Positions 1 to 64,000 of a stretch of DNA of 64,000 nucleotides are shown here, piece after piece. This DNA comes from Brevundimonas sp. NIBR10 (GTDB taxonomy: Bacteria; Pseudomonadota; Alphaproteobacteria; Caulobacterales; Caulobacteraceae). The stretch is taken from positions 1,550,001-1,614,000 of the forward strand of contig NZ_CP115464.1 in the NCBI RefSeq assembly GCF_027912515.1, read 5' to 3'. A program made the translations under genes and the position numbers. Positions within the stretch are counted from its first letter, which is position 1; every line of letters starts with the position of its first letter. The notes under the pieces are model-generated. The model was not told the origin of the DNA. It made no database searches and saw only the letters and a program-made list of their open reading frames with translations.

Positions 1-373
1 AAGCCAGATAGCCGCCGTCGAACCCACCCTTGTCCAGCGCCTCGATCCACGACTGGATCGTCACCAGCACCAGCACGCCGAAGATCAGGGGCGGCAGAAG
101 CCGGGCGACGCGCAGCCGCGCCACCTGGATCGGCGTCTTCCTCAGGGTCATGAACCGGATCGCCGCGCCCGAGACCAGGAACAGCAGGGTCAGCCGCCAC
201 GGGTTGGTGACCAGCACTCCTTCGCGCATCCACAACAGCGTATGGGTCGAATGGATGTGCCAGTCGTAGACGCCGTAGGCCAGACCGACATGATAGAAGA
301 TCAGCAGGGCGAACGCCCCGACGCGCAGCCAGTCGAGATCGTATCGGCGTGACGAAGAGGGGGGCGCGCTCAC
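1..373 (-). CDS. Acyltransferase-3 family membrane protein (5' part only)
   Basis: The gene starts with a GTG on the minus strand and runs off the left edge of the window, so only about 124 residues of the N-terminus are visible. Near the start it reads YDLDWLRVGAFALLIFYH, the signature opening of the acyltransferase-3 / glucan biosynthesis protein C (OafA/MdoC-like) family: an R/Y-x-LDWLR motif entering the first membrane helix and a conserved His. Two further hydrophobic stretches follow around residues 65-80 and 100-115. Family members move acyl groups onto surface polysaccharides or glucans from the inner membrane. The substrate cannot be judged from this fragment. It is divergent from the topoisomerase IB operon, about 140 bp away. 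Confidence 0.8.
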   Translation of the reverse strand, partial: MSAPPSSSRRYDLDWLRVGAFALLIFYHVGLAYGVYDWHIHSTHTLLWMREGVLVTNPWRLTLLFLVSGAAIRFMTLRKTPIQVARLRVARLLPPLIFGVLVLVTIQSWIEALDKGGFDGGYLA

Positions 374-457
374 GGCGTCCCTATGGGCGAGGCACGGCGG
401 CCTGTCCACGGTGCAGGTGCCGCAACCCTGGGGCCCGCCGGCCGAACAGCCGCTTCA

Positions 458-482
458 GGAACGGCGTCGTCGATGATGCGTT
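458..482 (+). promoter_or_regulatory. EcfG-type general stress promoter of topIB-ligD
   Basis: The bases read GGAAC (458-462), a 16-base spacer, then CGTT (479-482). This matches the consensus GGAAC-N16/17-CGTT recognised by the alphaproteobacterial general stress sigma factor EcfG/SigT. The expected transcription start would lie about 25 bases before the ATG at 515, which supports that start over the upstream in-frame ATGs inside the promoter. Confidence 0.65.
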
Positions 483-514
483 CGCCAGCCTCTGATCGGG
501 CGAATGGGACGGCG

Positions 515-1540
515 ATGGCGGACGGACTGGCGAAATTTCCCACCGAGTCGGCTCCCAAGGGCCTGACCTGGTGCTCGGACGACCGGCCGGGCCTGACCCG
601 CAAGGTGTCGCGCAAGGGCTTCGACTATCTGGACGCCCAAGGTCAGCCCGTCACCGACGAGAAGGTTCTGGACCGCATCCGCATGCTGGCCATTCCGCCT
701 GCCTGGACCGACGTCTGGATCTGTCCCCGCGCGTCCGGCCATATCCAGGCCACCGGCCGCGACGTGAAGGGCCGCAAACAGTATCGCTATCACGACGGCT
801 GGAGCGCCCACGCGGCCTCCAACAAGTTCGACAAGCTGCCCGCCTTCGCCGCCGCCCTGCCGCGCTTGCGCAGACAGGTCGAGGCGGACATGGCCCTGAA
901 AGGGGCATGCCGGGCCAAGGTCCTGGCCACGGCCGTGCAATTGCTCGAGATCACCCTGATCCGGGTCGGCAACGCCGTCTATGCCAGACAGAACCGCAGC
1001 TACGGCCTGACCACCCTGCACAAGCGCCACCTGGCCGTGGACGGCACCGGCCTGACCTTCGCCTTCAAGGGCAAGAGCGGCGTCGAGCACAGGGTCAGCG
1101 TCCGAGACCGCCGCCTCGCCACCGTCGTCCGATCCCTGCGCGACCTGCCCGGCCAGAGCCTGTTCAAGTACCGCAATGAGGACGGCGATCTGTGCCCCGT
1201 CACATCCGACGACGTGAACGCCTACATCCGCGATGCCATGGGCGAACAGTTCTCGGCCAAGGATTTCCGCACCTGGGCCGGCACGGTCTCGGCGGCGCGG
1301 GCCCTGCGCGGCATGGAGCCCCCGACCTCGCCGACCGCCGCGAAACGGTCGATCACCGTCTGCGTCAAGGCCACGGCGGGGCTGCTCGGCAATACCCCGA
1401 CGGTGTGCCGCTCGTCCTATGTGCACCCGGCCGTGTTCGAACTCTATGAGAGCGGACAGATGGCCGAAGTGCTGCCGGGCGCGGAGACCGTGGGATTCGA
1501 GAAGGCCCTGGCCAAGTTCCTGAAGGCTCCAGGGTCATGA
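515..1540 (+). CDS. DNA topoisomerase IB (poxvirus-like)
   Basis: A 341-residue type IB topoisomerase that relaxes supercoils by forming a 3'-phosphotyrosine link with one strand. The catalytic set is visible: Arg150 (IRVGN), Lys187 (FKGKSG), Arg252 (KDFRTW), Asn293 (LGNTP) and the nucleophile Tyr302 in the SSYVHP motif. Asn at the position held by His in vaccinia enzyme, nine residues before the Tyr, is what I recall for bacterial members. Upstream in-frame ATGs exist, but they overlap the EcfG-type promoter, so the ATG at 515 (MADGLAKF) is preferred. The stop overlaps the ligD start by four bases (ATGA), implying translational coupling. Nearby LigD and Ku place it in a DNA-repair and stress setting. 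Confidence 0.9.
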   Translation: MADGLAKFPTESAPKGLTWCSDDRPGLTRKVSRKGFDYLDAQGQPVTDEKVLDRIRMLAIPPAWTDVWICPRASGHIQATGRDVKGRKQYRYHDGWSAHAASNKFDKLPAFAAALPRLRRQVEADMALKGACRAKVLATAVQLLEITLIRVGNAVYARQNRSYGLTTLHKRHLAVDGTGLTFAFKGKSGVEHRVSVRDRRLATVVRSLRDLPGQSLFKYRNEDGDLCPVTSDDVNAYIRDAMGEQFSAKDFRTWAGTVSAARALRGMEPPTSPTAAKRSITVCVKATAGLLGNTPTVCRSSYVHPAVFELYESGQMAEVLPGAETVGFEKALAKFLKAPGS

Positions 1541-4158
1541 CCGCGAAGGGCGAGCTCGACACCTATCAGGCCAAGCGCCGGTTCGCCGACACGCCCGAGC
1601 CCAAGGGCAAGAAGGCCAAGGCGAGGAAGGGCGCCCCGCTGCGCTATCTGATCCAGCGCCACGCGGCGACGCGGCTGCACTACGATTTCCGCATCGAGGT
1701 CGACGGCGTCCTGAAATCCTGGGCCGTGACCAAGGCCCCGTCGCGCGACCACACCATCAAGCGCCTGGCCGTCGAGGTCGAGGACCATCCGCTCGACTAC
1801 GGCGGGTTCGAGGGCACGATCCCGGCCGGCAACTACGGTGCCGGCACGGTCCAGATGTGGGACGAGGGCAGCTGGGAGCCCCAGGAGCCCGACCTCGACG
1901 CCGCCTTCGCCAAGGGTCAGGTCAAGATGGTCCTGCACGGCGAACGGCTGAAGGGCAAATGGGCCCTGATCCGGCTCAAGGGCGATCGGGGAAAACCGTC
2001 CAAACGCAACAACTGGCTGCTGATCAAGGAGATCGACGACTTCACCGTCGACGGCGAAGGCGATGCCAATATGGAGATCGACGCTTCGGTCACCTCGGGC
2101 CGCACCATGGCCCAGATCGCCGACGGCCGGAAACAGTGGACCTCGTCCAAGCCCACCGGCCGAAAGGCACCTCCGAAGCCGAAGGCGGCCCCCGCCCCGC
2201 TCACGAAACCCCCGGCCTTCGTCCCGATCCAGCTGTGCAAGGTCGGCGACTACCCCCCGCGCGGCACCGGCTGGGCCCATGAGATCAAGTTCGACGGTTA
2301 CCGCCTCCAGGTCGGCGTCGGCGGCGGAAGTGCGACCCTGCGCACCCGCAAGGGTCTGGACTGGTCGGATCGGTTCGCGGCCCATGCGGCCGACGCGGCG
2401 AAATGGCCCGACGGCGTCGTGGACGGCGAGCTCTGCGCCCTCGCCGACGACCACATGCCTGACTTCTCGGCGCTCCAGGCAGCGATCTCGGACGGCGAGA
2501 CCGGCGGGCTCATCTTCTTCGCCTTCGACCTGCTGTTCGACGGGCCCGAGGACCTGCGCAAACTGCCGCTCTCGCATCGCAAGGCGCGGCTCCAGGCCTA
2601 TATCGACCGCATCCCGAAGGCGGCCGCCAAACGCATCCGCTACGTCGATCATTTCGCCACGACCGGACAGGCCGTGCTCGACAGCGCCTGCCGCATGGAC
2701 CTCGAAGGCATCATCTCCAAGGACCTGACCGCCCCCTACACCGCCGGCCGATCCTCGACCTGGGTCAAGTCGAAATGCCGGGGCAGGGACGAGGTGGTGA
2801 TCGGCGGCTGGACCTCGGAGGGCGACCGCTTCCGCTCCCTGATCGTCGGCGTCCAGGACGTGGACAAGACGGCCGGCAAGGGCCTGCGTCACCTCGGCCG
2901 CGTCGGCACGGGCTATTCAGAAGCGGTGGTCAAACGGCTCCTCCCCGCCCTGAAGGCCCAGGCCGCCGACCACAGCCCCTTCGTCGGCAAGGCCGCACCG
3001 CGCCGGTCCTCCACCGGCGGCACGATCCACTGGCTCAAGCCGGTCCTGGTCGCCGAGATCGAACACGGCGGCTATACCGACAGCGGCTCCCTGCGTCAGG
3101 CCGCCTTCAAGGGCCTGCGCGAGGACAAGGCGGCCGCCGAGGTCGATGCCATGCCCCAGGCCCCCGTCGATCCCAAGGCGGCACCGGGCACCAAGGGTAC
3201 CGTCAAGGCCTCGCCCCCGCCCCAGCTGAAACTCGGCGGCAAACCCGGCAAGGTCGTCGTCGCCGGCGTCACCCTGTCCAACCCGGACAAGGTGCTGTGG
3301 CCCGGAACCGACGGTCGCCCCGACATCACCAAGGCCGACCTCGCCCGCTATTACGAGGCCGTCTCGGACCGCATCCTGCCCCATGTCGGCGACCGCCCCA
3401 CCTCGGTCATCCGCGCCCCCGAGGGCATCGGCGGCGAGACCTTCTTCCAGCGCCACGCCATGCCCGGCTCCAACCCCCGGCTGAAGCTGATCGACGTCAA
3501 CGAGCGCAAACCCTATGTCTCGGTCGTGGATGCCGGCGGCCTGGTCGCCATCGGCCAGTCCGGCGGGCTGGAACTTCATCCCTGGGGCTGCGCGCCGGGC
3601 GAGCCGGAAATCCCGGACCAGATCACCTTCGATCTCGACCCCGACGAGGGCCTGGATTTCAACGACGTGATCTCGGCCGCCGAGGTCGTAAAGACGAAAC
3701 TCGAAACCCTCGGCCTGACGCCCTTCGTCAAGACGACCGGCGGAAAGGGCCTGCACGTCGTCGTGCCGATCAGGACCGACGCCCGCAGCCGGATCACCTG
3801 GGACCAGAACAAGGCCTTCGCCAAGGCGGTCTCGGAGGCTATTCGCGCCGACGCCCCCGACCGCTTCACCACCACCCTGGCCAAGAAGGCGCGGGCAGGA
3901 AAGATCTTCCTCGACTATCTGCGCAACGGCCGGATGGCGACGGCCGTGGCCCCCTGGTCGCCGCGCGCCCGCCCAGGCGCGGGCATCGCCTTTCCGCTGT
4001 CCTGGAGCCAGGTGAGGACGGGCCTGGACCCCTCCGTCTTCAACCTCTGGAACTATGAGGCGCTGCTCGGAAAGCCCGATCCGTGGAAGGATTTTCGCGC
4101 GGCGGCGAAGAGCTTGCGGCCGGCGATCAAGGCCACAGGATCGGACATTGGCCCCTGA
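1537..4158 (+). CDS. ligD: Multidomain ATP-dependent DNA ligase LigD
   Basis: An 873-residue non-homologous end-joining ligase. Domain order is phosphoesterase (about residues 20-190, with HAATRLHYDFR and the DYGGFEGTIPAGNYG segment), ATP-dependent ligase (about 225-520, catalytic Lys251 in EIKFDGYR), and archaeo-eukaryotic-type primase/polymerase (about 570-860, metal ligands Asp699 and Asp701 in FDLDPDEG, and the KGLHVVVP strand). The protein trims, fills and seals broken ends together with Ku. It begins inside the stop of topoisomerase IB and should share its stress-type promoter. The PE-LIG-POL order is the Pseudomonas/alphaproteobacterial arrangement rather than the mycobacterial POL-PE-LIG order. 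Linkers near residues 205-220 and 540-565 are rich in Pro, Ala and Lys. Confidence 0.95.
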   Translation: MTAKGELDTYQAKRRFADTPEPKGKKAKARKGAPLRYLIQRHAATRLHYDFRIEVDGVLKSWAVTKAPSRDHTIKRLAVEVEDHPLDYGGFEGTIPAGNYGAGTVQMWDEGSWEPQEPDLDAAFAKGQVKMVLHGERLKGKWALIRLKGDRGKPSKRNNWLLIKEIDDFTVDGEGDANMEIDASVTSGRTMAQIADGRKQWTSSKPTGRKAPPKPKAAPAPLTKPPAFVPIQLCKVGDYPPRGTGWAHEIKFDGYRLQVGVGGGSATLRTRKGLDWSDRFAAHAADAAKWPDGVVDGELCALADDHMPDFSALQAAISDGETGGLIFFAFDLLFDGPEDLRKLPLSHRKARLQAYIDRIPKAAAKRIRYVDHFATTGQAVLDSACRMDLEGIISKDLTAPYTAGRSSTWVKSKCRGRDEVVIGGWTSEGDRFRSLIVGVQDVDKTAGKGLRHLGRVGTGYSEAVVKRLLPALKAQAADHSPFVGKAAPRRSSTGGTIHWLKPVLVAEIEHGGYTDSGSLRQAAFKGLREDKAAAEVDAMPQAPVDPKAAPGTKGTVKASPPPQLKLGGKPGKVVVAGVTLSNPDKVLWPGTDGRPDITKADLARYYEAVSDRILPHVGDRPTSVIRAPEGIGGETFFQRHAMPGSNPRLKLIDVNERKPYVSVVDAGGLVAIGQSGGLELHPWGCAPGEPEIPDQITFDLDPDEGLDFNDVISAAEVVKTKLETLGLTPFVKTTGGKGLHVVVPIRTDARSRITWDQNKAFAKAVSEAIRADAPDRFTTTLAKKARAGKIFLDYLRNGRMATAVAPWSPRARPGAGIAFPLSWSQVRTGLDPSVFNLWNYEALLGKPDPWKDFRAAAKSLRPAIKATGSDIGP

Positions 4159-4182
4159 ATGTCCGGTTCCAGACAGTCGTAT

Positions 4183-4207
4183 GGAACAAAGCGCTCTCGG
4201 ACGGGTT
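4183..4207 (+). promoter_or_regulatory. Near-consensus EcfG-type promoter
   Basis: GGAAC (4183-4187), a 16-base spacer, then GGTT (4204-4207), one mismatch from GGAAC-N16-CGTT. It lies 28 bases before the GTG of the 53-residue ORF. It straddles the region just after the ligD stop, so it would drive the small gene independently of ligD. Confidence 0.45.
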
Positions 4208-4235
4208 GTATGAGTGTCCCGGGGAGGGACCCATC

Positions 4236-4397
4236 GTGATCCAGATCGACAACCTCAAGAACCGCGCGCGCTCGTTTCGCCGCCGCGCGGAATGGATGAC
4301 CAGCGGCGTTGACCGCGACCGCATCATCGCCATGGCGGCCCAGTTCGACGCGGACGCCCTGTCGCTGACGACACGCCCCCTGACCTCACTGGCCTGA
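4236..4397 (+). CDS. Small basic hypothetical protein (53 aa)
   Basis: A GTG start lies five bases after a strong ribosome-binding sequence (GGGGAGGG) and opens a 53-residue protein beginning MIQIDNLKNRARSF. It is basic in the first half and more neutral in the second (AAQFDADAL), with predicted helical character, no cysteine and no membrane segment. I do not recognise a family. It sits between ligD and the convergent ku gene and has a near-consensus general-stress promoter, so a role in the stress or repair response is possible but inferred from position only. A longer reading frame upstream overlaps ligD and is not supported. Confidence 0.5.
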   Translation: MIQIDNLKNRARSFRRRAEWMTSGVDRDRIIAMAAQFDADALSLTTRPLTSLA

Positions 4398-4418
4398 CGT
4401 CGCTCCGGCCTCTCGCTT

Positions 4419-5267
4419 TCAGGCCGCCTTCTTCTTCGCGGCCGGCTTCCTCGTCGCCGCCTTTTTCGCCGGGGCTTTCCTCGCCCCCGTCGCCGATCCC
4501 TTCAGACTGTTTCGCAAGGCTTCCATCAGGTCGATGACATTGGTGTCGTCCGGCTCCTCGACCTCGACCACCCCCTTGCCGCCCTTGGTCTTGGACTTGA
4601 TCAGTTCGCGCAGGGCGTCGTCGTAGCGGTCCTTGAACTCGGTCGGGTCGAAGTCGGCCTCCTTCTGGGCGATGATCCGGGCGGCGATCTCGACCATGTC
4701 GGCGTCGGCCTTGACCGTGGGGATGTCGTCGAAATAGTCGTCGGCGTCGCGGACCTCCTCGTGGGCCCGCAGTGTATAGGCGACCAGCCCCTTGCCCCGC
4801 ACCTCCAGCGCCAGCTGACGCTCCTTGCCGCGCAGCACCAGCTGCCCCAGGGCGATCTTGCCCTGTTTCTGCATGGCGTCGCGGATGACGGCAAAGGCTT
4901 CAACTCCTGCACCCTTTTCCGGCACGACATAGAAGGGATCGTCCCAGTACAGCCGGTCGATCTCGGTCTCGTCGACGAACTTGTCGATCGAGATGGTGCG
5001 GGTGCTTTCCAGACGAACTTGATCGAAATCCTTGTCGTCGAACAGGACGTATTCGTCCTTGGACACCTCGTATCCCCGGACCAGGCTGGAGCGTTCGACC
5101 GGGCCGGTATCCGGGTCGGTCGGGACCATGCGGATGCGGTTGTTGGTCTCGGGGTTGATCAGGTTGAAGTGGATCTCGCTCGACGACGACGTCGCCGTGT
5201 AGAGCGCCACCGGACAGGTGACGAGCGACAGCTTCAGATGTCCCTGCCAGGTGGGTCGTGCGGCCAT
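4419..5267 (-). CDS. ku: Non-homologous end-joining protein Ku
   Basis: A 282-residue bacterial Ku, which forms a homodimeric ring on broken DNA ends and recruits LigD. The N-terminus (RPTWQGHLKLSLVTCPVALY) and the central RGKERQLALEVRGKGLVAY segment are typical Ku core strands. The C-terminal 25 residues are an Ala/Lys-rich tail (KAPAKKAATRKPAAKKK), the DNA-binding extension seen in many bacterial Ku proteins. It is convergent with the topIB-ligD operon and separated from the small ORF by about 20 bases. A weak EcfG-like element lies about 30 bases before the start. Confidence 0.95.
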   Translation of the reverse strand: MAARPTWQGHLKLSLVTCPVALYTATSSSSEIHFNLINPETNNRIRMVPTDPDTGPVERSSLVRGYEVSKDEYVLFDDKDFDQVRLESTRTISIDKFVDETEIDRLYWDDPFYVVPEKGAGVEAFAVIRDAMQKQGKIALGQLVLRGKERQLALEVRGKGLVAYTLRAHEEVRDADDYFDDIPTVKADADMVEIAARIIAQKEADFDPTEFKDRYDDALRELIKSKTKGGKGVVEVEEPDDTNVIDLMEALRNSLKGSATGARKAPAKKAATRKPAAKKKAA

Positions 5268-5296
5268 GATCGCTGTTCCTCGAATTGCAGACCAGC

Positions 5297-5321
5297 AATG
5301 CGAAGCGCGGCGGTTGGTTCA
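5297..5321 (-). promoter_or_regulatory. Weak EcfG-like promoter upstream of ku
   Basis: On the minus strand TGAAC, a 16-base spacer and CATT, ending 30 bases before the ku start. Each half has one mismatch to GGAAC-N16-CGTT. On its own it is weak; it gains interest because topIB-ligD has a perfect copy. Confidence 0.25.
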
Positions 5322-5338
5322 GATTCGGCCCGAAAGCG

Positions 5339-6559
5339 TCAGTTCGGCCGCACCAGCGACACCTGAACCACGTCGGTTCGGCCCGTAGAGAACCCCGCCT
5401 CGCAATAGGCGAGGTAGAACCGCCACAGCCGGTCGAAGGTCGCGTCCATGCCGCTGTGGGTCTCGTCGAACCGCTTGAGCCACAGGGCCAGGGTGCGGGC
5501 GTAGTCGGCGCCGAAACGCCGCGTCTCAGTGGTCACCAGCCCTTGCGCCGCCGTCTCCTGGTTCAGGCGCGGCTCGGACGGCAGCATCCCGCCGGGGAAG
5601 ACGTATTTCTGGATGAAGTCGACCTCGCGCCGATAGGCCTCGAACAGGTTCTCGCGGATGGTGATGATCTGCAATCCCGCCCGTCCGCCGGGCACCAGCC
5701 GATCGCGCACCACCTTGAAATAGGTCGGCCACCACTGCTCGCCGACCGCCTCGAACATCTCGATGGAGACGATGCGGTCGAAGGTCTCGGCCGTGTCGCG
5801 ATAGTCCTGCAACCGGATCTCGACCCGGTCGGACAGGCCGGCCTTTGCCATCCGCTCGACCGCGAACGCCTGCTGGGCCGGAGACAGGGTCAGTCCGACG
5901 ATGGAACAGCCGATCTCGCGCGCCGCATATTCCGCGAACCCACCCCAGCCGCAACCGATCTCGAGCACCCGGTGGTGGGGCTGCAGGTCGATGGACCGGG
6001 CCACGGCCGCGTATTTCTCGTGTTGCGCCTGCTCCAGCGACTGGCTGCCTTGCGTCCACAGCGCCGACGAATAGGTCATGCTCGGATCGAGCCAGCGCGA
6101 ATAGAAGTCGTTGCCCAGGTCATAGTGGGCGACGATGTTCTTCTTCGATCCGGCCCGGGTGTTCATCCGCCCCAGATTGTGCGTGACCCAGTTGAAGGCC
6201 CGCACCAGGGCGTTCCCTTGGGTCAGCTTGCCCAGCCGGTCGAAATTGTCCGCCAGCACGATCAGGGTCCGCGCAAGGTCGGGGGTGCGCCACTCGTCGG
6301 CCATATAGCTCTCAGCCAGGCCGATCGCCCCGCCGGCCACGATCCGGTGGATGAAGCCCCAATCGCGGATGTCGAGCACGGCCCGATCGGGTGACGGCGG
6401 TCCGAAATGATGCTCCTGACGATCGGGCATGACCATGGTCAGGCCACGCCCCTGCCAGTCCTTGTCGGCGGCGCGAAAGGCCCACAGCAGGATACGGTTC
6501 GGTCTCGGCAGATCGAATCCGAACCGGCCTTGAACGTCGTCCACCAGGGGAGCCGTCAT
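5339..6559 (-). CDS. Cyclopropane-fatty-acid-synthase-like SAM methyltransferase
   Basis: A 406-residue member of the CFA synthase family, which adds a methylene or methyl group from S-adenosylmethionine to double bonds of phospholipid acyl chains at the membrane. The SAM-binding loop VLEIGCGWGGFAEYAA, the HYDLGNDFYSRWLD segment and the FDRIVSIEMFEAVG motif are clear, and length fits the family (E. coli Cfa is 382). Compared with my memory of E. coli Cfa, the Cys of the YSCAYW motif is Ser (YSSALW) and the bicarbonate-binding His of the LLHTIG strand is replaced by Ile, so it may methylate rather than cyclopropanate. It is transcribed divergently from the FAD-oxidoreductase operon and shares its promoter motif. 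Confidence 0.88.
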   Translation of the reverse strand: MTAPLVDDVQGRFGFDLPRPNRILLWAFRAADKDWQGRGLTMVMPDRQEHHFGPPSPDRAVLDIRDWGFIHRIVAGGAIGLAESYMADEWRTPDLARTLIVLADNFDRLGKLTQGNALVRAFNWVTHNLGRMNTRAGSKKNIVAHYDLGNDFYSRWLDPSMTYSSALWTQGSQSLEQAQHEKYAAVARSIDLQPHHRVLEIGCGWGGFAEYAAREIGCSIVGLTLSPAQQAFAVERMAKAGLSDRVEIRLQDYRDTAETFDRIVSIEMFEAVGEQWWPTYFKVVRDRLVPGGRAGLQIITIRENLFEAYRREVDFIQKYVFPGGMLPSEPRLNQETAAQGLVTTETRRFGADYARTLALWLKRFDETHSGMDATFDRLWRFYLAYCEAGFSTGRTDVVQVSLVRPN

Positions 6560-6606
6560 CTGTCTTCACTCCACGCACCAGGACGCAAACCGCAACCCCG
6601 TGAACA

Positions 6607-6633
6607 GCTACGCACCGTGTTCCGAACGGATGC
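6607..6633 (-). promoter_or_regulatory. Putative ECF-sigma promoter of the minus-strand CFA-like gene
   Basis: On the minus strand GCATCC (6633-6628), a 15-base spacer and CGTAGC (6612-6607), about 47 bases before the start codon. The same two hexamers occur in the same order on the plus strand at 6680-6707, before the divergent operon. The -35-like hexamer resembles the CCATCC I recall for mycobacterial SigK promoters. Confidence 0.5.
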
Positions 6634-6679
6634 GCCGCCTGTCTGGAACTTTCGCGTCCTCTCAAGCTTAGCTTTCCCG

Positions 6680-6707
6680 GCATCCGGATCGCGACGCCGC
6701 ACGTAGC
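6680..6707 (+). promoter_or_regulatory. Putative ECF-sigma promoter of the lipid-sigma operon
   Basis: GCATCC (6680-6685), a 16-base spacer and CGTAGC (6702-6707), extended to CGTAGCTG as in the divergent copy. The ATG of the FAD oxidoreductase follows 39 bases after the hexamer, a normal leader length. A likely target of the ECF sigma factor encoded at the end of this operon, which would make it autoregulated. Confidence 0.5.
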
Positions 6708-6746
6708 TGAGCCCGACTGTCAGAAACACCGATACCGCAGGGCTTC

Positions 6747-8138
6747 ATGTACGACCGCATCCCGCCGCATCAAGAGCCTTCGTCCGTCCGCCGCAGGCTG
6801 GCCGTCGTCGGATCAGGCGTGTCGGGCCTGTCGGCGGCCTGGCTGCTGTCGCAACATCATGACGTCACCTTGTACGAGTCCGGCGACCGGGTCGGCGGTC
6901 ATGCCTGTACAGTTGAGGCGCCGGATTTCGATCAGCGCGGCTCCTGCATGACGGCGGTGGACATCGGCTTCATCGTCTACAACGAGCCCAACTATCCGAA
7001 CTTCACAGCCCTGCTTGACCACCTCGGCGTCGCCGCCAAACCGGCCCATATGTCGTTCGCCGTGTCGATGGAGGCCGGCGGGTTCGAATATTCCAGCCAT
7101 GGCCTGAAGGGTCTGTTCGCCCAGAAGCGCAACCTGGCAAACCCGAAATTCTGGAGCATGCTGGCCGACCTGAAACGCTTCCACCGCGAGGCCGAGGCCG
7201 ACCTTCCCGAGCTGGATCAGTCCCTATGTTCCCTGGGCGACTACCTGGACCGCAAGGGCTATGGCCAGGCCTTCCGCGACCTGCATCTGCTGCCCCAGGC
7301 AGCGGCGATCTGGTCGTCCTCGTCGCGCCAGATGGCCGACTATCCGGCCGCCGCCTTCGTGCGTTTCTACCGCAACCATCGCCTGCTCGAGGTCGATCTC
7401 AAGCCCAACTGGAAGACGGTCGAGGGCGGCAGCCGCTCCTACGTCGACGCCTTGACCCGCGCCTTCCGGGGCGAGGTGCTGCTGAATCATTCGGTCGATC
7501 TGATCGAGCGGACGCCGGGCCGGGCGACGATCTTAGCCAACGGCGAGCGCCGATCCTATGACGGCGTCGTCCTGGCCTGTCATTCCGATCAGGCCCTGGC
7601 GATGCTGGAGCATCCGACGGCCGAAGAAGCGCGCCTGCTCGGGGCAATCCGCTACAGCAAGAACCGCGTCGTCCTGCACCGCGACACCGCCCTGATGCCC
7701 CGGCGCAAGTCCGCCTGGGCCGCCTGGAACTACGTCGGCGAACAACCGGTGGCGGGCGACGCGGGTCAGCCCAGCGTCACCTACTGGATGACCCTGTTGC
7801 AGGGTCTGGCCGGCGACAATCTGTTCGTCACCCTGAACCCCGAGCGCGAACCCGCCCCTGCGACCGTGCTGGTCGATCGCGAGTTCGATCACCCCATCTT
7901 CAACGCCGCCGCCCTGGCTGCGCAGAGCGAGCTGTGGTCGCTTCAGGGCGTCAACGACACCTGGTTCGCCGGGGCCTGGTTCGGCTCGGGTTTCCACGAG
8001 GACGGCCTCCAGGCCGGTCTCGCCGTCGCCGAGGCCATCGGCGGCGTGCGGCGTCCCTGGACGGTCGAGAACGAAAGCGGCCGCATCCCTCTGACCGTGC
8101 CGTCTCCCGCTTCTGCCATGGCGCTCGCGGCCGAATGA
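6747..8138 (+). CDS. FAD-dependent amine-oxidase-like oxidoreductase
   Basis: A 463-residue flavoprotein with the Rossmann FAD loop VVGSGVSGLSAAWLL near residue 20, the following YESGDRVGGHA segment and a C-terminal FAD-contacting GAWFGSGFHEDGLQAG motif. It belongs to the NAD/FAD-binding (amine oxidase-like) family regularly found next to DUF1365 and CFA synthase genes; the mycobacterial counterpart in the sigK operon is Rv0449c. A role in oxidising or reducing methylated unsaturated acyl chains is suggested by context, not shown by sequence. It is the first gene of a tightly packed operon ending with an ECF sigma/anti-sigma pair, and it overlaps DUF1365 by four bases. Confidence 0.88.
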   Translation: MYDRIPPHQEPSSVRRRLAVVGSGVSGLSAAWLLSQHHDVTLYESGDRVGGHACTVEAPDFDQRGSCMTAVDIGFIVYNEPNYPNFTALLDHLGVAAKPAHMSFAVSMEAGGFEYSSHGLKGLFAQKRNLANPKFWSMLADLKRFHREAEADLPELDQSLCSLGDYLDRKGYGQAFRDLHLLPQAAAIWSSSSRQMADYPAAAFVRFYRNHRLLEVDLKPNWKTVEGGSRSYVDALTRAFRGEVLLNHSVDLIERTPGRATILANGERRSYDGVVLACHSDQALAMLEHPTAEEARLLGAIRYSKNRVVLHRDTALMPRRKSAWAAWNYVGEQPVAGDAGQPSVTYWMTLLQGLAGDNLFVTLNPEREPAPATVLVDREFDHPIFNAAALAAQSELWSLQGVNDTWFAGAWFGSGFHEDGLQAGLAVAEAIGGVRRPWTVENESGRIPLTVPSPASAMALAAE

Positions 8139-8944
8139 CCCAGGCGGGCACACGCTCGGGCCTCTATGCCGGTACGGTGTTCCACCGCCGGACCCGTCCG
8201 CGCGTCCATGCCCTGCAATACCGCGTCTTCATGCTGCTGCTCGACCTCGACGAATGGGACGGGCTGGTGAAGCGTCTGCGCTGGCTCGGCGCGGATCGGT
8301 TCGGCCTGATGACCCTGCGCGCCTCCGACTTCGGCGACCGCTCCGAGACGCCGCTGAAGACCCAGATCGCGACCCGCCTGGCCGAGGCCGGGATCGAGGG
8401 CGGCGGCCCGGTCCAGCTGCTGACCATGCCCCGCATCCTGGGCTACGGCTTCAATCCGCTCAGCGTCTTCTTCTGCCACGCCGTGGACGGCCGGTTGAGC
8501 GCCATCCTGTACGAGGTGTCCAACACCTTCGGCGGTCGCCATGCCTATCTGATGCCGGTCGAGCAGACCGCCGGCGCGGTACGCCAGTCCGTGGACAAGG
8601 CCTTTCACGTCTCGCCCTTCATGGACATGGACCTGGCCTATCGCTTCGCCGTGACCCCGCCGACCGGCGTGCCCGGCGAGGCCGCCAGTGTCGCCATCAC
8701 GGTCGAGGACGCCCAGGGGCCGATCCTCTTCACCGCCTTCCATGCGCACCGGGCCGAGATCACCGACCGCAACCTGCTGGCCGCCTGGATCGGCCATCCG
8801 TTGCTCACGTTGAAGGTCATCGCCGGCATCCACTGGGAGGCGGTGCGGCTGCTGCTCAAGGGCCTGCGCCTGCGCGGCGGCGTCACCCCCGCCTATCCAG
8901 TCACGGTCGGTGCCGTCTCCGAACCCCGAGGTCACCATGCGTAA
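8135..8944 (+). CDS. DUF1365 family protein
   Basis: A 269-residue DUF1365 protein starting at an ATG that overlaps the previous stop (ATGA). Family hallmarks are the opening LYAGTVFHRRTRPRVHALQY segment, the MPRILGYGFNPLSVFFC motif and the KAFHVSPFMDMD motif. The biochemical function is not established; the family almost always sits beside a CFA-type methyltransferase and the FAD oxidoreductase, as here. No signal peptide is visible, and the C-terminal hydrophobic stretch suggests membrane association. Its last eight bases overlap the start of the lipocalin gene. A longer upstream extension in the same frame lies inside the FAD gene and is rejected. Confidence 0.88.
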   Translation: MTQAGTRSGLYAGTVFHRRTRPRVHALQYRVFMLLLDLDEWDGLVKRLRWLGADRFGLMTLRASDFGDRSETPLKTQIATRLAEAGIEGGGPVQLLTMPRILGYGFNPLSVFFCHAVDGRLSAILYEVSNTFGGRHAYLMPVEQTAGAVRQSVDKAFHVSPFMDMDLAYRFAVTPPTGVPGEAASVAITVEDAQGPILFTAFHAHRAEITDRNLLAAWIGHPLLTLKVIAGIHWEAVRLLLKGLRLRGGVTPAYPVTVGAVSEPRGHHA

Positions 8945-9455
8945 GTTCCGTTCCATAGCCCTCGCGATCGCCCTGCTGGCCGGATCGGCCGGTGCCGCCC
9001 TGGCCCAGGCCCCCGAACCGCGCGCGACCATAAATCTCGATCGCTTCATGGGCCGCTGGTACGAGATCGCCCGCACCCCGAACGATCGCCAAAGCGACTG
9101 TTGGGCCGCCAATCAGGTCTGGTCGCGCCGCAATGCCACCAGCTTCTCGATCAGCCAGACCTGCCATCGCGGCAGCCGCACGGGCCGGACGACGACCATC
9201 AACACGACCGCCCGCGTCCTCGACTCCGCCACCAACGCCAAATGGGAGGCCAGCTTCTTCGGCGGCCTGATCCGCCAGAGGTACTGGGTCATCGACATCG
9301 CCCCTGACTATTCGTGGATGATCGCCACGACCGCCGACGGCCAGTTCCCGGCCCTCCTGTCGCGCAGCCCGACCATGAGCGCCGCCCAGAAGACCGAGCT
9401 GATCGCCCGCATGGGCCGCCTCGGCCTGCCGACCCGCCAGCTGATCAGCCGATAG
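8937..9455 (+). CDS. Secreted lipocalin (Blc-like)
   Basis: A 172-residue lipocalin with a clear Sec signal peptide (MRKFRSIALAIALLAGSAGAALAQA). The mature protein opens with the conserved strand LDRFMGRWYEIARTPN, containing the G-x-W-Y/F lipocalin motif, and contains the WVIDIAPDYSWMIAT strand. Blc-type lipocalins bind fatty acids or lysophospholipids in the envelope. No lipobox Cys is present, so it should be periplasmic and soluble. It is embedded between DUF1365 and DUF1295, which suggests a function with modified lipids. As far as I recall the actinobacterial version of this operon lacks a lipocalin. It overlaps DUF1365 by eight bases. Confidence 0.88.
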   Translation: MRKFRSIALAIALLAGSAGAALAQAPEPRATINLDRFMGRWYEIARTPNDRQSDCWAANQVWSRRNATSFSISQTCHRGSRTGRTTTINTTARVLDSATNAKWEASFFGGLIRQRYWVIDIAPDYSWMIATTADGQFPALLSRSPTMSAAQKTELIARMGRLGLPTRQLISR

Positions 9456-9464
9456 GACGCCGCC

Positions 9465-10271
9465 GTGCTGCTCGCCCTCGCCTTCGCCCTGATTTTCATG
9501 CTGGTCGTCATGACGACGGCCTGGGCCACCGTGCTCAAGACCGGCAATGCCGGCTGGACCGACGTGTTCTGGACCTTCGGCACCGGCCTGACCGGGGTCA
9601 TCGTCGCCCTGTCGCCATGGGCCTGGGACGTCGATGGCCCGAGCGCGCGCCAGATCCTGGTCGCGGTCCTGGTCGCCGTCTGGTCCGTCCGACTGGGTGC
9701 CTACATCGCCATCCGCGTGGCCCGCACCAGGGAAGAAGACGCCCGCTACACCATGCTCAAGGCCGAGTGGGGCCCCACTTTCGGCAAGCGGCTGTTCGGT
9801 CTCGCCATCGTCCAGGCCCCGGCGACGACCCTGCTGTGCGCCTCCATCGCCGCGGCGGCCCTGCGCCCCGGCGAAGGCCTGACGCTGACCGACTATGTCG
9901 GCGCCGTGATCCTGGCCGTCGCCATCGCGGGCGAGGGCATCGCCGACCAGCAGATGAAGGCCTTCAAGGCCGACCCCGCCAACAGGGGCCGGATCATGGA
10001 CAAGGGCCTGTGGGGCCTGTCGCGCCATCCCAACTATGTCTTCGAATGGTTCGGCTGGGTCGCATACCCCGTCATGGCCATCGACCTGACCGCAAACTGG
10101 CCCTGGGGCTGGGCCGCCCTGATCGCGCCGATCGTCATGTATCTGATCCTGACCCGCCTGACCGGCGTGCCCCCGCTGGAGGCCGCCATGCTGAAGTCGC
10201 GCGGCCAGGCCTACGTCGATTACCAGAACCGCGTCGGGGCCTTCTTCCCCCGCCCTTCCAAAGCCTCCTGA
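9465..10271 (+). CDS. DUF1295 membrane protein (steroid 5-alpha-reductase-like)
   Basis: A 268-residue multi-pass inner-membrane protein with a GTG start nine bases after the lipocalin stop. At least five hydrophobic segments are visible. The C-terminal half carries the DUF1295/isoprenylcysteine-methyltransferase-like signature GLWGLSRHPNYVFEWFGW, followed by a PPLEAAMLKSRGQAYVDYQ tail. Members resemble steroid 5-alpha reductases, so NAD(P)H-dependent reduction of a lipid double bond is plausible; in the mycobacterial sigK operon the equivalent is Rv0446c. The reaction here is unknown. It lies directly upstream of the second CFA-family gene. Confidence 0.88.
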   Translation: MLLALAFALIFMLVVMTTAWATVLKTGNAGWTDVFWTFGTGLTGVIVALSPWAWDVDGPSARQILVAVLVAVWSVRLGAYIAIRVARTREEDARYTMLKAEWGPTFGKRLFGLAIVQAPATTLLCASIAAAALRPGEGLTLTDYVGAVILAVAIAGEGIADQQMKAFKADPANRGRIMDKGLWGLSRHPNYVFEWFGWVAYPVMAIDLTANWPWGWAALIAPIVMYLILTRLTGVPPLEAAMLKSRGQAYVDYQNRVGAFFPRPSKAS

Positions 10272-10281
10272 GGACCGCCCG

Positions 10282-11307
10282 ATGAGCCTGCTCGCCAACA
10301 GCGTCAACAAACTCCAGGACGCGCCGTTTCCGGACTTCGTGACCCGCCCCGCCATCGCCCTTCTGGTCGCCAATGCGCGCAAGGCGCTCAAGACCCCGCC
10401 CGCCGACGTCGAGGCCGAGTTCGCCCGCGAAATGGCCGCCCGACCGGTCGCGGAACACACCGACGCTGCCAACGAACAGCACTACGAACTGCCCGCCCGC
10501 TTCTTCGAACTGTGCCTGGGCAAGCACCGCAAATATTCCAGCTGCTTCTACGAATCCCCGACCGCGACCCTGGATCAGGCCGAGGCCAGCGCCCTACGGA
10601 TCACCAGCGAACACGCGGACCTTCACGACGGCCAGGCCGTGCTCGAACTCGGCTGCGGCTGGGGCTCGCTGTCCCTGTGGATGGCCGAACACTATCCGAA
10701 CTCGACCATCACGGCGGTGTCCAACTCGCGCAGCCAGAAGGCCTTCATCGACGGCGAGGCGGCCAGACGCGGCCTGACCAACCTGACCATCATCACTGCC
10801 GACATGAACGTCTTCAACATCGACCGCACCTTCGACCGGATCGTCTCGGTCGAGATGTTCGAGCACATGGCCAACTGGCGCGCCCTGCTGACCAGGGCGG
10901 CGGGATGGCTGAAGGCCGACGGCCGGATGTTCATCCACGTCTTCAGCCACGTCGACCAGCCCTACCGGTTCGAGGTCTCGGACGATTCAGATTTCATCGC
11001 CCAGCATTTCTTCACCGGCGGCGTCATGCCCAGCCACGGCCTGATGCGTCAGTATTCAGATATCCTGACCATCGACGACCAGTGGCGCTGGTCCGGCACC
11101 CACTACCAGCGTACCGCCGACCACTGGCTGGAAAACATGGACGCCAATGCCGAGGAGGTCCGCGCCATCATGACCGAAGTCTATGGCGACCAGGCCGCCC
11201 TGTGGACCCGGCGCTGGCGGCGTTTCTACATGGCCACCGCCGGCCTGTTCGGCGACTCGGACGGAACGGTCTGGGGCGTCAGCCACTATCGCCTGAAGAA
11301 GCCTTGA
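10282..11307 (+). CDS. Cyclopropane-fatty-acid-synthase family methyltransferase (second copy)
   Basis: A 341-residue SAM-dependent methyltransferase with the nucleotide-binding loop AVLELGCGWGSLSLWMA and the FDRIVSVEMFEHM motif. Unlike the divergent CFA-like protein, it keeps a His in the strand after the SAM domain (MFIHVFSH), matching the bicarbonate-contact His of Cfa as I recall it. The N-terminal region is shorter than in classical Cfa and contains NEQHYELPARFFELCLGKH. It is the counterpart of UfaA1 (Rv0447c) in the mycobacterial sigK operon, which has been linked to methyl-branched fatty acids. Product, cyclopropane or methyl-branched chain, cannot be decided from sequence alone. Confidence 0.88.
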   Translation: MSLLANSVNKLQDAPFPDFVTRPAIALLVANARKALKTPPADVEAEFAREMAARPVAEHTDAANEQHYELPARFFELCLGKHRKYSSCFYESPTATLDQAEASALRITSEHADLHDGQAVLELGCGWGSLSLWMAEHYPNSTITAVSNSRSQKAFIDGEAARRGLTNLTIITADMNVFNIDRTFDRIVSVEMFEHMANWRALLTRAAGWLKADGRMFIHVFSHVDQPYRFEVSDDSDFIAQHFFTGGVMPSHGLMRQYSDILTIDDQWRWSGTHYQRTADHWLENMDANAEEVRAIMTEVYGDQAALWTRRWRRFYMATAGLFGDSDGTVWGVSHYRLKKP

Positions 11308-11314
11308 GGATCCC

Positions 11315-11719
11315 ATGCTGAAATACATCGCCGCCTATGGATCGTCCGCGATCGCCATGCTGGTGCTCGACGTGGTCTGGCTGACCATGATGGGCGACAG
11401 GCTTTATCGCCCCGTGCTCGGCGACTGGATGCGCACCAAGGTCGACTTCGTCGCGGCCGGGGCCTTTTATTTCATCTTCCTCTTCGGGATCACATTCCTG
11501 GCCGTCGTCCCGGCCCTGAACGAACAGAGCTGGAGCCGGGCGGCGATCAACGGGGCGGTGTTCGGCTTCGTGGCCTATGCGACCTATGACCTCACCAACC
11601 AGGCGACCCTGACGCGGTGGGCCCTGCACATCACCCTCGCCGACATGGCGTGGGGGACCTTCATCAGTTGCACGGCCGCGCTCGCGGGCTATTTCGGATC
11701 GCGCCTGCTGGTGCGCTGA
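11315..11719 (+). CDS. DUF2177 membrane protein
   Basis: A 134-residue protein with four predicted membrane helices. It has the DUF2177 features LDVVWLTMMGDRLYRPVLGD in the first loop, a VFGFVAYATYDLTNQATL motif in the third helix, and a final helix containing DMAWGTFISC. Function is unknown; the family co-occurs with CFA synthase, DUF1365 and FAD oxidoreductase genes in proteobacteria. It starts seven bases after the CFA stop and is followed by an 80-base gap with a short perfect inverted repeat before the sigma factor. Confidence 0.88.
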   Translation: MLKYIAAYGSSAIAMLVLDVVWLTMMGDRLYRPVLGDWMRTKVDFVAAGAFYFIFLFGITFLAVVPALNEQSWSRAAINGAVFGFVAYATYDLTNQATLTRWALHITLADMAWGTFISCTAALAGYFGSRLLVR

Positions 11720-11726
11720 TTGCTGA

Positions 11727-11740
11727 GTCCGCTTGCGGAC
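11727..11740. repeat. Short perfect inverted repeat before the ECF sigma gene
   Basis: GTCCGC, two bases, GCGGAC: a six-base perfect hairpin just after the DUF2177 stop. There is no T-run, so it is not a standard terminator; it could slow transcription into the sigma gene, protect the upstream transcript or be an operator. Confidence 0.35.
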
Positions 11741-11798
11741 GCAGCGCCGCCGTGCGACCGAAGGCGTTGACGATCAACGGATATACAGACGCCGACGC

Positions 11799-12353
11799 AT
11801 GGACGCCGACATCAGTCGTCAGACTTTGACCTTAAACCTGCGCCGCGTCGCCGGCGGTGACCGTTCCGCGCTTCAGGACGTCTATGACGCGACCTCGTCG
11901 AAACTATTCGGTGTGGTCCTTCGTATCTTGAACGATCGAAGCGAGGCCGAGGACGTGCTGCAGGAAGTCTATATCAGCGTCTGGTCAAAGGCGGGCACGT
12001 TCGACGAGAACCGTGCCAGCCCGATCACCTGGCTGGCGACCATGGCCCGCAACCGCGCCATCGACCGCCAGCGCCAGGTCGGCCGTCGCACCACCCGCCC
12101 CATCGATGACGCCAACGAGGTTCCGGACGATGCCGAGGACGGCCTGGGTGCCGTGCTTCGCTCGGAACAGACCACCCGGCTGGACGTCTGCATGGACCAG
12201 CTGGAGGACGCTCAGGCCAGGGCCATCCGCACCGCCTTCTTCGAGGGCCGCACCTATGAGGACGTGGCCAAGGTGTTCGGCGTCCCGACCGGCACGATGA
12301 AGAGCTGGATCCGCCGCTCCCTGATGAAGCTGAAGGCTTGCCTGGGCGGATGA
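11799..12353 (+). CDS. ECF-family RNA polymerase sigma factor (SigK-like)
   Basis: A 184-residue sigma-70 family protein containing only regions 2 and 4. Region 2 reads LFGVVLRILNDRSEAEDVLQEVYISVW with the typical DRSEAEDVLQE core, and region 4 has the helix-turn-helix TYEDVAKVFGVPTGTMKSWI. The chosen ATG gives MDADISRQTL; an upstream start is possible but lacks family support. The partner RskA-type anti-sigma factor overlaps by four bases, the usual arrangement for membrane-controlled ECF systems. Its likely targets are its own operon and the divergent CFA-like gene, both preceded by GCATCC-N15/16-CGTAGC. Confidence 0.92.
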   Translation: MDADISRQTLTLNLRRVAGGDRSALQDVYDATSSKLFGVVLRILNDRSEAEDVLQEVYISVWSKAGTFDENRASPITWLATMARNRAIDRQRQVGRRTTRPIDDANEVPDDAEDGLGAVLRSEQTTRLDVCMDQLEDAQARAIRTAFFEGRTYEDVAKVFGVPTGTMKSWIRRSLMKLKACLGG

Positions 12354-13087
12354 CAGACACAACCGACTTCCCCTTCCCCGACGAACGCGCTGCCGAATAC
12401 GCATTGGGCGTGCTGACGGCCGAAGAACGCGCCGCCGCCGAGCGCCGCATCAAGTCCGACGCCGGTTTCGCCGATCAGGTCGCCGACTGGGACGCCCGCC
12501 TGGCCCCGATGATAGAGGCCGTGCCGCCGGTCGTGCCGCCGCGCGTCGTCTGGCTGCGCATCGCCGCGCAGCTGGGTCTGACCAGGACCCCGGCCAACGA
12601 CAATGACGGCTTCTGGGGCAATATCGCCATCTGGCGCGCCGGCACCGCCGTCTTCGCCACGGCCGCCGCCGCCGCCTTTGCCGTCGTCCTGCTGAACCCC
12701 GGCGCGACCCCGATCGCCCCGACCCCGGCTACGCCCGTCCCGACGATCCAGCCCATGTCGGTCGGAATGCTCAAGTCGGCCGAGGACGGCCCGGTCAGTT
12801 TCGTCGTCACCCTGGATCGCCAGAACCAGAAGCTGATCATCGCCCCCATCTCCGGCGCGCCCGAGGGGCATTCGTTCGAGATGTGGATGCTGCCCGACGG
12901 TTCGCCACCGGTCTCCATGGGCTCCATGGACGGCGCCGAGGTCGTGGTCATCGACGCCGCCCGCCTGTTGGGCGTCAACCCCGACAACCCTCCGGCCCTC
13001 GCCGTCTCCGTCGAACCCCGCGGCGGCTCCCCCACCGGCCTCCCCACCGGCCCGGTCATCGCCAGCGGGGCGCTGCAGCCGGTCTAG
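12350..13087 (+). CDS. RskA-type transmembrane anti-sigma factor
   Basis: A 245-residue anti-sigma factor. The cytoplasmic N-terminus (ERAAEYALGVLTAEERAAAE) is the anti-sigma domain, a single membrane helix lies around residues 97-118 (AVFATAAAAAFAVVLLNP), and the outer part carries the RskA fold with HSFEMWMLPDGSPPVSMG. No HxxxCxxC zinc motif is visible in the N-terminus, in contrast to ChrR-type zinc anti-sigma factors. It starts inside the stop of the sigma gene. It would hold the sigma factor at the membrane until an envelope signal, perhaps proteolysis, releases it. It is the last gene of the lipid operon. Confidence 0.9.
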   Translation: MTDTTDFPFPDERAAEYALGVLTAEERAAAERRIKSDAGFADQVADWDARLAPMIEAVPPVVPPRVVWLRIAAQLGLTRTPANDNDGFWGNIAIWRAGTAVFATAAAAAFAVVLLNPGATPIAPTPATPVPTIQPMSVGMLKSAEDGPVSFVVTLDRQNQKLIIAPISGAPEGHSFEMWMLPDGSPPVSMGSMDGAEVVVIDAARLLGVNPDNPPALAVSVEPRGGSPTGLPTGPVIASGALQPV

Positions 13088-13144
13088 GGAAACGCATGGA
13101 CCTCTATGAGCAGGCCCCCTAGTCTCGGGTGTCCGGAGGTTGCG

Positions 13145-13432
13145 ATGCCGAAGCCCGATAGCCAACCTGAAAGTCCTGTAGACGGTCCCGAAGAGCGGGC
13201 TGCCAGTCTGCTGAATGGCATCATGGTGATGGCGCTCGCGCTTTGCCTGGCGGCCTTTGCCGTGTGGGTGTTGGCGGCCTTCTCGATGCCGATTCTCATT
13301 GGCCGTTCGCCTTGGGTTTGGAGCTGGGACACAGCGCACCGGCTGCTTCTCCCCATCGTCGTCTTGCCGACTGCGTTCTCTATGCTCCGCTGGGGACATC
13401 GAATGTTCCGAACCAGGACCAGCGTCGGCTGA
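13145..13432 (+). CDS. Small two-helix membrane protein (hypothetical)
   Basis: A 95-residue protein that starts at an ATG five bases after a good ribosome-binding site (GGAGG). Two hydrophobic segments are visible, about residues 27-50 (IMVMALALCLAAFAVWVLAA) and 67-80, with a Pro-rich acidic N-terminus (PKPDSQPESPVDGPEE) and a basic C-terminus. I do not recognise the family. It follows the anti-sigma gene by about 60 bases and could be co-transcribed with it. An upstream start at 13106 is in frame but has no ribosome-binding site. Confidence 0.55.
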   Translation: MPKPDSQPESPVDGPEERAASLLNGIMVMALALCLAAFAVWVLAAFSMPILIGRSPWVWSWDTAHRLLLPIVVLPTAFSMLRWGHRMFRTRTSVG

Positions 13433-13571
13433 CAAAGCCATAGCAAATAGGCTGCTCAACGCCGCCGCGTTATCCAACTTCAACGCGCCAATCCCTTATC
13501 CTGCAACGGATCGTGCCGATCTCGGCCTGAGTTTCCCGCCCTGGTCCGCCGGTATGTTAGACTGGGGCGAA

Positions 13572-13585
13572 CACGGTCTTTGACA
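13572..13585 (+). repeat. 14-base motif shared with 25832-25845
   Basis: CACGGTCTTTGACA, containing a TTGACA-like hexamer, stands 32 bases before the GANTC array. The identical 14 bases occur at 25832-25845, eight bases before a long inverted repeat. Both lie in non-coding DNA. Confidence 0.4.
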
Positions 13586-13612
13586 TCCCGCGCCGTCGCA
13601 CCTCCGATCCTT

Positions 13613-13853
13613 AGTCCGGACTCAACGGACTCAACGGACTCTTTTTCGAGTCCGGACTCAACGGACTCAACGGACTCTTTTTTCGAGTCCGGACTCTTCG
13701 GACTCTTCGGACTCTTCGGACTCTTCGGACTCTTCGGACTCTTCGGACTCTTCGGACTCTTCGGACTCTTCGGACTCTTCGGACTCTTCGGACTCTTCGG
13801 ACTCTTCGGACTCTTCGGACTCTTCGGACTCTAATTTTCGAGTCCGGGGAGTC
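13613..13853. repeat. Tandem 9-bp repeat array carrying 26 GANTC sites
   Basis: The gap 13433-13871 has no convincing gene and is dominated by this array. Three modules are built on the hexamer GGACTC. Modules 1 (13618-13653) and 2 (13654-13690) each hold three GGACTC hexamers, the first two extended by AAC, then a T-run and GAGTCC. Module 3 (13691-13845) has fifteen GGACTCTTC units, a last GGACTC, TAATTTTC and GAGTCC. Every hexamer contains GACTC or GAGTC, so each is a GANTC methylation site; I count 26 including one at 13849. GGACTC and GAGTCC are complementary, so modules can fold into hairpins, and GAGTCCGGACTC palindromes sit at the module joins. The units are read as Gly-Leu-Phe repeats on one strand and Glu-Ser-Glu repeats on the other, neither with gene-like context. 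Confidence 0.9.
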
Positions 13854-13871
13854 CAGCGCACCGATCGTGGC

Positions 13872-14861
13872 CTACGCCACCCACCCATGCCTTTTTCCGA
13901 ACCGCAGCGCGATCTCGGGCCAGGTGTCGGCGGGCTTTCCGGCGATCAGGCGCACCCCGAAGCCGTGGCCGCCTTCCTCGAACAGATGGGCCTCGGCCGG
14001 CACCTTGGCGCGCCGCAGGGCTGACAGCAGGTTCAGACTGTTCTCGACCACCACCGACGCATCGTCGATGGCGTGGATCAACCAGACCGGCGGCGCGCCC
14101 GTCCAGTCCATCTCCTCCAGCGAATGGGCCTTGATCCGCTCCGGCGAAGGCGCGGTCCCCAGCAACTGCTCGCGCGACCCCGCATGGACGAACGGATCGG
14201 CCATGGTCGCCACCGGATACATCAGGATACTGAAATCCGGCCGCAACGACACTTCGTCATGGGCGTCCACCGGCGTGTAGGCCGCCGTCGTCTCGGCCGT
14301 CGCCCATCCCGCCAGATGCCCCCCGGCCGAGGCCCCCAGCACCGCCACCCGCGCCGGGTCCAATCCGAACTCGGCGGCCCGCGACCGCACCATCCGCACC
14401 GCCCTCTGCGCGTCCTGCAACGGCGCCTCGGCCCCCGCTGCCCAGCCGTCCGCGGGCAGGCGATAGCGCAGCACGAAACAGGTCACCCCGGCTTCGGCGA
14501 AGACTCGCGCGACATCCATCCCTTCCTTGTCCACGACGGACCATTTGTACCCGCCCCCGGGGATCAGGATCATCGACGCCCCGTTCGGCGTGATCGGCCG
14601 CATGACCGTCAGGATCGGGTCGGTCGTGTACTGGGCGAACCGGTCATGGAAGGCCGGGTCCGTCGACCGCTCAGTGACGACCGGCGTGACCGTGACCCGC
14701 TCCCCGCCCGGCGCACCGTTCGGCCACAGTTTCCACACCTCGGTCGGGTCCGGCGGGGCCAGCAGCGGCCCCGGCCTCATCTGGGCCAGGGCTGACGGGG
14801 CAGACGCTCCCCCGGCCACGGCGGCGGCGAACCCGAACAGGCTGCGGCGATCGATCCTCAT
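13872..14861 (-). CDS. Tat-exported alpha/beta-hydrolase (acetyl-xylan-esterase-like)
   Basis: A 329-residue hydrolase. The N-terminus RIDRRSLFGFAAAVAGG is a twin-arginine signal ending near an ALAQ cleavage site. The fold shows an oxyanion-loop GGGYKW after the first strand, the nucleophile in GASAGGHLAGW, the acid in HAIDDASV and the catalytic His in EEGGHGFGV. This layout is that of the BD-FAE/acetylesterase group, which removes acetyl or similar groups from plant polysaccharides or their oligomers. It is the last gene of a minus-strand operon with a carboxylesterase, a hexuronate transporter and an FAH-family hydratase, so acetylated pectin is a likely source of substrate. Confidence 0.85.
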   Translation of the reverse strand: MRIDRRSLFGFAAAVAGGASAPSALAQMRPGPLLAPPDPTEVWKLWPNGAPGGERVTVTPVVTERSTDPAFHDRFAQYTTDPILTVMRPITPNGASMILIPGGGYKWSVVDKEGMDVARVFAEAGVTCFVLRYRLPADGWAAGAEAPLQDAQRAVRMVRSRAAEFGLDPARVAVLGASAGGHLAGWATAETTAAYTPVDAHDEVSLRPDFSILMYPVATMADPFVHAGSREQLLGTAPSPERIKAHSLEEMDWTGAPPVWLIHAIDDASVVVENSLNLLSALRRAKVPAEAHLFEEGGHGFGVRLIAGKPADTWPEIALRFGKRHGWVA

Positions 14862-14865
14862 GGGC

Positions 14866-16449
14866 TCAGGTTCCCGGCTGGATATAGGGCACGCGGCTGA
14901 AGAAGGCCCGCTCGTCGCCGCGCGGGTCGTCGGCCATCCGGGCGGTGGTGTCGAACACCATGGTCTGGCGCCGCGTCAGGTCATAGGGCGTCCAGTCCGG
15001 CAGCCCCGCATGGTTGGGATCTCCGGTCCGGGCCAGGGTGGCGAAGGCCCCGCTCATCAGGTCGGCCGCCGCTTGGGCCTCCGCTCCCGTTGCCCCCGAT
15101 CCGGCTGCGGCGACATTGTCGAACACCAGGGGGATGTCGGCGGTGTGATAGGCACCCTTCCTGCCGTTCGACAGGCTGGCCTGGAAGTCGAGTTGATAGA
15201 CCCAGGCCCCCCTGCCGGCCCCCGCCGCAGCGGTGGCGGCCCGGACCTCGGCCTCGATCACCGCCCCGCGCCACGATCGACCGGCGGTCGTGGCGGCGAT
15301 GAGCACCTGATCGGGCGACAGCTCCGGGTGGCTCTGGCGATACCAGGCGATCACCGTCTCGGGCTGGATGTCGATCCTCAACTGCTCGGGCGTCAGCCGC
15401 CCGACCAGCGTATCCCAGGTCAGATTGGCGTTGGCCGGGTCGTTGCCGAGGAACCCCAGGGTCTCGTCGTGGGTGTTGCCGATGATCATCGGCATCGACG
15501 CCGACTGGGGCGCGGCATCGGGATAGAAGGGATGGCGGTGCAGCACCACGTCATCCATCACCGGCCCCATATAGACCCCGCTGCCGGTCAGGATCGGGTC
15601 CCGCGCCGAGGTGCCCTCCAGCAGCGTCTCCCAAGGCATCGTGGCCAGCTCGCCGATCCGCTCGACAGGCAGTTCCATCGCCGCCAGCCAGGCCTGGGTC
15701 CGGCGCGTGGCGTTGATCGGGCCCGACGCCGTGACCTGCTGACCGCTCATGGTCGCCGCCGTGTGGAACAGGCCGGCGGCCGCCGGCGTCGCCATCAGGG
15801 TCGCGATCTTGGCCCCGCCGCCCGACTGGCCGAACACCATGACCCGGCCCGGATCGCCGCCGAAGGCCGCGATATTGTCCCTGACCCATTGCAGCGCCAG
15901 GATCAGGTCCAGCTGACCCGCATTGCCCGATGACCCGAAGCCGGGCGCCAGCCGTGCCAGAAACGCATAGCCGAACACGTTCAGACGGTGGTTCAGGGTG
16001 ACGACGACGACGTCCTTGCGCCGCGCCAGCCGCGTCCCGTCATACAGCGGGTCCGAGCCCGAGCCGTTCGAATAGGCCCCGCCGTGGATATAGACCATGA
16101 CCGGCCGCTTCTCGCCGTCCAGCCCCGGCGTCCAGACGTTCAGGAACAGACAGTCCTCGGACGCTGGCACATCGGGACGGCCCTGCGGTGCCGATGCCCC
16201 ATAGGCCAGGGTCTCGACCGGCTCGGTCCAGGGTGTCGGGGCGACGGGCGGCTGGAACCGGCGTGGGCCCGTGTCGGCACCGTAGCGCACGCCCTTGAAG
16301 ACCGAGATGTCGCCGTCCCGCCCGCCGATGATCGGCCCGTAGGTGGTGCGCACCGTCGGGGCTGTGGTCTGTGCCAGGGACAGGCGTGGCAGGGCGGTGA
16401 CGGCGGCCCCGGCGGCGACGCCGAGCGTCAGACCTCGTCGCGTCATCAT
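14866..16449 (-). CDS. Type-B carboxylesterase (para-nitrobenzyl-esterase-like), exported
   Basis: A 527-residue carboxylesterase. The start at MMTRRGLTLGVAAGAAVTAL is preferred over an upstream in-frame ATG because a GGAG lies before it and it begins a Tat-like signal (TRRGLTLGV) ending near LSLAQ. Family features are the SEDCLFLNVWTPG segment, the oxyanion motif YIHGGAYSNGSG, the nucleophile elbow FGQSGGGAKIA (Gln in place of the more usual Glu before Ser), and a C-terminal half with GNTHDETLGFLG. It lies between the transporter and the second esterase, four bases from the latter. Natural substrate is unknown; removal of acyl or methyl groups from pectin pieces is the contextual guess. Confidence 0.85.
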   Translation of the reverse strand: MMTRRGLTLGVAAGAAVTALPRLSLAQTTAPTVRTTYGPIIGGRDGDISVFKGVRYGADTGPRRFQPPVAPTPWTEPVETLAYGASAPQGRPDVPASEDCLFLNVWTPGLDGEKRPVMVYIHGGAYSNGSGSDPLYDGTRLARRKDVVVVTLNHRLNVFGYAFLARLAPGFGSSGNAGQLDLILALQWVRDNIAAFGGDPGRVMVFGQSGGGAKIATLMATPAAAGLFHTAATMSGQQVTASGPINATRRTQAWLAAMELPVERIGELATMPWETLLEGTSARDPILTGSGVYMGPVMDDVVLHRHPFYPDAAPQSASMPMIIGNTHDETLGFLGNDPANANLTWDTLVGRLTPEQLRIDIQPETVIAWYRQSHPELSPDQVLIAATTAGRSWRGAVIEAEVRAATAAAGAGRGAWVYQLDFQASLSNGRKGAYHTADIPLVFDNVAAAGSGATGAEAQAAADLMSGAFATLARTGDPNHAGLPDWTPYDLTRRQTMVFDTTARMADDPRGDERAFFSRVPYIQPGT

Positions 16450-16526
16450 CGTGGGCACTCCACCAACACCGGCGGCGGTGACAGGGGGACGACGCGCCGC
16501 CGGGCGTCGTCCCCCCAAGCCTCAGA

Positions 16527-17825
16527 TCAGGTCGAGACCTTGGCCGGAGCGTACCGCGGCGAGATCACGTGGATCAGCAGCAGGGCCAGCAGATAGACCG
16601 TGCCGGCGACCACGAAGATGGGCGTATAGGTGCCGATCTTCTCCAGCACCTGACCGACGTATTTCGAGAAGACCATGCCGCCGATGCCGCCCAGCATCCC
16701 GCCGATGCCCACGACCGACCCCACCGCCGAGCGCGGGAAGACGTCGCCGGGCATGGCGTAGAGGTTGGCCGAGAAGCCCTGGTGGGCCGCCGTGGCGACG
16801 CCGATGATCAGCACCGCGATCCAGACGTTGGAGGCATAGGCCGCGAACATCACGGGCACGGCCAGCAGGGCGCAGATCAGCATGGTGGTCTTGCGCGCCC
16901 GGTTCAGGCTGATCCCCATATGCATCATCCGCGACGACAGCCAGCCGCCCCCGACCGAGCCGACATCGCTGAGCAGATAGATGGCCACCAGCGGGGGGCC
17001 GAAGGTCTTCAGGTCCAGGCCATAGCGCTTGCCCAGGAAGTCGGGCAGCCAGAACAGGAACATCCACCAGACCGGGTCGATCAGGAATTTTCCGCCGGCA
17101 TAGGCCCAGGTTTCCTTGACGGTCAGCAGCTTGAGCCAGCCCACCTTCTCGGCCGGATCGGCCGGGTCCTGTTCGATATAGGCCAGTTCGGTCGCGGACA
17201 GACGCTTCTGGTCACGCGGCTTGCGATAGACCAGCAGCCAGATCGGCAGCCAGATCAGCCCCATCAGGCCGGTGATCACGAAGGCCATCTGCCAGCCGAA
17301 GGCCAGCACCAGGGCGGGCACCAGCAGGGGCGTGACGATCGCGCCGATGTTGGTGCCGGCGTTGAACAGGCCGGTGGCCAGGGCGCGTTCCTTCTTGGGG
17401 AACCACTCGGTGACGGCCTTGATCCCGCCGGGGAAGCCCCCGGCCTCGCCGACGCCCAGCAGCATCCGCGCCATGATGAAATGCGTCAGGTCCCGCGCCC
17501 CGCCGTGCAGGATGTGACCGACCTGCCAGATGGCGAAGGCGATGCCGAGACCGAACCGGGCCCCGATCTTGTCCATCAACCGGCCCCAGATCGCATAGAA
17601 GAGGGCGTAGGAGGCCTGGAACCAGAAGACGATGTCGGCATAGTCCGTCTCGGACCAGCCGAACTCGGTCGACAGGGTGGGCTTCAGCACCCCGATCATC
17701 TGCCGGTCGACGTAGTTGATCACCATGGCCGCGAACAGCAGCCACATGATCAGCCAGCGGTACTTGCCCGGCGACGGCGCCTTGATCGAGATCGGGCCCG
17801 TAGAGCCCTGGGTGGTGTCGGTCAT
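16527..17825 (-). CDS. exuT: Hexuronate transporter, MFS anion:cation symporter family
   Basis: A 432-residue major facilitator protein with twelve predicted helices. The first helix ends in MVINYVDRQMIGVLKPTL, typical of the ACS/ExuT/GudP branch (the NYxDR motif), and LLGVGEAGGFPGGIKAVTEW is the conserved helix-4/5 region. Members import galacturonate, glucuronate or related hexuronates with protons. Context with KduD, KdgK and pectate lyase supports galacturonate or a pectin-derived uronate. It follows the hydratase gene by about 70 bases and precedes two esterases, so it should share the operator at 18776-18789. Confidence 0.88.
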   Translation of the reverse strand: MTDTTQGSTGPISIKAPSPGKYRWLIMWLLFAAMVINYVDRQMIGVLKPTLSTEFGWSETDYADIVFWFQASYALFYAIWGRLMDKIGARFGLGIAFAIWQVGHILHGGARDLTHFIMARMLLGVGEAGGFPGGIKAVTEWFPKKERALATGLFNAGTNIGAIVTPLLVPALVLAFGWQMAFVITGLMGLIWLPIWLLVYRKPRDQKRLSATELAYIEQDPADPAEKVGWLKLLTVKETWAYAGGKFLIDPVWWMFLFWLPDFLGKRYGLDLKTFGPPLVAIYLLSDVGSVGGGWLSSRMMHMGISLNRARKTTMLICALLAVPVMFAAYASNVWIAVLIIGVATAAHQGFSANLYAMPGDVFPRSAVGSVVGIGGMLGGIGGMVFSKYVGQVLEKIGTYTPIFVVAGTVYLLALLLIHVISPRYAPAKVST

Positions 17826-17898
17826 GATGGCCGTTCCTGTACTCTGGTCCTCACGCGTCCCGACCTGTCTCCGTCGGGTTGGCGTCGGTGTTGATGGT

Positions 17899-18705
17899 TC
17901 AGACTTGCGCCTTGATGACGGTGCCGCGGATCTCGCCCACGCCCTGGAAGTCGCAGACGAAGTCGCTGCCGCTGTAGATCCTGTGTACGCCCGTCACTGC
18001 CCCTGTCGAGACCAGGATACCGGCGGTCAGGGGCCGGCCGCGCCGTGCCCCGTGCTCCAGCAGGAACCGCACCGATTCCATCGCCCCGCCTTGCAGGGAC
18101 GGCGATCCGCCGGTTCCGACCGAGACGCCGTCGATGGTGGTCTCGACCGTGATCGCGTCCAGCCGCTCGCGCCAGCCGTCCAACTCCAGGCCGACGAAGA
18201 CCCCGGCGTTGTTGCCGAAATCGGACGCCACGATGGGCGGCCCCAGGTCGTTGATGGCGGCCAGGGGGCTGCCGGCGATTTCGATCCCGATGAAGACGGC
18301 GTCGACGGCGGCCGTGGCCTCCTCGATCGTCCAGTCGGTCTTGGCGGGATCGACACCCTCGCCGATGCGGGCGATGAATTCGGCCTCGACGGCACAGAAG
18401 CCGCCCTCGATGGCACCGACGGTCACGGGGCCGTCGACCGGCCATTCGTTGCGCGCGAAGATCGGACCCGCCAGACGGTGGGTGCCCAGTTTCTCTTGCA
18501 GGGCAGGGCCCACGCCGCCCACCTTCCAGCCGATGATCCGGTCCGGATACAGGCCGATGGCGATCTCCTGGATCGCATAGCCTTCGGCCATGGTGGTGGG
18601 CAGGACGCCCGGATAGTCGGGCGTGGCCCGCGACGCCAGGCGTGCGGAGACGAACGCCTCGGCCACGGCGGCTGCGCTCGATTCGTGGATCGGCTCGGCC
18701 GTCAT
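17899..18705 (-). CDS. Fumarylacetoacetase/2-keto-4-pentenoate hydratase family protein
   Basis: A 268-residue MhpD-like protein. The fold is indicated by GWKVGGVGPALQEKLG, the metal-ligand region AVEAEFIARIGEGVD (E-x-E), FIGIEIAGSPL and the C-terminal STGAVTGVHRIYSGSDFVCDFQGVGE segment that closes the active site. Enzymes of this family act on 2-keto acids with a metal ion as hydratases, decarboxylases or hydrolases. It is the first gene of the transporter-esterase operon in the pectin locus, where a 2-keto-3-deoxy sugar acid would be a reasonable substrate. I cannot assign the reaction. A LacI-type operator lies about 70 bases upstream. Confidence 0.78.
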   Translation of the reverse strand: MTAEPIHESSAAAVAEAFVSARLASRATPDYPGVLPTTMAEGYAIQEIAIGLYPDRIIGWKVGGVGPALQEKLGTHRLAGPIFARNEWPVDGPVTVGAIEGGFCAVEAEFIARIGEGVDPAKTDWTIEEATAAVDAVFIGIEIAGSPLAAINDLGPPIVASDFGNNAGVFVGLELDGWRERLDAITVETTIDGVSVGTGGSPSLQGGAMESVRFLLEHGARRGRPLTAGILVSTGAVTGVHRIYSGSDFVCDFQGVGEIRGTVIKAQV

Positions 18706-18775
18706 GCGCGGCTCTTGTGCTGGATGCGGATCACTTAGGCGTTCCCTCGTTCTTGGGCGGGATATGACCGGCGAA

Positions 18776-18789
18776 GGAAACCGGTGTCA
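18776..18789. promoter_or_regulatory. LacI-type operator of the pectin regulon, site 1
   Basis: GGAAACCGGTGTCA, a pseudopalindrome centred on CCGG, lies in the divergent region between the hydratase operon (start 18705) and the lacI-family gene (start 18869). Sites 2 and 3 in this window are the same sequence with zero or one change. Confidence 0.7.
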
Positions 18790-18868
18790 ATCGGCTTTCA
18801 CAATCCGGGTTGGCGTCGGCGCGCCGTCACGGCTATGCCATGCGTCGGACTTATCCAGAGACGCCGAC

Positions 18869-19912
18869 GTGACAGACGATCCGCACCCGCTGAAGCCGGG
18901 CAAGCGCGCCACCATCAACGACGTGGCCCGGATCGCCCGGGTCTCCAAGAAGACGGTGTCCCGCGTCATCAACCAGTCGCCCCTGGTGCGCGAGGAGACT
19001 CGCACCCGGGTCAACGAGGTGATCACCGAACTGGGCTTCACCCCGGACCCCCAGGCGCGCGGCCTCGCCTTCCGCCGGTCCTTCCTGGTCGGGCTGATCT
19101 ACGACAACCCCAGCCCCACCTATGTCGTGAACATGCAGCAGGGCGTGCTGGACGCGCTGAAGGGTTCGGGGCTCGAACTCGTCGTCCACCCCTGCAACCG
19201 CTATTCCGACACCCTGGTCGAGGACATCCGGGGCTTCGTCGAACGCCAGCGCCTGTTCGGCGTCATCATGCCGCCGTCGGTGTCGGAGGACGAGCGGGTC
19301 ATCGCCCTGCTGCGCGATCTCGACTGTCCCTATGTCCGGATCGCCTCGGTTTCGCTGGACGAGCCGGGCGTCATGGTCGTGACCAATGACCATCTGGGCG
19401 CGGCCGAGGCGGCGCATCGCCTGGCCGACCTGGGCCACAGGCGAATCGGCCTGGTGCGCGGCCCCAGCCTGTTCCGGTCGGCTGCGGTGCGCGGTGGTGG
19501 CTTCCGCGACGCCCTGGCCGAGCGCGGCATCCCCATGGACCCCGCCTATGAGTACGAGGGGGCCTATACCTACGAATCAGGTGTCGAGGCGGGCCACGCC
19601 CTGCTGTCGATGAAAGAGCCGCCCACGGCCATCTTCAGCCTGAACGACGACATGGCCATCGGGGTCATGCAGGCGGCGCGCGAGCGGGGTCTGGAACTGC
19701 CGCGCGACCTTTCCATCGTCGGCTTCGACGACCTGCCCATGGCCCAGCGCATCTGGCCGAACCTGACGACGGTGCGTCTGCCGATCCGCGACATGGGCCG
19801 GATGGCGGCCGAGAAACTGCTGGCCCCCTTGCGCGGCGTCGATCCTGCAAAGCTGAGCCAGCCCGAGGTTCGCCCTTCGCTGGTCATCCGCAAGTCCGAC
19901 ATCCCCGCCTGA
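18869..19912 (+). CDS. LacI-family transcriptional regulator of pectin/uronate genes
   Basis: A 347-residue LacI/GalR repressor beginning at GTG. The N-terminal helix-turn-helix is TINDVARIARVSKKTVSRVI followed by the hinge-helix region ending GLAFRRSFLVGLIYDNPSP, and the periplasmic-binding-protein-like effector domain fills the rest, with FSLNDDMAIGVM and IVGFDDLPMAQRIWP in the usual places. An in-frame extension upstream covers the operator and has no family match. It lies among three transcription units that each carry the same 14-bp operator and is the obvious candidate to bind them. A KDG-pathway intermediate is a plausible inducer, by analogy with other pectin regulators. Confidence 0.9.
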   Translation: MTDDPHPLKPGKRATINDVARIARVSKKTVSRVINQSPLVREETRTRVNEVITELGFTPDPQARGLAFRRSFLVGLIYDNPSPTYVVNMQQGVLDALKGSGLELVVHPCNRYSDTLVEDIRGFVERQRLFGVIMPPSVSEDERVIALLRDLDCPYVRIASVSLDEPGVMVVTNDHLGAAEAAHRLADLGHRRIGLVRGPSLFRSAAVRGGGFRDALAERGIPMDPAYEYEGAYTYESGVEAGHALLSMKEPPTAIFSLNDDMAIGVMQAARERGLELPRDLSIVGFDDLPMAQRIWPNLTTVRLPIRDMGRMAAEKLLAPLRGVDPAKLSQPEVRPSLVIRKSDIPA

Positions 19913-19920
19913 ACGAACGA

Positions 19921-19947
19921 CGCCCGCCGTCGGTGCGACAGCGGGCG
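19921..19947. terminator. Hairpin between convergent lacI-family and isomerase genes
   Basis: CGCCCGC, one C, GTCG, a three-base loop, CGAC, one A, GCGGGCG: an 11-pair stem with one C-A mismatch. It starts eight bases after the lacI-family stop and lies before the convergent isomerase stop. There is no T-run, so it may act as a bidirectional factor-assisted terminator or mRNA end. Confidence 0.5.
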
Positions 19948-19970
19948 CCAATCTCAGGCCGATTTCAGTC

Positions 19971-20633
19971 TCAGGCCGGTTGCAGCGCCGGCGAGGTGGC
20001 GACCACGCCCTTGATGTAGTCGCGGATGGCCGTGTCGGTCGCGTTGGCGAAGAAATACTCCTGGAACTTCTCACCGGCGACGGCCGCCTTCAGCAGGTCC
20101 TGGTCGACGGTCTTCAGAACCGTGATCATGTCGTGGCAGGTGACGGTCTTCAGGTTTTTCAGGATGCCGCGGTTGGTGGCCATGATCTGGGCGCGTTCCT
20201 TGGGGTAGCCAAGGCCGCGCTCGCCCTCGAACAGCTTCTTGTAGACGTCCTGCAGGTTCAGCTCGGCCGCCCAGCCGAAGCCCTTGGCATAGGGCATGGA
20301 GATGGCGTTGCCGTCGTTGATCTGGCCGAACAGGAAGGCGTCGGTCGGGTCGATGACCAGACCGCAGAACACGCCGGGCATGGCGTTGCAGGCCAGCATC
20401 GAGCCCATGCCCGTGCCACAGCCCGTCACGACGAAGTCGGCGGCGCCGGAGTTCAGCAGGATACCCGTCAGCAGTCCGTTCATGACATAGGTAAGCGAGG
20501 CCTTATCCTCGGCGGTGTACATACCGTAGTTGAACACCTGGTGGCCCAGGGGCTCGGCGACCGTGGTCAGGGCGTCGTGGATCACCGCGTTCTTGGCGGC
20601 CTGGCTGTTCTCGGTGATGAGAGCGATTTTCAT
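19971..20633 (-). CDS. RpiB/LacAB-family sugar isomerase, probable unsaturated-uronate (DhuI-type) isomerase
   Basis: A 220-residue protein of the ribose-5-phosphate isomerase B/LacAB family: MKIALITENSQAAKN at the start, the anion-loop region DFVVTGCGTGMGSMLACN with the family Cys and Gly-rich loop, and a C-terminal extension making it longer than RpiB itself (about 150). RpiB-family proteins with this placement include streptococcal DhuI, which isomerises 4-deoxy-5-keto uronate, the job of KduI in E. coli. No KduI is visible in the window, while KduD and KdgK follow at once, so the DhuI-type role is likely. It is divergent from kduD with a shared operator at 20739-20752. Confidence 0.75.
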   Translation of the reverse strand: MKIALITENSQAAKNAVIHDALTTVAEPLGHQVFNYGMYTAEDKASLTYVMNGLLTGILLNSGAADFVVTGCGTGMGSMLACNAMPGVFCGLVIDPTDAFLFGQINDGNAISMPYAKGFGWAAELNLQDVYKKLFEGERGLGYPKERAQIMATNRGILKNLKTVTCHDMITVLKTVDQDLLKAAVAGEKFQEYFFANATDTAIRDYIKGVVATSPALQPA

Positions 20634-20738
20634 GGGTGTTTCCTCGCGGGGTTGGACAGGAAGTGGGCGAAGAGCGAGGCCTCTGCAAGAGGTCCGGGCT
20701 GATCCCCGCCGTCTGGTTCTGCCTGTTGCATCTGCCTA

Positions 20739-20752
20739 TGACACCGGTTACC
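20739..20752. promoter_or_regulatory. LacI-type operator of the pectin regulon, site 2
   Basis: TGACACCGGTTACC, the complement of sites 1 and 3 with one substitution. It is placed 80-110 bases from both the isomerase start (20633) and the kduD start (20832), so one site could control both directions. Confidence 0.7.
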
Positions 20753-20831
20753 TATACGCACAACCCGAATCCGGCCTGAAGTCCCTCGACAGGGCTGAGC
20801 TGGACCTGTGAACCAAGGTAGGAAGCCGACC

Positions 20832-21590
20832 ATGACCACCCCCTTCGACCTGACCGGCAAGGTCGCCCTCGTCACCGGCGGCAACACGGGCCTGGGCCAG
20901 GGCATCGCGCTCGCCCTGGCTGACGCCGGGGCAGACATCGCCTCGGTCGCCCTGTCGGATTCGGACGACACCGTCGGCCAGGTCCTGGCCAAGGGCCGCA
21001 AGGCCGTCTCGCTGCAGGCCGATCTGACCTCGATCGAGCCGGTCGGCCGTATCGTCGAGGAAACCCTGGCGGCGTTTGGCCGGATCGACATCCTGGTCAA
21101 CAACGCCGGCCTGATCCGCCGCGCCGACGCCGTCGACTTCTCCGAGGCCGACTGGGATCTGGTGATGAACATCAACCTGAAGACGGTCTTCTTCATGAGC
21201 CAGGCGGTCGCCCGCCAGTTCATCAAACAGGGTGACGGCGGCAAGATCATCAACATCGCCTCCATGCTGTCCTTCCAGGGCGGCATCCGGGTGCCGTCCT
21301 ATACGGCGTCCAAGTCCGGCGTCGCGGGCCTGACCAAGCTGATGGCCAACGAATGGGCCCCGCACGGCATCACCGCCAACGCCATCGCCCCCGGCTATTT
21401 CGCCACGGCCAACACTCAGGCCCTGCGTGACGATCCCGTCCGTTCGGCCGAGATCCTGGGCCGCATTCCCGCCGGTCGCTGGGGTAAGCCGTCCGACCTT
21501 GGCGGCGCCGCCGTCTTCCTGGCCAGCGAGGCCTCCGACTATGTCCAGGGCGCCATCCTGCCGGTCGATGGTGGCTGGCAGGCGCGCTGA
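20832..21590 (+). CDS. kduD: 2-dehydro-3-deoxy-D-gluconate 5-dehydrogenase
   Basis: A 252-residue short-chain dehydrogenase, the normal KduD length. It has the nucleotide loop TGGNTGLGQGIALALA, the NNAGLIRRADAVDFSEADWD segment typical of KduD, catalytic Ser and YTASK motif (SYTASKSGVAGL), and the C-terminal YVQGAILPVDGGWQAR. It interconverts 2,5-diketo-3-deoxygluconate and 2-keto-3-deoxygluconate (KDG) with NAD(H) in the cytoplasm. A GTG start at 20808 is in frame, but the ATG at 20832 with GGAAG before it gives the family N-terminus. It is followed after 21 bases by the KDG kinase gene. Confidence 0.92.
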   Translation: MTTPFDLTGKVALVTGGNTGLGQGIALALADAGADIASVALSDSDDTVGQVLAKGRKAVSLQADLTSIEPVGRIVEETLAAFGRIDILVNNAGLIRRADAVDFSEADWDLVMNINLKTVFFMSQAVARQFIKQGDGGKIINIASMLSFQGGIRVPSYTASKSGVAGLTKLMANEWAPHGITANAIAPGYFATANTQALRDDPVRSAEILGRIPAGRWGKPSDLGGAAVFLASEASDYVQGAILPVDGGWQAR

Positions 21591-21611
21591 TCTCGCGCTA
21601 GTTTCCGCCGC

Positions 21612-22652
21612 ATGACCGGGTCCCCGAACGCTGCCGCAGGCGGCAAAATCCTGTGCTTCGGCGAGATGCTGTTGCGCCTCAATCCGCCCGAGGGTGAGGT
21701 GCTGATGCAGGGCCCGACCCTGACGGTGCGACCCGGCGGGGCCGAGGCCAATGTCGCCGTCTCGCTGGCCCGCTACGGCGCGCCGACGGCGATGGTGACC
21801 GTCCTGCCCGACAACGGGCTGGGCCGTGGTGCCCGTGACGAGGTGCGCAAGCACGGCGTCGACACCTCCGGCATCGAGTTCAGGCCGGGCCGGATGGGCC
21901 TGTATTTCATGACCCCCGGCGCCGTCCGTCGCCCGGCTGACGTCCTATATGACCGTGCAGGTTCGGCCTTCGTCGAACACGTCGATACCGCCTTCGACTG
22001 GCCTTCGCTGCTGGACGGGGTCGAGTGGCTGCATGTCTCGGGCGTGACCCCGGCGGTCGGTCCGAACGGCACCCGAGCCGCCATCCAGGCCGTCGAGGCG
22101 GCCGAGAGGGCAGGGGTCAAGGTCTCCTTCGACGGTAATTTCCGTGGCAAGCTGTGGGGCGAATGGGCCGGCGATCCGCCCGCGACGCTCGGCCGGATGC
22201 TGGCCACCGCCTCGATCGCCTTCGCCGACGAACGCGACTTCGCCCTGGTGCTGGGCCGCACCTTCGAGGACGCCGACCCGCATCAGCGCCGCCGAATGGC
22301 CGCCGCCGCCGCCTTCGAGGCCTTCCCGAAACTGGAGCGCATCTGCTGCACCCTGCGCGTCCAGGACAGCGTCGCCGACCAGGCCCTGTCCGCCGTCATG
22401 CTGACCCGTGACGGCCAGGTGGACGCGGCACCCATCCACATGGCCGGGGTCATCGACCGCGTCGGCGGCGGCGACGCCTTCGCCTCGGGCGTCCTGTTCG
22501 GTGTCTGGAGCGGCTGGCCCGACGAGGAGTCCCTCGCCTTCGGCCTCGCCGCCGCCGGCCTGAAGCATTCGGTCCACGGCGACTTCAACCTGTTCACCTC
22601 AGCCGACGTCCGCGCCGCCATGGACGCCGACGGTTTCGACATCAAGCGGTAG
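21612..22652 (+). CDS. kdgK: 2-keto-3-deoxygluconate kinase
   Basis: A 346-residue PfkB-family sugar kinase. It opens ILCFGEMLLRLNPPEGEVL, the KdgK-type N-terminus, contains the substrate-loop PGGAEANVAVSLARYG, and ends with the ATP/anion-hole motif DRVGGGDAFASG carrying the catalytic Asp. It phosphorylates KDG to KDPG, which a KDPG aldolase (not in this window) would split to pyruvate and glyceraldehyde-3-phosphate. It probably forms an operon with kduD. The stretch between the SAM-like core and the C-terminal motif (ICCTLRVQDSVADQ) fits the KdgK subgroup. A hairpin-rich repeat region begins about 30 bases after the stop. Confidence 0.9.
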   Translation: MTGSPNAAAGGKILCFGEMLLRLNPPEGEVLMQGPTLTVRPGGAEANVAVSLARYGAPTAMVTVLPDNGLGRGARDEVRKHGVDTSGIEFRPGRMGLYFMTPGAVRRPADVLYDRAGSAFVEHVDTAFDWPSLLDGVEWLHVSGVTPAVGPNGTRAAIQAVEAAERAGVKVSFDGNFRGKLWGEWAGDPPATLGRMLATASIAFADERDFALVLGRTFEDADPHQRRRMAAAAAFEAFPKLERICCTLRVQDSVADQALSAVMLTRDGQVDAAPIHMAGVIDRVGGGDAFASGVLFGVWSGWPDEESLAFGLAAAGLKHSVHGDFNLFTSADVRAAMDADGFDIKR

Positions 22653-22680
22653 GGCAGTCCCGGTCACGCCGGTAAGCCGA

Positions 22681-23372
22681 TCTTCTTCCCCCGCTTGCGG
22701 GGGAAAGCGGTCCGTCGATCGCGCAGCGATCCAGGACCGATGGGGGAAGTCTTCTTTCTTCGCCCCCTTCACACGCCCCCCATCGACCCTGGTCTCGCTC
22801 CGCTCGACGCCGGGGATGGTTTCCCCCGCTACGCGGGAGAAGAAGAAAGTCGGCTCGTCCAGCGCCTCCAACTTGCGAAGCTCGCCCGACCCTATCCCTT
22901 GCCGTGCCTGGGGATACGACCGATTCTGACGTTCAGTCAGGGCTATCCACGCGCCCAGGTCCCCAACCCCGCTATGATCCTTCCGTCCCGTCGCGGGGAA
23001 GGGCGCAAGGCCTTGCGATCTTGTTGCGGCGGGAGTGTGTAGAGCGGGATCGGACCGGGGGATGCCGGCGCAGTTCTTTCGGGGACTGCGTCGCCCCGGA
23101 CCGTCAAAGGGTCTGGCGCAGAGAGTCGGATCGTTCAGGGGATGATGCTGCAAGGGCATCACCCTCCCGCCGGGGGCGCGGTAGCGGCAAGGGGTTAAGA
23201 GCCCCGCTGGTTCGTGGCGACACGAGCCGTACAGCTCCTGCGAAAACCACATACGCGGAGCGTTCGTCTTTCGCCGAAACGGTATTTTCTATTTCATTCC
23301 GGGCGAAGGCCCGGACGCTCCGCCGGCCCTTCCCATCGCTTCAGCGCATCGGCGCGTGAGGGCGAAGAGGCG
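22681..23372 (+). repeat. Dispersed non-coding repeat, copy A
   Basis: The 824-base gap between kdgK and the pectate lyase holds no convincing gene. Most of it is one copy of a repeat that recurs inverted at 48511-49290. Shared blocks include the segment around 22708-22755 (the GTCCGTCGATCGCGCAGCG region), the ACGCGGGAGAAGAAGAAAG region near 22834-22852 with the following 45 bases, the CGCGCCCAGGTCCCC region near 22948, and the final CTTCAGCGCATCGGCGCG region near 23339-23357. A perfect hairpin TTCCCCCGC/GCGGGGGAA sits at 22686-22705. Reading frames inside it are open on several strands but do not look like proteins. Confidence 0.75.
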
Positions 23373-23398
23373 TGAAAAATGCCCGGCCGAACCCACTA

Positions 23399-23412
23399 GG
23401 AAACCGGTGTCA
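23399..23412. promoter_or_regulatory. LacI-type operator of the pectin regulon, site 3
   Basis: GGAAACCGGTGTCA, identical to site 1, 65 bases before the pectate lyase start. It extends the LacI regulon to the secreted enzymes. Confidence 0.72.
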
Positions 23413-23476
23413 TAGCGCCTAATCTGATACGGAAGGACCGCAGAGTCCGCCCCGTGGAAGCGTTCGGAGTATCCTC

Positions 23477-25108
23477 ATGTCCATCTCGATGAACCGTCGT
23501 GCCCTGCTCGGTGCCGCCGCCGCGAGCGCCTTTGCCTCGGCCGCGCCCGCCGCCTTCGCGCAAGGCTCGCCCGACCGCTCCGCCATCCTGGCCGCGATGA
23601 AGAAGGCCGCCGCCTTCATGACCGACGAGGTCGCGGTCGGTGGCGGCTATGTCTGGAACGTCCTGCCCGACTTCTCGCGCCGTTGGGGCGAGCTGGAGGC
23701 CTCGCCGACGATCATCTGGGTCCAGCCTCCGGGCACGGCGACGGTGGGTCACGCCTTCCTCGACGCCTATCACGCCACCGGCGACGAACAGTTCTACGCC
23801 GCCGCCAGGTCCGCCGCCGACGCCCTGGTCGCGGGCCAGCATCCCCGGGGGGGCTGGAACTACGTCGTCGACACGGCGGGCGAGGAAAGCCTCAAGGCCT
23901 GGTACGAGACCTATGGTCACAACGCCTGGCGGATGGAGGAATACCATCGCTATTACGGCAATGCGACGTTCGACGACGCCGGCACGGCCGAGGCCTCGCA
24001 ACTGCTGCTGCGCATCTATCTCGAGAAGCGCGAGCGCAAATACCGGGCCCCGCTCGACAAGGCGATCCAGTTTGTCCTCGACGCCCAGTATCCGAACGGC
24101 GGCTGGCCCCAGCGCTTCCCCTTCGTCGAGAACGGCGGTGCCCACGGACATGCCGACTATACGCCCTACATCACTTTCAACGACGATGTGGCGGGCGAGA
24201 ACATCGAGTTCCTGCTCTATGCGCATCAGGCCCTGGGCTCGAACGACGCCCGGCTGGTTGACGCGATCGAGCGCGGCATGGACATCTATGTGAAGACCCA
24301 GCAGCCCATGCCTCAGCCGGCCTGGGGCCTCCAGCATTTCCCCGACACCCTGAAGCCCGCCCCCGCCCGCACCATCGAGCCCCAAGCGTTTGCGACCCAC
24401 ACGACGGGGACCAACATCCGTTCGATGATCGGATTTTATCGGCTGACCGGCGACCGCAAATTCCTCGAACGCCTGCCCGAGGCCCTGGACTGGCTGGATC
24501 AGGTCAGGACGCCCCAGAATCTGATCGCGCCGGGCCGGACCCATCCGACCTTCATCCTCGAAGGGTCGAACACCCCGGTCTATATCCACCGCCGCGGGTC
24601 CAACATCACCAACGGCCAGTATTACGCCGACACCAATCCGAACAATCTGATCGTCCACTACGGTTCGTTCCGGAACGTGGACACCGCCGCCATCCGCGCC
24701 GAGTACGAGGCGGCGGCCGCCATGGACCCCGCCGCCCTGATCGCCGCCTCGCCGCTGAAGGCGCGGGCCGGGTCGCTGAAACTGCCGAAATATTTCACCC
24801 TGCGCGACGTCAGCATCTGGGACATGTCCACCGACGCCCGGCGCGAGCGGCCGACGACGCCCGCGCGCGTCGCCGAGCTGGTTTCGGGCCTCAACGACCG
24901 GGGCTACTGGCCTTCGCCTCTGACCACAATCTCCAACCCCTATATCGGGCCGGCCCCGGCCGAGGTGACCGGCGGCGAGTATCAGACGACCCGCGTCGGC
25001 GACCTGTGGGACACCTCGCCCTACAACACCGACTACCCCGTCGAATGCATCTCGACCCAGGTGTTCGTGCGCAATCTGGGCGACCTGATCGAAGGTCTGG
25101 CCGCATGA
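23477..25108 (+). CDS. Pectate lyase, PL10-like, Tat-exported
   Basis: A 543-residue secreted enzyme. The N-terminus MNRRALLGAAAASAFASAAP with an AFAQ cleavage region is a twin-arginine signal. The catalytic core resembles family 10 pectate lyases: YPNGGWPQRFPFVENG followed by YTPYITFNDDVAGENIEFLL, where the NDD acidic cluster would bind Ca2+ and substrate, plus an upstream segment HPRGGWNYVVD. PL10 enzymes cleave polygalacturonate by beta-elimination, giving 4,5-unsaturated uronides, exactly the substrates for the neighbouring isomerase-KduD-KdgK steps. It has a regulon operator 65 bases upstream and overlaps the LamG gene by four bases. Confidence 0.82.
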   Translation: MSISMNRRALLGAAAASAFASAAPAAFAQGSPDRSAILAAMKKAAAFMTDEVAVGGGYVWNVLPDFSRRWGELEASPTIIWVQPPGTATVGHAFLDAYHATGDEQFYAAARSAADALVAGQHPRGGWNYVVDTAGEESLKAWYETYGHNAWRMEEYHRYYGNATFDDAGTAEASQLLLRIYLEKRERKYRAPLDKAIQFVLDAQYPNGGWPQRFPFVENGGAHGHADYTPYITFNDDVAGENIEFLLYAHQALGSNDARLVDAIERGMDIYVKTQQPMPQPAWGLQHFPDTLKPAPARTIEPQAFATHTTGTNIRSMIGFYRLTGDRKFLERLPEALDWLDQVRTPQNLIAPGRTHPTFILEGSNTPVYIHRRGSNITNGQYYADTNPNNLIVHYGSFRNVDTAAIRAEYEAAAAMDPAALIAASPLKARAGSLKLPKYFTLRDVSIWDMSTDARRERPTTPARVAELVSGLNDRGYWPSPLTTISNPYIGPAPAEVTGGEYQTTRVGDLWDTSPYNTDYPVECISTQVFVRNLGDLIEGLAA

Positions 25109-25821
25109 TCGACCGGCGACAGGCCCTGATCGGCGGCGCATCAGCGGGGCTGGTCGCCACGACCGGCTGCGCGACCTTCGCCGGGTCGGCTCAGCCGGAT
25201 CAGACCGTCTGGCGCTTCGGAGACCTCGACCGGATCGGTGCGCCCCTGACCATCGAAGGGGCCCCACAGCGTATCGACGGCCCGGCCTCCGTGCCCGGCG
25301 GCGCGCTCAAGTTCGACGGTGTGGACGACGCCCTGTTCATCGGCGACCACCCCCTGGCCGGTGCCTCCACCTTCGCCTTCGAAGCCGTGTTCCGCCCCGA
25401 CGGCGGCGCCTTCGAGCAACGCTGGTTCCACCTGCAGGCCGACGAGGCGGTGGTGCCGGGCCAAACCCCGGTCGGCACCCGCTTCCTGTTCGAGATCCGC
25501 GTCTATGGCGAGCAATGGGCGCTCGACGCCTTCACCAAGGGCCCGACCTACAACCAGACCCTGCTGTTTCCCGACAAGCTGCACCCCGTCGGCCGCTGGT
25601 ATCACGTGGCCCAGACCTATGACGGGACGACCTACCGCAGCTTCGTCGACGGCGAACTCCAGGGCGAGGCCGCCGTCGCCTTCACACCCCAGGGCCCGGG
25701 GCGGGCGTCCGTCGGCTGTCGCATCAACCGGGTGAACTATTTCAACGGCGCGGTGGCCGAGGCCCGGTTCACGAAGCGATTCCTGCGCCCGGATCAGTTC
25801 ACGGGTTTGAATCCAAACTAA
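25105..25821 (+). CDS. LamG/concanavalin-like lipoprotein, Tat-exported
   Basis: A 238-residue protein starting at an ATG that overlaps the pectate lyase stop. MIDRRQALIGGASAGLVATTGC combines a twin-arginine motif with a lipobox Cys, indicating a Tat-exported lipoprotein. The mature part is a LamG-type jelly roll: GGALKFDGVDDALFIGD, FAFEAVFRPDGGAFEQRWF, and the YHVAQTYDGTTYRSFVDGEL strand pair are characteristic. Such domains bind glycans or can themselves be catalytic. Co-expression with the pectate lyase suggests it binds or processes pectin at the cell surface. No acid/base catalytic motif could be identified with confidence. Confidence 0.75.
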   Translation: MIDRRQALIGGASAGLVATTGCATFAGSAQPDQTVWRFGDLDRIGAPLTIEGAPQRIDGPASVPGGALKFDGVDDALFIGDHPLAGASTFAFEAVFRPDGGAFEQRWFHLQADEAVVPGQTPVGTRFLFEIRVYGEQWALDAFTKGPTYNQTLLFPDKLHPVGRWYHVAQTYDGTTYRSFVDGELQGEAAVAFTPQGPGRASVGCRINRVNYFNGAVAEARFTKRFLRPDQFTGLNPN

Positions 25822-25831
25822 CTCGCCTGCC

Positions 25832-25845
25832 CACGGTCTTTGACA
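25832..25845 (+). repeat. 14-base motif shared with 13572-13585
   Basis: CACGGTCTTTGACA, identical to the copy ahead of the GANTC array, here eight bases before the left arm of the long inverted repeat. Confidence 0.4.
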
Positions 25846-25853
25846 ACTCAATC

Positions 25854-25981
25854 CCGCTCATCCCGGCGAAAGCCGGGACCCAGTCCTTTGGGCGATCGAT
25901 GCCGTCAGTTTTCCACCAGCGGCGATCCCACACCTGTGACCCCCAAAAGCACTGGGTCCCGGCTTTCGCCGGGATGAGCGG
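25854..25981. repeat. Long perfect inverted repeat between convergent genes
   Basis: The 31-base arms 25854-25884 and 25951-25981 are exact reverse complements, separated by 66 bases. Each arm contains its own small hairpin, CCCGGC-GAAA-GCCGGG, with a GNRA-type loop. The element fills the gap between the LamG gene and the convergent ileS, whose stop follows eight bases later. Similar CATCCCGGCGAAAGCCGGGA sequences are, from memory, very common intergenic repeats in Caulobacterales and related genomes. It may work as a bidirectional terminator, and it resembles a REP/MITE-type element without a transposase. Confidence 0.85.
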
Positions 25982-25989
25982 AATGTGGG

Positions 25990-28968
25990 TTACCCCGCCC
26001 GCTGCTGATCCCACCACCGCACCGCATCTGCATCGCGGGCGCTCAACTCGGGGTAGTCGGGGTCGGACCCCACGTCCGGCACCCGACGCCAGGAGCGGGC
26101 GCATTTGGGGTGGTCCAGAATCGGTTTCGCGACGACCTCAACGTTGATCACTTCCAGGGCCTGGAAAGTCTCGACCGCTTCGGGGCTGATACCGGCGACG
26201 ATGCTTGCGACGCTCGACCGGAAGATGTCGGCCACGTCTTGTGCCGCGAGCCCCTCAAACGCTGCCAGAAGTTGATCGTCCGCAATGTAGACGGTCAGTT
26301 CGGCGTCAAGGCCGGTTCCGATACGCTTCTCGCGGCGTTCGACTTCCAGGGCGCCATTGGTGACCAGCAACACGCGTTGGACCTTCTCCCAACGATGCTT
26401 CTCGTTCCAGTTCTGCCACTCACTGGGCGTCTCCGGAATCACCCGCGCACAGTTCGTCCCCGCCTCCGGGAAGCGCGTCAGCCACGCCTCCTCCATGGTG
26501 AACGGCGTCAGCGGGGCCAGCCAGGCGGTCAGCCGCATGAACACCTCGTCCATCACCGTCCGAGCCGCACGGCGGCGGATCGCATCCGGACGGTCGCAGT
26601 ACAGGCTGTCCTTGCGGATATCGAAATACAGGGCCGACAGGTCGTTGGCGCAGAACTCCAGCACCGGCCGGACCACGTCCTGGAAGCGGTATTCGGCGTA
26701 GGCCTTCCTCACCTGGCCATCCAGTTCGTGCAGCCGATGCAGCACGAACTTCTCAAGAGGCGGCATCTGATCGTAGTCGGTCAGTCGCTCGTCCTCGTCG
26801 AACCCGACCAGGGCACCCAGCAGATAGCGGACGGTGTTCCTCAGCTTGCGATAGGCATCTACCGTCGTCTGAAGGATCGTCTTGCCGATCCGCTGATCGT
26901 CCGAATAGTCCACCAGCGCGACCCAAAGGCGCAGGATGTCGGCCCCGCTCTCCTTGATGATGACGGCGGGGTCGGTCGTATTGCCCTTGGACTTGGACAT
27001 CTTCTCCCCCTTCTCGTCGAGGGTGAAGCCGTGGGTCAGGACCGCATTGAACGGTGCCCGGCCGCGCGTGCCGGAGCCCTCCAGCAGGGACGACTGGAAC
27101 CAGCCGCGATGCTGGTCCGACCCTTCCAGATACAGGTCCGCCGGCCAGTGCGAGGGCCGGTCGCCGACGTATCCATTGGCCGGATCGCGGGGCTCGATGG
27201 TGAAGGCATGGGTCGATCCGGAGTCGAACCAGACGTCCAGAATGTCCTCGACCTTCTCGTACCGCGCCGGGTCGTGGACACCCAGGAAATCGCTGTCCGG
27301 CGCGCTGAACCAGATGTCGGCACCGTGCTCGGCGATGGCCTTCAGGATGCGGGCGTCGACCTCGGGGTCATGCAGGGGCTGGCCGGTGTGCTTGTCCACG
27401 AACATGGCCAGAGGCGTACCCCAGGCGCGCTGGCGGCTGATCAGCCAGTCGGGCCGGCCCTCGACCATGGAGCGGATGCGGTTGCGGCCCGCCTCGGGGT
27501 GGAAGTCGGTGTGGTCGATGGCCTTCAGCGCCGTCTCGCGCAGGGTGTCGCCGTCCTTGAGCGGGGCATCCATGCGGATGAACCACTGCGGCGTATTGCG
27601 GAAGATCACCGGCGCCTTGGACCGCCACGAGTGCGGATAGGTGTGTTCGATCCGACCGCGCGCCAGCAGCGTCCCGGCCTCGATCAGCCTGTCCATCACC
27701 GCACCGTTCGCAGGACCGAACTTGCCCGTCTTCTTGCCCTCGGTCTCCAGCACCTTCAGCCCCGCGAACAGGGGCACGCCGGGATAGTAGGCACCGTCCG
27801 GATCGACCGTGTCGGGCACCTCGTGATGACCGTGGGCCTTCCACACCTCGAAGTCGTCGGCGCCGTGGCCGGGCGCAGTGTGGACGAAGCCGGTCCCCGC
27901 GTCGTCGGTGACGTGATCTCCGGCCAGCAGGGGCACCGAGAAGCCATAGCCCGGATCGAGCGCCGCCAGCGGATGGGCGCACTCCAGACCCGACGGATTG
28001 AGGTCGGACACCCGGGTCCAGGTCGCGATCTTCGCTGCCCTGAACACATCCTCGGCCAGCTTGTCGGCGACGATCAGACGGTCTCCGGCCGCAGCCCAGG
28101 GCTCGAACTCCAGCCCCTGTTCCATCGACTGGACCTCGTACAGGCCATAGGCGATCTCGGGCCCGTAGCTGATCGCCCGGTTGGCCGGGATGGTCCAGGG
28201 CGTGGTGGTCCAGATCACGATCGACGGGGTCGCGTGGCGGAAGGCCAGCAGGTCGTCGTCATGGTCGTCCGACGCCGCGATCACCGGGAACTTGACCCAG
28301 ATCGTGGGCGAGACGTGGTCGTGGTACTCGATCTCGGCGTCGGCCAGCGCCGTGCGTTCGACCGGCGACCACATCACGGGCTTGGAGCCGCGATACAGCT
28401 GACCCGAATTCTTGAACCGGTGGAACTCGGCGACGATCTTCGCCTCGGTCGAGAAGTCCATTGTGGCATAGCGATTGTCGAAGTCGCCGGTGATCCCCAG
28501 ACGCTTGAACTGGGCCCCCTGCACGTCGATCCAGCCGGCGGCATAGTCGCGGCAGGCCTTGCGGAATTCCTCCTTGGAGACCTCGTCCTTGCGCCGGCCC
28601 TTGGCCCGGTACTGTTCCTCGATCTTCCACTCGATGGGCAGGCCGTGGCAGTCCCAGCCGGGGACGTAGTCGACGTCATAGCCCAGCAGGAAGCGCGACC
28701 GGACCACGAAATCCTTCAGCGTCTTGTTCAGCGCATGGCCGATGTGGATGTCGCCGTTGGCATAGGGCGGGCCGTCGTGCAGCACATAGAGCGGCGCGCC
28801 CTGGACCTGACGTTCGGCGCGCAGGGTCGCATACAGGTCGCCCCACTGCTCCAGGATCGCCGGCTCCTTCTGCGGCAGGCCGCCCCGCATCGGGAACGGC
28901 GTCTCGGGCAGGAAGACCGTCTCGCGGTAATCGCGGGCGGCGGGGGCGTTGGATTGGTCGTCGGCCAT
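25990..28968 (-). CDS. ileS: Isoleucyl-tRNA synthetase
   Basis: A 992-residue class I synthetase. The ATP motif is GDIHIGHALNK (HIGH), the second signature is KMSKSKG, and the editing domain CP1 contains the WTTTPWTIPANR segment. The C-terminal region that binds zinc in E. coli IleRS is degenerate: CARSWRRVPDVGSD keeps one Cys where the full motif has four, which I believe is usual in alphaproteobacteria. It charges tRNA-Ile in the cytoplasm. ribF lies upstream on the same strand, but two plus-strand genes separate them, and lspA, the usual downstream neighbour, is absent from its expected place. Confidence 0.97.
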   Translation of the reverse strand: MADDQSNAPAARDYRETVFLPETPFPMRGGLPQKEPAILEQWGDLYATLRAERQVQGAPLYVLHDGPPYANGDIHIGHALNKTLKDFVVRSRFLLGYDVDYVPGWDCHGLPIEWKIEEQYRAKGRRKDEVSKEEFRKACRDYAAGWIDVQGAQFKRLGITGDFDNRYATMDFSTEAKIVAEFHRFKNSGQLYRGSKPVMWSPVERTALADAEIEYHDHVSPTIWVKFPVIAASDDHDDDLLAFRHATPSIVIWTTTPWTIPANRAISYGPEIAYGLYEVQSMEQGLEFEPWAAAGDRLIVADKLAEDVFRAAKIATWTRVSDLNPSGLECAHPLAALDPGYGFSVPLLAGDHVTDDAGTGFVHTAPGHGADDFEVWKAHGHHEVPDTVDPDGAYYPGVPLFAGLKVLETEGKKTGKFGPANGAVMDRLIEAGTLLARGRIEHTYPHSWRSKAPVIFRNTPQWFIRMDAPLKDGDTLRETALKAIDHTDFHPEAGRNRIRSMVEGRPDWLISRQRAWGTPLAMFVDKHTGQPLHDPEVDARILKAIAEHGADIWFSAPDSDFLGVHDPARYEKVEDILDVWFDSGSTHAFTIEPRDPANGYVGDRPSHWPADLYLEGSDQHRGWFQSSLLEGSGTRGRAPFNAVLTHGFTLDEKGEKMSKSKGNTTDPAVIIKESGADILRLWVALVDYSDDQRIGKTILQTTVDAYRKLRNTVRYLLGALVGFDEDERLTDYDQMPPLEKFVLHRLHELDGQVRKAYAEYRFQDVVRPVLEFCANDLSALYFDIRKDSLYCDRPDAIRRRAARTVMDEVFMRLTAWLAPLTPFTMEEAWLTRFPEAGTNCARVIPETPSEWQNWNEKHRWEKVQRVLLVTNGALEVERREKRIGTGLDAELTVYIADDQLLAAFEGLAAQDVADIFRSSVASIVAGISPEAVETFQALEVINVEVVAKPILDHPKCARSWRRVPDVGSDPDYPELSARDADAVRWWDQQRAG

Positions 28969-29036
28969 GGTTGGTCTCGGCGTGTTCTGATTGATCGTTC
29001 GCTGTCTCGATGGTCGCTCGGGTCAAGAGCGGAGTT

Positions 29037-29080
29037 CCCGGCGTGGGCGGGGCTGAAGCAGCCCTCGGCGCTACGCCGGG
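29037..29080. repeat. Two-part hairpin in the ileS / DUF3828 divergent region
   Basis: Outer arms CCCGGCGT (29037-29044) and ACGCCGGG (29073-29080) enclose an inner hairpin GGGCTG-AAG-CAGCCC (29050-29064). It lies 69-112 bases before the ileS start on the minus strand and about 155 bases before the divergent gene. It could be part of the ileS leader. The rest of the 265-base gap shows a smaller AGCCGG-AA-CCGGCT hairpin but no clear promoter. Confidence 0.45.
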
Positions 29081-29233
29081 CGGCTAATCGAAATCGGGCG
29101 ACGGAAGACGCGGACGGTCATGATGGGCGCTGTCTAGCAGAGCCGGAACCGGCTGCGCCAGTGCGAGCGTCAGCATTCGACAGTGGGACCGGGGCGAACT
29201 CGGCGCATGATCCGGCGGGTTACGGAGGTAGGG

Positions 29234-29737
29234 ATGCGACATTTTCCAGCGATGATCGTGGGGCTGCTGCTGGCGGGCACAGCCTCCTCGGCCTCTGCCC
29301 AGCGCGGCGACGAGGGGGCCGCTGCCTTCGTGCGCGGCGTCTATGCCGCCTATTCCGACGAGGACGTCTCGCCGCCGGATCTGGGCGACCGGGCGGTCTG
29401 GTCGCCCCGGATGGCGACGCTGATCCGGCGCGACCGCGAACTGGCCACCGAGGATCTGCCCTATCTCGACGCCGATCCGATCTGTGACTGCCAGGACTGG
29501 GAGAACCTGCGGGTCCAGTCCGTGGGGGTCAGCCTCGACAACGTGCGGATGCGCTGGATCGCCACCGTGCGGTTCGTCAACGCCGGCGAGACGAAGACCG
29601 CGCGCCTGCTGCTCTGGGGTGATCCGATCCGGGGATGGACGATCGACGACGTCCTGAACCCCGGCTACCCCAGCCTGGCCGACCAGCTGACCGAATCCAT
29701 CCAGCGGGTCGAGGCGGGTGGGTCTGCCCACGACTGA
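29234..29737 (+). CDS. Exported DUF3828-like protein
   Basis: A 167-residue protein with an ATG placed five bases after GGAGG. MRHFPAMIVGLLLAGTASSASAQ is a Sec signal peptide. The mature part contains AAAFVRGVYAAYSDED at its start, the DADPICDCQDWENLRVQS motif and a C-terminal GWTIDDVLNPGYPSL, the pattern I associate with DUF3828-type small secreted proteins. Function is unknown. The following gene is a diverged paralogue with the same C-x-CQD core, so the pair arose by duplication. It sits between ileS and ribF, which are neighbours on the other strand in most relatives. Confidence 0.75.
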   Translation: MRHFPAMIVGLLLAGTASSASAQRGDEGAAAFVRGVYAAYSDEDVSPPDLGDRAVWSPRMATLIRRDRELATEDLPYLDADPICDCQDWENLRVQSVGVSLDNVRMRWIATVRFVNAGETKTARLLLWGDPIRGWTIDDVLNPGYPSLADQLTESIQRVEAGGSAHD

Positions 29738-29829
29738 CCCGATGAAGCCTCTGGGAAATCGCAAGCCCCGGGTCTAGCGTCAGCACGTCAGCGCGGCGTT
29801 TCAGGATCGCGCACCATCAGGAAACGCCC

Positions 29830-30387
29830 ATGCGTGTCGCCCCCTCGGTTGTCGCCGCCACGATCGTGGCCTCGCTGACCCTCGCCGGATGTTCCGAGGG
29901 CGGTTCGGCCCCCATCGCCGAGACCCCGGCGGCCGCCACCCTGCCGCCGGGTCGCCCGGCCATCTATCAGGCAGCGGGCGAGGGGCCCGAGCCCTTCGTG
30001 CGAGCGCTCTACGCCGTCTACGTCGCAGGCGGCCCTGGAACCGATACCCCGGCGCCGGGCCAGGACCCGATCTATTCGCGCATGATGAACGCCACGATCG
30101 GCGCTGACTTCCGGGTCGCAAACGGCGAAGTGCCGACCCTGAACTACGACCTGATCTGCGCCTGCCAGGACCAGGGGCCGTTCACCCTCGACAGCCTGAC
30201 CGTCGGTCAGACGGGGGTGAACGCCGCCACCGCCGCCGTCGTCTTCACCAATGCGGGCGAGACGACCACGCAAACGCTCAATCTGGTCCGGGAGGGCGTG
30301 AACTGGAAGGTCGACGACGTCATCGGTGCCGATGGCAAGTCGGTGCGGGCAGAGACCCTCAAGGTCATCGAGGCGGCGGGGGGCTGA
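29830..30387 (+). CDS. DUF3828-like lipoprotein, paralogue of the previous gene
   Basis: A 185-residue lipoprotein: MRVAPSVVAATIVASLTLAGC ends in a lipobox (LAGC), followed by an Ala/Pro/Thr linker. The folded part repeats the arrangement of its neighbour, with EPFVRALYAVYVAG, NYDLICACQDQGPFTLDS and VNWKVDDVIGADGKS. Two Cys in C-A-C-Q-D match C-D-C-Q-D in the first copy. Function is unknown. Its end overlaps the end of the convergent ribF gene by 23 bases. Ser replaced by Gly/Ala-rich sequence near the N-terminus suggests a membrane-anchored version of the free secreted neighbour. Confidence 0.75.
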   Translation: MRVAPSVVAATIVASLTLAGCSEGGSAPIAETPAAATLPPGRPAIYQAAGEGPEPFVRALYAVYVAGGPGTDTPAPGQDPIYSRMMNATIGADFRVANGEVPTLNYDLICACQDQGPFTLDSLTVGQTGVNAATAAVVFTNAGETTTQTLNLVREGVNWKVDDVIGADGKSVRAETLKVIEAAGG

Positions 30388-31318
30388 GCGCCAGGGCGAT
30401 CCTTGCCGCCTTCGCATCGGCCTCGATCTGGACCTTCAGCGCGTCCAGCCCGTCAAAATCCATCTCGCCGCGCAGACGGGCCACGAGGTCTGTCTCGACG
30501 GTCTGGCCGTACAGATCGCCAGAGAAGTCGAACAGCCACACCTCCAGCAGCGGCTCGTCGATCTCGAACATCGGCCGGACGCCCAGGTTGGCGACGCCGT
30601 CGACGACGCGGCCGTCCGGCAACCGGGTCCGGGTGGCATAAACCCCGTAGGCCGGCCGCATATAGTCGCCGAGCCGGACATTGGCGGTCGGCACCCCGAT
30701 GGTGCGGCCGCGCTTGTCGCCGTGGACCACCTCGCCCTCGATGGCGAAGGGGCGGCCCAGGATGGCGGCGGCGCGGGCCATGTCGCCGGCCTGCAAGGCC
30801 TCACGCACTGCGCTGGACGACAGTTTCAGGCCGTTGGCGTCATCGACCCGGGACGTGACCGACACGGTGAAACCCAGGTCGTGTCCATAAGCCTTCAGGG
30901 ACTGGGGCGATCCCGACCGACCCTTGCCGAAGGTGAAGTCGAAGCCGACGGCGGCGTGACGGATGCCCAATCCCGTTCCGAGCACGTCCCGGGCGAAGTC
31001 TGCATCGCTCATCGCCCCCATCTCTGCGTCGAACGCCAGCAGATGGAGGCGCTCCACGCCCAGGGGCTCCAGCGCCCGGGCCATCTGGTTCGCGTTCATC
31101 AGGCGAAACGGGGCCGCGTCGGGCTGGAACCAGCGGCGGGGATGAGGATCGAAACTGACCGCCGCCAAGGGGGCACCCAGCCTTGCAGCAGCCTCGCTCG
31201 CTGCGGCGATCACCGCGCGATGGCCCCGGTGTACGCCGTCCAGCGCCCCGATCGCAGCGGCAGCGCCCTTCAGTTCGGCCGGCAGGTCGCGCCAGCCCCG
31301 AATGACCTTGATGGCCAT
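30365..31318 (-). CDS. ribF: Bifunctional riboflavin kinase/FAD synthetase
   Basis: A 317-residue RibF. The N-terminal FAD-synthetase half has AIGALDGVHRGHRAVI (nucleotidyltransferase GxFDGVHxGH-type motif, Leu for Phe here) and LSSSAVREALQAGDM; the C-terminal riboflavin kinase half has GKRGRTIGVPTANVRL-type sequence (GDKRGRTIGVPTANV) and YGVYATRTRLPDGRVVDGVANLG. The enzyme converts riboflavin to FMN and FAD. It is seven bases downstream of the MaoC hydratase gene. The first motif reading GALDGVH rather than GNFDGVH is a substitution worth noting but occurs beside an otherwise standard sequence. Confidence 0.95.
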   Translation of the reverse strand: MAIKVIRGWRDLPAELKGAAAAIGALDGVHRGHRAVIAAASEAAARLGAPLAAVSFDPHPRRWFQPDAAPFRLMNANQMARALEPLGVERLHLLAFDAEMGAMSDADFARDVLGTGLGIRHAAVGFDFTFGKGRSGSPQSLKAYGHDLGFTVSVTSRVDDANGLKLSSSAVREALQAGDMARAAAILGRPFAIEGEVVHGDKRGRTIGVPTANVRLGDYMRPAYGVYATRTRLPDGRVVDGVANLGVRPMFEIDEPLLEVWLFDFSGDLYGQTVETDLVARLRGEMDFDGLDALKVQIEADAKAARIALALSPPPPR

Positions 31319-31324
31319 GGACGG

Positions 31325-31777
31325 TCAGCCCTTGGCGGGACGGCGCCGACGCGGCACACGCACGGTGGCTTCGCCGTCCATGATCAGCTCGCCGTTCACA
31401 TGGCCCTCGCAGGTCAGGACGACCCGGGCAGACACCTCATCGACCGAGGCGACGGTGATCTTCGCAATGACGACATCGCCGATCCGCACCGGCTTGTGGA
31501 AGGCCAGGGTCTGGCTGAGATAGATCGCGCCGGCGCCCGGCAGGATGGTCCCGACCACCGCCGAGCCGAACGACGCCGACAGCAGGCCGTGGGCGATCCG
31601 GCCGCGATAGGCGGTCTTTGAGGCATAGGCCTCGTCCATATGCACGGGATTGAAGTCGTCGGACGCCTCGGCAAAACGTTGAATCCGCTCCTCGGTGATG
31701 ATGACGGGCTTCTCGGCGACCATGCCGACCGAGAGCTCTTCGAGGATATAGCCGCCTGAGGGGTGGGGTCCGGTCAT
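31325..31777 (-). CDS. MaoC-family (R)-specific enoyl-CoA hydratase
   Basis: A 150-residue single hot-dog-domain protein. The hydratase-2 motif is complete: FAEASDDFNPVHMDEAYA with catalytic Asp and His, then YRGRIAHGLLSASFGSAVVG. Members hydrate trans-2-enoyl-CoA to (R)-3-hydroxyacyl-CoA, linking beta-oxidation to polyhydroxyalkanoate or other (R)-hydroxyacyl products. It lies between ribF (seven bases) and a HAD-IIA phosphatase gene (24 bases) on the same strand, so these three likely form an operon. The basic C-terminus RVPRRRRPAKG is not part of the fold. Confidence 0.9.
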   Translation of the reverse strand: MTGPHPSGGYILEELSVGMVAEKPVIITEERIQRFAEASDDFNPVHMDEAYASKTAYRGRIAHGLLSASFGSAVVGTILPGAGAIYLSQTLAFHKPVRIGDVVIAKITVASVDEVSARVVLTCEGHVNGELIMDGEATVRVPRRRRPAKG

Positions 31778-31800
31778 GCGTCGCTGTTAGACGGCCCGCA

Positions 31801-32685
31801 TCATTTTGGCGAGGCCTGCCAGGTCAGATCGAGTGCAGCGTACCGGGCATAGGTCGTCTCCGCCTTCAGCAGGCCTGCGGCCAGCGCCGGATCGATCAGC
31901 CCGTCCGGGCCCTTTGCCGCGTCGCCGTGGATGCCCTGGGCGATGAACAGGCAGTCGAGCGCCTGCTGGTTGGCCCCCATCACGTCGGTGATGACCCCGT
32001 CGCCGATGCACAGCACCCGAGAACGATCGACAGGACGACCCAGAAGCCGCGCCGCCTCGGCCAGAGCCAGGGCGTAGATGGGACCATAGGGCTTGCCCGC
32101 CATGGTCACCCGGCCGCCGAGTTCCTCGTACAGATCGGCCAGGGCCCCGCCGCAGTAGATGATGGTGTCGCCGCGCTGCACGATCCGGTCGGGGTTGGCG
32201 CAGATCATCTCCAGTCCCCGTTCGGCGGCGGGCTTCAGCCGTTCGCGATAGTCGGCGGGCGTCTCGGTTGTGTCGTCCAGCAGACCGGTGACCGACAGGA
32301 AGGCGGCGTCGCCCGCGTCTTCAGCCAGGTCCAGCCCAAGGCCGTCGTACAGGGGCCAGTCCCGGTCGGGTCCGAGGACCCAGGCCGGACCCGGCGCCCG
32401 CCTCGCCAGTTCCGCGCGGGTCGCGTCGCCGGAGGTGACGAAGGCCCGCCAGCTCTCGCGCGGCACGCCCAGCGCGTCGAGTTGAGCATGCACGTCCGAG
32501 GCCGGACGCGGCGCATTGGAGATCAGGATGACGTGGCCATGGTCTCGGTTGAAACGGGCCAGGGCGTCGCAGGCCTCGGGCCAGCTTTCGCGCCCGTTGT
32601 GGATCACCCCCCAGACGTCACACAGCAGGATGTCATAGTCGGCGGCGATCTCGGAGAGGCCGGAAATGGCGTGGGGCAAGGTCAT
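31801..32685 (-). CDS. HAD-IIA family sugar/nucleotide phosphatase (TIGR01459-like)
   Basis: A 294-residue HAD phosphatase of subclass IIA. Motif I is YDILLCDVWGVIHNG (nucleophile Asp, with Trp replacing the more common Asp+2 position, as in the TIGR01459 group), motif II is VILISNAPRPASD, and the final acidic motif is LCIGDGVITDVMGANQ. The subgroup is alphaproteobacterial and its natural substrate is not established. It is first in the probable HAD-MaoC-ribF operon and divergent from cckA. ribF association suggests flavin nucleotide turnover as one possibility, but this is inference from position. Confidence 0.88.
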   Translation of the reverse strand: MTLPHAISGLSEIAADYDILLCDVWGVIHNGRESWPEACDALARFNRDHGHVILISNAPRPASDVHAQLDALGVPRESWRAFVTSGDATRAELARRAPGPAWVLGPDRDWPLYDGLGLDLAEDAGDAAFLSVTGLLDDTTETPADYRERLKPAAERGLEMICANPDRIVQRGDTIIYCGGALADLYEELGGRVTMAGKPYGPIYALALAEAARLLGRPVDRSRVLCIGDGVITDVMGANQQALDCLFIAQGIHGDAAKGPDGLIDPALAAGLLKAETTYARYAALDLTWQASPK

Positions 32686-32796
32686 GAGGGGCCAGATAGC
32701 CGGTCGGAAGCCTGCGGAGAACCCGCCTGTTCGCGCACGAAGGGGAAGATTTCATTTGTGGCGTATGCTGACGCACTGATTCGCCTGAGAGGTCGC

Positions 32797-34875
32797 GTGA
32801 CCGCACCCGTCCATCCCTCGCCGAGGTTCCGCTTCGATCCGCTGCTGATCGTGATGGCGATCGGCTTTTCGGTCGCGATCGGGGCCCTGGCCTGGCCGGC
32901 GTTCCGCTCGGGCCCGACGACCACGCCGCATGCGGTGCTCCTGCTGACGGTCGCCGCCGTGGCCCTGATCGGGCTGCTGGCCTTCGGGCGCGGCGAACGC
33001 AAGACGACGGGCGCAGCTCCGGCCGGGGACGTCGCGGTCGAGATGCTGGACGCCATGGCCGAGCCGGCCGCCCTTGTTCGCGCCAATGGACAGGTGCTGG
33101 TCTACAACGCCGCCTGGGGTGCGCAGAACGGTGCCCTGGATGCCCTGCCCAAGGGCAAGTCGGCTCAGGCGCTCTACATGGCCTTCGCCCAGGCCCGGCA
33201 AGGCGAACAGGGACGCGCCATCGTCCTGGTCGGCACGCGCGAGATCGAGGTGATGATCGGTCAGGCCGGAACCGATGCGAGCGGAGGCGGTCGCTTCCTG
33301 GTGCGCGAGGCCCCGCAGGCCGCGCTGGAGACCCCGGCCGCCGCCCTCCCGAAAGCCTACGTCGCAGCCTCTGGCGAAGGCAGAGCGATGGCGGCCGGTG
33401 CGCCGTTCGGCTCGGCGGTCATCGACGGCGACGACATCTTCGCCGGTCGCGCCGAGGACCCCAATCCCGCGCTCGCGGTCCTGACCGGTCCGAATGCCGC
33501 CCGAGACGCCGCCTTCGGTCATCTGTTCGAGCCCAACGGAGTGAGCGAAGCCCGCACCCGTATGGCGGCGGGATCGACCGGCCCGATCGAACTGGTCGCC
33601 CGGGCCCATCCCGACCGGATGCTGCACCTGTATGTCGCGCCGGAAGGCGACAAGCGTCGCGTCTGGCTGTTCGACGTCTCGGCCCAGAAGTCGATGGAGC
33701 TTCAGCTGTCGCAGGCCCAGAAGATGCAGGCCGTGGGCCAGCTGGCCGGGGGCGTGGCGCACGACTTCAACAACCTGCTGACCGCGATCCAGCTTCAGCT
33801 CTCGGGTCTGCTGGAGCGCCACCCGGTCGGCGATCCCTCCTATGACGGCCTGAACGAAATCCGCCAGACAGCCATTCGAGCAGCCGACCTTGTGCGGAAA
33901 CTGCTGGCCTTCTCGCGCAAGTCGACCGTGCGGCGCGAGCGGCTGGACCTGGGCGAACTGGTCAGCGAATTCACCGTCCTGCTGCGCCGTCTGCTGCGCG
34001 AGGATGTGCGCCTCGAGACGGACTATGGACGCGATCTGCCGGTCGTCCTGGCCGACAAGTCCCAGTTGGAGACGGCTGTGATGAACCTGGCCGTCAACGC
34101 CCGCGACGCCATGCGCGGCGTGGTCGAGCCGGGGGCGGGAGTGGTCACCATCCTGACCCGCCGCCTGACCGGGGCCGAGGCCCGGACCATGGGCTGGCTC
34201 GATGCCACGACCGATGAAGTGGCGCTGATCGAGGTGTCCGACACCGGCCCCGGCGTGCCGCCCGAACTGCTGGACAAGATCTTCGAGCCCTTTTTCACGA
34301 CCAAGGCCGTCAACGAGGGCACAGGCATGGGCCTGGCCACCGTCTACGGCATCGTCCAGCAGGCGGGCGGCCACATCGGGGTGACCAACCTGCCGGGCGC
34401 GGGTGCTGCGTTCCGCATCTTCCTGCCCGCCGCGACGGCCGAGGAACTGGTCGAGGCCGCGCCCGTGGTGGTCAAGGTCAAGGCCGCGCCGCGCGACCTG
34501 TCGGGGGCTGGTCGCATCCTGTTCGTCGAGGACGAGGCCGCCGTTCGGGGCATCGCCGCCCGCCTGCTGCGCCAGCGCGGCTATGAGGTCATCGAGGCCG
34601 CCGACGGCGAGGAGGCCCTGGCCCTGGCCGAGGAATGGGCCGGCCAGATCGACATGATGATCTCCGACGTCATCATGCCCGGCCTCGACGGGCCGTCCCT
34701 GCTGAAGAAGGCGCGCCAGTATCTGGGGGACGCACCGGTGATGTTCATCTCGGGCTATGCCGAGAGCGACTTCTCGGACCTGTTGCAGGACGAAAAGGGC
34801 GTGTCCTTCCTGCCCAAGCCGCTGGACATCAAATCACTGGCCGAACGGGTAAAGCAGGAACTGCACGCCGGGTAA
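32797..34875 (+). CDS. cckA: Cell-cycle hybrid histidine kinase CckA
   Basis: A 692-residue hybrid kinase starting at GTG after GAGAGG. Two membrane helices occupy about residues 13-35 and 45-65, followed by PAS-like regions, the kinase dimerisation domain with His322 in [15 protein letters not shown], an HATPase domain ([22 protein letters not shown] region), and a receiver domain with Asp624 in [14 protein letters not shown]. His322 matches the number I recall for Caulobacter CckA, which supports this start over a GTG 39 bases upstream. CckA feeds phosphate through ChpT to CtrA and CpdR and so controls cell-cycle progression. It is divergent from the HAD gene. Confidence 0.93.
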
Positions 34876-34935
34876 GGCTTGCGTCGGGGCGTGGGATCAC
34901 GGCTGATGCGCGAAGTCCCGTCCCGGAGTTCCCCC

Positions 34936-36783
34936 ATGATCGATCGCCGCCGCCTCCTCGTCGCCGCCAGCGCCCTGGCGGCGCTGTCGGAACCCGCCCG
35001 CGCCCTCGCCGGGACGGTGCGCCAGACCGCTTCGCCTGGTGCCGGCACCGCCGATGCGGCCCTGACGGCGGCGATGGACGGGATCGTGCGCGACATGATC
35101 ATGACCTCGCCCCAGACCCTGACCATGCTGGGGCTCGACAAGGGACCGGCGGCACCGATGAAGGCCAAGCTGGATGACCAGTCCCAGGCCAAGATCGACG
35201 CCGACAAGGTCAAGATGCGGGCCAGCATGGCCGAGCTTTCGGCCATCGACCGCAACGCCCTGACGACCCAGTCCAAGGTCTATTTCGACTCGGTCAAATT
35301 CTTTGGTGAGACGGTGGCGTCGGGCTCCGACTTTCCATACGGCGGCGGCCAGTACCCGTCGCCCTATACGATCAGCCAACTCGGCGGTGCCTATCAGTCG
35401 GTACCTGACTTCCTGGACAGCCAGCACTCGATCGAGACGGCCCAGGACGCCGAGGCCTATCTGTCGCGCCTGTCTGACCTGGGCAAGGTCTATGACCAGG
35501 AGACGGAGCGGATGCGGGCCGATTTCGGCGCCGGTGCCGTCCCGCCGGACTTCGTCATCGACCGGACGACCGGCCAGATGGACCGGACGCTGGACGCCGA
35601 TGCTGCGGGTCTGACGCTCGTAACGTCCGTGGCGCGGCGGGCCGAGGCCAAGGGGCTGGCGGGCGACTGGTCAGCCCGGGCGCTCGCCATTGTGTCACGC
35701 GAGGTCCTGCCGGCCCTCCGCCGCCAGCGCGACGCGCTCGCCGGCCAGCGTCCGACGGCGGTGCATGACGCCGGCGTCTGGCGTCTGCCGCAGGGCGAGG
35801 CCTACTACGACTTCGGCCTGCGCTTCTACACGACCACCGGCATGACCGGGCAGGAGATCCATCAGATGGGTCTCGAACAGGTCGCCGAGCTGTCCGCCCG
35901 CGCCGACGTCCTGCTCAAGGCCCAGGGCCTGACCCAGGGCACGGTCGGGGCCCGGATCGCCTCGATCGCCAGTCAGGTGCCCGGCCAGCTGTATCCCAAC
36001 ACCGACGAGGCCAAGGCGGTCCTGCTCACCGATCTGAACGCCCAGATGGAGCGGGTCATGGCGCGGATGCCCGAGTATTTCGGCCGCCTGCCCAAGTCCG
36101 GCTGCGACATCCGCCGCGTGCCCAAGGACATCGAGGCCGGCGCGCCCGGCGGCTACTACCAGTCGCCGTCGCTGGATGGATCGCGGCCCGGGGCCTACTA
36201 TATCAACCTGCGCGACACGGCCGAATGGCCCAAGTACACCCTGCCGACCCTGACCTATCACGAGGCGGTGCCCGGCCACCATTTCCAGATCGCCCTGCAA
36301 CAGGAGAACGCGTCGGCACCCATGCTGATGAAGATCCTGGGCTTCTCGGCCTATTCGGAAGGCTGGGGCCTGTACTCCGAACAGCTGGCCGACGAGATCG
36401 GGATGTACGAGGGCGATCCCTGGGGCCAGATCGGGTCCATCCAGTCGCTGATGTTCCGGGCGACGCGGCTCGTGGTCGATTCCGGCCTGCACTACAAGCG
36501 CTGGAGCCGCGAGGAGGGCATCCGCTACATGGTCGACACCCTGGGCGACCAGGAAAGCTCCATCGCGACCGAGGTCGAACGGTACGCCGTCTGGCCCGGT
36601 CAGGCGTCCAGCTACAAGGTCGGCCATTCGACCTGGGTGCGTCTTCGCGAGGCGGCCAAGGCCAAGTTGGGCCCGCGCTTCGACATCAAGGGCTTCCATG
36701 ACGTGGGTCTGGCCGCCGGTGGCGTGCCCCTGACCGTGCTTGAAGAGGTTATCGACGGCTGGGTCGCGTCGCGTCAGGCCTGA
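34936..36783 (+). CDS. DUF885 zinc-metallopeptidase-like protein, Tat-exported (copy 1)
   Basis: A 615-residue exported DUF885 protein. MIDRRRLLVAASALAALSEP is a twin-arginine signal. The core motif TYHEAVPGHHFQIALQQE (HEAxPGHH) is the likely zinc-binding site, with the following YSEGWGLYSEQLADEIG supplying a third ligand Glu, as in gluzincin-like folds. The family is mostly uncharacterised; some members are carboxypeptidase- or dipeptidase-like. An upstream in-frame start is possible but lacks a signal sequence. It is followed within 15 bases by a paralogue starting with the same MIDRRRLL, so the pair arose by duplication. Confidence 0.87.
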   Translation: MIDRRRLLVAASALAALSEPARALAGTVRQTASPGAGTADAALTAAMDGIVRDMIMTSPQTLTMLGLDKGPAAPMKAKLDDQSQAKIDADKVKMRASMAELSAIDRNALTTQSKVYFDSVKFFGETVASGSDFPYGGGQYPSPYTISQLGGAYQSVPDFLDSQHSIETAQDAEAYLSRLSDLGKVYDQETERMRADFGAGAVPPDFVIDRTTGQMDRTLDADAAGLTLVTSVARRAEAKGLAGDWSARALAIVSREVLPALRRQRDALAGQRPTAVHDAGVWRLPQGEAYYDFGLRFYTTTGMTGQEIHQMGLEQVAELSARADVLLKAQGLTQGTVGARIASIASQVPGQLYPNTDEAKAVLLTDLNAQMERVMARMPEYFGRLPKSGCDIRRVPKDIEAGAPGGYYQSPSLDGSRPGAYYINLRDTAEWPKYTLPTLTYHEAVPGHHFQIALQQENASAPMLMKILGFSAYSEGWGLYSEQLADEIGMYEGDPWGQIGSIQSLMFRATRLVVDSGLHYKRWSREEGIRYMVDTLGDQESSIATEVERYAVWPGQASSYKVGHSTWVRLREAAKAKLGPRFDIKGFHDVGLAAGGVPLTVLEEVIDGWVASRQA

Positions 36784-36797
36784 TGAGAGAGATGACC

Positions 36798-38591
36798 ATG
36801 ATCGATCGCCGCCGCCTGCTCGTCTCCGCCGCCGGTCTCGGCATGGTCGCGGCCTTGCCCGCCGCGGCCCAGACGCCGCCCGTCATGTCCGAGGCCGATG
36901 CCCGGCTGGACGCCATGATGACCCGCTGGTTCGAGGAAAATCTGCAGAACAGTCCCGAACAGGCGACCAACCTGGGCCTCGACCGGGGCGACAAGGCCAA
37001 CCTGTCCAGCAAGCTGCGCAAGTCCGGCCTCGCCGACGCCGAAGCGGATCGTACCCGCGCCCGTGCCCGCTGGGCCGAGATTCAGACGGTGTCCGAGGAC
37101 GGCCTGTCGGACCAGGCCAGGGTGACCCGGGCCATCTTCCGCTTCACCGCCGAGGGGGCGGCGATGGCCGCGGACATTCCCTATGGCGGCGGGATCGGAC
37201 CCTATGTGGTGACCCAGCGGTCCGGGGCCTATTTCTCGGTTCCCGACTTCCTGGCCAACCAGCACCGGATCGAGACCGAGGCCGATGCCGCCGCGTTCAT
37301 ATCGCGGCTGGAAGCCTTCGCCGGCGTGCTGGATGGCGAGAGCGAGCGCATCGCCGCCGATGGCCGGGCGGGGGTCATGCTGCCGTCCTTCCTGATGGAC
37401 AAGACACTCACGCAACTGAAGACGCTTCGGGATACGCCTCCCAACGAGATGGCCATGATCCAGGCCCTGATCCGCAAGACGGACGCGGCGTCGATGATAA
37501 GCGACTGGGGAGCCCAGGCCGCCGATGTCGTGGAGACCTTGGTCAAGCCCGCCCTGGCCCGCCAGATCGCCGTGTTCGAGGCCCAGCGCCCGAACGCCAC
37601 CGAGGACGCCGGGGCCTGGAAGCTGCCCGAAGGCGGCAGGACCTACGGCCTGGCGCTCCGCGCCTACACCACCACCGACTATAGCGCCGAACAGATTCAC
37701 CAGATCGGTCTGGAGCAGGTCGCCGAAATCCAGGCGCAGATCGACACCATCCTGAAGGCCCAGGGCATGGCCGAAGGTTCAGTCGGGGCTCGCATTCGGG
37801 CCCTGAATGAAGACCCGCAATACCTCTGGCCCAATACGGACCAGGGCAAGGCCGATCTGCTGGTGTCGCTGAACGAACAGATGGCGGCCCTGGCGCCGAT
37901 GCTGCCCCGCGTGTTCAACACCCTGCCCAAGGCCCAGGTAGAGATTCGCCGCGTGCCGCCCTCGATCGAGATCGGCGCGCCGGGTGGCTATTACCAGGGG
38001 GCGTCGCTGGATGGGTCGCGGCCGGGGGCCTATTACATCAACCTGTCGGACACGGCGAACTGGCCCAAATGGGGTCTTCCGACCCTGACCTATCATGAGG
38101 CCTCGCCGGGCCATCACCTGCAGATCACCATAGCGCGGGAGGCCGGCACCCTGCCGGTCTACCGCCGCATCGCGGGCAACTCGGCCTATAACGAAGGTTG
38201 GGCCCTGTATGCCGAACGCGTCGCTGCCGACGACCTCGACGTCTATGCCGACAACCCGCTGGGCCGGGTCGGATATCTGCAATCCTACCTGTTCCGCGCA
38301 GTGCGGCTGGTCGTCGATACCGGCCTGCACCACAAGCGTTGGACCCGGGATCAGGCCATCCAGTACATGATCGAGGAATGCGGCGAGCCGGCGGGGTCGG
38401 CCGAGAAGGAGATCGACCGCTACTGCGTCTCGATCGGCCAAGCCTGTTCCTACAAGCTGGGACAGACGGTCATCGAACGCCTGCGGCAGGAGGCCGAACG
38501 CCGGCCAGGATTCGACCTGAAGGCCTGGCACGATCGGGTCCTGCTGAACGGTTCGGTGCCCCTGGCGGTTCTGGAAGCCCAGCTCAGCTGA
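36798..38591 (+). CDS. DUF885 zinc-metallopeptidase-like protein, Tat-exported (copy 2)
   Basis: A 597-residue paralogue of the preceding gene. MIDRRRLLVSAAGLGMVAALP is a twin-arginine signal with AAAQ near the cleavage site. The metal motif is TYHEASPGHHLQITIAREAG and the second Glu motif is YNEGWALYAERVAAD. GAPGGYYQGASLDGSRPGAYYIN is also almost identical to copy 1. The ATG chosen aligns with copy 1 and has GAGAGA before it; two earlier ATGs (36783, 36792) are possible, the first overlapping the previous stop. Both copies should be folded in the cytoplasm and exported by Tat, consistent with a cofactor or metal. Confidence 0.87.
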   Translation: MIDRRRLLVSAAGLGMVAALPAAAQTPPVMSEADARLDAMMTRWFEENLQNSPEQATNLGLDRGDKANLSSKLRKSGLADAEADRTRARARWAEIQTVSEDGLSDQARVTRAIFRFTAEGAAMAADIPYGGGIGPYVVTQRSGAYFSVPDFLANQHRIETEADAAAFISRLEAFAGVLDGESERIAADGRAGVMLPSFLMDKTLTQLKTLRDTPPNEMAMIQALIRKTDAASMISDWGAQAADVVETLVKPALARQIAVFEAQRPNATEDAGAWKLPEGGRTYGLALRAYTTTDYSAEQIHQIGLEQVAEIQAQIDTILKAQGMAEGSVGARIRALNEDPQYLWPNTDQGKADLLVSLNEQMAALAPMLPRVFNTLPKAQVEIRRVPPSIEIGAPGGYYQGASLDGSRPGAYYINLSDTANWPKWGLPTLTYHEASPGHHLQITIAREAGTLPVYRRIAGNSAYNEGWALYAERVAADDLDVYADNPLGRVGYLQSYLFRAVRLVVDTGLHHKRWTRDQAIQYMIEECGEPAGSAEKEIDRYCVSIGQACSYKLGQTVIERLRQEAERRPGFDLKAWHDRVLLNGSVPLAVLEAQLS

Positions 38592-38601
38592 CGACCCGGG
38601 C

Positions 38602-39522
38602 TCAGCGACCCAGGGCGGTCAGCGCCTCCCGGATCGCCGGGTCGGCGGCGGCGGCGGCCAGCAGCCATTCGCGGAAGCGCACGATCTTGGGCGAGCGCCG
38701 TCGATCGGCCGGCCAGCAGACCCAGTAGCCGGGGCTCAGCTCGACGATCTGGGGAAACGGCCGGATCAGCATCCCGGCCGCGATCTCCCGCGCATAGAGA
38801 ATGGGCGAGGCCAGGGCGACGCCCTGGCCACCCAGGGCCGCCGCCACCTCCAGTGCCTGGAAGTCGGCCTGAAGCCGCACGGCCGGATGGGCCACACCCT
38901 CGACCCCGGCGACGGCGAACCAGGCACCCCACTCCTTTTCCTCGCCGATGCGGGGCGCGGCGATCAGGTCGGCGGGGGTCTCAAGCTTCAGGCTTTCGCA
39001 CAGGTCCGGCGTACACAGCGGCGTGAAGACGCTGGGCATCAGCAGTGCCGCCTCCAGCCCCGGCCACTGGCCCGTGCCTGAGCGGATGGCGATGTCGGTG
39101 TTCTCGCGGCTCAGGTCGATCAGGTTGGACGAGGTGTCGACCCGCACCGCCAAACCGGGATTGGCGATCTGGAACCCGCCCAGCCTCGCCGCCAGCCACT
39201 GGCTGGCCAGGGTCGCCAGGGTCGTGATGGACAGCACACCTTCATCGGCGTCGGTCAGATCGGTCAGAGCCCGGCGAAGCACCAGCATGGCCTCGGTGGC
39301 GGCGCGCGATAGTCTCTCCCCGGGCTCGGTCGGCTGAACCTCGCGTGGCAGGCGACGGAACAGGCTGAGGCCCAGCCGGGTCTCCAGCGCCTTGATCTGC
39401 CAACTTACGGCGGCCTGGGTCATGCCCAGTTCGTCGGCGGCCCGCGTGAAACTCTTCAGGCGGGCCGCCGCCTCGAAGACGCGGATCGAGGCCAAGGGAA
39501 AGCCGGCGAGAGGATCTGGCAT
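38602..39522 (-). CDS. LysR-family regulator, GcvA-like
   Basis: A 306-residue LysR-type regulator. The winged helix is at residues 10-65 (SFTRAADELGMTQAAVSWQI; the FPLASIRVFEAAARL lead-in is GcvA/AmpR-like), and the rest is the co-inducer domain. The GcvA branch controls amino acid or beta-lactamase genes, but target cannot be assigned. It is convergent with the second DUF885 gene (10 bases apart) and divergent from a 51-residue ORF. The upstream gap holds a GCCCAGATATGGGC near-palindrome that could be its binding site. Confidence 0.88.
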   Translation of the reverse strand: MPDPLAGFPLASIRVFEAAARLKSFTRAADELGMTQAAVSWQIKALETRLGLSLFRRLPREVQPTEPGERLSRAATEAMLVLRRALTDLTDADEGVLSITTLATLASQWLAARLGGFQIANPGLAVRVDTSSNLIDLSRENTDIAIRSGTGQWPGLEAALLMPSVFTPLCTPDLCESLKLETPADLIAAPRIGEEKEWGAWFAVAGVEGVAHPAVRLQADFQALEVAAALGGQGVALASPILYAREIAAGMLIRPFPQIVELSPGYWVCWPADRRRSPKIVRFREWLLAAAAADPAIREALTALGR

Positions 39523-39621
39523 AAGTCCGCCTTGTGATTACGAGCCATCATCTGGTTTGAGACCGGCGGCCGTCAAGCCCAGATATGGGCCTCCCCGAAA
39601 CGACTGCCTGAGGAGGCCGAT

Positions 39622-39777
39622 ATGGAAGAGATGACCCGCACTCATAAGGAACCCGCATGGGGCTGGATCGGCGCACTGGTCGCCGCCCTGCCGCCCCGCG
39701 CTCAGCGGCGAGCCCCGACGCCCCACCAGGTGGTCACCCCGTGGAGCCCTCGCTCGGCTCCCGGCTGGTCGGCCTAG
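39622..39777 (+). CDS. Small hypothetical protein (51 aa)
   Basis: An ATG four to five bases after a strong ribosome-binding site (TGAGGAGG) opens a 51-residue frame beginning MEEMTRTHKEPAWGWIGALV. A short hydrophobic stretch (GWIGALVAAL) is followed by a basic Pro/Ser/Trp-rich tail. It is divergent from the LysR gene, and its stop overlaps the convergent flavoprotein gene by a few bases. No family is recognised. The good ribosome-binding site is the main argument; composition of the tail is unusual, so it may not be translated. Confidence 0.4.
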   Translation: MEEMTRTHKEPAWGWIGALVAALPPRAQRRAPTPHQVVTPWSPRSAPGWSA

Positions 39778-40679
39778 ACCGTCTGGCCGTCCGCTTCGCG
39801 CAGGGCGTTGTGGATGGCCGTGGCGGCCACTGCGGCCTCGGCCGTGGCGACCGCGATCTGGTTGAGGCCCCGAACCACGTCCCCGGCGGCATAGAAGCCG
39901 GGGATGCTGGTCATCTGATGATCGTCCACCAGCAATCGTCCGTCGTCGCACAGGGCGGTACCCAGCGTCCGGGCCAGTACGGCGTTCGCCGAGGTGCCGA
40001 GCGCGGAATAGACCATGTCGAAGGCCGTCTGGCGGCCGCCCCAGCTCAGGGCCGTCACCCGGTCGCCTTCCAGATGGATCTGTTCGATCGGCGTCTCGAC
40101 AAGGCCGATGCCGAGGCGTTCCAGTGCCTCGCGTTCGGTCAGGGCACCGGGCTCCCCAACGTGGATCAGGGTCACGCGGTCGGAATAGGTGCGCATGAAG
40201 GCGGCCTCGCGTACGCCCATGTCGCTGGCACCGATCACGGCGACGGCCTTGCCGGTGGCCTCATAGGCGTCGCAGATCGGACAGATGCGCACCAGCGACC
40301 GGCGAACGGCGTCCTCGACGCCGGGCAGGTCCGGGTGGTGATCGACCACGCCCGTCGCCATCAGCACAGCCCGCGCGTGGACGTTGCGTCCGTTCAGCCG
40401 GGCGACGAAGCCATCGTCGACGACCTTTACAGCCTCGACCGACCCCGCCTCGATCGCCGCGCCGTATTCCCCGGCCTGTTCGCGCAGCCGTGACAGGATG
40501 GCAGCGCCCGTGATGCCCGCCGGGAAGCCCGGCATATTGTGGCTGAGCGGAATCCAGCAGGCTCGCGGCTCGCCGGCGTCGGCCACCAGTACCCGCCGCA
40601 GGAACCGACCGAGATAGGTCGCCGCCGTCAGCCCGGCCGGACCCGCGCCGATGATGAGAACCTCGGGGTCGCCGCTCAT
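39774..40679 (-). CDS. Thioredoxin-reductase-like FAD/NAD(P)H oxidoreductase
   Basis: A 301-residue flavoprotein with FAD loop VLIIGAGPAGLTAATYLGRF at its start, NAD(P) loop AVAVIGASDMGVREAAF and FYAAGDVVRGLNQIAVATAEA at its end, all as in TrxB. The redox site reads CPICDAYE where TrxB has CATCDG, so both cysteines are present. It lacks an obvious thioredoxin partner nearby. The start at [11 protein letters not shown] overlaps the stop of the DUF1176 lipoprotein gene by four bases (ATGA); the frame upstream of this is read-through of that gene. It is the second gene of a two-gene operon. The CPICD variant suggests a specialised thiol substrate. Confidence 0.88.
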   Translation of the reverse strand: MSGDPEVLIIGAGPAGLTAATYLGRFLRRVLVADAGEPRACWIPLSHNMPGFPAGITGAAILSRLREQAGEYGAAIEAGSVEAVKVVDDGFVARLNGRNVHARAVLMATGVVDHHPDLPGVEDAVRRSLVRICPICDAYEATGKAVAVIGASDMGVREAAFMRTYSDRVTLIHVGEPGALTEREALERLGIGLVETPIEQIHLEGDRVTALSWGGRQTAFDMVYSALGTSANAVLARTLGTALCDDGRLLVDDHQMTSIPGFYAAGDVVRGLNQIAVATAEAAVAATAIHNALREADGQTV

Positions 40680-41812
40680 CGACTGCGGAAGGTGGTGGGC
40701 CAGAAGTCCGAGACCATGCCGAAACAGTCGCTCATCACCTGTTCGCGGCTGAGCACGAAGGCGCGGCCGGTCCAGGTCCAGGTCTGGGAGACGCCGCAAT
40801 CGCCTAAGCCCCGCGCCTTGGCGAAGGCGGACAGGGTCCGGGTGGCGGGATCATAGGCGGGATTGATCAGCCAGTCTTCTGTTCCGTCCGCCCCTTGCAT
40901 CGCCTTTCCGTCCGCATCGGGAAAGCTGACCGGTCGTGGGTCAGCGCCGCCGGCCCCGGCCAGGAAATAGGCGTAGCTGACGTTGTAGGCCCCGCTGTCG
41001 CATGGGATGCCCCAGAGCTCGGTCGTGGCGTTCAGCCGCGAGGCCGTCACGGCCTTGCGGAGATAGTCGTTGAAGGCGGTATTTTCGCGGCACTGTCTGA
41101 CCGCGGGCACGGCCTCCAGAGCGGCGGGCGGGACGGCGTTGTCGTCCTCGTCATCGGTGTTGATCGGATCCAGGGCGGTGGTGAAGCCTGTCTGGCTGAC
41201 GGCCGGTGCCGCTGTGATCACAGGCAGGTCTGGAGCGGCGGGCACGGCCGAGGCTGCCCGTTGCCCGCGTCGGATCAGGGCGGTGGTCGTGTCCAGGCGT
41301 CCCTGCCGTTCGTCGAACCACAGCAACGAGGCAGACGCGCCGGCGGCCGGAAGCTCCGCCGTCTGATCGCCCGAGACCAGGGATATGGTCCTGGCCGCAG
41401 CCAGTTCGGCCAGCACGGCGCGGACGTCGCGCGCCGGGATCACGGCGCTGGAGGTGTCGTCGGGGCCGGGCGTGGTCGCATGGCGTCGCCCGTCGATCAC
41501 CAGACTGATCGGAGCGCCGAGATTTTCCTCTCCGCCATCAGGCCAGAGGCCGAAATGGATCGTCGGCCGGGCTTGCGGACCTGCATCGATCCCGACCCGA
41601 ACCCAGGCGGCCACGCCCCCGGTATAGGCGACACAGGCGTTGCCGTTGTCACAGACGGCGTACCAGTCTCGGAACTGGCGGCTCTCCGATTTCACGATCG
41701 CGGCTTGCGTCGCAGCCGTCGACGACGCGCCCGGCTCGCCGGCGGTTCGCGCCTCGCCGTTCCCGCAGGCCGCCAGCAAGACGGTCGCGGCCGCCATGGT
41801 CCATCGGTTCAT
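40676..41812 (-). CDS. DUF1176 lipoprotein
   Basis: A 378-residue exported lipoprotein: [17 protein letters not shown] ends in a lipobox Cys at residue 16. DUF1176 features include [17 protein letters not shown] near the start, the central [20 protein letters not shown] region and the C-terminal [20 protein letters not shown]. The function of the family is unknown. The start is chosen because GAGGGGG lies six to eight bases upstream, whereas the ATG six bases earlier abuts it. The stop overlaps the flavoprotein start, so the two may act together, perhaps on periplasmic disulfides, which the paired cysteines would suit. Confidence 0.85.
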
Positions 41813-41834
41813 CGTCATCCCCCTCACAGCGTGT

Positions 41835-42047
41835 TCAGGCCTTGCGCAGTTCCGACGGCCTGTGGGCCGCCTGCGCGCCTGTCTTTGCGCTCTCGACCAG
41901 ATACTCGGGGTTGTCGGGCGAGGCCGCAACCTTGTGATTTCTGATCGTCATGGGCTTCGTCAGCTTCCTGACGACCTTGCCGGTCGTGGTGCCCTGACTG
42001 TGGTCCCACTTCACCGTTTCGCCGGCCCTGAAGGTCTTTTCCGTCAT
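41835..42047 (-). CDS. DUF2945 (TUDOR-like) small protein
   Basis: A 70-residue protein: [25 protein letters not shown] followed by [24 protein letters not shown], the complete DUF2945 (hypervirulence-associated TUDOR domain) pattern. These small beta-barrel proteins are widespread and of unknown role, often stress-linked. The start overlaps the stop of a 45-residue upstream gene by four bases, forming a two-gene operon. A weak EcfG-like element precedes that operon. Confidence 0.88.
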
Positions 42048-42181
42048 GAGGTCTGCCGTTCCGCGATCCTGTCGTCCTCTTCAGCGAGCACGCGCGCCAT
42101 CAGTTCCGCATCGACGAAGGCGGGGGGCTCCAGGAAGGTGATGATCCAGCGATCGACCAGTCTTCGTGTCTCATCGTCCAT
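42044..42181 (-). CDS. Small hypothetical protein (45 aa)
   Basis: [20 protein letters not shown] to RIAERQTS, 45 residues, starting at an ATG six bases after GAGG and ending in a four-base overlap with the DUF2945 gene. It is acidic, with a central amphipathic or hydrophobic helix ([11 protein letters not shown]). No family is recognised. Coupling to DUF2945 suggests that the two are made together. A longer frame starting at 42250 is possible but lacks a ribosome-binding site. Confidence 0.55.
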
Positions 42182-42217
42182 TCTCGCCTCAGTACGCAAC
42201 GCCCGTTCGGGTAAACT

Positions 42218-42242
42218 AAGGTCTGAGCCGCGCATCGGTTCA
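42218..42242 (-). promoter_or_regulatory. Weak EcfG-like promoter of the DUF2945 operon
   Basis: On the minus strand TGAAC, a 16-base spacer and CCTT, 36 bases before the start of the 45-residue gene. One mismatch in each half to GGAAC-N16-CGTT, so weak by itself. Confidence 0.22.
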
Positions 42243-42377
42243 GTCCGCACACGGCGACTTTTTCAAGACAAAGTTAACCCGGGGGGATGTGGGCGCGCAC
42301 CAGACCTTTCGCCCGCGGCAATGCCTCGCTATACCCCCGCCAACTCAAATCCCCGACACCCAGCACAGAGGCGCTTC

Positions 42378-43598
42378 ATGGCCAAGATCAAGGTCGCCAA
42401 TCCCATCGTGGACATCGACGGCGACGAGATGACCCGGATCATCTGGCAATGGATCAAGGACAAGCTGGTCTTTCCGTTCGTCGACGTCGAACTGGACTAC
42501 TACGACCTGGGCATGGAGCACCGCGACGCCACCGACGACCAGGTGACGATCGACGCCGCCCACGCCATCCAGAAGCACGGCGTCGGCGTGAAGTGCGCCA
42601 CCATCACTCCGGACGAGGCCCGGGTGAAGGAGTTCGGCCTCAAGAAGATGTGGAAGTCGCCGAACGGCACGATCCGCAACATCCTGGGCGGCGTGGTCTT
42701 CCGCGAGCCGATCATCTGCCAGAACGTGCCCCGTCTGGTTCCGGGCTGGACCCAGCCGATCGTCGTCGGCCGCCACGCCTTCGGTGACCAGTACAAGGCC
42801 ACCGACTTCCTGATGCCGGGTGCCGGCACCCTGACGATCAAGTTCGTCGGCGACGACGGCGCGGTGATCGAACATGAGGTGTTCAAGGCCCCGTCGGCGG
42901 GCGTGGCCATGGCCATGTACAACCTCGACGACTCGATCCGCGACTTCGCCCACGCCTCGTTCAGCTATGGCCTGGCCCGCAACTATCCGGTCTATCTGTC
43001 GACCAAGAACACGATCCTGAAAGCCTATGACGGTCGCTTCAAGGACATCTTCCAGGAAGTGTTCGACGCCGAATATGCCGACAAGTTCAAGGCCGCCGGC
43101 CTGACCTATGAGCACCGTCTGATCGACGACATGGTCGCGGCTGCGATCAAGTGGTCGGGCGGTTTCGTCTGGGCGTGCAAGAACTACGACGGCGACGTCC
43201 AGTCCGACATCGTCGCCCAGGGCTTCGGCTCGCTGGGCCTGATGACCTCGGTTCTGATGACGCCGGACGGCAAGGTGCTGGAGACCGAGGCCGCCCACGG
43301 CACCGTGACCCGCCACTATCGCCAGCACCAGAAGGGCGAGGCCACCTCGACCAACTCGATCGCCTCGATCTTCGCCTGGACCGCCGGCTTCAAGCACCGC
43401 GCCAAGCTGGACGGCAACGCCGAACTGGCCACCTTTGCCGAGACCCTGGAAAAGGTCGTCGTCGACACCGTCGAGGCCGGCTTCATGACCAAGGACCTGG
43501 CGCTGCTGGTCGGCGACACCCAGGGCTGGCTGACCACCGAGGGCTTCCTCGACAAGGTCGCCGAGAACCTGCGCGCCGAGCTGCCGAACGTCGGCTAA
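42378..43598 (+). CDS. icd: NADP-dependent isocitrate dehydrogenase
   Basis: A 406-residue enzyme of the homodimeric, eukaryote-like NADP-IDH type. It opens [20 protein letters not shown], contains [19 protein letters not shown] (substrate loop with Ser, Asn and Arg), [15 protein letters not shown], and the NADP-binding [18 protein letters not shown]. It oxidises isocitrate to 2-oxoglutarate in the citric acid cycle. The frame is open for a long way upstream, but the ATG at 42378 gives the family N-terminus. It is followed by a strong intrinsic terminator and a convergent AraC gene. The promoter region is not identified with confidence. Confidence 0.96.
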
Positions 43599-43624
43599 AT
43601 CCGGCTTGAAATCCGCGACATCGA

Positions 43625-43656
43625 CGCCCGCCGGAGATCGCTCCGGCGGGCGTTTT
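43625..43656 (+). terminator. Intrinsic terminator of icd
   Basis: CGCCCGCCGGAG, loop ATCG, CTCCGGCGGGCG, then TTTT: a perfect 12-pair stem with a T-run, 27 bases after the icd stop. It also lies just before the convergent AraC-family stop and could serve both directions, though the T-run favours icd. Confidence 0.9.
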
Positions 43657-43667
43657 CGTGGTCGATG

Positions 43668-44693
43668 TCAGCCCGTGGCGGCCAGGGTTTTCAGCCATCC
43701 GACGGCGACGTCATGCCTCATCCGTCCATTGCGGACGGGGAACGGGAAGTCCGGAGACAGGCCAGGACGGACGTCGGACGGGGAATAGCCGAAGGTATTT
43801 CGGAACACGCGGCTGAAGTGGGACTGTGAGGGGAAGCCATGGTCCTCGGCCACATCAGCGACCGACCGGCGGCGGCCTTCGCGCAAGGTCATATGGGCGC
43901 GTTCCAGACGCCGCTTCTGGATGAAGCGGTGGACCCCGCCGTCATGGTCGAACGCGCGATAGAGGGTGGCCCGAGACCCGCCGCAGGCCCTGGCCACGGT
44001 GTCGGCATCCAGGTCGGGATCCAGCAGTCGGTCGTGGATCCATCGCTCCGCCCGCCAGCGTAGTCCCAGGCGCAGGGAGGCACGCGTTTCCGGATCGAGC
44101 GGACGCGTATCCCCCAGGGCGCGGGCGGTCATGGCCAGGGCCGCCGTCAGCCCGGCTCGTCTGTGGGCATCGTCCAGCCGCTCGATCTGGTTGCCGAGGA
44201 TGCGGACATGGCCCGCGATCAACCGTCCGGCCGGGGTGTCGCGCCTGAGTACCGTTCCGTGGGCCGACGGTTGTAGCAGGATGTCGGGGACGTATCGGCG
44301 CGGGATCAGCAGGCTGTAGACATCGACGCTGGCGACCCGGGACACGGTTTCGCGCGACAGGTCCCGGATCTGGAGGTCGCCGGGGCGTGAGCGCACGTCG
44401 CGCCCGGCGCAGTCTCCGACCAGCGGGGCCAGATTGACCAGCAGGTTGATCCCGTCGATGGCCGAGCGACCGACATAGGGCCGGGTGCGTCGCATGATCT
44501 GGCCGCTGGATCGTCCGCGACCGACGACGCCTTCAGCCGTCAGGGCCATGACCGTGGCATTGTAGAAGCTGGGGCGAGCCTCGGGTGCGACGCCCTCGAC
44601 CGCATACAGGTCGGCCATGCTCTGTCGATAGAGTTCGTAGGTCTCTTCGCCGTTACGCGACCCGGTGTCCCAGGCCAGGGCTTCACTGGTCAA
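43668..44693 (-). CDS. AraC-family transcriptional regulator
   Basis: A 341-residue regulator. The C-terminal AraC/XylS DNA-binding domain spans about residues 230-320 (two helix-turn-helix units, DADTVARACGGSRATLYRAF and the RSVADVAEDHGFPSQSHFSRVFRNTFGYSPSD signature). The N-terminal half resembles the AraC_binding_2 type of sensor domain rather than a cupin. Ligand and targets are unknown. It is convergent with icd and separated from the small gene at 44961 by a 267-base gap. No neighbour is an obvious target. Confidence 0.9.
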   Translation of the reverse strand: MTSEALAWDTGSRNGEETYELYRQSMADLYAVEGVAPEARPSFYNATVMALTAEGVVGRGRSSGQIMRRTRPYVGRSAIDGINLLVNLAPLVGDCAGRDVRSRPGDLQIRDLSRETVSRVASVDVYSLLIPRRYVPDILLQPSAHGTVLRRDTPAGRLIAGHVRILGNQIERLDDAHRRAGLTAALAMTARALGDTRPLDPETRASLRLGLRWRAERWIHDRLLDPDLDADTVARACGGSRATLYRAFDHDGGVHRFIQKRRLERAHMTLREGRRRSVADVAEDHGFPSQSHFSRVFRNTFGYSPSDVRPGLSPDFPFPVRNGRMRHDVAVGWLKTLAATG

Positions 44694-44903
44694 CGCGTCT
44701 CGACGCCCGGCGCCGCTCCCAACTCAGGCCCGAACCTATCGTGGTTTCTCCGGCCAAGGCAATCATCCCGCGACCTGGGCGGGCCGGGCGGCTTGAGACG
44801 CACAGGCATGGTCATGATCGGGAGAGCCGTTATCAAGACGCCAGATCGGCGTGACAGCGTCGGTTCGAGACAGCCCAGGTGTGGGGAATTGCGCCAGGGC
44901 CTA

Positions 44904-44935
44904 GCAGGTCGTTCAGCCCACGCTGAACGACCTGC
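44904..44935. repeat. 13-base perfect inverted repeat
   Basis: Arms GCAGGTCGTTCAG (44904-44916) and CTGAACGACCTGC (44923-44935), separated by six bases, lie 25 bases before the TTG of the small gene. The right arm is followed by CTCTGTTT, weakly T-rich. It could be a leader hairpin, an attenuator or a binding site for a dimeric regulator. No gene precedes it on the plus strand. Confidence 0.6.
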
Positions 44936-44960
44936 CTCTGTTTCGACAGGAGTTGTTGCG

Positions 44961-45194
44961 TTGATTTTCGATGCCGCCATGATCGAGGGCCTCGACGGAA
45001 AGCCTGCGGGGCCGGCCGCGCTGCCGCACAGCCGCCCGAGCGAGGGTTCGTCCGCCGTCCACCTGCGACAGGACGGCGATCGCTGGACCTGGATGCTGAT
45101 CGCCGAGGACGGCAAGTCCGTCGCGGCCGGGGAAGCCCATACTCGCGAGGACGCCCTGCGTGGGGCCCAGGACGCCGACCGTCCGAACGACTGA
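44961..45194 (+). CDS. Small hypothetical protein (77 aa)
   Basis: A frame beginning at TTG (GGAG eight bases upstream), or at ATG 44979, and ending in a helical acidic tail. It contains DGDRWTWMLIAEDGKSVAAGEAHTRED... in its C-terminal half, which resembles the strand-turn-strand unit of DUF1508/YegP-like proteins (a Trp-rich strand, then a DGK turn), but I would not assign the family. A strong inverted repeat lies in its leader. No longer start is supported; an in-frame ATG at 44793 would include the hairpin. Confidence 0.5.
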   Translation: MIFDAAMIEGLDGKPAGPAALPHSRPSEGSSAVHLRQDGDRWTWMLIAEDGKSVAAGEAHTREDALRGAQDADRPND

Positions 45195-45292
45195 CGGCCG
45201 ATGCGGCACAGCGAGTCGCGATTTCGGGTAAGGGGCCTTGTCGAGGCAGGATTTCCGTCTAGCGTTCCGGCCCTGATCCTGGAGCCCCTGCC

Positions 45293-45922
45293 TTGACCCC
45301 TTCTTCTCCGCCGACCGATGAAGGCCCGGTCTGGGCGAGGGATGCGGCGCGCAAGGCGGCCCGTCGGAACGAGCCGTCGTTCAAGCGGCTGATCGTCAAC
45401 CTGATCGCGGTCGCGGCCGTGGCGGCGGTCGTCGCCTTTTTCGCCGCGCCGGTGGTCGGCTTTTTCGGCATCCGGGCGGCGGCCGAGGCAGGGGATGTCG
45501 CGGGCCTGGCCAGGCTGATCGATTATGACGCCGTCCGGGCGTCGCTGAGGCCGCAGTTGTCGGGTCGGCCCGAGCCTCTGACGCCGCCGCCGTCCTTCAT
45601 CCAGGACCCGATCGGGGCCGTGCGACGCCAGTTCGATCAGGCGGTGACGCCTGGGGCAGCGGATGCGCCGGACGTGGAGGCCTATCTGTCGCCGCCGGCC
45701 CTGTCGTCGCTGACGCGGGGCGAGGGCCGGGCGGCGATCGAACCGCCGACCTCGGCCGACGCGAAATGGCCTACGCCGATCTACTGGTCCGTCAACCGGA
45801 CCCGGCTGGCGGTGACGAACGACGGCGGGGCCCGCACCATATTCACGTTCGAGCGGCGTGGGCCGTACGAGTGGAAGCTGGTGCATGTCGGGTTGCCGGA
45901 CGAGAACCCGTCGCGGCCCTGA
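45293..45922 (+). CDS. DUF2939-like membrane-anchored protein (copy 1)
   Basis: A 209-residue protein starting at TTG after GGAG. A basic N-terminus (ARKAARRNEPSFKRL) is followed by one membrane helix (LIVNLIAVAAVAAVVAFFAAP) and an outer domain beginning with IRAAAEAGDVAGLARLIDYDAVRASL, the DUF2939 pattern, and ending IFTFERRGPYEWKLVHVGLP. Function is unknown. The next gene is a paralogue with the same order of helix, AAKAGDEAALERKVDFPALR, and C-terminal WKLAGVDLP. The start codon is uncertain. Confidence 0.75.
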   Translation: MTPSSPPTDEGPVWARDAARKAARRNEPSFKRLIVNLIAVAAVAAVVAFFAAPVVGFFGIRAAAEAGDVAGLARLIDYDAVRASLRPQLSGRPEPLTPPPSFIQDPIGAVRRQFDQAVTPGAADAPDVEAYLSPPALSSLTRGEGRAAIEPPTSADAKWPTPIYWSVNRTRLAVTNDGGARTIFTFERRGPYEWKLVHVGLPDENPSRP

Positions 45923-45968
45923 TCGCAACCGCCCAAGCTTGGCCGCGTTGGTGCGTGTAGGAGTATTC

Positions 45969-46523
45969 ATGAACCGCAAGTCCGTCATCGCCATCGTCGT
46001 CGCCGTCGTCGGTGCCTTTCTGATCGCCTATTTCGCCTCGCCCCTGCTGGCCGTGCGGGGGCTGGTCGAGGCGGCCAAGGCGGGAGATGAGGCGGCGCTG
46101 GAGCGCAAGGTCGATTTCCCGGCCCTGCGTCAGTCGATGAAGGACGAGATGAACGCCCGTCTGGTCGCCGAGATGCGCCGGGATCTGGGCGATCGGGGGT
46201 CCGCGCTGGGCGGTCTGGGCATGCTGCTGGCCCCCAGCCTGATCTCTAGCGCGGTCGATACATTGGTGACGCCCAAGGCCGTCGCCGCCATGGTGGTCGA
46301 GGCCCGCGAGCCCCGCGCCGCCGATGCTGTGGGGGAGGCCGCTCCGACGGCCGACACCGCCGGGAACGATATCCGCAGGAGCTACAGCTACCGCGATCTC
46401 GACACTTTTGCGGTGACGCTCAGCGATCCGGACCAACCGGATCAGAAGCTCGACCTGCTGCTCAGGCGGCATTCGGTCTTCTTCTGGAAACTGGCCGGGG
46501 TCGATCTGCCCGATCCGAAATAG
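45969..46523 (+). CDS. DUF2939-like membrane-anchored protein (copy 2)
   Basis: A 184-residue paralogue of the previous gene, starting at an ATG six bases after AGGAG. MNRKSVIAIVVAVVGAFLIA forms a signal anchor, followed by LVEAAKAGDEAALERKVDFP and a C-terminal domain with FAVTLSDPDQPDQKLDLLL and FFWKLAGVDLPDPK. A different start upstream within copy 1 is rejected. DUF2939 proteins are common in alphaproteobacteria and uncharacterised. It ends seven bases before the convergent DUF885 gene. Confidence 0.82.
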   Translation: MNRKSVIAIVVAVVGAFLIAYFASPLLAVRGLVEAAKAGDEAALERKVDFPALRQSMKDEMNARLVAEMRRDLGDRGSALGGLGMLLAPSLISSAVDTLVTPKAVAAMVVEAREPRAADAVGEAAPTADTAGNDIRRSYSYRDLDTFAVTLSDPDQPDQKLDLLLRRHSVFFWKLAGVDLPDPK

Positions 46524-46529
46524 CCTCCT

Positions 46530-48320
46530 CTATTTCGCGGACTGGGCCGTGATCCAGGCGTCCATGCGGGCATCCAGCAGGTCGAGCGGCAGGGGGCCGT
46601 CGACCAGAAGCGCATCGTGGAAATCGCGCACGTTGAAGCGATCGCCGAGCGCACCTTCCGCCCGCGTCCGGATGGCCCGCAGCCGGATCTCGCCGATCTT
46701 GTAGGCCAGGGCCTGACCCGGCCAGCCGATGTAGCGCTGCAGTTCGGTCTCGATGTTGTGGGGGGCCAGCGCCGAGTTGGCGGTGAAACAGGCGCGGGCC
46801 CGTTCGACGCTCCAGCCCATCCAGTGCATCCCGGTGTCGGCGACCAGGCGACAGGCCCGCCACATCTCGTAGGACAGGCGGCCGAAGCGCTCCTCGGGCG
46901 TGCGATAGAAGCCCATCTCCTCGCCGAGGAATTCGGAATACAGGCCCCAGCCCTCGGTGAAGGCGGTGACGTCGACGTTGCGGCGGAAATAGGGACCGGC
47001 AGCGGCCTCCTGTTGCAGGGCGATCTGGAGGTGATGGCCGGGCACCGCCTCGTGCAGGGTCAGGGCGGGCAGTTCATAGAGCGGACGCTGGTCCAGCTTG
47101 CCGGTATTGACGATGTAGCCGCCCGGTACGCCCTCGGCCAGCGACCCGCCGTTGTAGCGGCCGGTGGTATAGGTGGCCTCGATGTCCAGCGGCACGGGGC
47201 GGACGTTGTAGGTCAGGCGCGGCAGGGTGCGGAACAGGGCCGGCAGGCCGCCGTCGGCGCGCTTGGCCATCTCCGAGGCCTTCTCGATCATGTCCTCGCG
47301 CGAGGTGGCGTAGAAGGACGGGTCGGTGCGCAGATGGGCGAGGAAGCCGGCGAAGTCGCCGGTCCAGCCGGCGGCGCGCATCTCGACATCCATCCGGGCC
47401 CGGATGCGGGCGACCTCGTCCAGGCCGATCTGGTGGATCTGATCCGGGGTCAGGTCGGTGGTCGTGTAGGATCGGGCCTGGAAGGCGTAGTAGGCCTTGC
47501 CGCCGGGCCGCGAGCCGATGCCGACGACATCGGTTGAGGCGGGCAGATAGTCGTCGCGGACGAAGGCCAGCCAGGCTTGGCGGCGCGGCACGATCCGGTC
47601 GGCGACGATGGCGGCGGCGCGGGTGCGATAGGCGGCCTGGTCTTCGGCCGGGATGGTCGCGGGCAGGGTCGCGAACGGCTTCATCAGCGGCTCGGTCTCG
47701 GCCGTGTAGGCGACCTCGTTGCCGAGGGTGACGAGCACGCTTTCGACCACGGATTTCGGCTGGGTGAAGCCGGTCTCGAGGCCCCGCCGGGCATTGGCCA
47801 GGCCGTCGTCATAGAGCTTGGCGAACCCTTCCAGCCGGGCGATCCAGGCGTCGGCGTCGGCCCGCGTGGTGATCCGGGTACCCGAGGCGACATAGGCGGC
47901 GGTCTGGCCGACCCCACCCTCGGAGTCGAAGGCCAGGCGCCGGTCGTCGAACTGGATCGCCTCGATCGACCGTTTCAGCACCCAGGCGAGGAAGTCGCGG
48001 TTCAGCCGGTCCTCTGACGACAGGCCCGTCGTGGGGATGGCCTCGGCGCGGGCGAGGAAGGCCTCGAGCGGGGCCTTGCGGGCCAGTTCGGCCGTTCGAG
48101 ACAGGTCCGGCAGTTTCGACTTGGCCGCCTGATCGCCCTCGAACCCGGCCGAGATGGGGTCGTTGGCCTTGAGGAAGGCCTCGTAATCGTCGAGCAGGGC
48201 CGCCAGTGCCGGGTCGGGCACCGGCGTCGCCGCAGCCGTGGTGGGCGAGATCTGGGCCGAGGCGGGCAGGGCGACCGAAGTCAGCAGGAGGGCGGCGAGA
48301 CCGGCGACGAATTTGGACAT
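46530..48320 (-). CDS. DUF885 zinc-metallopeptidase-like protein, Sec-exported (copy 3)
   Basis: A 596-residue third DUF885 protein. The N-terminus MSKFVAGLAALLLTSVALPASAQ is a Sec signal without twin arginines, unlike copies 1 and 2. The metal motif is HEAVPGHHLQIALQQEAAAG, with TEGWGLYSEFLGEEMG as the second ligand helix. The upstream frame extends to 48479 but is repeat-like sequence. Having one Sec- and two Tat-exported copies in the same window suggests different metal loading or partners. It is convergent with the DUF2939 gene. Confidence 0.87.
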   Translation of the reverse strand: MSKFVAGLAALLLTSVALPASAQISPTTAAATPVPDPALAALLDDYEAFLKANDPISAGFEGDQAAKSKLPDLSRTAELARKAPLEAFLARAEAIPTTGLSSEDRLNRDFLAWVLKRSIEAIQFDDRRLAFDSEGGVGQTAAYVASGTRITTRADADAWIARLEGFAKLYDDGLANARRGLETGFTQPKSVVESVLVTLGNEVAYTAETEPLMKPFATLPATIPAEDQAAYRTRAAAIVADRIVPRRQAWLAFVRDDYLPASTDVVGIGSRPGGKAYYAFQARSYTTTDLTPDQIHQIGLDEVARIRARMDVEMRAAGWTGDFAGFLAHLRTDPSFYATSREDMIEKASEMAKRADGGLPALFRTLPRLTYNVRPVPLDIEATYTTGRYNGGSLAEGVPGGYIVNTGKLDQRPLYELPALTLHEAVPGHHLQIALQQEAAAGPYFRRNVDVTAFTEGWGLYSEFLGEEMGFYRTPEERFGRLSYEMWRACRLVADTGMHWMGWSVERARACFTANSALAPHNIETELQRYIGWPGQALAYKIGEIRLRAIRTRAEGALGDRFNVRDFHDALLVDGPLPLDLLDARMDAWITAQSAK

Positions 48321-48398
48321 GTGACCCCTCGGATGAAGGCATGCATGGGGCGGGATCGCAGGAGCGGCGTCAATGGGGAGTGGTGAATGGGTGGTTTG

Positions 48399-48499
48399 TG
48401 ATTGGTGGCTGGTGGTTGTCGCATCTTCGAAGCCGTGACGCTGACGACTAGCGGGCGCCCTGCCGGATCCAGCAGCCACAAATCACCAGCCACCAGTCA
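48399..48499. repeat. Imperfect inverted repeat upstream of the DUF885 gene
   Basis: Arms 48399-48417 and 48481-48499 match as reverse complements at 17 of 19 positions (core TGGTGGCTGGTG). The 63-base spacer shows nothing recognisable. It is adjacent to dispersed repeat copy B and may belong to the same element. Confidence 0.6.
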
Positions 48500-48510
48500 C
48501 CCCATCACAC

Positions 48511-49290
48511 GCGCCTCTTCGCCCTCACGCGCCGATGCGCTGAAGTGATGGGGAAGCGGGCGGAGCCTGGGCGATCGCCCGGAACCGTGTGGATGCCCCG
48601 TGCTTTCGCCGTAGGGGCTGATGATGTTTTCGGCTCACGCCGAGGCTCCGCCGCGACCGGTTCGCTCGAGCATTTCGGGGAGGGTTTCGTACAGCCTGCC
48701 GGGGGTCTTCAATCCCCTGCGCTTTTCGCCGTTTAGACCCGGTCGAAACGAAGCCCGAGGCGGGCGGAGGGTTCAGGGCCCTCCGGGCTCCACGGTTTCG
48801 CCGTGGACAGCCGCATCGCCGCCGGTTCGCTCTCCACAGGCTCCAGGTCATCGCCGGGCCAGGGTCCGTCACCCTTGAACGACACGGTACACCCGCTCGA
48901 TCGCTCCCGCCGCGACGTCCGGGTCCTGGGCCCAGGACGCCTTCCCCTCCGCAACGGGACAGATACAGCATAGCCGATCCGGGGACCTGGGCGCGTAGAT
49001 CGGTGCAGCCCAGCGTCAGAAACGGTCGCATCCCCAGATGGGGCAAGGGGTTGGAGCGGGCGAGGTTCGCAAGTTGGAGGCGCTGGACGAGCCGACTTTC
49101 TTCTTCTCCCGCGTAGCGGGGGAAGTGGGCCGCAGTCGAGCGAAGCGAGACCAGGGTCGATGGGGGCCGTGTGAAGTAGGCGAAGAAGCAAGACTTCCCC
49201 CATCGGTCCTGGATCGCTGCGCGATCGACGGACCCGTCGTAGGCTCGCATGCGAGCCTTCCTCCACCCCCGTGAAGGACGGGGGAAGACG
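48511..49290 (-). repeat. Dispersed non-coding repeat, copy B (inverted)
   Basis: The gap 48321-49431 has no convincing gene. Read on the minus strand, this copy parallels copy A (22681-23372): the TCGATCGCGCAGCGATCC region near 49200-49230, the ACGCGGGAGAAGAAGAAAG region near 49096-49115, the CGCGCCCAGGTCCCC region near 48985-49000, and the CTTCAGCGCATCGGCGCG end near 48525-48545. Blocks between these differ in sequence and length, so the element is modular or old. Copy B also contains a stretch (48730-48900) absent from A. Open frames in it are low quality and differ between copies. Confidence 0.75.
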
Positions 49291-49431
49291 ACCGCTGATC
49301 GGCCAGACCCCGACGCCCCCTCCGTCACGGCCCTGAAGGAGGGCCGCGCCTGAGGACGGCTCGTATACGAGCCGCCCGCAGCCCCATCGCTTCGCGACGG
49401 GGGAGGAGAGGTAACTCTCTGGCCCGAAAGG

Positions 49432-52098
49432 TCAGCCCGCGAGGGCTGCGCGCACGGCCGCCAGACCGGCCTCGGCCTTCGAGCCGTTGGGGGCACCGCC
49501 TTGGGCGAAGTCGGCCTTGCCGCCGGCGCCCTGGCCGCCCATGGCGAGCACGGCGGCGCGGGCGAGGTCGGCGGAGTTCACACGATCGGTGACATCGCTG
49601 GTTGCGGCGACGGTGACCGCCGCCTTGCCGTCCGTCACGCCGATCAGGGCGACGACGCCGGAGCCGACCTGTTTCCTGAAGTCCTCGGCCACACCGCGCA
49701 GGCCCTTGCCGTCGACGCCGTCCAGGATGCGGGCGATCAGCTTGACGCCGTTGATCTCTTCCGGGGCGGCGGAGGCGGACGAACCGCCGCCGAGCGCGAG
49801 TTGCTTCTTCAGGTCGGCGACCTGTTTTTCCAGGACGCGGCGTTCGGCGGTCAGGGCCTCGACGCGGGCGGGGACATCCGAAGGCTGGACCTTGAAGCCC
49901 TGGGCCAGACGACGGGCGACCCCGGCCTGGGCTTCCAGATACTGGCGGGCGGCCTCTCCGGTCAGCGCTTCGATGCGGCGGATGCCGGCAGCGATGCCGG
50001 TCTCCGACACGATCTTGAACAGGGCGATGTCGCCGGTGCGAGCGACATGGGTGCCGCCGCACAGTTCGACCGAATAGGGTTTGGCCGCATCGGTCAGCGA
50101 CCGGCCGAGCGTCAGGACGCGGACCTCGTCGCCGTATTTCTCGCCGAACAGGGCGACGGCGCCGGCCTCGATGGCTTCGTCGGGCTTCATCAGCTTCGTT
50201 TCGGCGGGCAGGTTCTGGCGGATGACGGCGTTGACCTCGTCCTCCAGGGCGGCGATCTCGGCCTCGGTCAGCGGCGCGTTGTGGCTGAAGTCGAACCGCA
50301 TCCGCGCGGCGTCGACCATCTGGCCCTTCTGGGCGACGTGGGCACCGAGCACATTGCTCAGGGCCTTGTGCAGCAGGTGGGCCGCCGAGTGGTTGGCGCG
50401 GGTGGTCAGGCGAGCATCCGCCGTGGCGCGCAGCTGGACGCGAGCCCCGATGGTCAGGGTTCCGGACGTGATCTCGACCTTGTGGGCATAGAGGTCGCCG
50501 CCGGCGTGCTTCAGAACGTCGAGCACCGTGCCCGCGCCCTGCTGGCCCGAGGCGTCCGTCCATTCGATCTCGCCCCGGTCGCCGACCTGGCCGCCGCCTT
50601 CGCCGTAGAAGGGGGTCTGGTCGAACAGGACCTCGGCGGTCTGGCCGGGTTCGAGCTGATCGACGGAGGCGCCGTCGGCCACGATGGCCAGGACCTCGCC
50701 CGAGCCCTCGACGGCGTCATAGCCGGTAAAGACGGTCGGCCCCAGGCGGTCGCGCAGGGACAGCCATTCGCCGGCCGAGGCCGTCTGGCCCGAGCCCTTC
50801 CAGTTGGCCTTGCCGCGGGTCTTCTGCTCTTCCATGGCCGCGTCGAAGGCCTCGGTATCGACGGTGAAGCCACGACGGCGCGCCTCGTCCTGGGTGAGGT
50901 CCAGGGGGAAGCCGTAGGTGTCATGCAGGGTGAAGGCCGTCCGGCCCGGGATCACGCCGCCCTCGGACAGCGAGGCCGTGGCCTCGTCCAGCAGGCCCAT
51001 GCCGCGACCCAGCGTCGTTCGGAATCGGATCTCCTCCTGCTTCAGCGTGTCCTCGATGCTCGCCTGGGCGCGGGCCAGTTCGGGGAAGGCCTCGCCCATC
51101 TGATCGACGAGCGTCGGGACCAGGCGGTGCATCAGGGGATCGGCGGCGCCCAGCAGGTGGGCGTGACGCATGGCGCGCCGCATGATCCGGCGCAGGACAT
51201 AGCCGCGCCCCTCGTTCGACGGGGTCACGCCGTCGGCGATCAGGAAGGACGATGAGCGCAGGTGGTCGGCGATGACGCGGTGGCTGGCGGCGCGATCCCC
51301 TTCGGCCTTGGTCGAGGTGGCGTCTTCGGAGGCGGCGATCAGGGTCTGGAACAGGTCGGTGTCGAAGACCGAGTTCTTGCCCTGGAGCACGCTGGTCATC
51401 CGCTCCAGCCCCATGCCGGTGTCGACCGAGGGCTTGGGGAGTTTGCGAACGATCTCGTCGTTTTCCTTCTCGAACTGCATGAAGACGTTGTTCCAGATCT
51501 CCACATAGCGGTCGCCGTCCTCGTCCGGGCTGCCGGGAGGACCGCCGGGGACGTGGTCGCCGTAGTCCCAGAAGATCTCGGTGCAGGGCCCGCAGGGGCC
51601 GTTGTCGCCCATGGCCCAGAAATTGTCCGAGCCCGCGATGCGGATGATCTTGTCGTCGGAAAAGCCGGTGACCTTCTTCCAGATCGCGGCAGCCTCATCG
51701 TCGTCGATATAGACGGTAACCAGCAGGCGTTTCGGGTCGAGGCCGTAGTCCTTGGTGACGAGGTTCCACGCGCGGTCGATCGCGTGTTCCTTGAAATAGT
51801 CGCCGAAGGAGAAATTCCCCAGCATCTCGAAGAAGGTCAGGTGGCGGGCCGTATAGCCGACGTTGTCGAGGTCGTTGTGCTTGCCGCCCGCGCGGACGCA
51901 TTTCTGGGAACTGGTGGCGCGCGGATAGGGGGGTGTGGCCGCGCCGGTGAAATAGTCCTTGAACGGCACCATGCCCGCATTGACGAACATCAGCGTCGGA
52001 TCGTTCTGGGGCACCAGGGGGGCCGAGTGGACCTTGGTGTGTCCATCGGCCGCGAAATAGTCGAGGAAGGTCGAACGGATCTGTTTCAGCGTGGTCAT
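49432..52098 (-). CDS. alaS: Alanyl-tRNA synthetase
   Basis: An 888-residue class II synthetase of normal length. The catalytic N-terminus begins MTTLKQIRSTFLDYFAADGH and contains PYPRATSSQKCVRAGGKHND and LGNFSFGDYFKEHAI. The editing domain carries the zinc motif HSAAHLLHKAL and later CGGTHVARTGDI. The C-terminal DHHA1 domain is glycine-rich. It charges tRNA-Ala and clears mis-charged Ser or Gly. The ATG at 52098 is chosen because it gives the family N-terminus; a 24-residue in-frame extension upstream has no match. The gene following on the same strand is the end of the rut operon's divergent... no direct partner; it lies about 90 bases downstream of the acetyltransferase fusion. Confidence 0.97.
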   Translation of the reverse strand: MTTLKQIRSTFLDYFAADGHTKVHSAPLVPQNDPTLMFVNAGMVPFKDYFTGAATPPYPRATSSQKCVRAGGKHNDLDNVGYTARHLTFFEMLGNFSFGDYFKEHAIDRAWNLVTKDYGLDPKRLLVTVYIDDDEAAAIWKKVTGFSDDKIIRIAGSDNFWAMGDNGPCGPCTEIFWDYGDHVPGGPPGSPDEDGDRYVEIWNNVFMQFEKENDEIVRKLPKPSVDTGMGLERMTSVLQGKNSVFDTDLFQTLIAASEDATSTKAEGDRAASHRVIADHLRSSSFLIADGVTPSNEGRGYVLRRIMRRAMRHAHLLGAADPLMHRLVPTLVDQMGEAFPELARAQASIEDTLKQEEIRFRTTLGRGMGLLDEATASLSEGGVIPGRTAFTLHDTYGFPLDLTQDEARRRGFTVDTEAFDAAMEEQKTRGKANWKGSGQTASAGEWLSLRDRLGPTVFTGYDAVEGSGEVLAIVADGASVDQLEPGQTAEVLFDQTPFYGEGGGQVGDRGEIEWTDASGQQGAGTVLDVLKHAGGDLYAHKVEITSGTLTIGARVQLRATADARLTTRANHSAAHLLHKALSNVLGAHVAQKGQMVDAARMRFDFSHNAPLTEAEIAALEDEVNAVIRQNLPAETKLMKPDEAIEAGAVALFGEKYGDEVRVLTLGRSLTDAAKPYSVELCGGTHVARTGDIALFKIVSETGIAAGIRRIEALTGEAARQYLEAQAGVARRLAQGFKVQPSDVPARVEALTAERRVLEKQVADLKKQLALGGGSSASAAPEEINGVKLIARILDGVDGKGLRGVAEDFRKQVGSGVVALIGVTDGKAAVTVAATSDVTDRVNSADLARAAVLAMGGQGAGGKADFAQGGAPNGSKAEAGLAAVRAALAG

Positions 52099-52189
52099 GG
52101 CGGGTCTTCTTCGGGGAGGCGGGCGCGGGCGAACCGGCGTCATATAGGGGTTTTGCCCGGCGTGCATCACCCGTGGGGCCGATGAGGCC

Positions 52190-52921
52190 TTACAAATCCA
52201 GATGCAGGAACTGGTTGAAGGCGCTGCGTTCGTAGTCGCTGAAGGCCTCGCCGTCGGTGAAGCCGCGACGGCGATACAGCATCAGGGCGGGGTCGAAGGC
52301 GGGGCCGGAGCCGGTCTCGAGGCTGAGGCGGCGGTAGCCCCGAACACGCGCATCTGCGACGATATAGGCTAACAGATGGGCTGCTACTCCGGTTCGCAAA
52401 TGGTCAGGGTGGGTGCGCATCGATTTCAACTCGCCGGTCCCGTCGCCGTGATCCTTTAGCGCTCCGATGCCCGCGATGTTGTCGCCGCGCCACGCGGTCA
52501 CGACGGTGACATTCGTGGCCTGTAGGCCCGTCAGGTCGAGGGCTCGCACATGATCTGGTGGCGAGTTGGCGTGCATTCCGGCGAGGTGAAGCGCCAAGAG
52601 CGCGCGGGTCTGATTGCTGGACAGGTCATCGACGCGGACTTGCAGATCGTATCGCCAGTCATTTGAAAACGGCGTGTCTCGGCGAGTCGACCAGTCAGGG
52701 CGGGCGCACAGCTGGCTGCCCAAAAAACATGCGTGGGTCTGATCGAAAAACAACTCCGCATCGACTTCAAACTGATAGGCGTCATCGAACAGGGTCACAC
52801 GATCCAGATTTTTCAAACCGAGATCGGCAACCGATGCCTCCAGCGGCCGCCCACGATACCTGAGGCCCCAGTATCGGTTGTCGTCTGTCACGTCGTTGAA
52901 ATCGCAATAGACCTTCAGCAC
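52190..52921 (-). CDS. Acetyltransferase (GNAT) fused to a small N-terminal domain
   Basis: A 243-residue protein starting at GTG, four bases after the rutA stop. Residues 1-85 (VLKVYCDFNDVTDDNRYWGL to about ARPDW) look like a small stand-alone beta-rich domain found as a separate protein elsewhere, as far as I recall. Residues 90-243 form a GNAT fold with the acetyl-CoA motif MRTHPDHLRTGVAAHLLAYI and a final LMLYRRRGFTDGEAFSDY. Many GNATs modify amines or peptides. Because it follows rutA directly, it may act on a product of pyrimidine degradation, or it may have been added to the operon by chance. I could not identify a frameshift between the parts; one frame reads through both. Confidence 0.7.
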   Translation of the reverse strand: MLKVYCDFNDVTDDNRYWGLRYRGRPLEASVADLGLKNLDRVTLFDDAYQFEVDAELFFDQTHACFLGSQLCARPDWSTRRDTPFSNDWRYDLQVRVDDLSSNQTRALLALHLAGMHANSPPDHVRALDLTGLQATNVTVVTAWRGDNIAGIGALKDHGDGTGELKSMRTHPDHLRTGVAAHLLAYIVADARVRGYRRLSLETGSGPAFDPALMLYRRRGFTDGEAFSDYERSAFNQFLHLDL

Positions 52922-52925
52922 AGAC

Positions 52926-53981
<1,056 letters not shown>

Positions 53982-53992
53982 GGAGTGACCTT

Positions 53993-54793
53993 TCACGCGT
54001 CGCCGAGGAGGAAGGCGATCAGACGGGCATTGAAGACATCCGGAACCGTCGCCGTAAAGGCGTGACCGCCGTAACGGACGACATCGAGCGTCGCGTTGGG
54101 CAGGCCCTCGGCCAGGCGGCGCGACAGGCGGGGTGGGATCAGCATGTCGTCGGCGGAGGCCGAGACCAGGACGGGGTGGACGATTTCTGACAGCCGGTCG
54201 TCGATGTCGAAGGCCAGCAGGGTGCCGATCCGGGCCAGCATGACGTCGGGATGTGGGAAGTTTTCGACATGGTGGGCGTCGCTGATCCTCAGCGCCGCAT
54301 CGTTCTGGCTGATCCAGTCGGGCGGATAGAGGAACAACGCCTGCGCCTCCACATAGGCGGCGGGACCGAAGGCTTCGAGCAGGTGGGTGCGGGCGGCGAA
54401 GCAGCGGGCGACGTGGGGATCCGGCCGTGACCAGCCGTTGACGACGACGAGGCGATCGAGCCGCTCGGGGTGGTCGAGCGCTAACTGCAGCCCGGCGTTG
54501 CCGCCCGCTGCGTGGCCGACGAGGTGGGCCCGCGGCGTGTCGGTGGCGTCAAGGACGGTGACTATATCCTCGGCCATCGCGGCAACGGTGTGATCGGGCT
54601 TGAGGCTGCGGTCACTGCGGCTGGTGCCGCGATGGTCGTAGAGGATGACGCGGAACCGCTCGGTCAGGGCCTGCATCTGGGGCGACCAGAAGGCGGCCGA
54701 ACCACCGAGGCCGGCGGACAGGACGACGCTGGGCGCACCCGTCGGGGCGTCGTGGACCTCCCAGAACAGGCCATCGGCGGTTCCGCTGCGCAA
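53993..54793 (-). CDS. rutD: Alpha/beta-hydrolase RutD
   Basis: A 266-residue alpha/beta-hydrolase, the same length as E. coli Rut[22 protein letters not shown] carries the oxyanion strand, [20 protein letters not shown] the elbow (Ala in place of the usual Ser nucleophile region, as RutD reads GHALG), and [15 protein letters not shown] the His. RutD is thought to speed removal of aminoacrylate/carbamate in uracil breakdown. The start is a TTG three bases after the rutC stop; no ATG or GTG lies nearby in frame, so the start codon is uncertain but length supports it. Confidence 0.88.
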
Positions 54794-54795
54794 GG

Positions 54796-55188
54796 TCAGA
54801 CGCGTTTGCCGATGTGGGCGATGGTGGCGATCTCGACGAGGAAGTCGGGCTTGACCAGGCCGCACTGGATGCAGAACCGGGCCGGTTTGTCGCCGGGGAA
54901 ATACTCGGCATAGACCTTGTTCAGCGCGGCGTAGTGGGCCCAGTCGGACAGGAAGATGTGGTTCATGGTGACGTCGTCCATGGTCCCACCCGCGGTCTCG
55001 ATCACCGACTTGATGGTCTCCAGCACGATGCGGGTCTGGCCTTCCGCGTCGCCGACGCAGGCGACATTGTTGTCCTTGTCGAAGGCCAGGGTGCCGGACA
55101 CATAGATCACGCCGTCGGCCAGGGTGCCGGGCGAGAAGGGGGCGATCGGGGTCTGGGTTCCGGGCGGGGTGATGACGATCTTGGGCAT
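54796..55188 (-). CDS. rutC: Aminoacrylate peracid reductase RutC (RidA family)
   Basis: A 130-residue RidA/YjgF-family protein. [39 protein letters not shown], the [31 protein letters not shown] segment and the final [23 protein letters not shown], containing the Arg/Glu-like RidA site region, identify RutC. It reduces or clears aminoacrylate in the uracil pathway. It sits two bases after rutB and two bases before rutD, so translation is closely linked. Confidence 0.92.
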
Positions 55189-55190
55189 GG

Positions 55191-55892
55191 TCAGGTCTCC
55201 TGTGAGTGGGGCGCGATCTGGCCGACGACGCCCTTGAAGTCGGCGACGCTGGAGACCCAGCCGAAGAATTTCTCGATGTTGTAGATCGCGGCCTGTTGCA
55301 CGAACGCGGGCCCGGCCTGATGGGTGGCGTCCTCCAGCACGACACCGAAATATTCCAGGAAGAAGCCGTCCCTCAGGGTCGATTCCACGCAGACGTTGGT
55401 GGCGATGCCGACGAACACCAGGGTGCGGATGCCGCGCGAGCGCAGCACGCTGTCGAGCTGGGAGTTGAAGAAGGCGCTGTAGCGGCTCTTGTGCAGGCAG
55501 ATATCGCCGGGCTGAGGCTTCAATTCATCGACCAGTTCGTAGTCCCAGGTGCCACGCGCCAGCAGGGTGCCGTGCAGTTCGGGGCGGGCGCGCATGGTCT
55601 TGAGCGCATTGGACTTGTGCCAGTTCGGCGATCCGGGGCCGCCCGCCTCGACATAGTCGAGGTCCCAGCCGTTCTGGAAATAGATCACCTGGACGCCGGC
55701 CGATCGCGCGACCTCCAGCACCCCCCTGGTGTTGGCGATCACCCGGGCCGCGCCCGAGATGTCGAAACCCGCCAGATCCAGATAGCCGCCCGGCGAGGCA
55801 TAGGCGTTCTGCATGTCGATGACGATCACCGCCGTGGTCGCCGGGTCGATCTGGAGCGGGTCGGGGCGGGCGGGCAGGGTTATCGTCGGCAT
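55191..55892 (-). CDS. rutB: Peroxyureidoacrylate/ureidoacrylate amidohydrolase RutB
   Basis: A 233-residue isochorismatase-like hydrolase. The catalytic triad is in place: Asp in [18 protein letters not shown], Lys in [14 protein letters not shown] and Cys in [18 protein letters not shown]. RutB releases carbamate and aminoacrylate from ureidoacrylate. The ATG at 55892 opens [17 protein letters not shown]; an upstream in-frame extension is rejected. It is the first gene of a rutB-C-D-A operon and is divergent from a hybrid kinase gene, with CATGACACA (55901-55909) just upstream. Confidence 0.93.
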
Positions 55893-55900
55893 TCGCCCAC

Positions 55901-55990
55901 CATGACACACCAGGCGCCCGCGCCAAGCCCTTCGGCACCGCAGCACGAAAGCGGATACCGCTAAGCCTTGTTCAATAAACCTGTGTCATG
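55901..55990. promoter_or_regulatory. Paired 9-base inverted sites in the rutB/kinase gap
   Basis: CATGACACA (55901-55909) and its exact reverse complement TGTGTCATG (55982-55990) sit next to the rutB start and the kinase start respectively, 72 bases apart. They could be half sites for a regulator acting on both directions. I see no RutR-type TTGACCA/TGGTCAA site. Confidence 0.3.
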
Positions 55991-56013
55991 GCTGTCCGGT
56001 AGCCGGATTTTCG

Positions 56014-58536
<2,523 letters not shown>

Positions 58537-58658
58537 CGCACACCGAGCAAGCGGACAGGCGGTGCCGTTTCGGCCGTCATGCTTGCAAATCGCCTTGAGC
58601 TCTCTGTGCAACTCCAAAGGGAAGCGCTAGCCTCGACCAAAATCAGGGAAGCAGGCTC

Positions 58659-61600
58659 ATGCCCACCATCACGGGAACAAGTGGCGCGGACACGCTTCTC
58701 GGAGGTCTCGAGGACGACGTCATCATCGGCCTGGCCGGAGATGATACGATCCGGGCGGGTGCCGGCGCGGATCGGATCGACGCGGGATCGAACAACGATA
58801 TCGTTTTTGGCGAGGACGGCGACGACGTCATCACCGTCTATAGCCTTTGGCCGGGCAACAATAATCCCGCGACGTTACTGGGGACCGGGCTCAGCAACAT
58901 CGACGGCGGCGCCGGGCGCGATACGCTTATCCTCGCGAACGGTACGCAGGTGGGCGGCACCGCTGTCGGCTATGTGGTTCGGTCGATTGCCGGCTCGCCC
59001 AGCGGTCTGACGGTCGCCACAAGCGGTCTGTTCACTCCCGTGAACGTCGCCAATGTTACTGGCATTGAGGTCATTCAGGGCTCCGGTCTGAACGACTTCT
59101 TCTATCTGACCAATCTGGCGACCCCTATCGAGATACGCGCAGGAGCCGGTGCCGACTCGCTGACCTCCGGCCTGGGGGCGGACGCGCTGTACGGCGGCGA
59201 CGGGAACGATGTCATCGAGGTCGGACGAGCCGACAGCGTGTTTGGCGAAGCCGGTGCCGACGTCTTTCAGGTGGGGGCATTCACGCCCGGGGTCCTGCCG
59301 ACGACGATCGATGGCGGCGACGGTGCAGACACCTTCCAGCTCAACGTCGCCCTTTCGACCGCAGTGGATCTGAGGCTTGTCGGTGGTGCAGTGACCTACG
59401 GCACGGTCAGCGCTATCGGGATCGAGCACATCGATCTGTGGGGCCCATACAGCAGCACCGGGCCCGCGGGGGCAATCAGCATCCAGGGCGACGACAATGC
59501 CAACAGTATCCGCACCTCCTACTATGGCGAGGGCCAGATTTCGGGGGCGTATTTCGACGGCGGTGGCGGCAATGACGCGATCGCAGTCACAGCGCGCAAC
59601 AGCCGGATTTTCGGCGGTGACGGCGACGATGTGCTGACCACCACCGTCAGCGCTTCGACAAACTCCCTCAACAATGAGATGCGCGGCGGTGCCGGCAACG
59701 ACAACATTGTCGGCAGCGGCCAGATTTATGGCGACAACGGCGACGATACGATCAATGTTCAACGCGACTCCCTTGTCTATGGTGGAGCCGGCAACGACAC
59801 GATGCTGGCCATGGGGACGGTCTTCGGTGAGGACGGCGACGACTTCGTCACGATGCTGGGTGGTGATCTCGATGGCGGCGCAGGGACGGATACCGTCAGG
59901 CTGAACTACGCCGGTCAGGTGATCGCCGATCTCGGTGCCGGGACAGTTCGCCTGTCTCAGCCTAACGGCGCCAACGTCGGCCGGCTGACGTCGGTCGAAA
60001 ACGCGGTGGGCAGCGCACTCTCTGACACCATCATCGGCGATGCCGGAGCGAACCGTCTGGCCGGCGGTGGCGACGGCGATATCCTGTTCGGGGCCGGCGG
60101 CGACGACATCCTGGCGGGCGACGTCGGAGACGACGTGCTGAATGGCGGTGACGGTTTTGACATCGCGGACTTCCAGACCGATGGCCTTTTCATAAACGCC
60201 ATCGTCGATCTGCGCATCACGACGGCCCAGAATACCAACATGGGTCGGGACCAGTTGAGTTCCATCGAAGGGCTCTCCGGCACCCGGTACAACGATCGTT
60301 TCACCGGCGACGACGGGGCGAATATCCTGCGCGGCATGGATGGCGACGACACCCTGCGCGGCAACGGGGGTGACGACATCCTGGACGGCGGCTCGGGCGT
60401 GGATGTGGCGGACTACAGCGGTGCGACCTCGGCCTTGCGGTTCGACCTCAACGTCGGCGGCGTCTATGACATGGGTACCGATGGCAGAGACGCCCTGGTG
60501 TCGATCGAAGGCGTCATCGGCGGGGCTTTCGACGATGTCCTTATCGGAACGGCCGGGGCAAACATTCTTGCCGGCGGCGTCGGTGCCGACACCCTGACCG
60601 GTGGGGGCGGGGCGGATGTGTTCCGATACTTCTCTGCGTCCGAGTCCACAGCCTTGCGCCAGGACACGATCACCGATTTCGTCACCGGTACCGACACCAT
60701 CGACCTGACTGCGCTGAATGCGACATCGCTGAGCATAGGGCGGCTGGTCGGGGGCAACAGCGTGGTCTTCGCCGAAACGGCCAACGGCGCGTTTCAGCTG
60801 TTCGTCCAGGGGGCCGTCAACGCAGGGGACCTCACCTACTTCGGAACGGTCGGCGTCTACATTTTCGGAAGTGACGGGCCGGATTCCATGTCCGGCAGTT
60901 ATCGCAATGACTCTCTGGTCGGAGGTCGCGGCAATGACGTCCTTGTCGGAGACAATGGTGATGATCGCCTGACCGGTGGAGATGGGGCCGACATCCTGAC
61001 CGGTGGCGGGAATGTTGATCAGTTCATCTTCCTGGCTTCGGACCTGCAACCCGCCATTGACGTCATCACAGACTTCCAGACCGGGCTGGATCGGCTGGAT
61101 CTCAGCGCGATTGCCCCGGACACCCTATCGGTCGCTCGCACCGAGACCGGCCAAACCTATGTTCAGGCGAGCGCCGGCGCGGGTCAGATCACCATCGTTG
61201 TGAACACCGTCATCCAGGGCAGCGACATCGTACAACGAACCGGAGGGTCGGTATCAATGGTAGGATCGACGCGCGCGGAAACGTTGGTCGGCGGCGCAGG
61301 CAGCGACGCCATATTCGGCGGCGGTGGAGCCGACGCCCTGGGCGGCGGTGTGGGTTCGGACCGGTTCTACTATTTCTCGGCAGCGGAATCGGTGGCCGGC
61401 ACCGCAGACAATCTGTTCGACTTCCAGACCGGCATCGATACCATCGATCTGTCGCGCCTGGGGACAAGTTCGATCAGCATCATCCGGGCAGACAACGGGT
61501 CCAGCTTCGTCTTCGCCGAGACGGCCACGGGTAGCATGCTGATCACAGCGGCGGGCCGGGCGATCAACGGCCAGGATATCCTCTACGGCGCCGGTCATGG

Positions 61601-62150
61601 CGTCTATTTGATTGGATCGAGCGGCGCAGACATCCTGGTCGGTTCAAATCGCGCTGATCCGATACAGGGCGGGGCCGGGAATGATACGATCACCGGCGGT
61701 GGGGGAGCCGATGTCCTGTTCGGTGAGGGCGGTGCCGATACGTTCGTCTATTCCAACGCTTCTGACTCCGGTGTCGCGGCCGCAGACACGATTTTCGGCC
61801 TTGTCTCCGGACAGGATCGGTTGGATCTGACCGCGGTTCGCACAGGCAGTCAGGACTCATACGGTATCGCCTACCTGAACGGTTCCAGCTTCCTGTTCGT
61901 GGATCTGGGCGGCAACGGGACCAACGACATGCTGATCCAGCTGGCGGGGACGACCCTGGTCGCGTCGGACATTCGCTGGAGCGCCGGAGCGGGGGGGCTC
62001 GAACCGGAGGTCAAGCCGGCAGTGCCGGAGACGCTGCCGGAATCGGAGGATCGCTCATGGGACGGGCAGGCCGCGATGTCGGACGATGTGTGGCTGTTCC
62101 TGGCCGACGGTGGTTCCGCCTCGGCGCGGGGGCACGACTGGTATCTCTAG
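58659..62150 (+). CDS. Large RTX (calcium-binding repeat) protein
   Basis: A 1163-residue protein almost entirely built of GGxGxDxLx-type nonapeptide repeats and intervening beta modules. The repeat blocks begin at once (GTSGADTLLGGLEDD) and recur to about residue 1100. From residue 640 on, three to four copies of a longer module appear, each with GADVFRYFSASES-like, TDFVTGTDTIDLTAL-like and FAETATGS-like segments, as in serralysin C-terminal domains. I see no HExxH or other catalytic motif, no N-terminal Sec signal, and a C-terminal aromatic end (DWYL), consistent with type I secretion. It is probably a surface or matrix protein. Confidence 0.85.
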   Translation: MPTITGTSGADTLLGGLEDDVIIGLAGDDTIRAGAGADRIDAGSNNDIVFGEDGDDVITVYSLWPGNNNPATLLGTGLSNIDGGAGRDTLILANGTQVGGTAVGYVVRSIAGSPSGLTVATSGLFTPVNVANVTGIEVIQGSGLNDFFYLTNLATPIEIRAGAGADSLTSGLGADALYGGDGNDVIEVGRADSVFGEAGADVFQVGAFTPGVLPTTIDGGDGADTFQLNVALSTAVDLRLVGGAVTYGTVSAIGIEHIDLWGPYSSTGPAGAISIQGDDNANSIRTSYYGEGQISGAYFDGGGGNDAIAVTARNSRIFGGDGDDVLTTTVSASTNSLNNEMRGGAGNDNIVGSGQIYGDNGDDTINVQRDSLVYGGAGNDTMLAMGTVFGEDGDDFVTMLGGDLDGGAGTDTVRLNYAGQVIADLGAGTVRLSQPNGANVGRLTSVENAVGSALSDTIIGDAGANRLAGGGDGDILFGAGGDDILAGDVGDDVLNGGDGFDIADFQTDGLFINAIVDLRITTAQNTNMGRDQLSSIEGLSGTRYNDRFTGDDGANILRGMDGDDTLRGNGGDDILDGGSGVDVADYSGATSALRFDLNVGGVYDMGTDGRDALVSIEGVIGGAFDDVLIGTAGANILAGGVGADTLTGGGGADVFRYFSASESTALRQDTITDFVTGTDTIDLTALNATSLSIGRLVGGNSVVFAETANGAFQLFVQGAVNAGDLTYFGTVGVYIFGSDGPDSMSGSYRNDSLVGGRGNDVLVGDNGDDRLTGGDGADILTGGGNVDQFIFLASDLQPAIDVITDFQTGLDRLDLSAIAPDTLSVARTETGQTYVQASAGAGQITIVVNTVIQGSDIVQRTGGSVSMVGSTRAETLVGGAGSDAIFGGGGADALGGGVGSDRFYYFSAAESVAGTADNLFDFQTGIDTIDLSRLGTSSISIIRADNGSSFVFAETATGSMLITAAGRAINGQDILYGAGHGVYLIGSSGADILVGSNRADPIQGGAGNDTITGGGGADVLFGEGGADTFVYSNASDSGVAAADTIFGLVSGQDRLDLTAVRTGSQDSYGIAYLNGSSFLFVDLGGNGTNDMLIQLAGTTLVASDIRWSAGAGGLEPEVKPAVPETLPESEDRSWDGQAAMSDDVWLFLADGGSASARGHDWYL

Positions 62151-62162
62151 GGGCGCCGCCCG

Positions 62163-63044
62163 TCAGCCGCACGCCAGCCGCCGCCTCGCCGCCGTCGCCA
62201 CATCCGCGACGATCAGGTCCATCAGGCTCCAGGGCTCGATGAAGTAGCGGCGGAACAGGCGTTTGGGGTCGGCGGTGACGCGGTAGAGCCATTCGATGCC
62301 CATCCGGCCCATCCAGCGCGGGGCGGCCTTCTGGGCACCGGCCTCGTAGTCGAAGGCGGCGCCGACGGAGAAGATGACGCAATCGGGCAGGGCGTCGAGG
62401 TTCTGGTGGATCCACAGTTCCTGGCGCGGCATGCCCATGCCGACGAACAGGATGTGGGGCTGGAACAGGGCGGCCTGGTCCAGCACGTCCTGATTGCCGT
62501 CCGAGCCCGGCGTCATGTCGAAGAAGCCGTCGCGGACCGAGATACGCGCGCGGGGATAGCGGGCCAGCAGGCGGTCGCGGGCCACCTCGACGACATCTGC
62601 GGCACCGCCGACATACATGACGCGCCAGCCGTTGCGGTTGACCAGGCTCCAGAAATGATCGCGCCAGTCCAGATAGGTGCAGCGGTGGAAGGGCCGGCTG
62701 TTCAGGCCCAGGGCGCGGGCGAAATGCACAAGGGGGGTGGAGTCCAGCTCGATCAGGTCGGCCCGCTCGTAGAAGGCGCGCATTTCCGGCACGCGGCGCA
62801 TCAAGGCCAGGCTGTTCAGATTGTGGTTGGCGACGATGGCCTTCTTCTTTTCCAGGATCCAGCGCTGCATGTGATGCAGCACCTCCTCGGGCTTCACCAG
62901 GTCGATGGGCTGGCCCAGCAGGACGATCCGTTCGTCGGTTCGACGGGCCTTTCGGAAGTTCGGGCGCGAGTCGTCTCTGCGGTCCGGTCCGGTACGGGCG
63001 GCGATGAAGGTGGAGCTGTCGGCCATGGCTGGACTGTGCGCCAT
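62163..63044 (-). CDS. WecG/TagA/CpsF-family glycosyltransferase
   Basis: A 293-residue GT26 enzyme. LLGQPIDLVKPEEVLHHM, the substrate-loop IVANHNLNSLALMRRVPEMR, VGMGMPRQELWIHQNLDAL, and the C-terminal GAAFDYEAGAQKAAPRWMGR are diagnostic. Such enzymes transfer N-acetylmannosamine-type or other sugars to lipid-linked acceptors on the cytoplasmic side, for exopolysaccharide, capsule or wall polymer. The start at 63044 has GAGG five bases upstream; the ATG at 63026 is an alternative. It is convergent with the RTX gene (12 bases apart) and divergent from the amidotransferase. A surface polysaccharide role fits the RTX neighbour. Confidence 0.9.
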   Translation of the reverse strand: MAHSPAMADSSTFIAARTGPDRRDDSRPNFRKARRTDERIVLLGQPIDLVKPEEVLHHMQRWILEKKKAIVANHNLNSLALMRRVPEMRAFYERADLIELDSTPLVHFARALGLNSRPFHRCTYLDWRDHFWSLVNRNGWRVMYVGGAADVVEVARDRLLARYPRARISVRDGFFDMTPGSDGNQDVLDQAALFQPHILFVGMGMPRQELWIHQNLDALPDCVIFSVGAAFDYEAGAQKAAPRWMGRMGIEWLYRVTADPKRLFRRYFIEPWSLMDLIVADVATAARRRLACG

Positions 63045-63162
63045 CAGGCCTCAACGCCCGGTCATCAGACAGGCTTAACGAAGACCTGAGGTTTCATCGC
63101 GTCAGATGGGGTTTCCTCATGCGCCGCGGAACGGCAGAGGAGGATCGACCCCGGAGCCCGTC

Positions 63163-63906
63163 TTGAAACCCATCGCCATCCTGGAGACCGGAAAGCCGCC
63201 CGCCGACCTGGCGGACTCGTTCGACGACTATCCGGCACGGTTCCGCGCCCTGCTGGGTGAGGGGGTGCCGACGGTGCGGTTCGACGTCCAGGCGGGGCGG
63301 TTGCCGGATGACCCCGGCGCGTTTCAGGGGGCGATCGTCACCGGTTCGGCGGCCGGGGTCTATGACGATTTGCCGTGGATCGGGCCGCTGCTGGACTGGC
63401 TGCGGGCGGCGCGGGGCCGGACGCGGCTGGTCGGCATCTGTTTCGGGCACCAGGCCATGGCCCAGGCGTTCGGCGGTCGGGTCGAGAAGTCGGATCGCGG
63501 CTGGGGCGTCGGGTCGCATCGCTATGAGGTTCACAGTGACGAGCCGTGGATGTTTCCCCGCTCGAAGGCCATCACCATCGCCGTGTCGCACCAGGACCAG
63601 GTGATCGTGCCGCCGGACGATGCGCGGGTCATCGCGTCGAGCGCCTTTACCCCCTATGCGTCCCTGGCCTGGGACCGTCATGAGGGCGAGCCGGCGGTGT
63701 CGTTCCAGTGCCATCCCGAGTTCCAGCCGGAATACGCCGCCGCCCTGGTGCGCCAGAGGCGCGGCCATCGCATCCCCGAGGCCTTGGCCGACGAGGCCTT
63801 GGACACCCTGGCGCGGCCCAATGACCGGGCCGTGCTGACCGCCTGGATCCGCGCCTTTCTGATGGTGACGCCGCCGCCGGTCGAGGACGACGGCAGTGGC
63901 ATCTGA
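63163..63906 (+). CDS. Class I glutamine amidotransferase-like protein
   Basis: A 247-residue stand-alone GATase1 protein. The start is a TTG (GGAG six bases before) giving KPIAILETGKPP; no ATG lies in frame close by. The nucleophile Cys is in LVGICFGHQAMAQAFGG and the His/Glu pair in VSFQCHPEFQPEYAAAL. Family members like this hydrolyse gamma-glutamyl bonds (for example of gamma-glutamyl-amines) or supply ammonia; the substrate cannot be assigned. Because it starts with TTG, initiation may be weak. It precedes a lipoprotein gene by 30 bases. Confidence 0.85.
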   Translation: MKPIAILETGKPPADLADSFDDYPARFRALLGEGVPTVRFDVQAGRLPDDPGAFQGAIVTGSAAGVYDDLPWIGPLLDWLRAARGRTRLVGICFGHQAMAQAFGGRVEKSDRGWGVGSHRYEVHSDEPWMFPRSKAITIAVSHQDQVIVPPDDARVIASSAFTPYASLAWDRHEGEPAVSFQCHPEFQPEYAAALVRQRRGHRIPEALADEALDTLARPNDRAVLTAWIRAFLMVTPPPVEDDGSGI

Positions 63907-63936
63907 TATGCAGGGGGCGGCGTCGGAGGCCCCCGA

Positions 63937-64000
63937 ATGAAACAGTTTACCCTCGCATCGATCCTGCTGCTGGCGCTCGGCGTGGCGGCCTGTGGCACCA
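63937..64000 (+). CDS. Lipoprotein (5' end only)
   Basis: An ATG seven bases after GGAGG opens MKQFTLASILLLALGVAACG with a lipobox (GVAAC) before the window ends. Only about 21 residues are visible, so the family cannot be identified. It may be co-transcribed with the amidotransferase gene. Confidence 0.6.
   Translation, partial: MKQFTLASILLLALGVAACGT

Follow-up and report, generated by a model that had tools for sequence, protein, structure and literature searches.

Related repeats and boxA leaders

The CIR repeats of Caulobacter crescentus were reportedly described by Chen and Shapiro in 2003. They are organized as inverted repeats, and neither boxA nor 9-bp tandem units are known to be part of them. 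In the accessible portion of one account they are dispersed, reported as strictly intergenic, and associated with sites of the methyltransferase CcrM, in a relative of Brevundimonas (PMC10969869). They can be compared with the boxA-headed element considered here by description only, and GANTC, the CcrM site, is not constant in the latter. BoxA is known chiefly from rRNA and from a small number of mRNAs, and also from CRISPR-array transcripts. In the available sections of a survey of the boxA leaders of rRNA, rpsJ and other transcripts, the motif heads an untranslated stretch, as it does here; the survey, which in those sections did not consider non-coding RNAs, differs in its subject from a predicted transcript of ~100 nt that is multi-copy, dispersed, and ends in tandem hairpin units (PMC5725501).

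Two other systems are partly similar. According to excerpts of PMC11150451, terGTA of C. crescentus, a related bacterium, is a terminator made up of three direct repeats of 150 bp; the likeness is in tandem repeats that contain inverted repeats and halt transcription, but the unit is 150 bp rather than 9 bp, there is a single place, and GafZ allows read-through. The text of that paper nowhere mentions boxA. The BrickBuilt MITE of P. gingivalis, an unrelated organism, is likewise a dispersed element with a short tandem array, but no boxA/promoter module is seen in the available part of its description (PMC4596501). In open-access PMC text, judged by titles and the starts of abstracts, no description of a family of boxA-headed arrays was found.

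The array and its neighborhood

The window is the whole stretch of DNA analyzed, 64,000 nt from Brevundimonas sp. NIBR10. The features around the array are:

12338..13087, + strand: anti-sigma factor gene (RskA_C), upstream (Pfam PF10099, E 3.4e-19)
13106..13432, + strand: small ORF matching no Pfam family; the relative L179 shows none between the same two neighbors
13488..13513, + strand: degenerate copy of a palindrome (CCAATCCCTTGC-N3-GCAAGGGATTG type), from an alignment of 14 copies
13555..13563, + strand: extended -10-like promoter element TGTTAGACT, from conservation in other copies and the genus-wide position of the hexamer
13574..13585, + strand: boxA CGGTCTTTGACA (Nus-factor antitermination signal by motif)
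13586..13612, + strand: leader from boxA to array, from sequence
13613..13653, + strand: module 1 (AGTCC arm, three GGACTC units, TTTTTC, GAGTCC arm)
13654..13690, + strand: module 2 (three GGACTC units, TTTTTTC, GAGTCC arm)
13691..13854, + strand: module 3 (16 GGACTC units, TAATTTTC, GAGTCC GGG GAGTCC)
13872..14861, - strand: alpha/beta hydrolase (BD-FAE / Abhydrolase_3), convergent neighbor

The original prediction described a dense, mostly 9-bp-spaced cluster of 26 GANTC sites in three modules of one plan, and this description is borne out. Positions 13613–13854 (242 bp) hold 26 sites, 22 GACTC and four GAGTC, with exactly 9 bp between successive sites in 20 of 25 steps. The rest of the window has 63 in 63,758 bp, or 0.99/kb, where base composition alone would give 3.04/kb, and no other 242-bp stretch of the window (step 20 bp) has more than two. 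Module 3 had been read as fifteen units; there are 15 copies of GGACTCTTC, but a closing GGACTC makes 16 units. These are probably the product of slippage expansion, an alternative raised at the outset, and unit number does vary, both from one orthologous array to another and across the 16 copies in the genome. Two ORFs over the array (84 and 73 aa) were considered as a translated repeat and not taken as genes: they run across it because 9 is a multiple of 3; T-tract length is not constant (5 or 6 T), and what varies within the units is a pair of adjacent spacer bases.

Relatives were sought through the neighboring hydrolase. Among 80 loci, the best seven named ones are all Brevundimonas, the nearest being an uncultured Brevundimonas sp. 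with 95% protein identity (L179), and the remainder includes other Caulobacteraceae and Sphingomonas. A check proposed with the prediction, for the array at the same place in relatives, came out negative in L179, where array and small ORF are both missing beside the orthologous gene. A different repeat stands there instead, and since it occupies the place of the window array this is not a clean empty site. At 25834–25990 the window itself has a second CGGTCTTTGACA, which precedes a long inverted repeat (CTCATCCCGGCGAAAGCCGGGACCCAG ... and its complement); by eye, the same inverted repeat fills the orthologous array place in L179.

Copies across the genome

The genome, a single contig of 4.0 Mb, has 76 matches to the pattern GGACTCNNCGGACTC, 42 on the + and 34 on the - strand, at 16 places; reversed-pattern controls gave 0 and 1. 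A stretch of about 110 bp before the array is common to 14 of the 16 places. With some variation in each part, it contains in order AACTTCG, the palindrome CCAATCCCTTGC-N3-GCAAGGGATTG, the block GACCTGGCGCC, GTGGTAGACTG as an extended -10, and CGGTCTTTGACA. A sequence model of this stretch (R1), built from 14 copies with the window's own among them, finds 15 strong copies (at least 67 bits) in the genome, the window's included, 14 of which had built the model. The window copy scores 67.3 bits (13476–13586, E 3.8e-18). At 14 of the 16 array places the upstream element reaches at least 67 bits, 13 of these copies having been used to build R1 and one, L044, not. A TCTTTGA boxA core is present at 13 of the array places sharing the upstream element; L039 and L050 are the two of the 16 arrays that are not boxA-led. 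Judged by these copies, the window array belongs to a dispersed intergenic element, of which it makes up the 3' portion.

The gene downstream of the array is on the element's strand in eight cases and on the opposite strand in eight (hand count from script gene calls). A leader of the downstream gene was ruled out on this basis, and the even split fits a self-contained unit. Rfam gave nothing at gathering score on the window; on eight other loci it gave four matches with E up to 1, all of them lying outside the elements. One element query found no match in plasmids and another found none in phages. Control by GafY/GafZ was also considered and set aside: CTGGCGC, like half of the GafZ element in the excerpted text of PMC11150451, is found in several upstream copies, but is only 7 bases in a GC-rich genome.

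Some loci have features of their own. In L050 the array (2977–3052) overlaps the end of a real-looking ORF on the - strand (2962–3519), behind the palindrome-promoter; it lies at the ORF's 3' end, in its reading frame, and encodes a serine-aspartate repeat tail. At L041 and L048 the genes behind the two element copies begin alike (MPTFTGTAGDDTLTGG...), which suggests a segmental duplication.

Promoter and boxA

A congener (L122, RF00177) has the sequence CGGTCTTTGACAT ahead of its 16S rRNA, and in this genome a boxA (CGGTCTTTGAAA, also given as CGGTCTTTGAAAT) lies 58 nt before the start of S10 (rpsJ/NusE; L056, PF00338, E 1.2e-38). Because it is found before both genes, the CGGTCTTTGACA motif is, by its match to these leaders, the boxA of Brevundimonas. 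A 16S-primer pattern had no match in the genome itself, no rRNA leader of its own was located, and the rRNA boxA was taken from the congener instead. An antitermination role for the boxA of the element would follow from what is established for boxA elsewhere.

In comparisons of two species (G000 and G095), made on copies other than the window's, the extended -10 is 95.6% identical (nine copies), boxA 93.8% (eight copies) and the palindrome 91.0%, against 79.3% for the stretch from -10 to boxA and 82.5% and 85.0% for the other stretches between and after them. One copy, L044, lacks boxA, yet its -10-to-array stretch is identical in both species (63/63). Lack of boxA evidently did not relax this copy, which a boxA-headed reading does not explain.

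Distribution in the genus

The genus set was drawn from 106 distinct sites with the exact 13-mer CGGTCTTTGACAT in fetched loci; it left out G042:C150 and variant boxA sites. Removal of three rRNA leaders left 103, of which 99 have 250 nt downstream. A 6-mer repeated at a distance of exactly 9 is present downstream of boxA at 64 of the 99, compared to 22 for distance 8 and 32 for distance 10. Controls for distance 9 gave 20/96 upstream, 21/64 farther downstream and 9/99 in base-shuffled sequence, above zero partly because coding DNA repeats with period 3. The T-run is more distinctive (74/99 after boxA; 9/96 upstream, 1/64 farther downstream, 5/99 base-shuffled), as is the hairpin whose loop holds the T-run (46/99; 0/96, 1/64 and 0/99, respectively). 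On the opposite strand such hairpins are found at only three of 99 sites, an asymmetry that argues for RNA over a strand-neutral DNA site. The 46 hairpins have 41 distinct arm strings; of the 46, 22 have a TGCAC core, 15 GGAC and nine neither (hand count). A terminator-like stem directly precedes the T-run at 26 of 99 sites (2/96 upstream, 6/99 on the reverse strand), while 50 dinucleotide shuffles gave a mean of 3.5 and a maximum of 9. On the other side of boxA, a -10-like (TATAAT-like) hexamer lies 5–12 nt before it at 56 of 102 sites, but 25–32 nt before it at just seven of 102. The order promoter, boxA, 9-nt units, T-loop hairpin recurs across the genus while the units change.

By site, 65 of 103 have a 9-bp repeat and 38 do not; a few of the 65 resemble chance repeats in coding DNA. 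Unit types are mixed within some genomes, e.g., G019 and G028. Matches to the GGACTC array itself were found in 23 of 121 genus genomes, with the highest numbers in G000 (76), G095 (45), G086 (21) and G066 (11). Of 26 loci read in other genera, eight are rRNA leaders by script, and by eye five more are rRNA-like and three are S10-like leaders; no 9-bp array was seen by eye in up to 170 nt at these loci.

Turnover of units between species

At four pairs of orthologous places, with both flanks 79–93% identical, the units differ: CGGACACAT in L121 vs. AAATGGAAC in L302, TTGGACTCG in L284 vs. AATTGCACT in L288, CGGACACAT in L272 vs. AATTAGACTC in L301 (read by eye), and L141/L144. In this last pair, with flanks of 85 and 93%, the longest repeat is CGGACGCTT, without GANTC, in L141 (G034) and CCGGACTCG, with GANTC, in L144 (G053); the L141 stretch is not itself free of GANTC, having single GGACTC copies nearby.

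Nine of the ten fetched G095 arrays are orthologous to arrays in the genome studied here, with differing unit number and spacers. For the remaining one, L262, the orthologous place is L089 (89% over 3.2 kb), which retains no GGACTC pair. With all ten at orthologous places, most copies appear to be old. By blastn, G095 copies are ~69–83% identical to non-orthologous copies of this genome over 180–290 bp, short rows covering only the array being higher. Where unit and matching arms have switched at the same genomic place, they offer a natural experiment on hairpin evolution.

Folding of the modules

By script, 44 modules were found in 26 arrays, 28 with an exact upstream GAGTCC arm and 39 with a downstream arm (at most one mismatch). 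Where a two-unit module has a matching 5' arm (three cases), the pairing probability is 1.0, which amounts to a textbook terminator stem. With more units, pairing of the upstream arm with the unit beside the T-tract falls to a mean probability of 0.09 (n=3) or 0.08 (n=4). Since in modules with at least three units the upstream arm tends to pair with an earlier unit, while the last unit pairs across the T-tract, many modules are not textbook intrinsic terminators, and unit number could tune termination. RNA folding of six examples from this genome was no better than that of dinucleotide shuffles (z +0.10 to -1.87). Pairing of units with arms is supported by their matched changes between species.

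Possible interpretations

With moderate confidence, the array is read as the 3' portion of a short noncoding transcription unit headed by boxA, one of a dispersed family. RNA polymerase would start at a promoter with its -10 typically 5–12 nt before boxA, and the presumed transcript, from a promoter whose anatomy is backed by conservation, would begin at or near boxA. Nus factors would load there, given the identity of this boxA with those of rRNA and S10. After ~30 nt the RNA would enter the modules of 9-nt units, of which there are one to three; within a module one unit may pair with the complementary arm across the U-tract and often another with the upstream arm, with termination or pausing expected at these hairpin/U-tract modules. 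Units would gain and lose copies by slippage, and unit and arms appear to be replaced together between species, which is why GGACTC, and hence GANTC, can be regarded as the version belonging to this lineage. Points against this boxA-headed reading are the boxA sites without a 9-bp repeat, the two arrays not led by boxA, the mixed unit types of some genomes, folding no better than that of shuffled sequence, the many modules unlike textbook terminators, and the consideration that a transcript of ~100 nt would hardly need boxA against Rho.

The alternatives each have something in their favor. That the 26 GANTC sites were selected as a CcrM methylation sink or timer, or as a landing pad for GcrA, as originally proposed, now seems very improbable, despite a GANTC density far above background and the over-representation of GANTC in intergenic DNA of CcrM-bearing Alphaproteobacteria noted in the available part of PMC3973325. 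In a set of 154 units of this lineage, seeded on exact GGACTC pairs, 151 are GGACTC; this near-invariance of the core could be taken as support, but the three variants each destroy GANTC, and the N of the site never changes in 154 units, the conserved core being the 7-mer CGGACTC (in the spacer, variation falls on the first two bases, and 114 of 115 have C as the third). CcrM would leave N free. An invariant N together with variants that break GANTC fits CGGACTC/GAGTCCG pairing rather than a methylase site. Across the genus GANTC is found in just 14 of 65 sites with the 9-bp repeat (seven of 56 outside this genome), and 21 of 27 genomes have none in their repeat-bearing sites, so most such sites elsewhere keep the same architecture without it; the L141/L144 pair shows both kinds of unit at one orthologous place, and L179 has no array beside the orthologous gene. 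As for GcrA, no array site fits the C. crescentus motif YGAKTCK, for which, in the excerpted source, B. subvibrioides has no preference (PMC7987155). GANTC is better seen as incidental, a by-product of the 9-bp unit of this lineage as its changes across the genus indicate, rather than a stand-alone CcrM feature. The sites would probably be methylated if CcrM is active, and even so conspicuous a cluster of CcrM sites need not reflect selection for methylation. An array of 9-bp-spaced half-sites with an AT-rich center, bound as DNA by a species-specific protein, is also improbable. The fixed spacing, conserved core and variable 2-nt spacer would suit it, as would the sharing of a unit type within a genome (CGGACA in 7/7 repeat-bearing sites of G008, TTGCAC in 7/9 of G038), but unit types are mixed in other genomes, and a DNA-binding site needs no bias of T-loop hairpins to the boxA strand. 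A MITE-like selfish repeat, spread with its promoter and boxA, of no host function and with arrays as slippage by-products, is unlikely, though it deserves more weight. Paralogous copies are found at many, mostly intergenic, places, presence differs between relatives at the window place, and the palindrome has spread without boxA as well. Against this, inspection of the aligned copies by eye showed neither terminal inverted repeats nor target duplications, the -10, boxA and palindrome are better conserved than the sequence around them, the orthology of the G095 arrays indicates that most copies are old, arms change along with units, and the single plasmid and phage queries found nothing.

Any single function for the boxA-headed units is considered much less certain than their anatomy. 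The most likely role would be that of a terminated noncoding RNA whose effect comes either from boxA, by binding or titrating Nus factors, or from its hairpins; possible roles include Nus-factor titration or recruitment, a hairpin-bound regulator, and no host function at all. A more specific scheme, of multi-copy Brevundimonas noncoding RNAs with a boxA start and species-specific 9-nt hairpin ends, whose units are replaced in step across loci in some genomes and so imply a co-evolving trans-acting partner or Nus-factor titration, is put forward tentatively and is rather doubtful as it stands. If one genus does have many non-rRNA boxA-headed units, a set of small RNAs would be served by Nus factors or would titrate them.

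The palindrome away from boxA

The palindrome is also dispersed in the genome at places without boxA. Among 15 further places viewed, the palindrome-promoter stands before a long conserved block (CTTCGTCCCGTCGCGGGGAAGGGCGCAAGGCCTTGCGATCTTGTTGCGG...) at seven (L077, L081, L082, L083, L087, L088 and L091). By eye this block resembles a noncoding RNA of ~300 nt; Rfam gave no match over it. At L078, L080 and L086 the palindrome-promoter precedes phage-like genes, whose products have, respectively, a weak match to terminase small subunit, a weak match to a DNA-binding protein, and a match to DUF2793 / tail protein.
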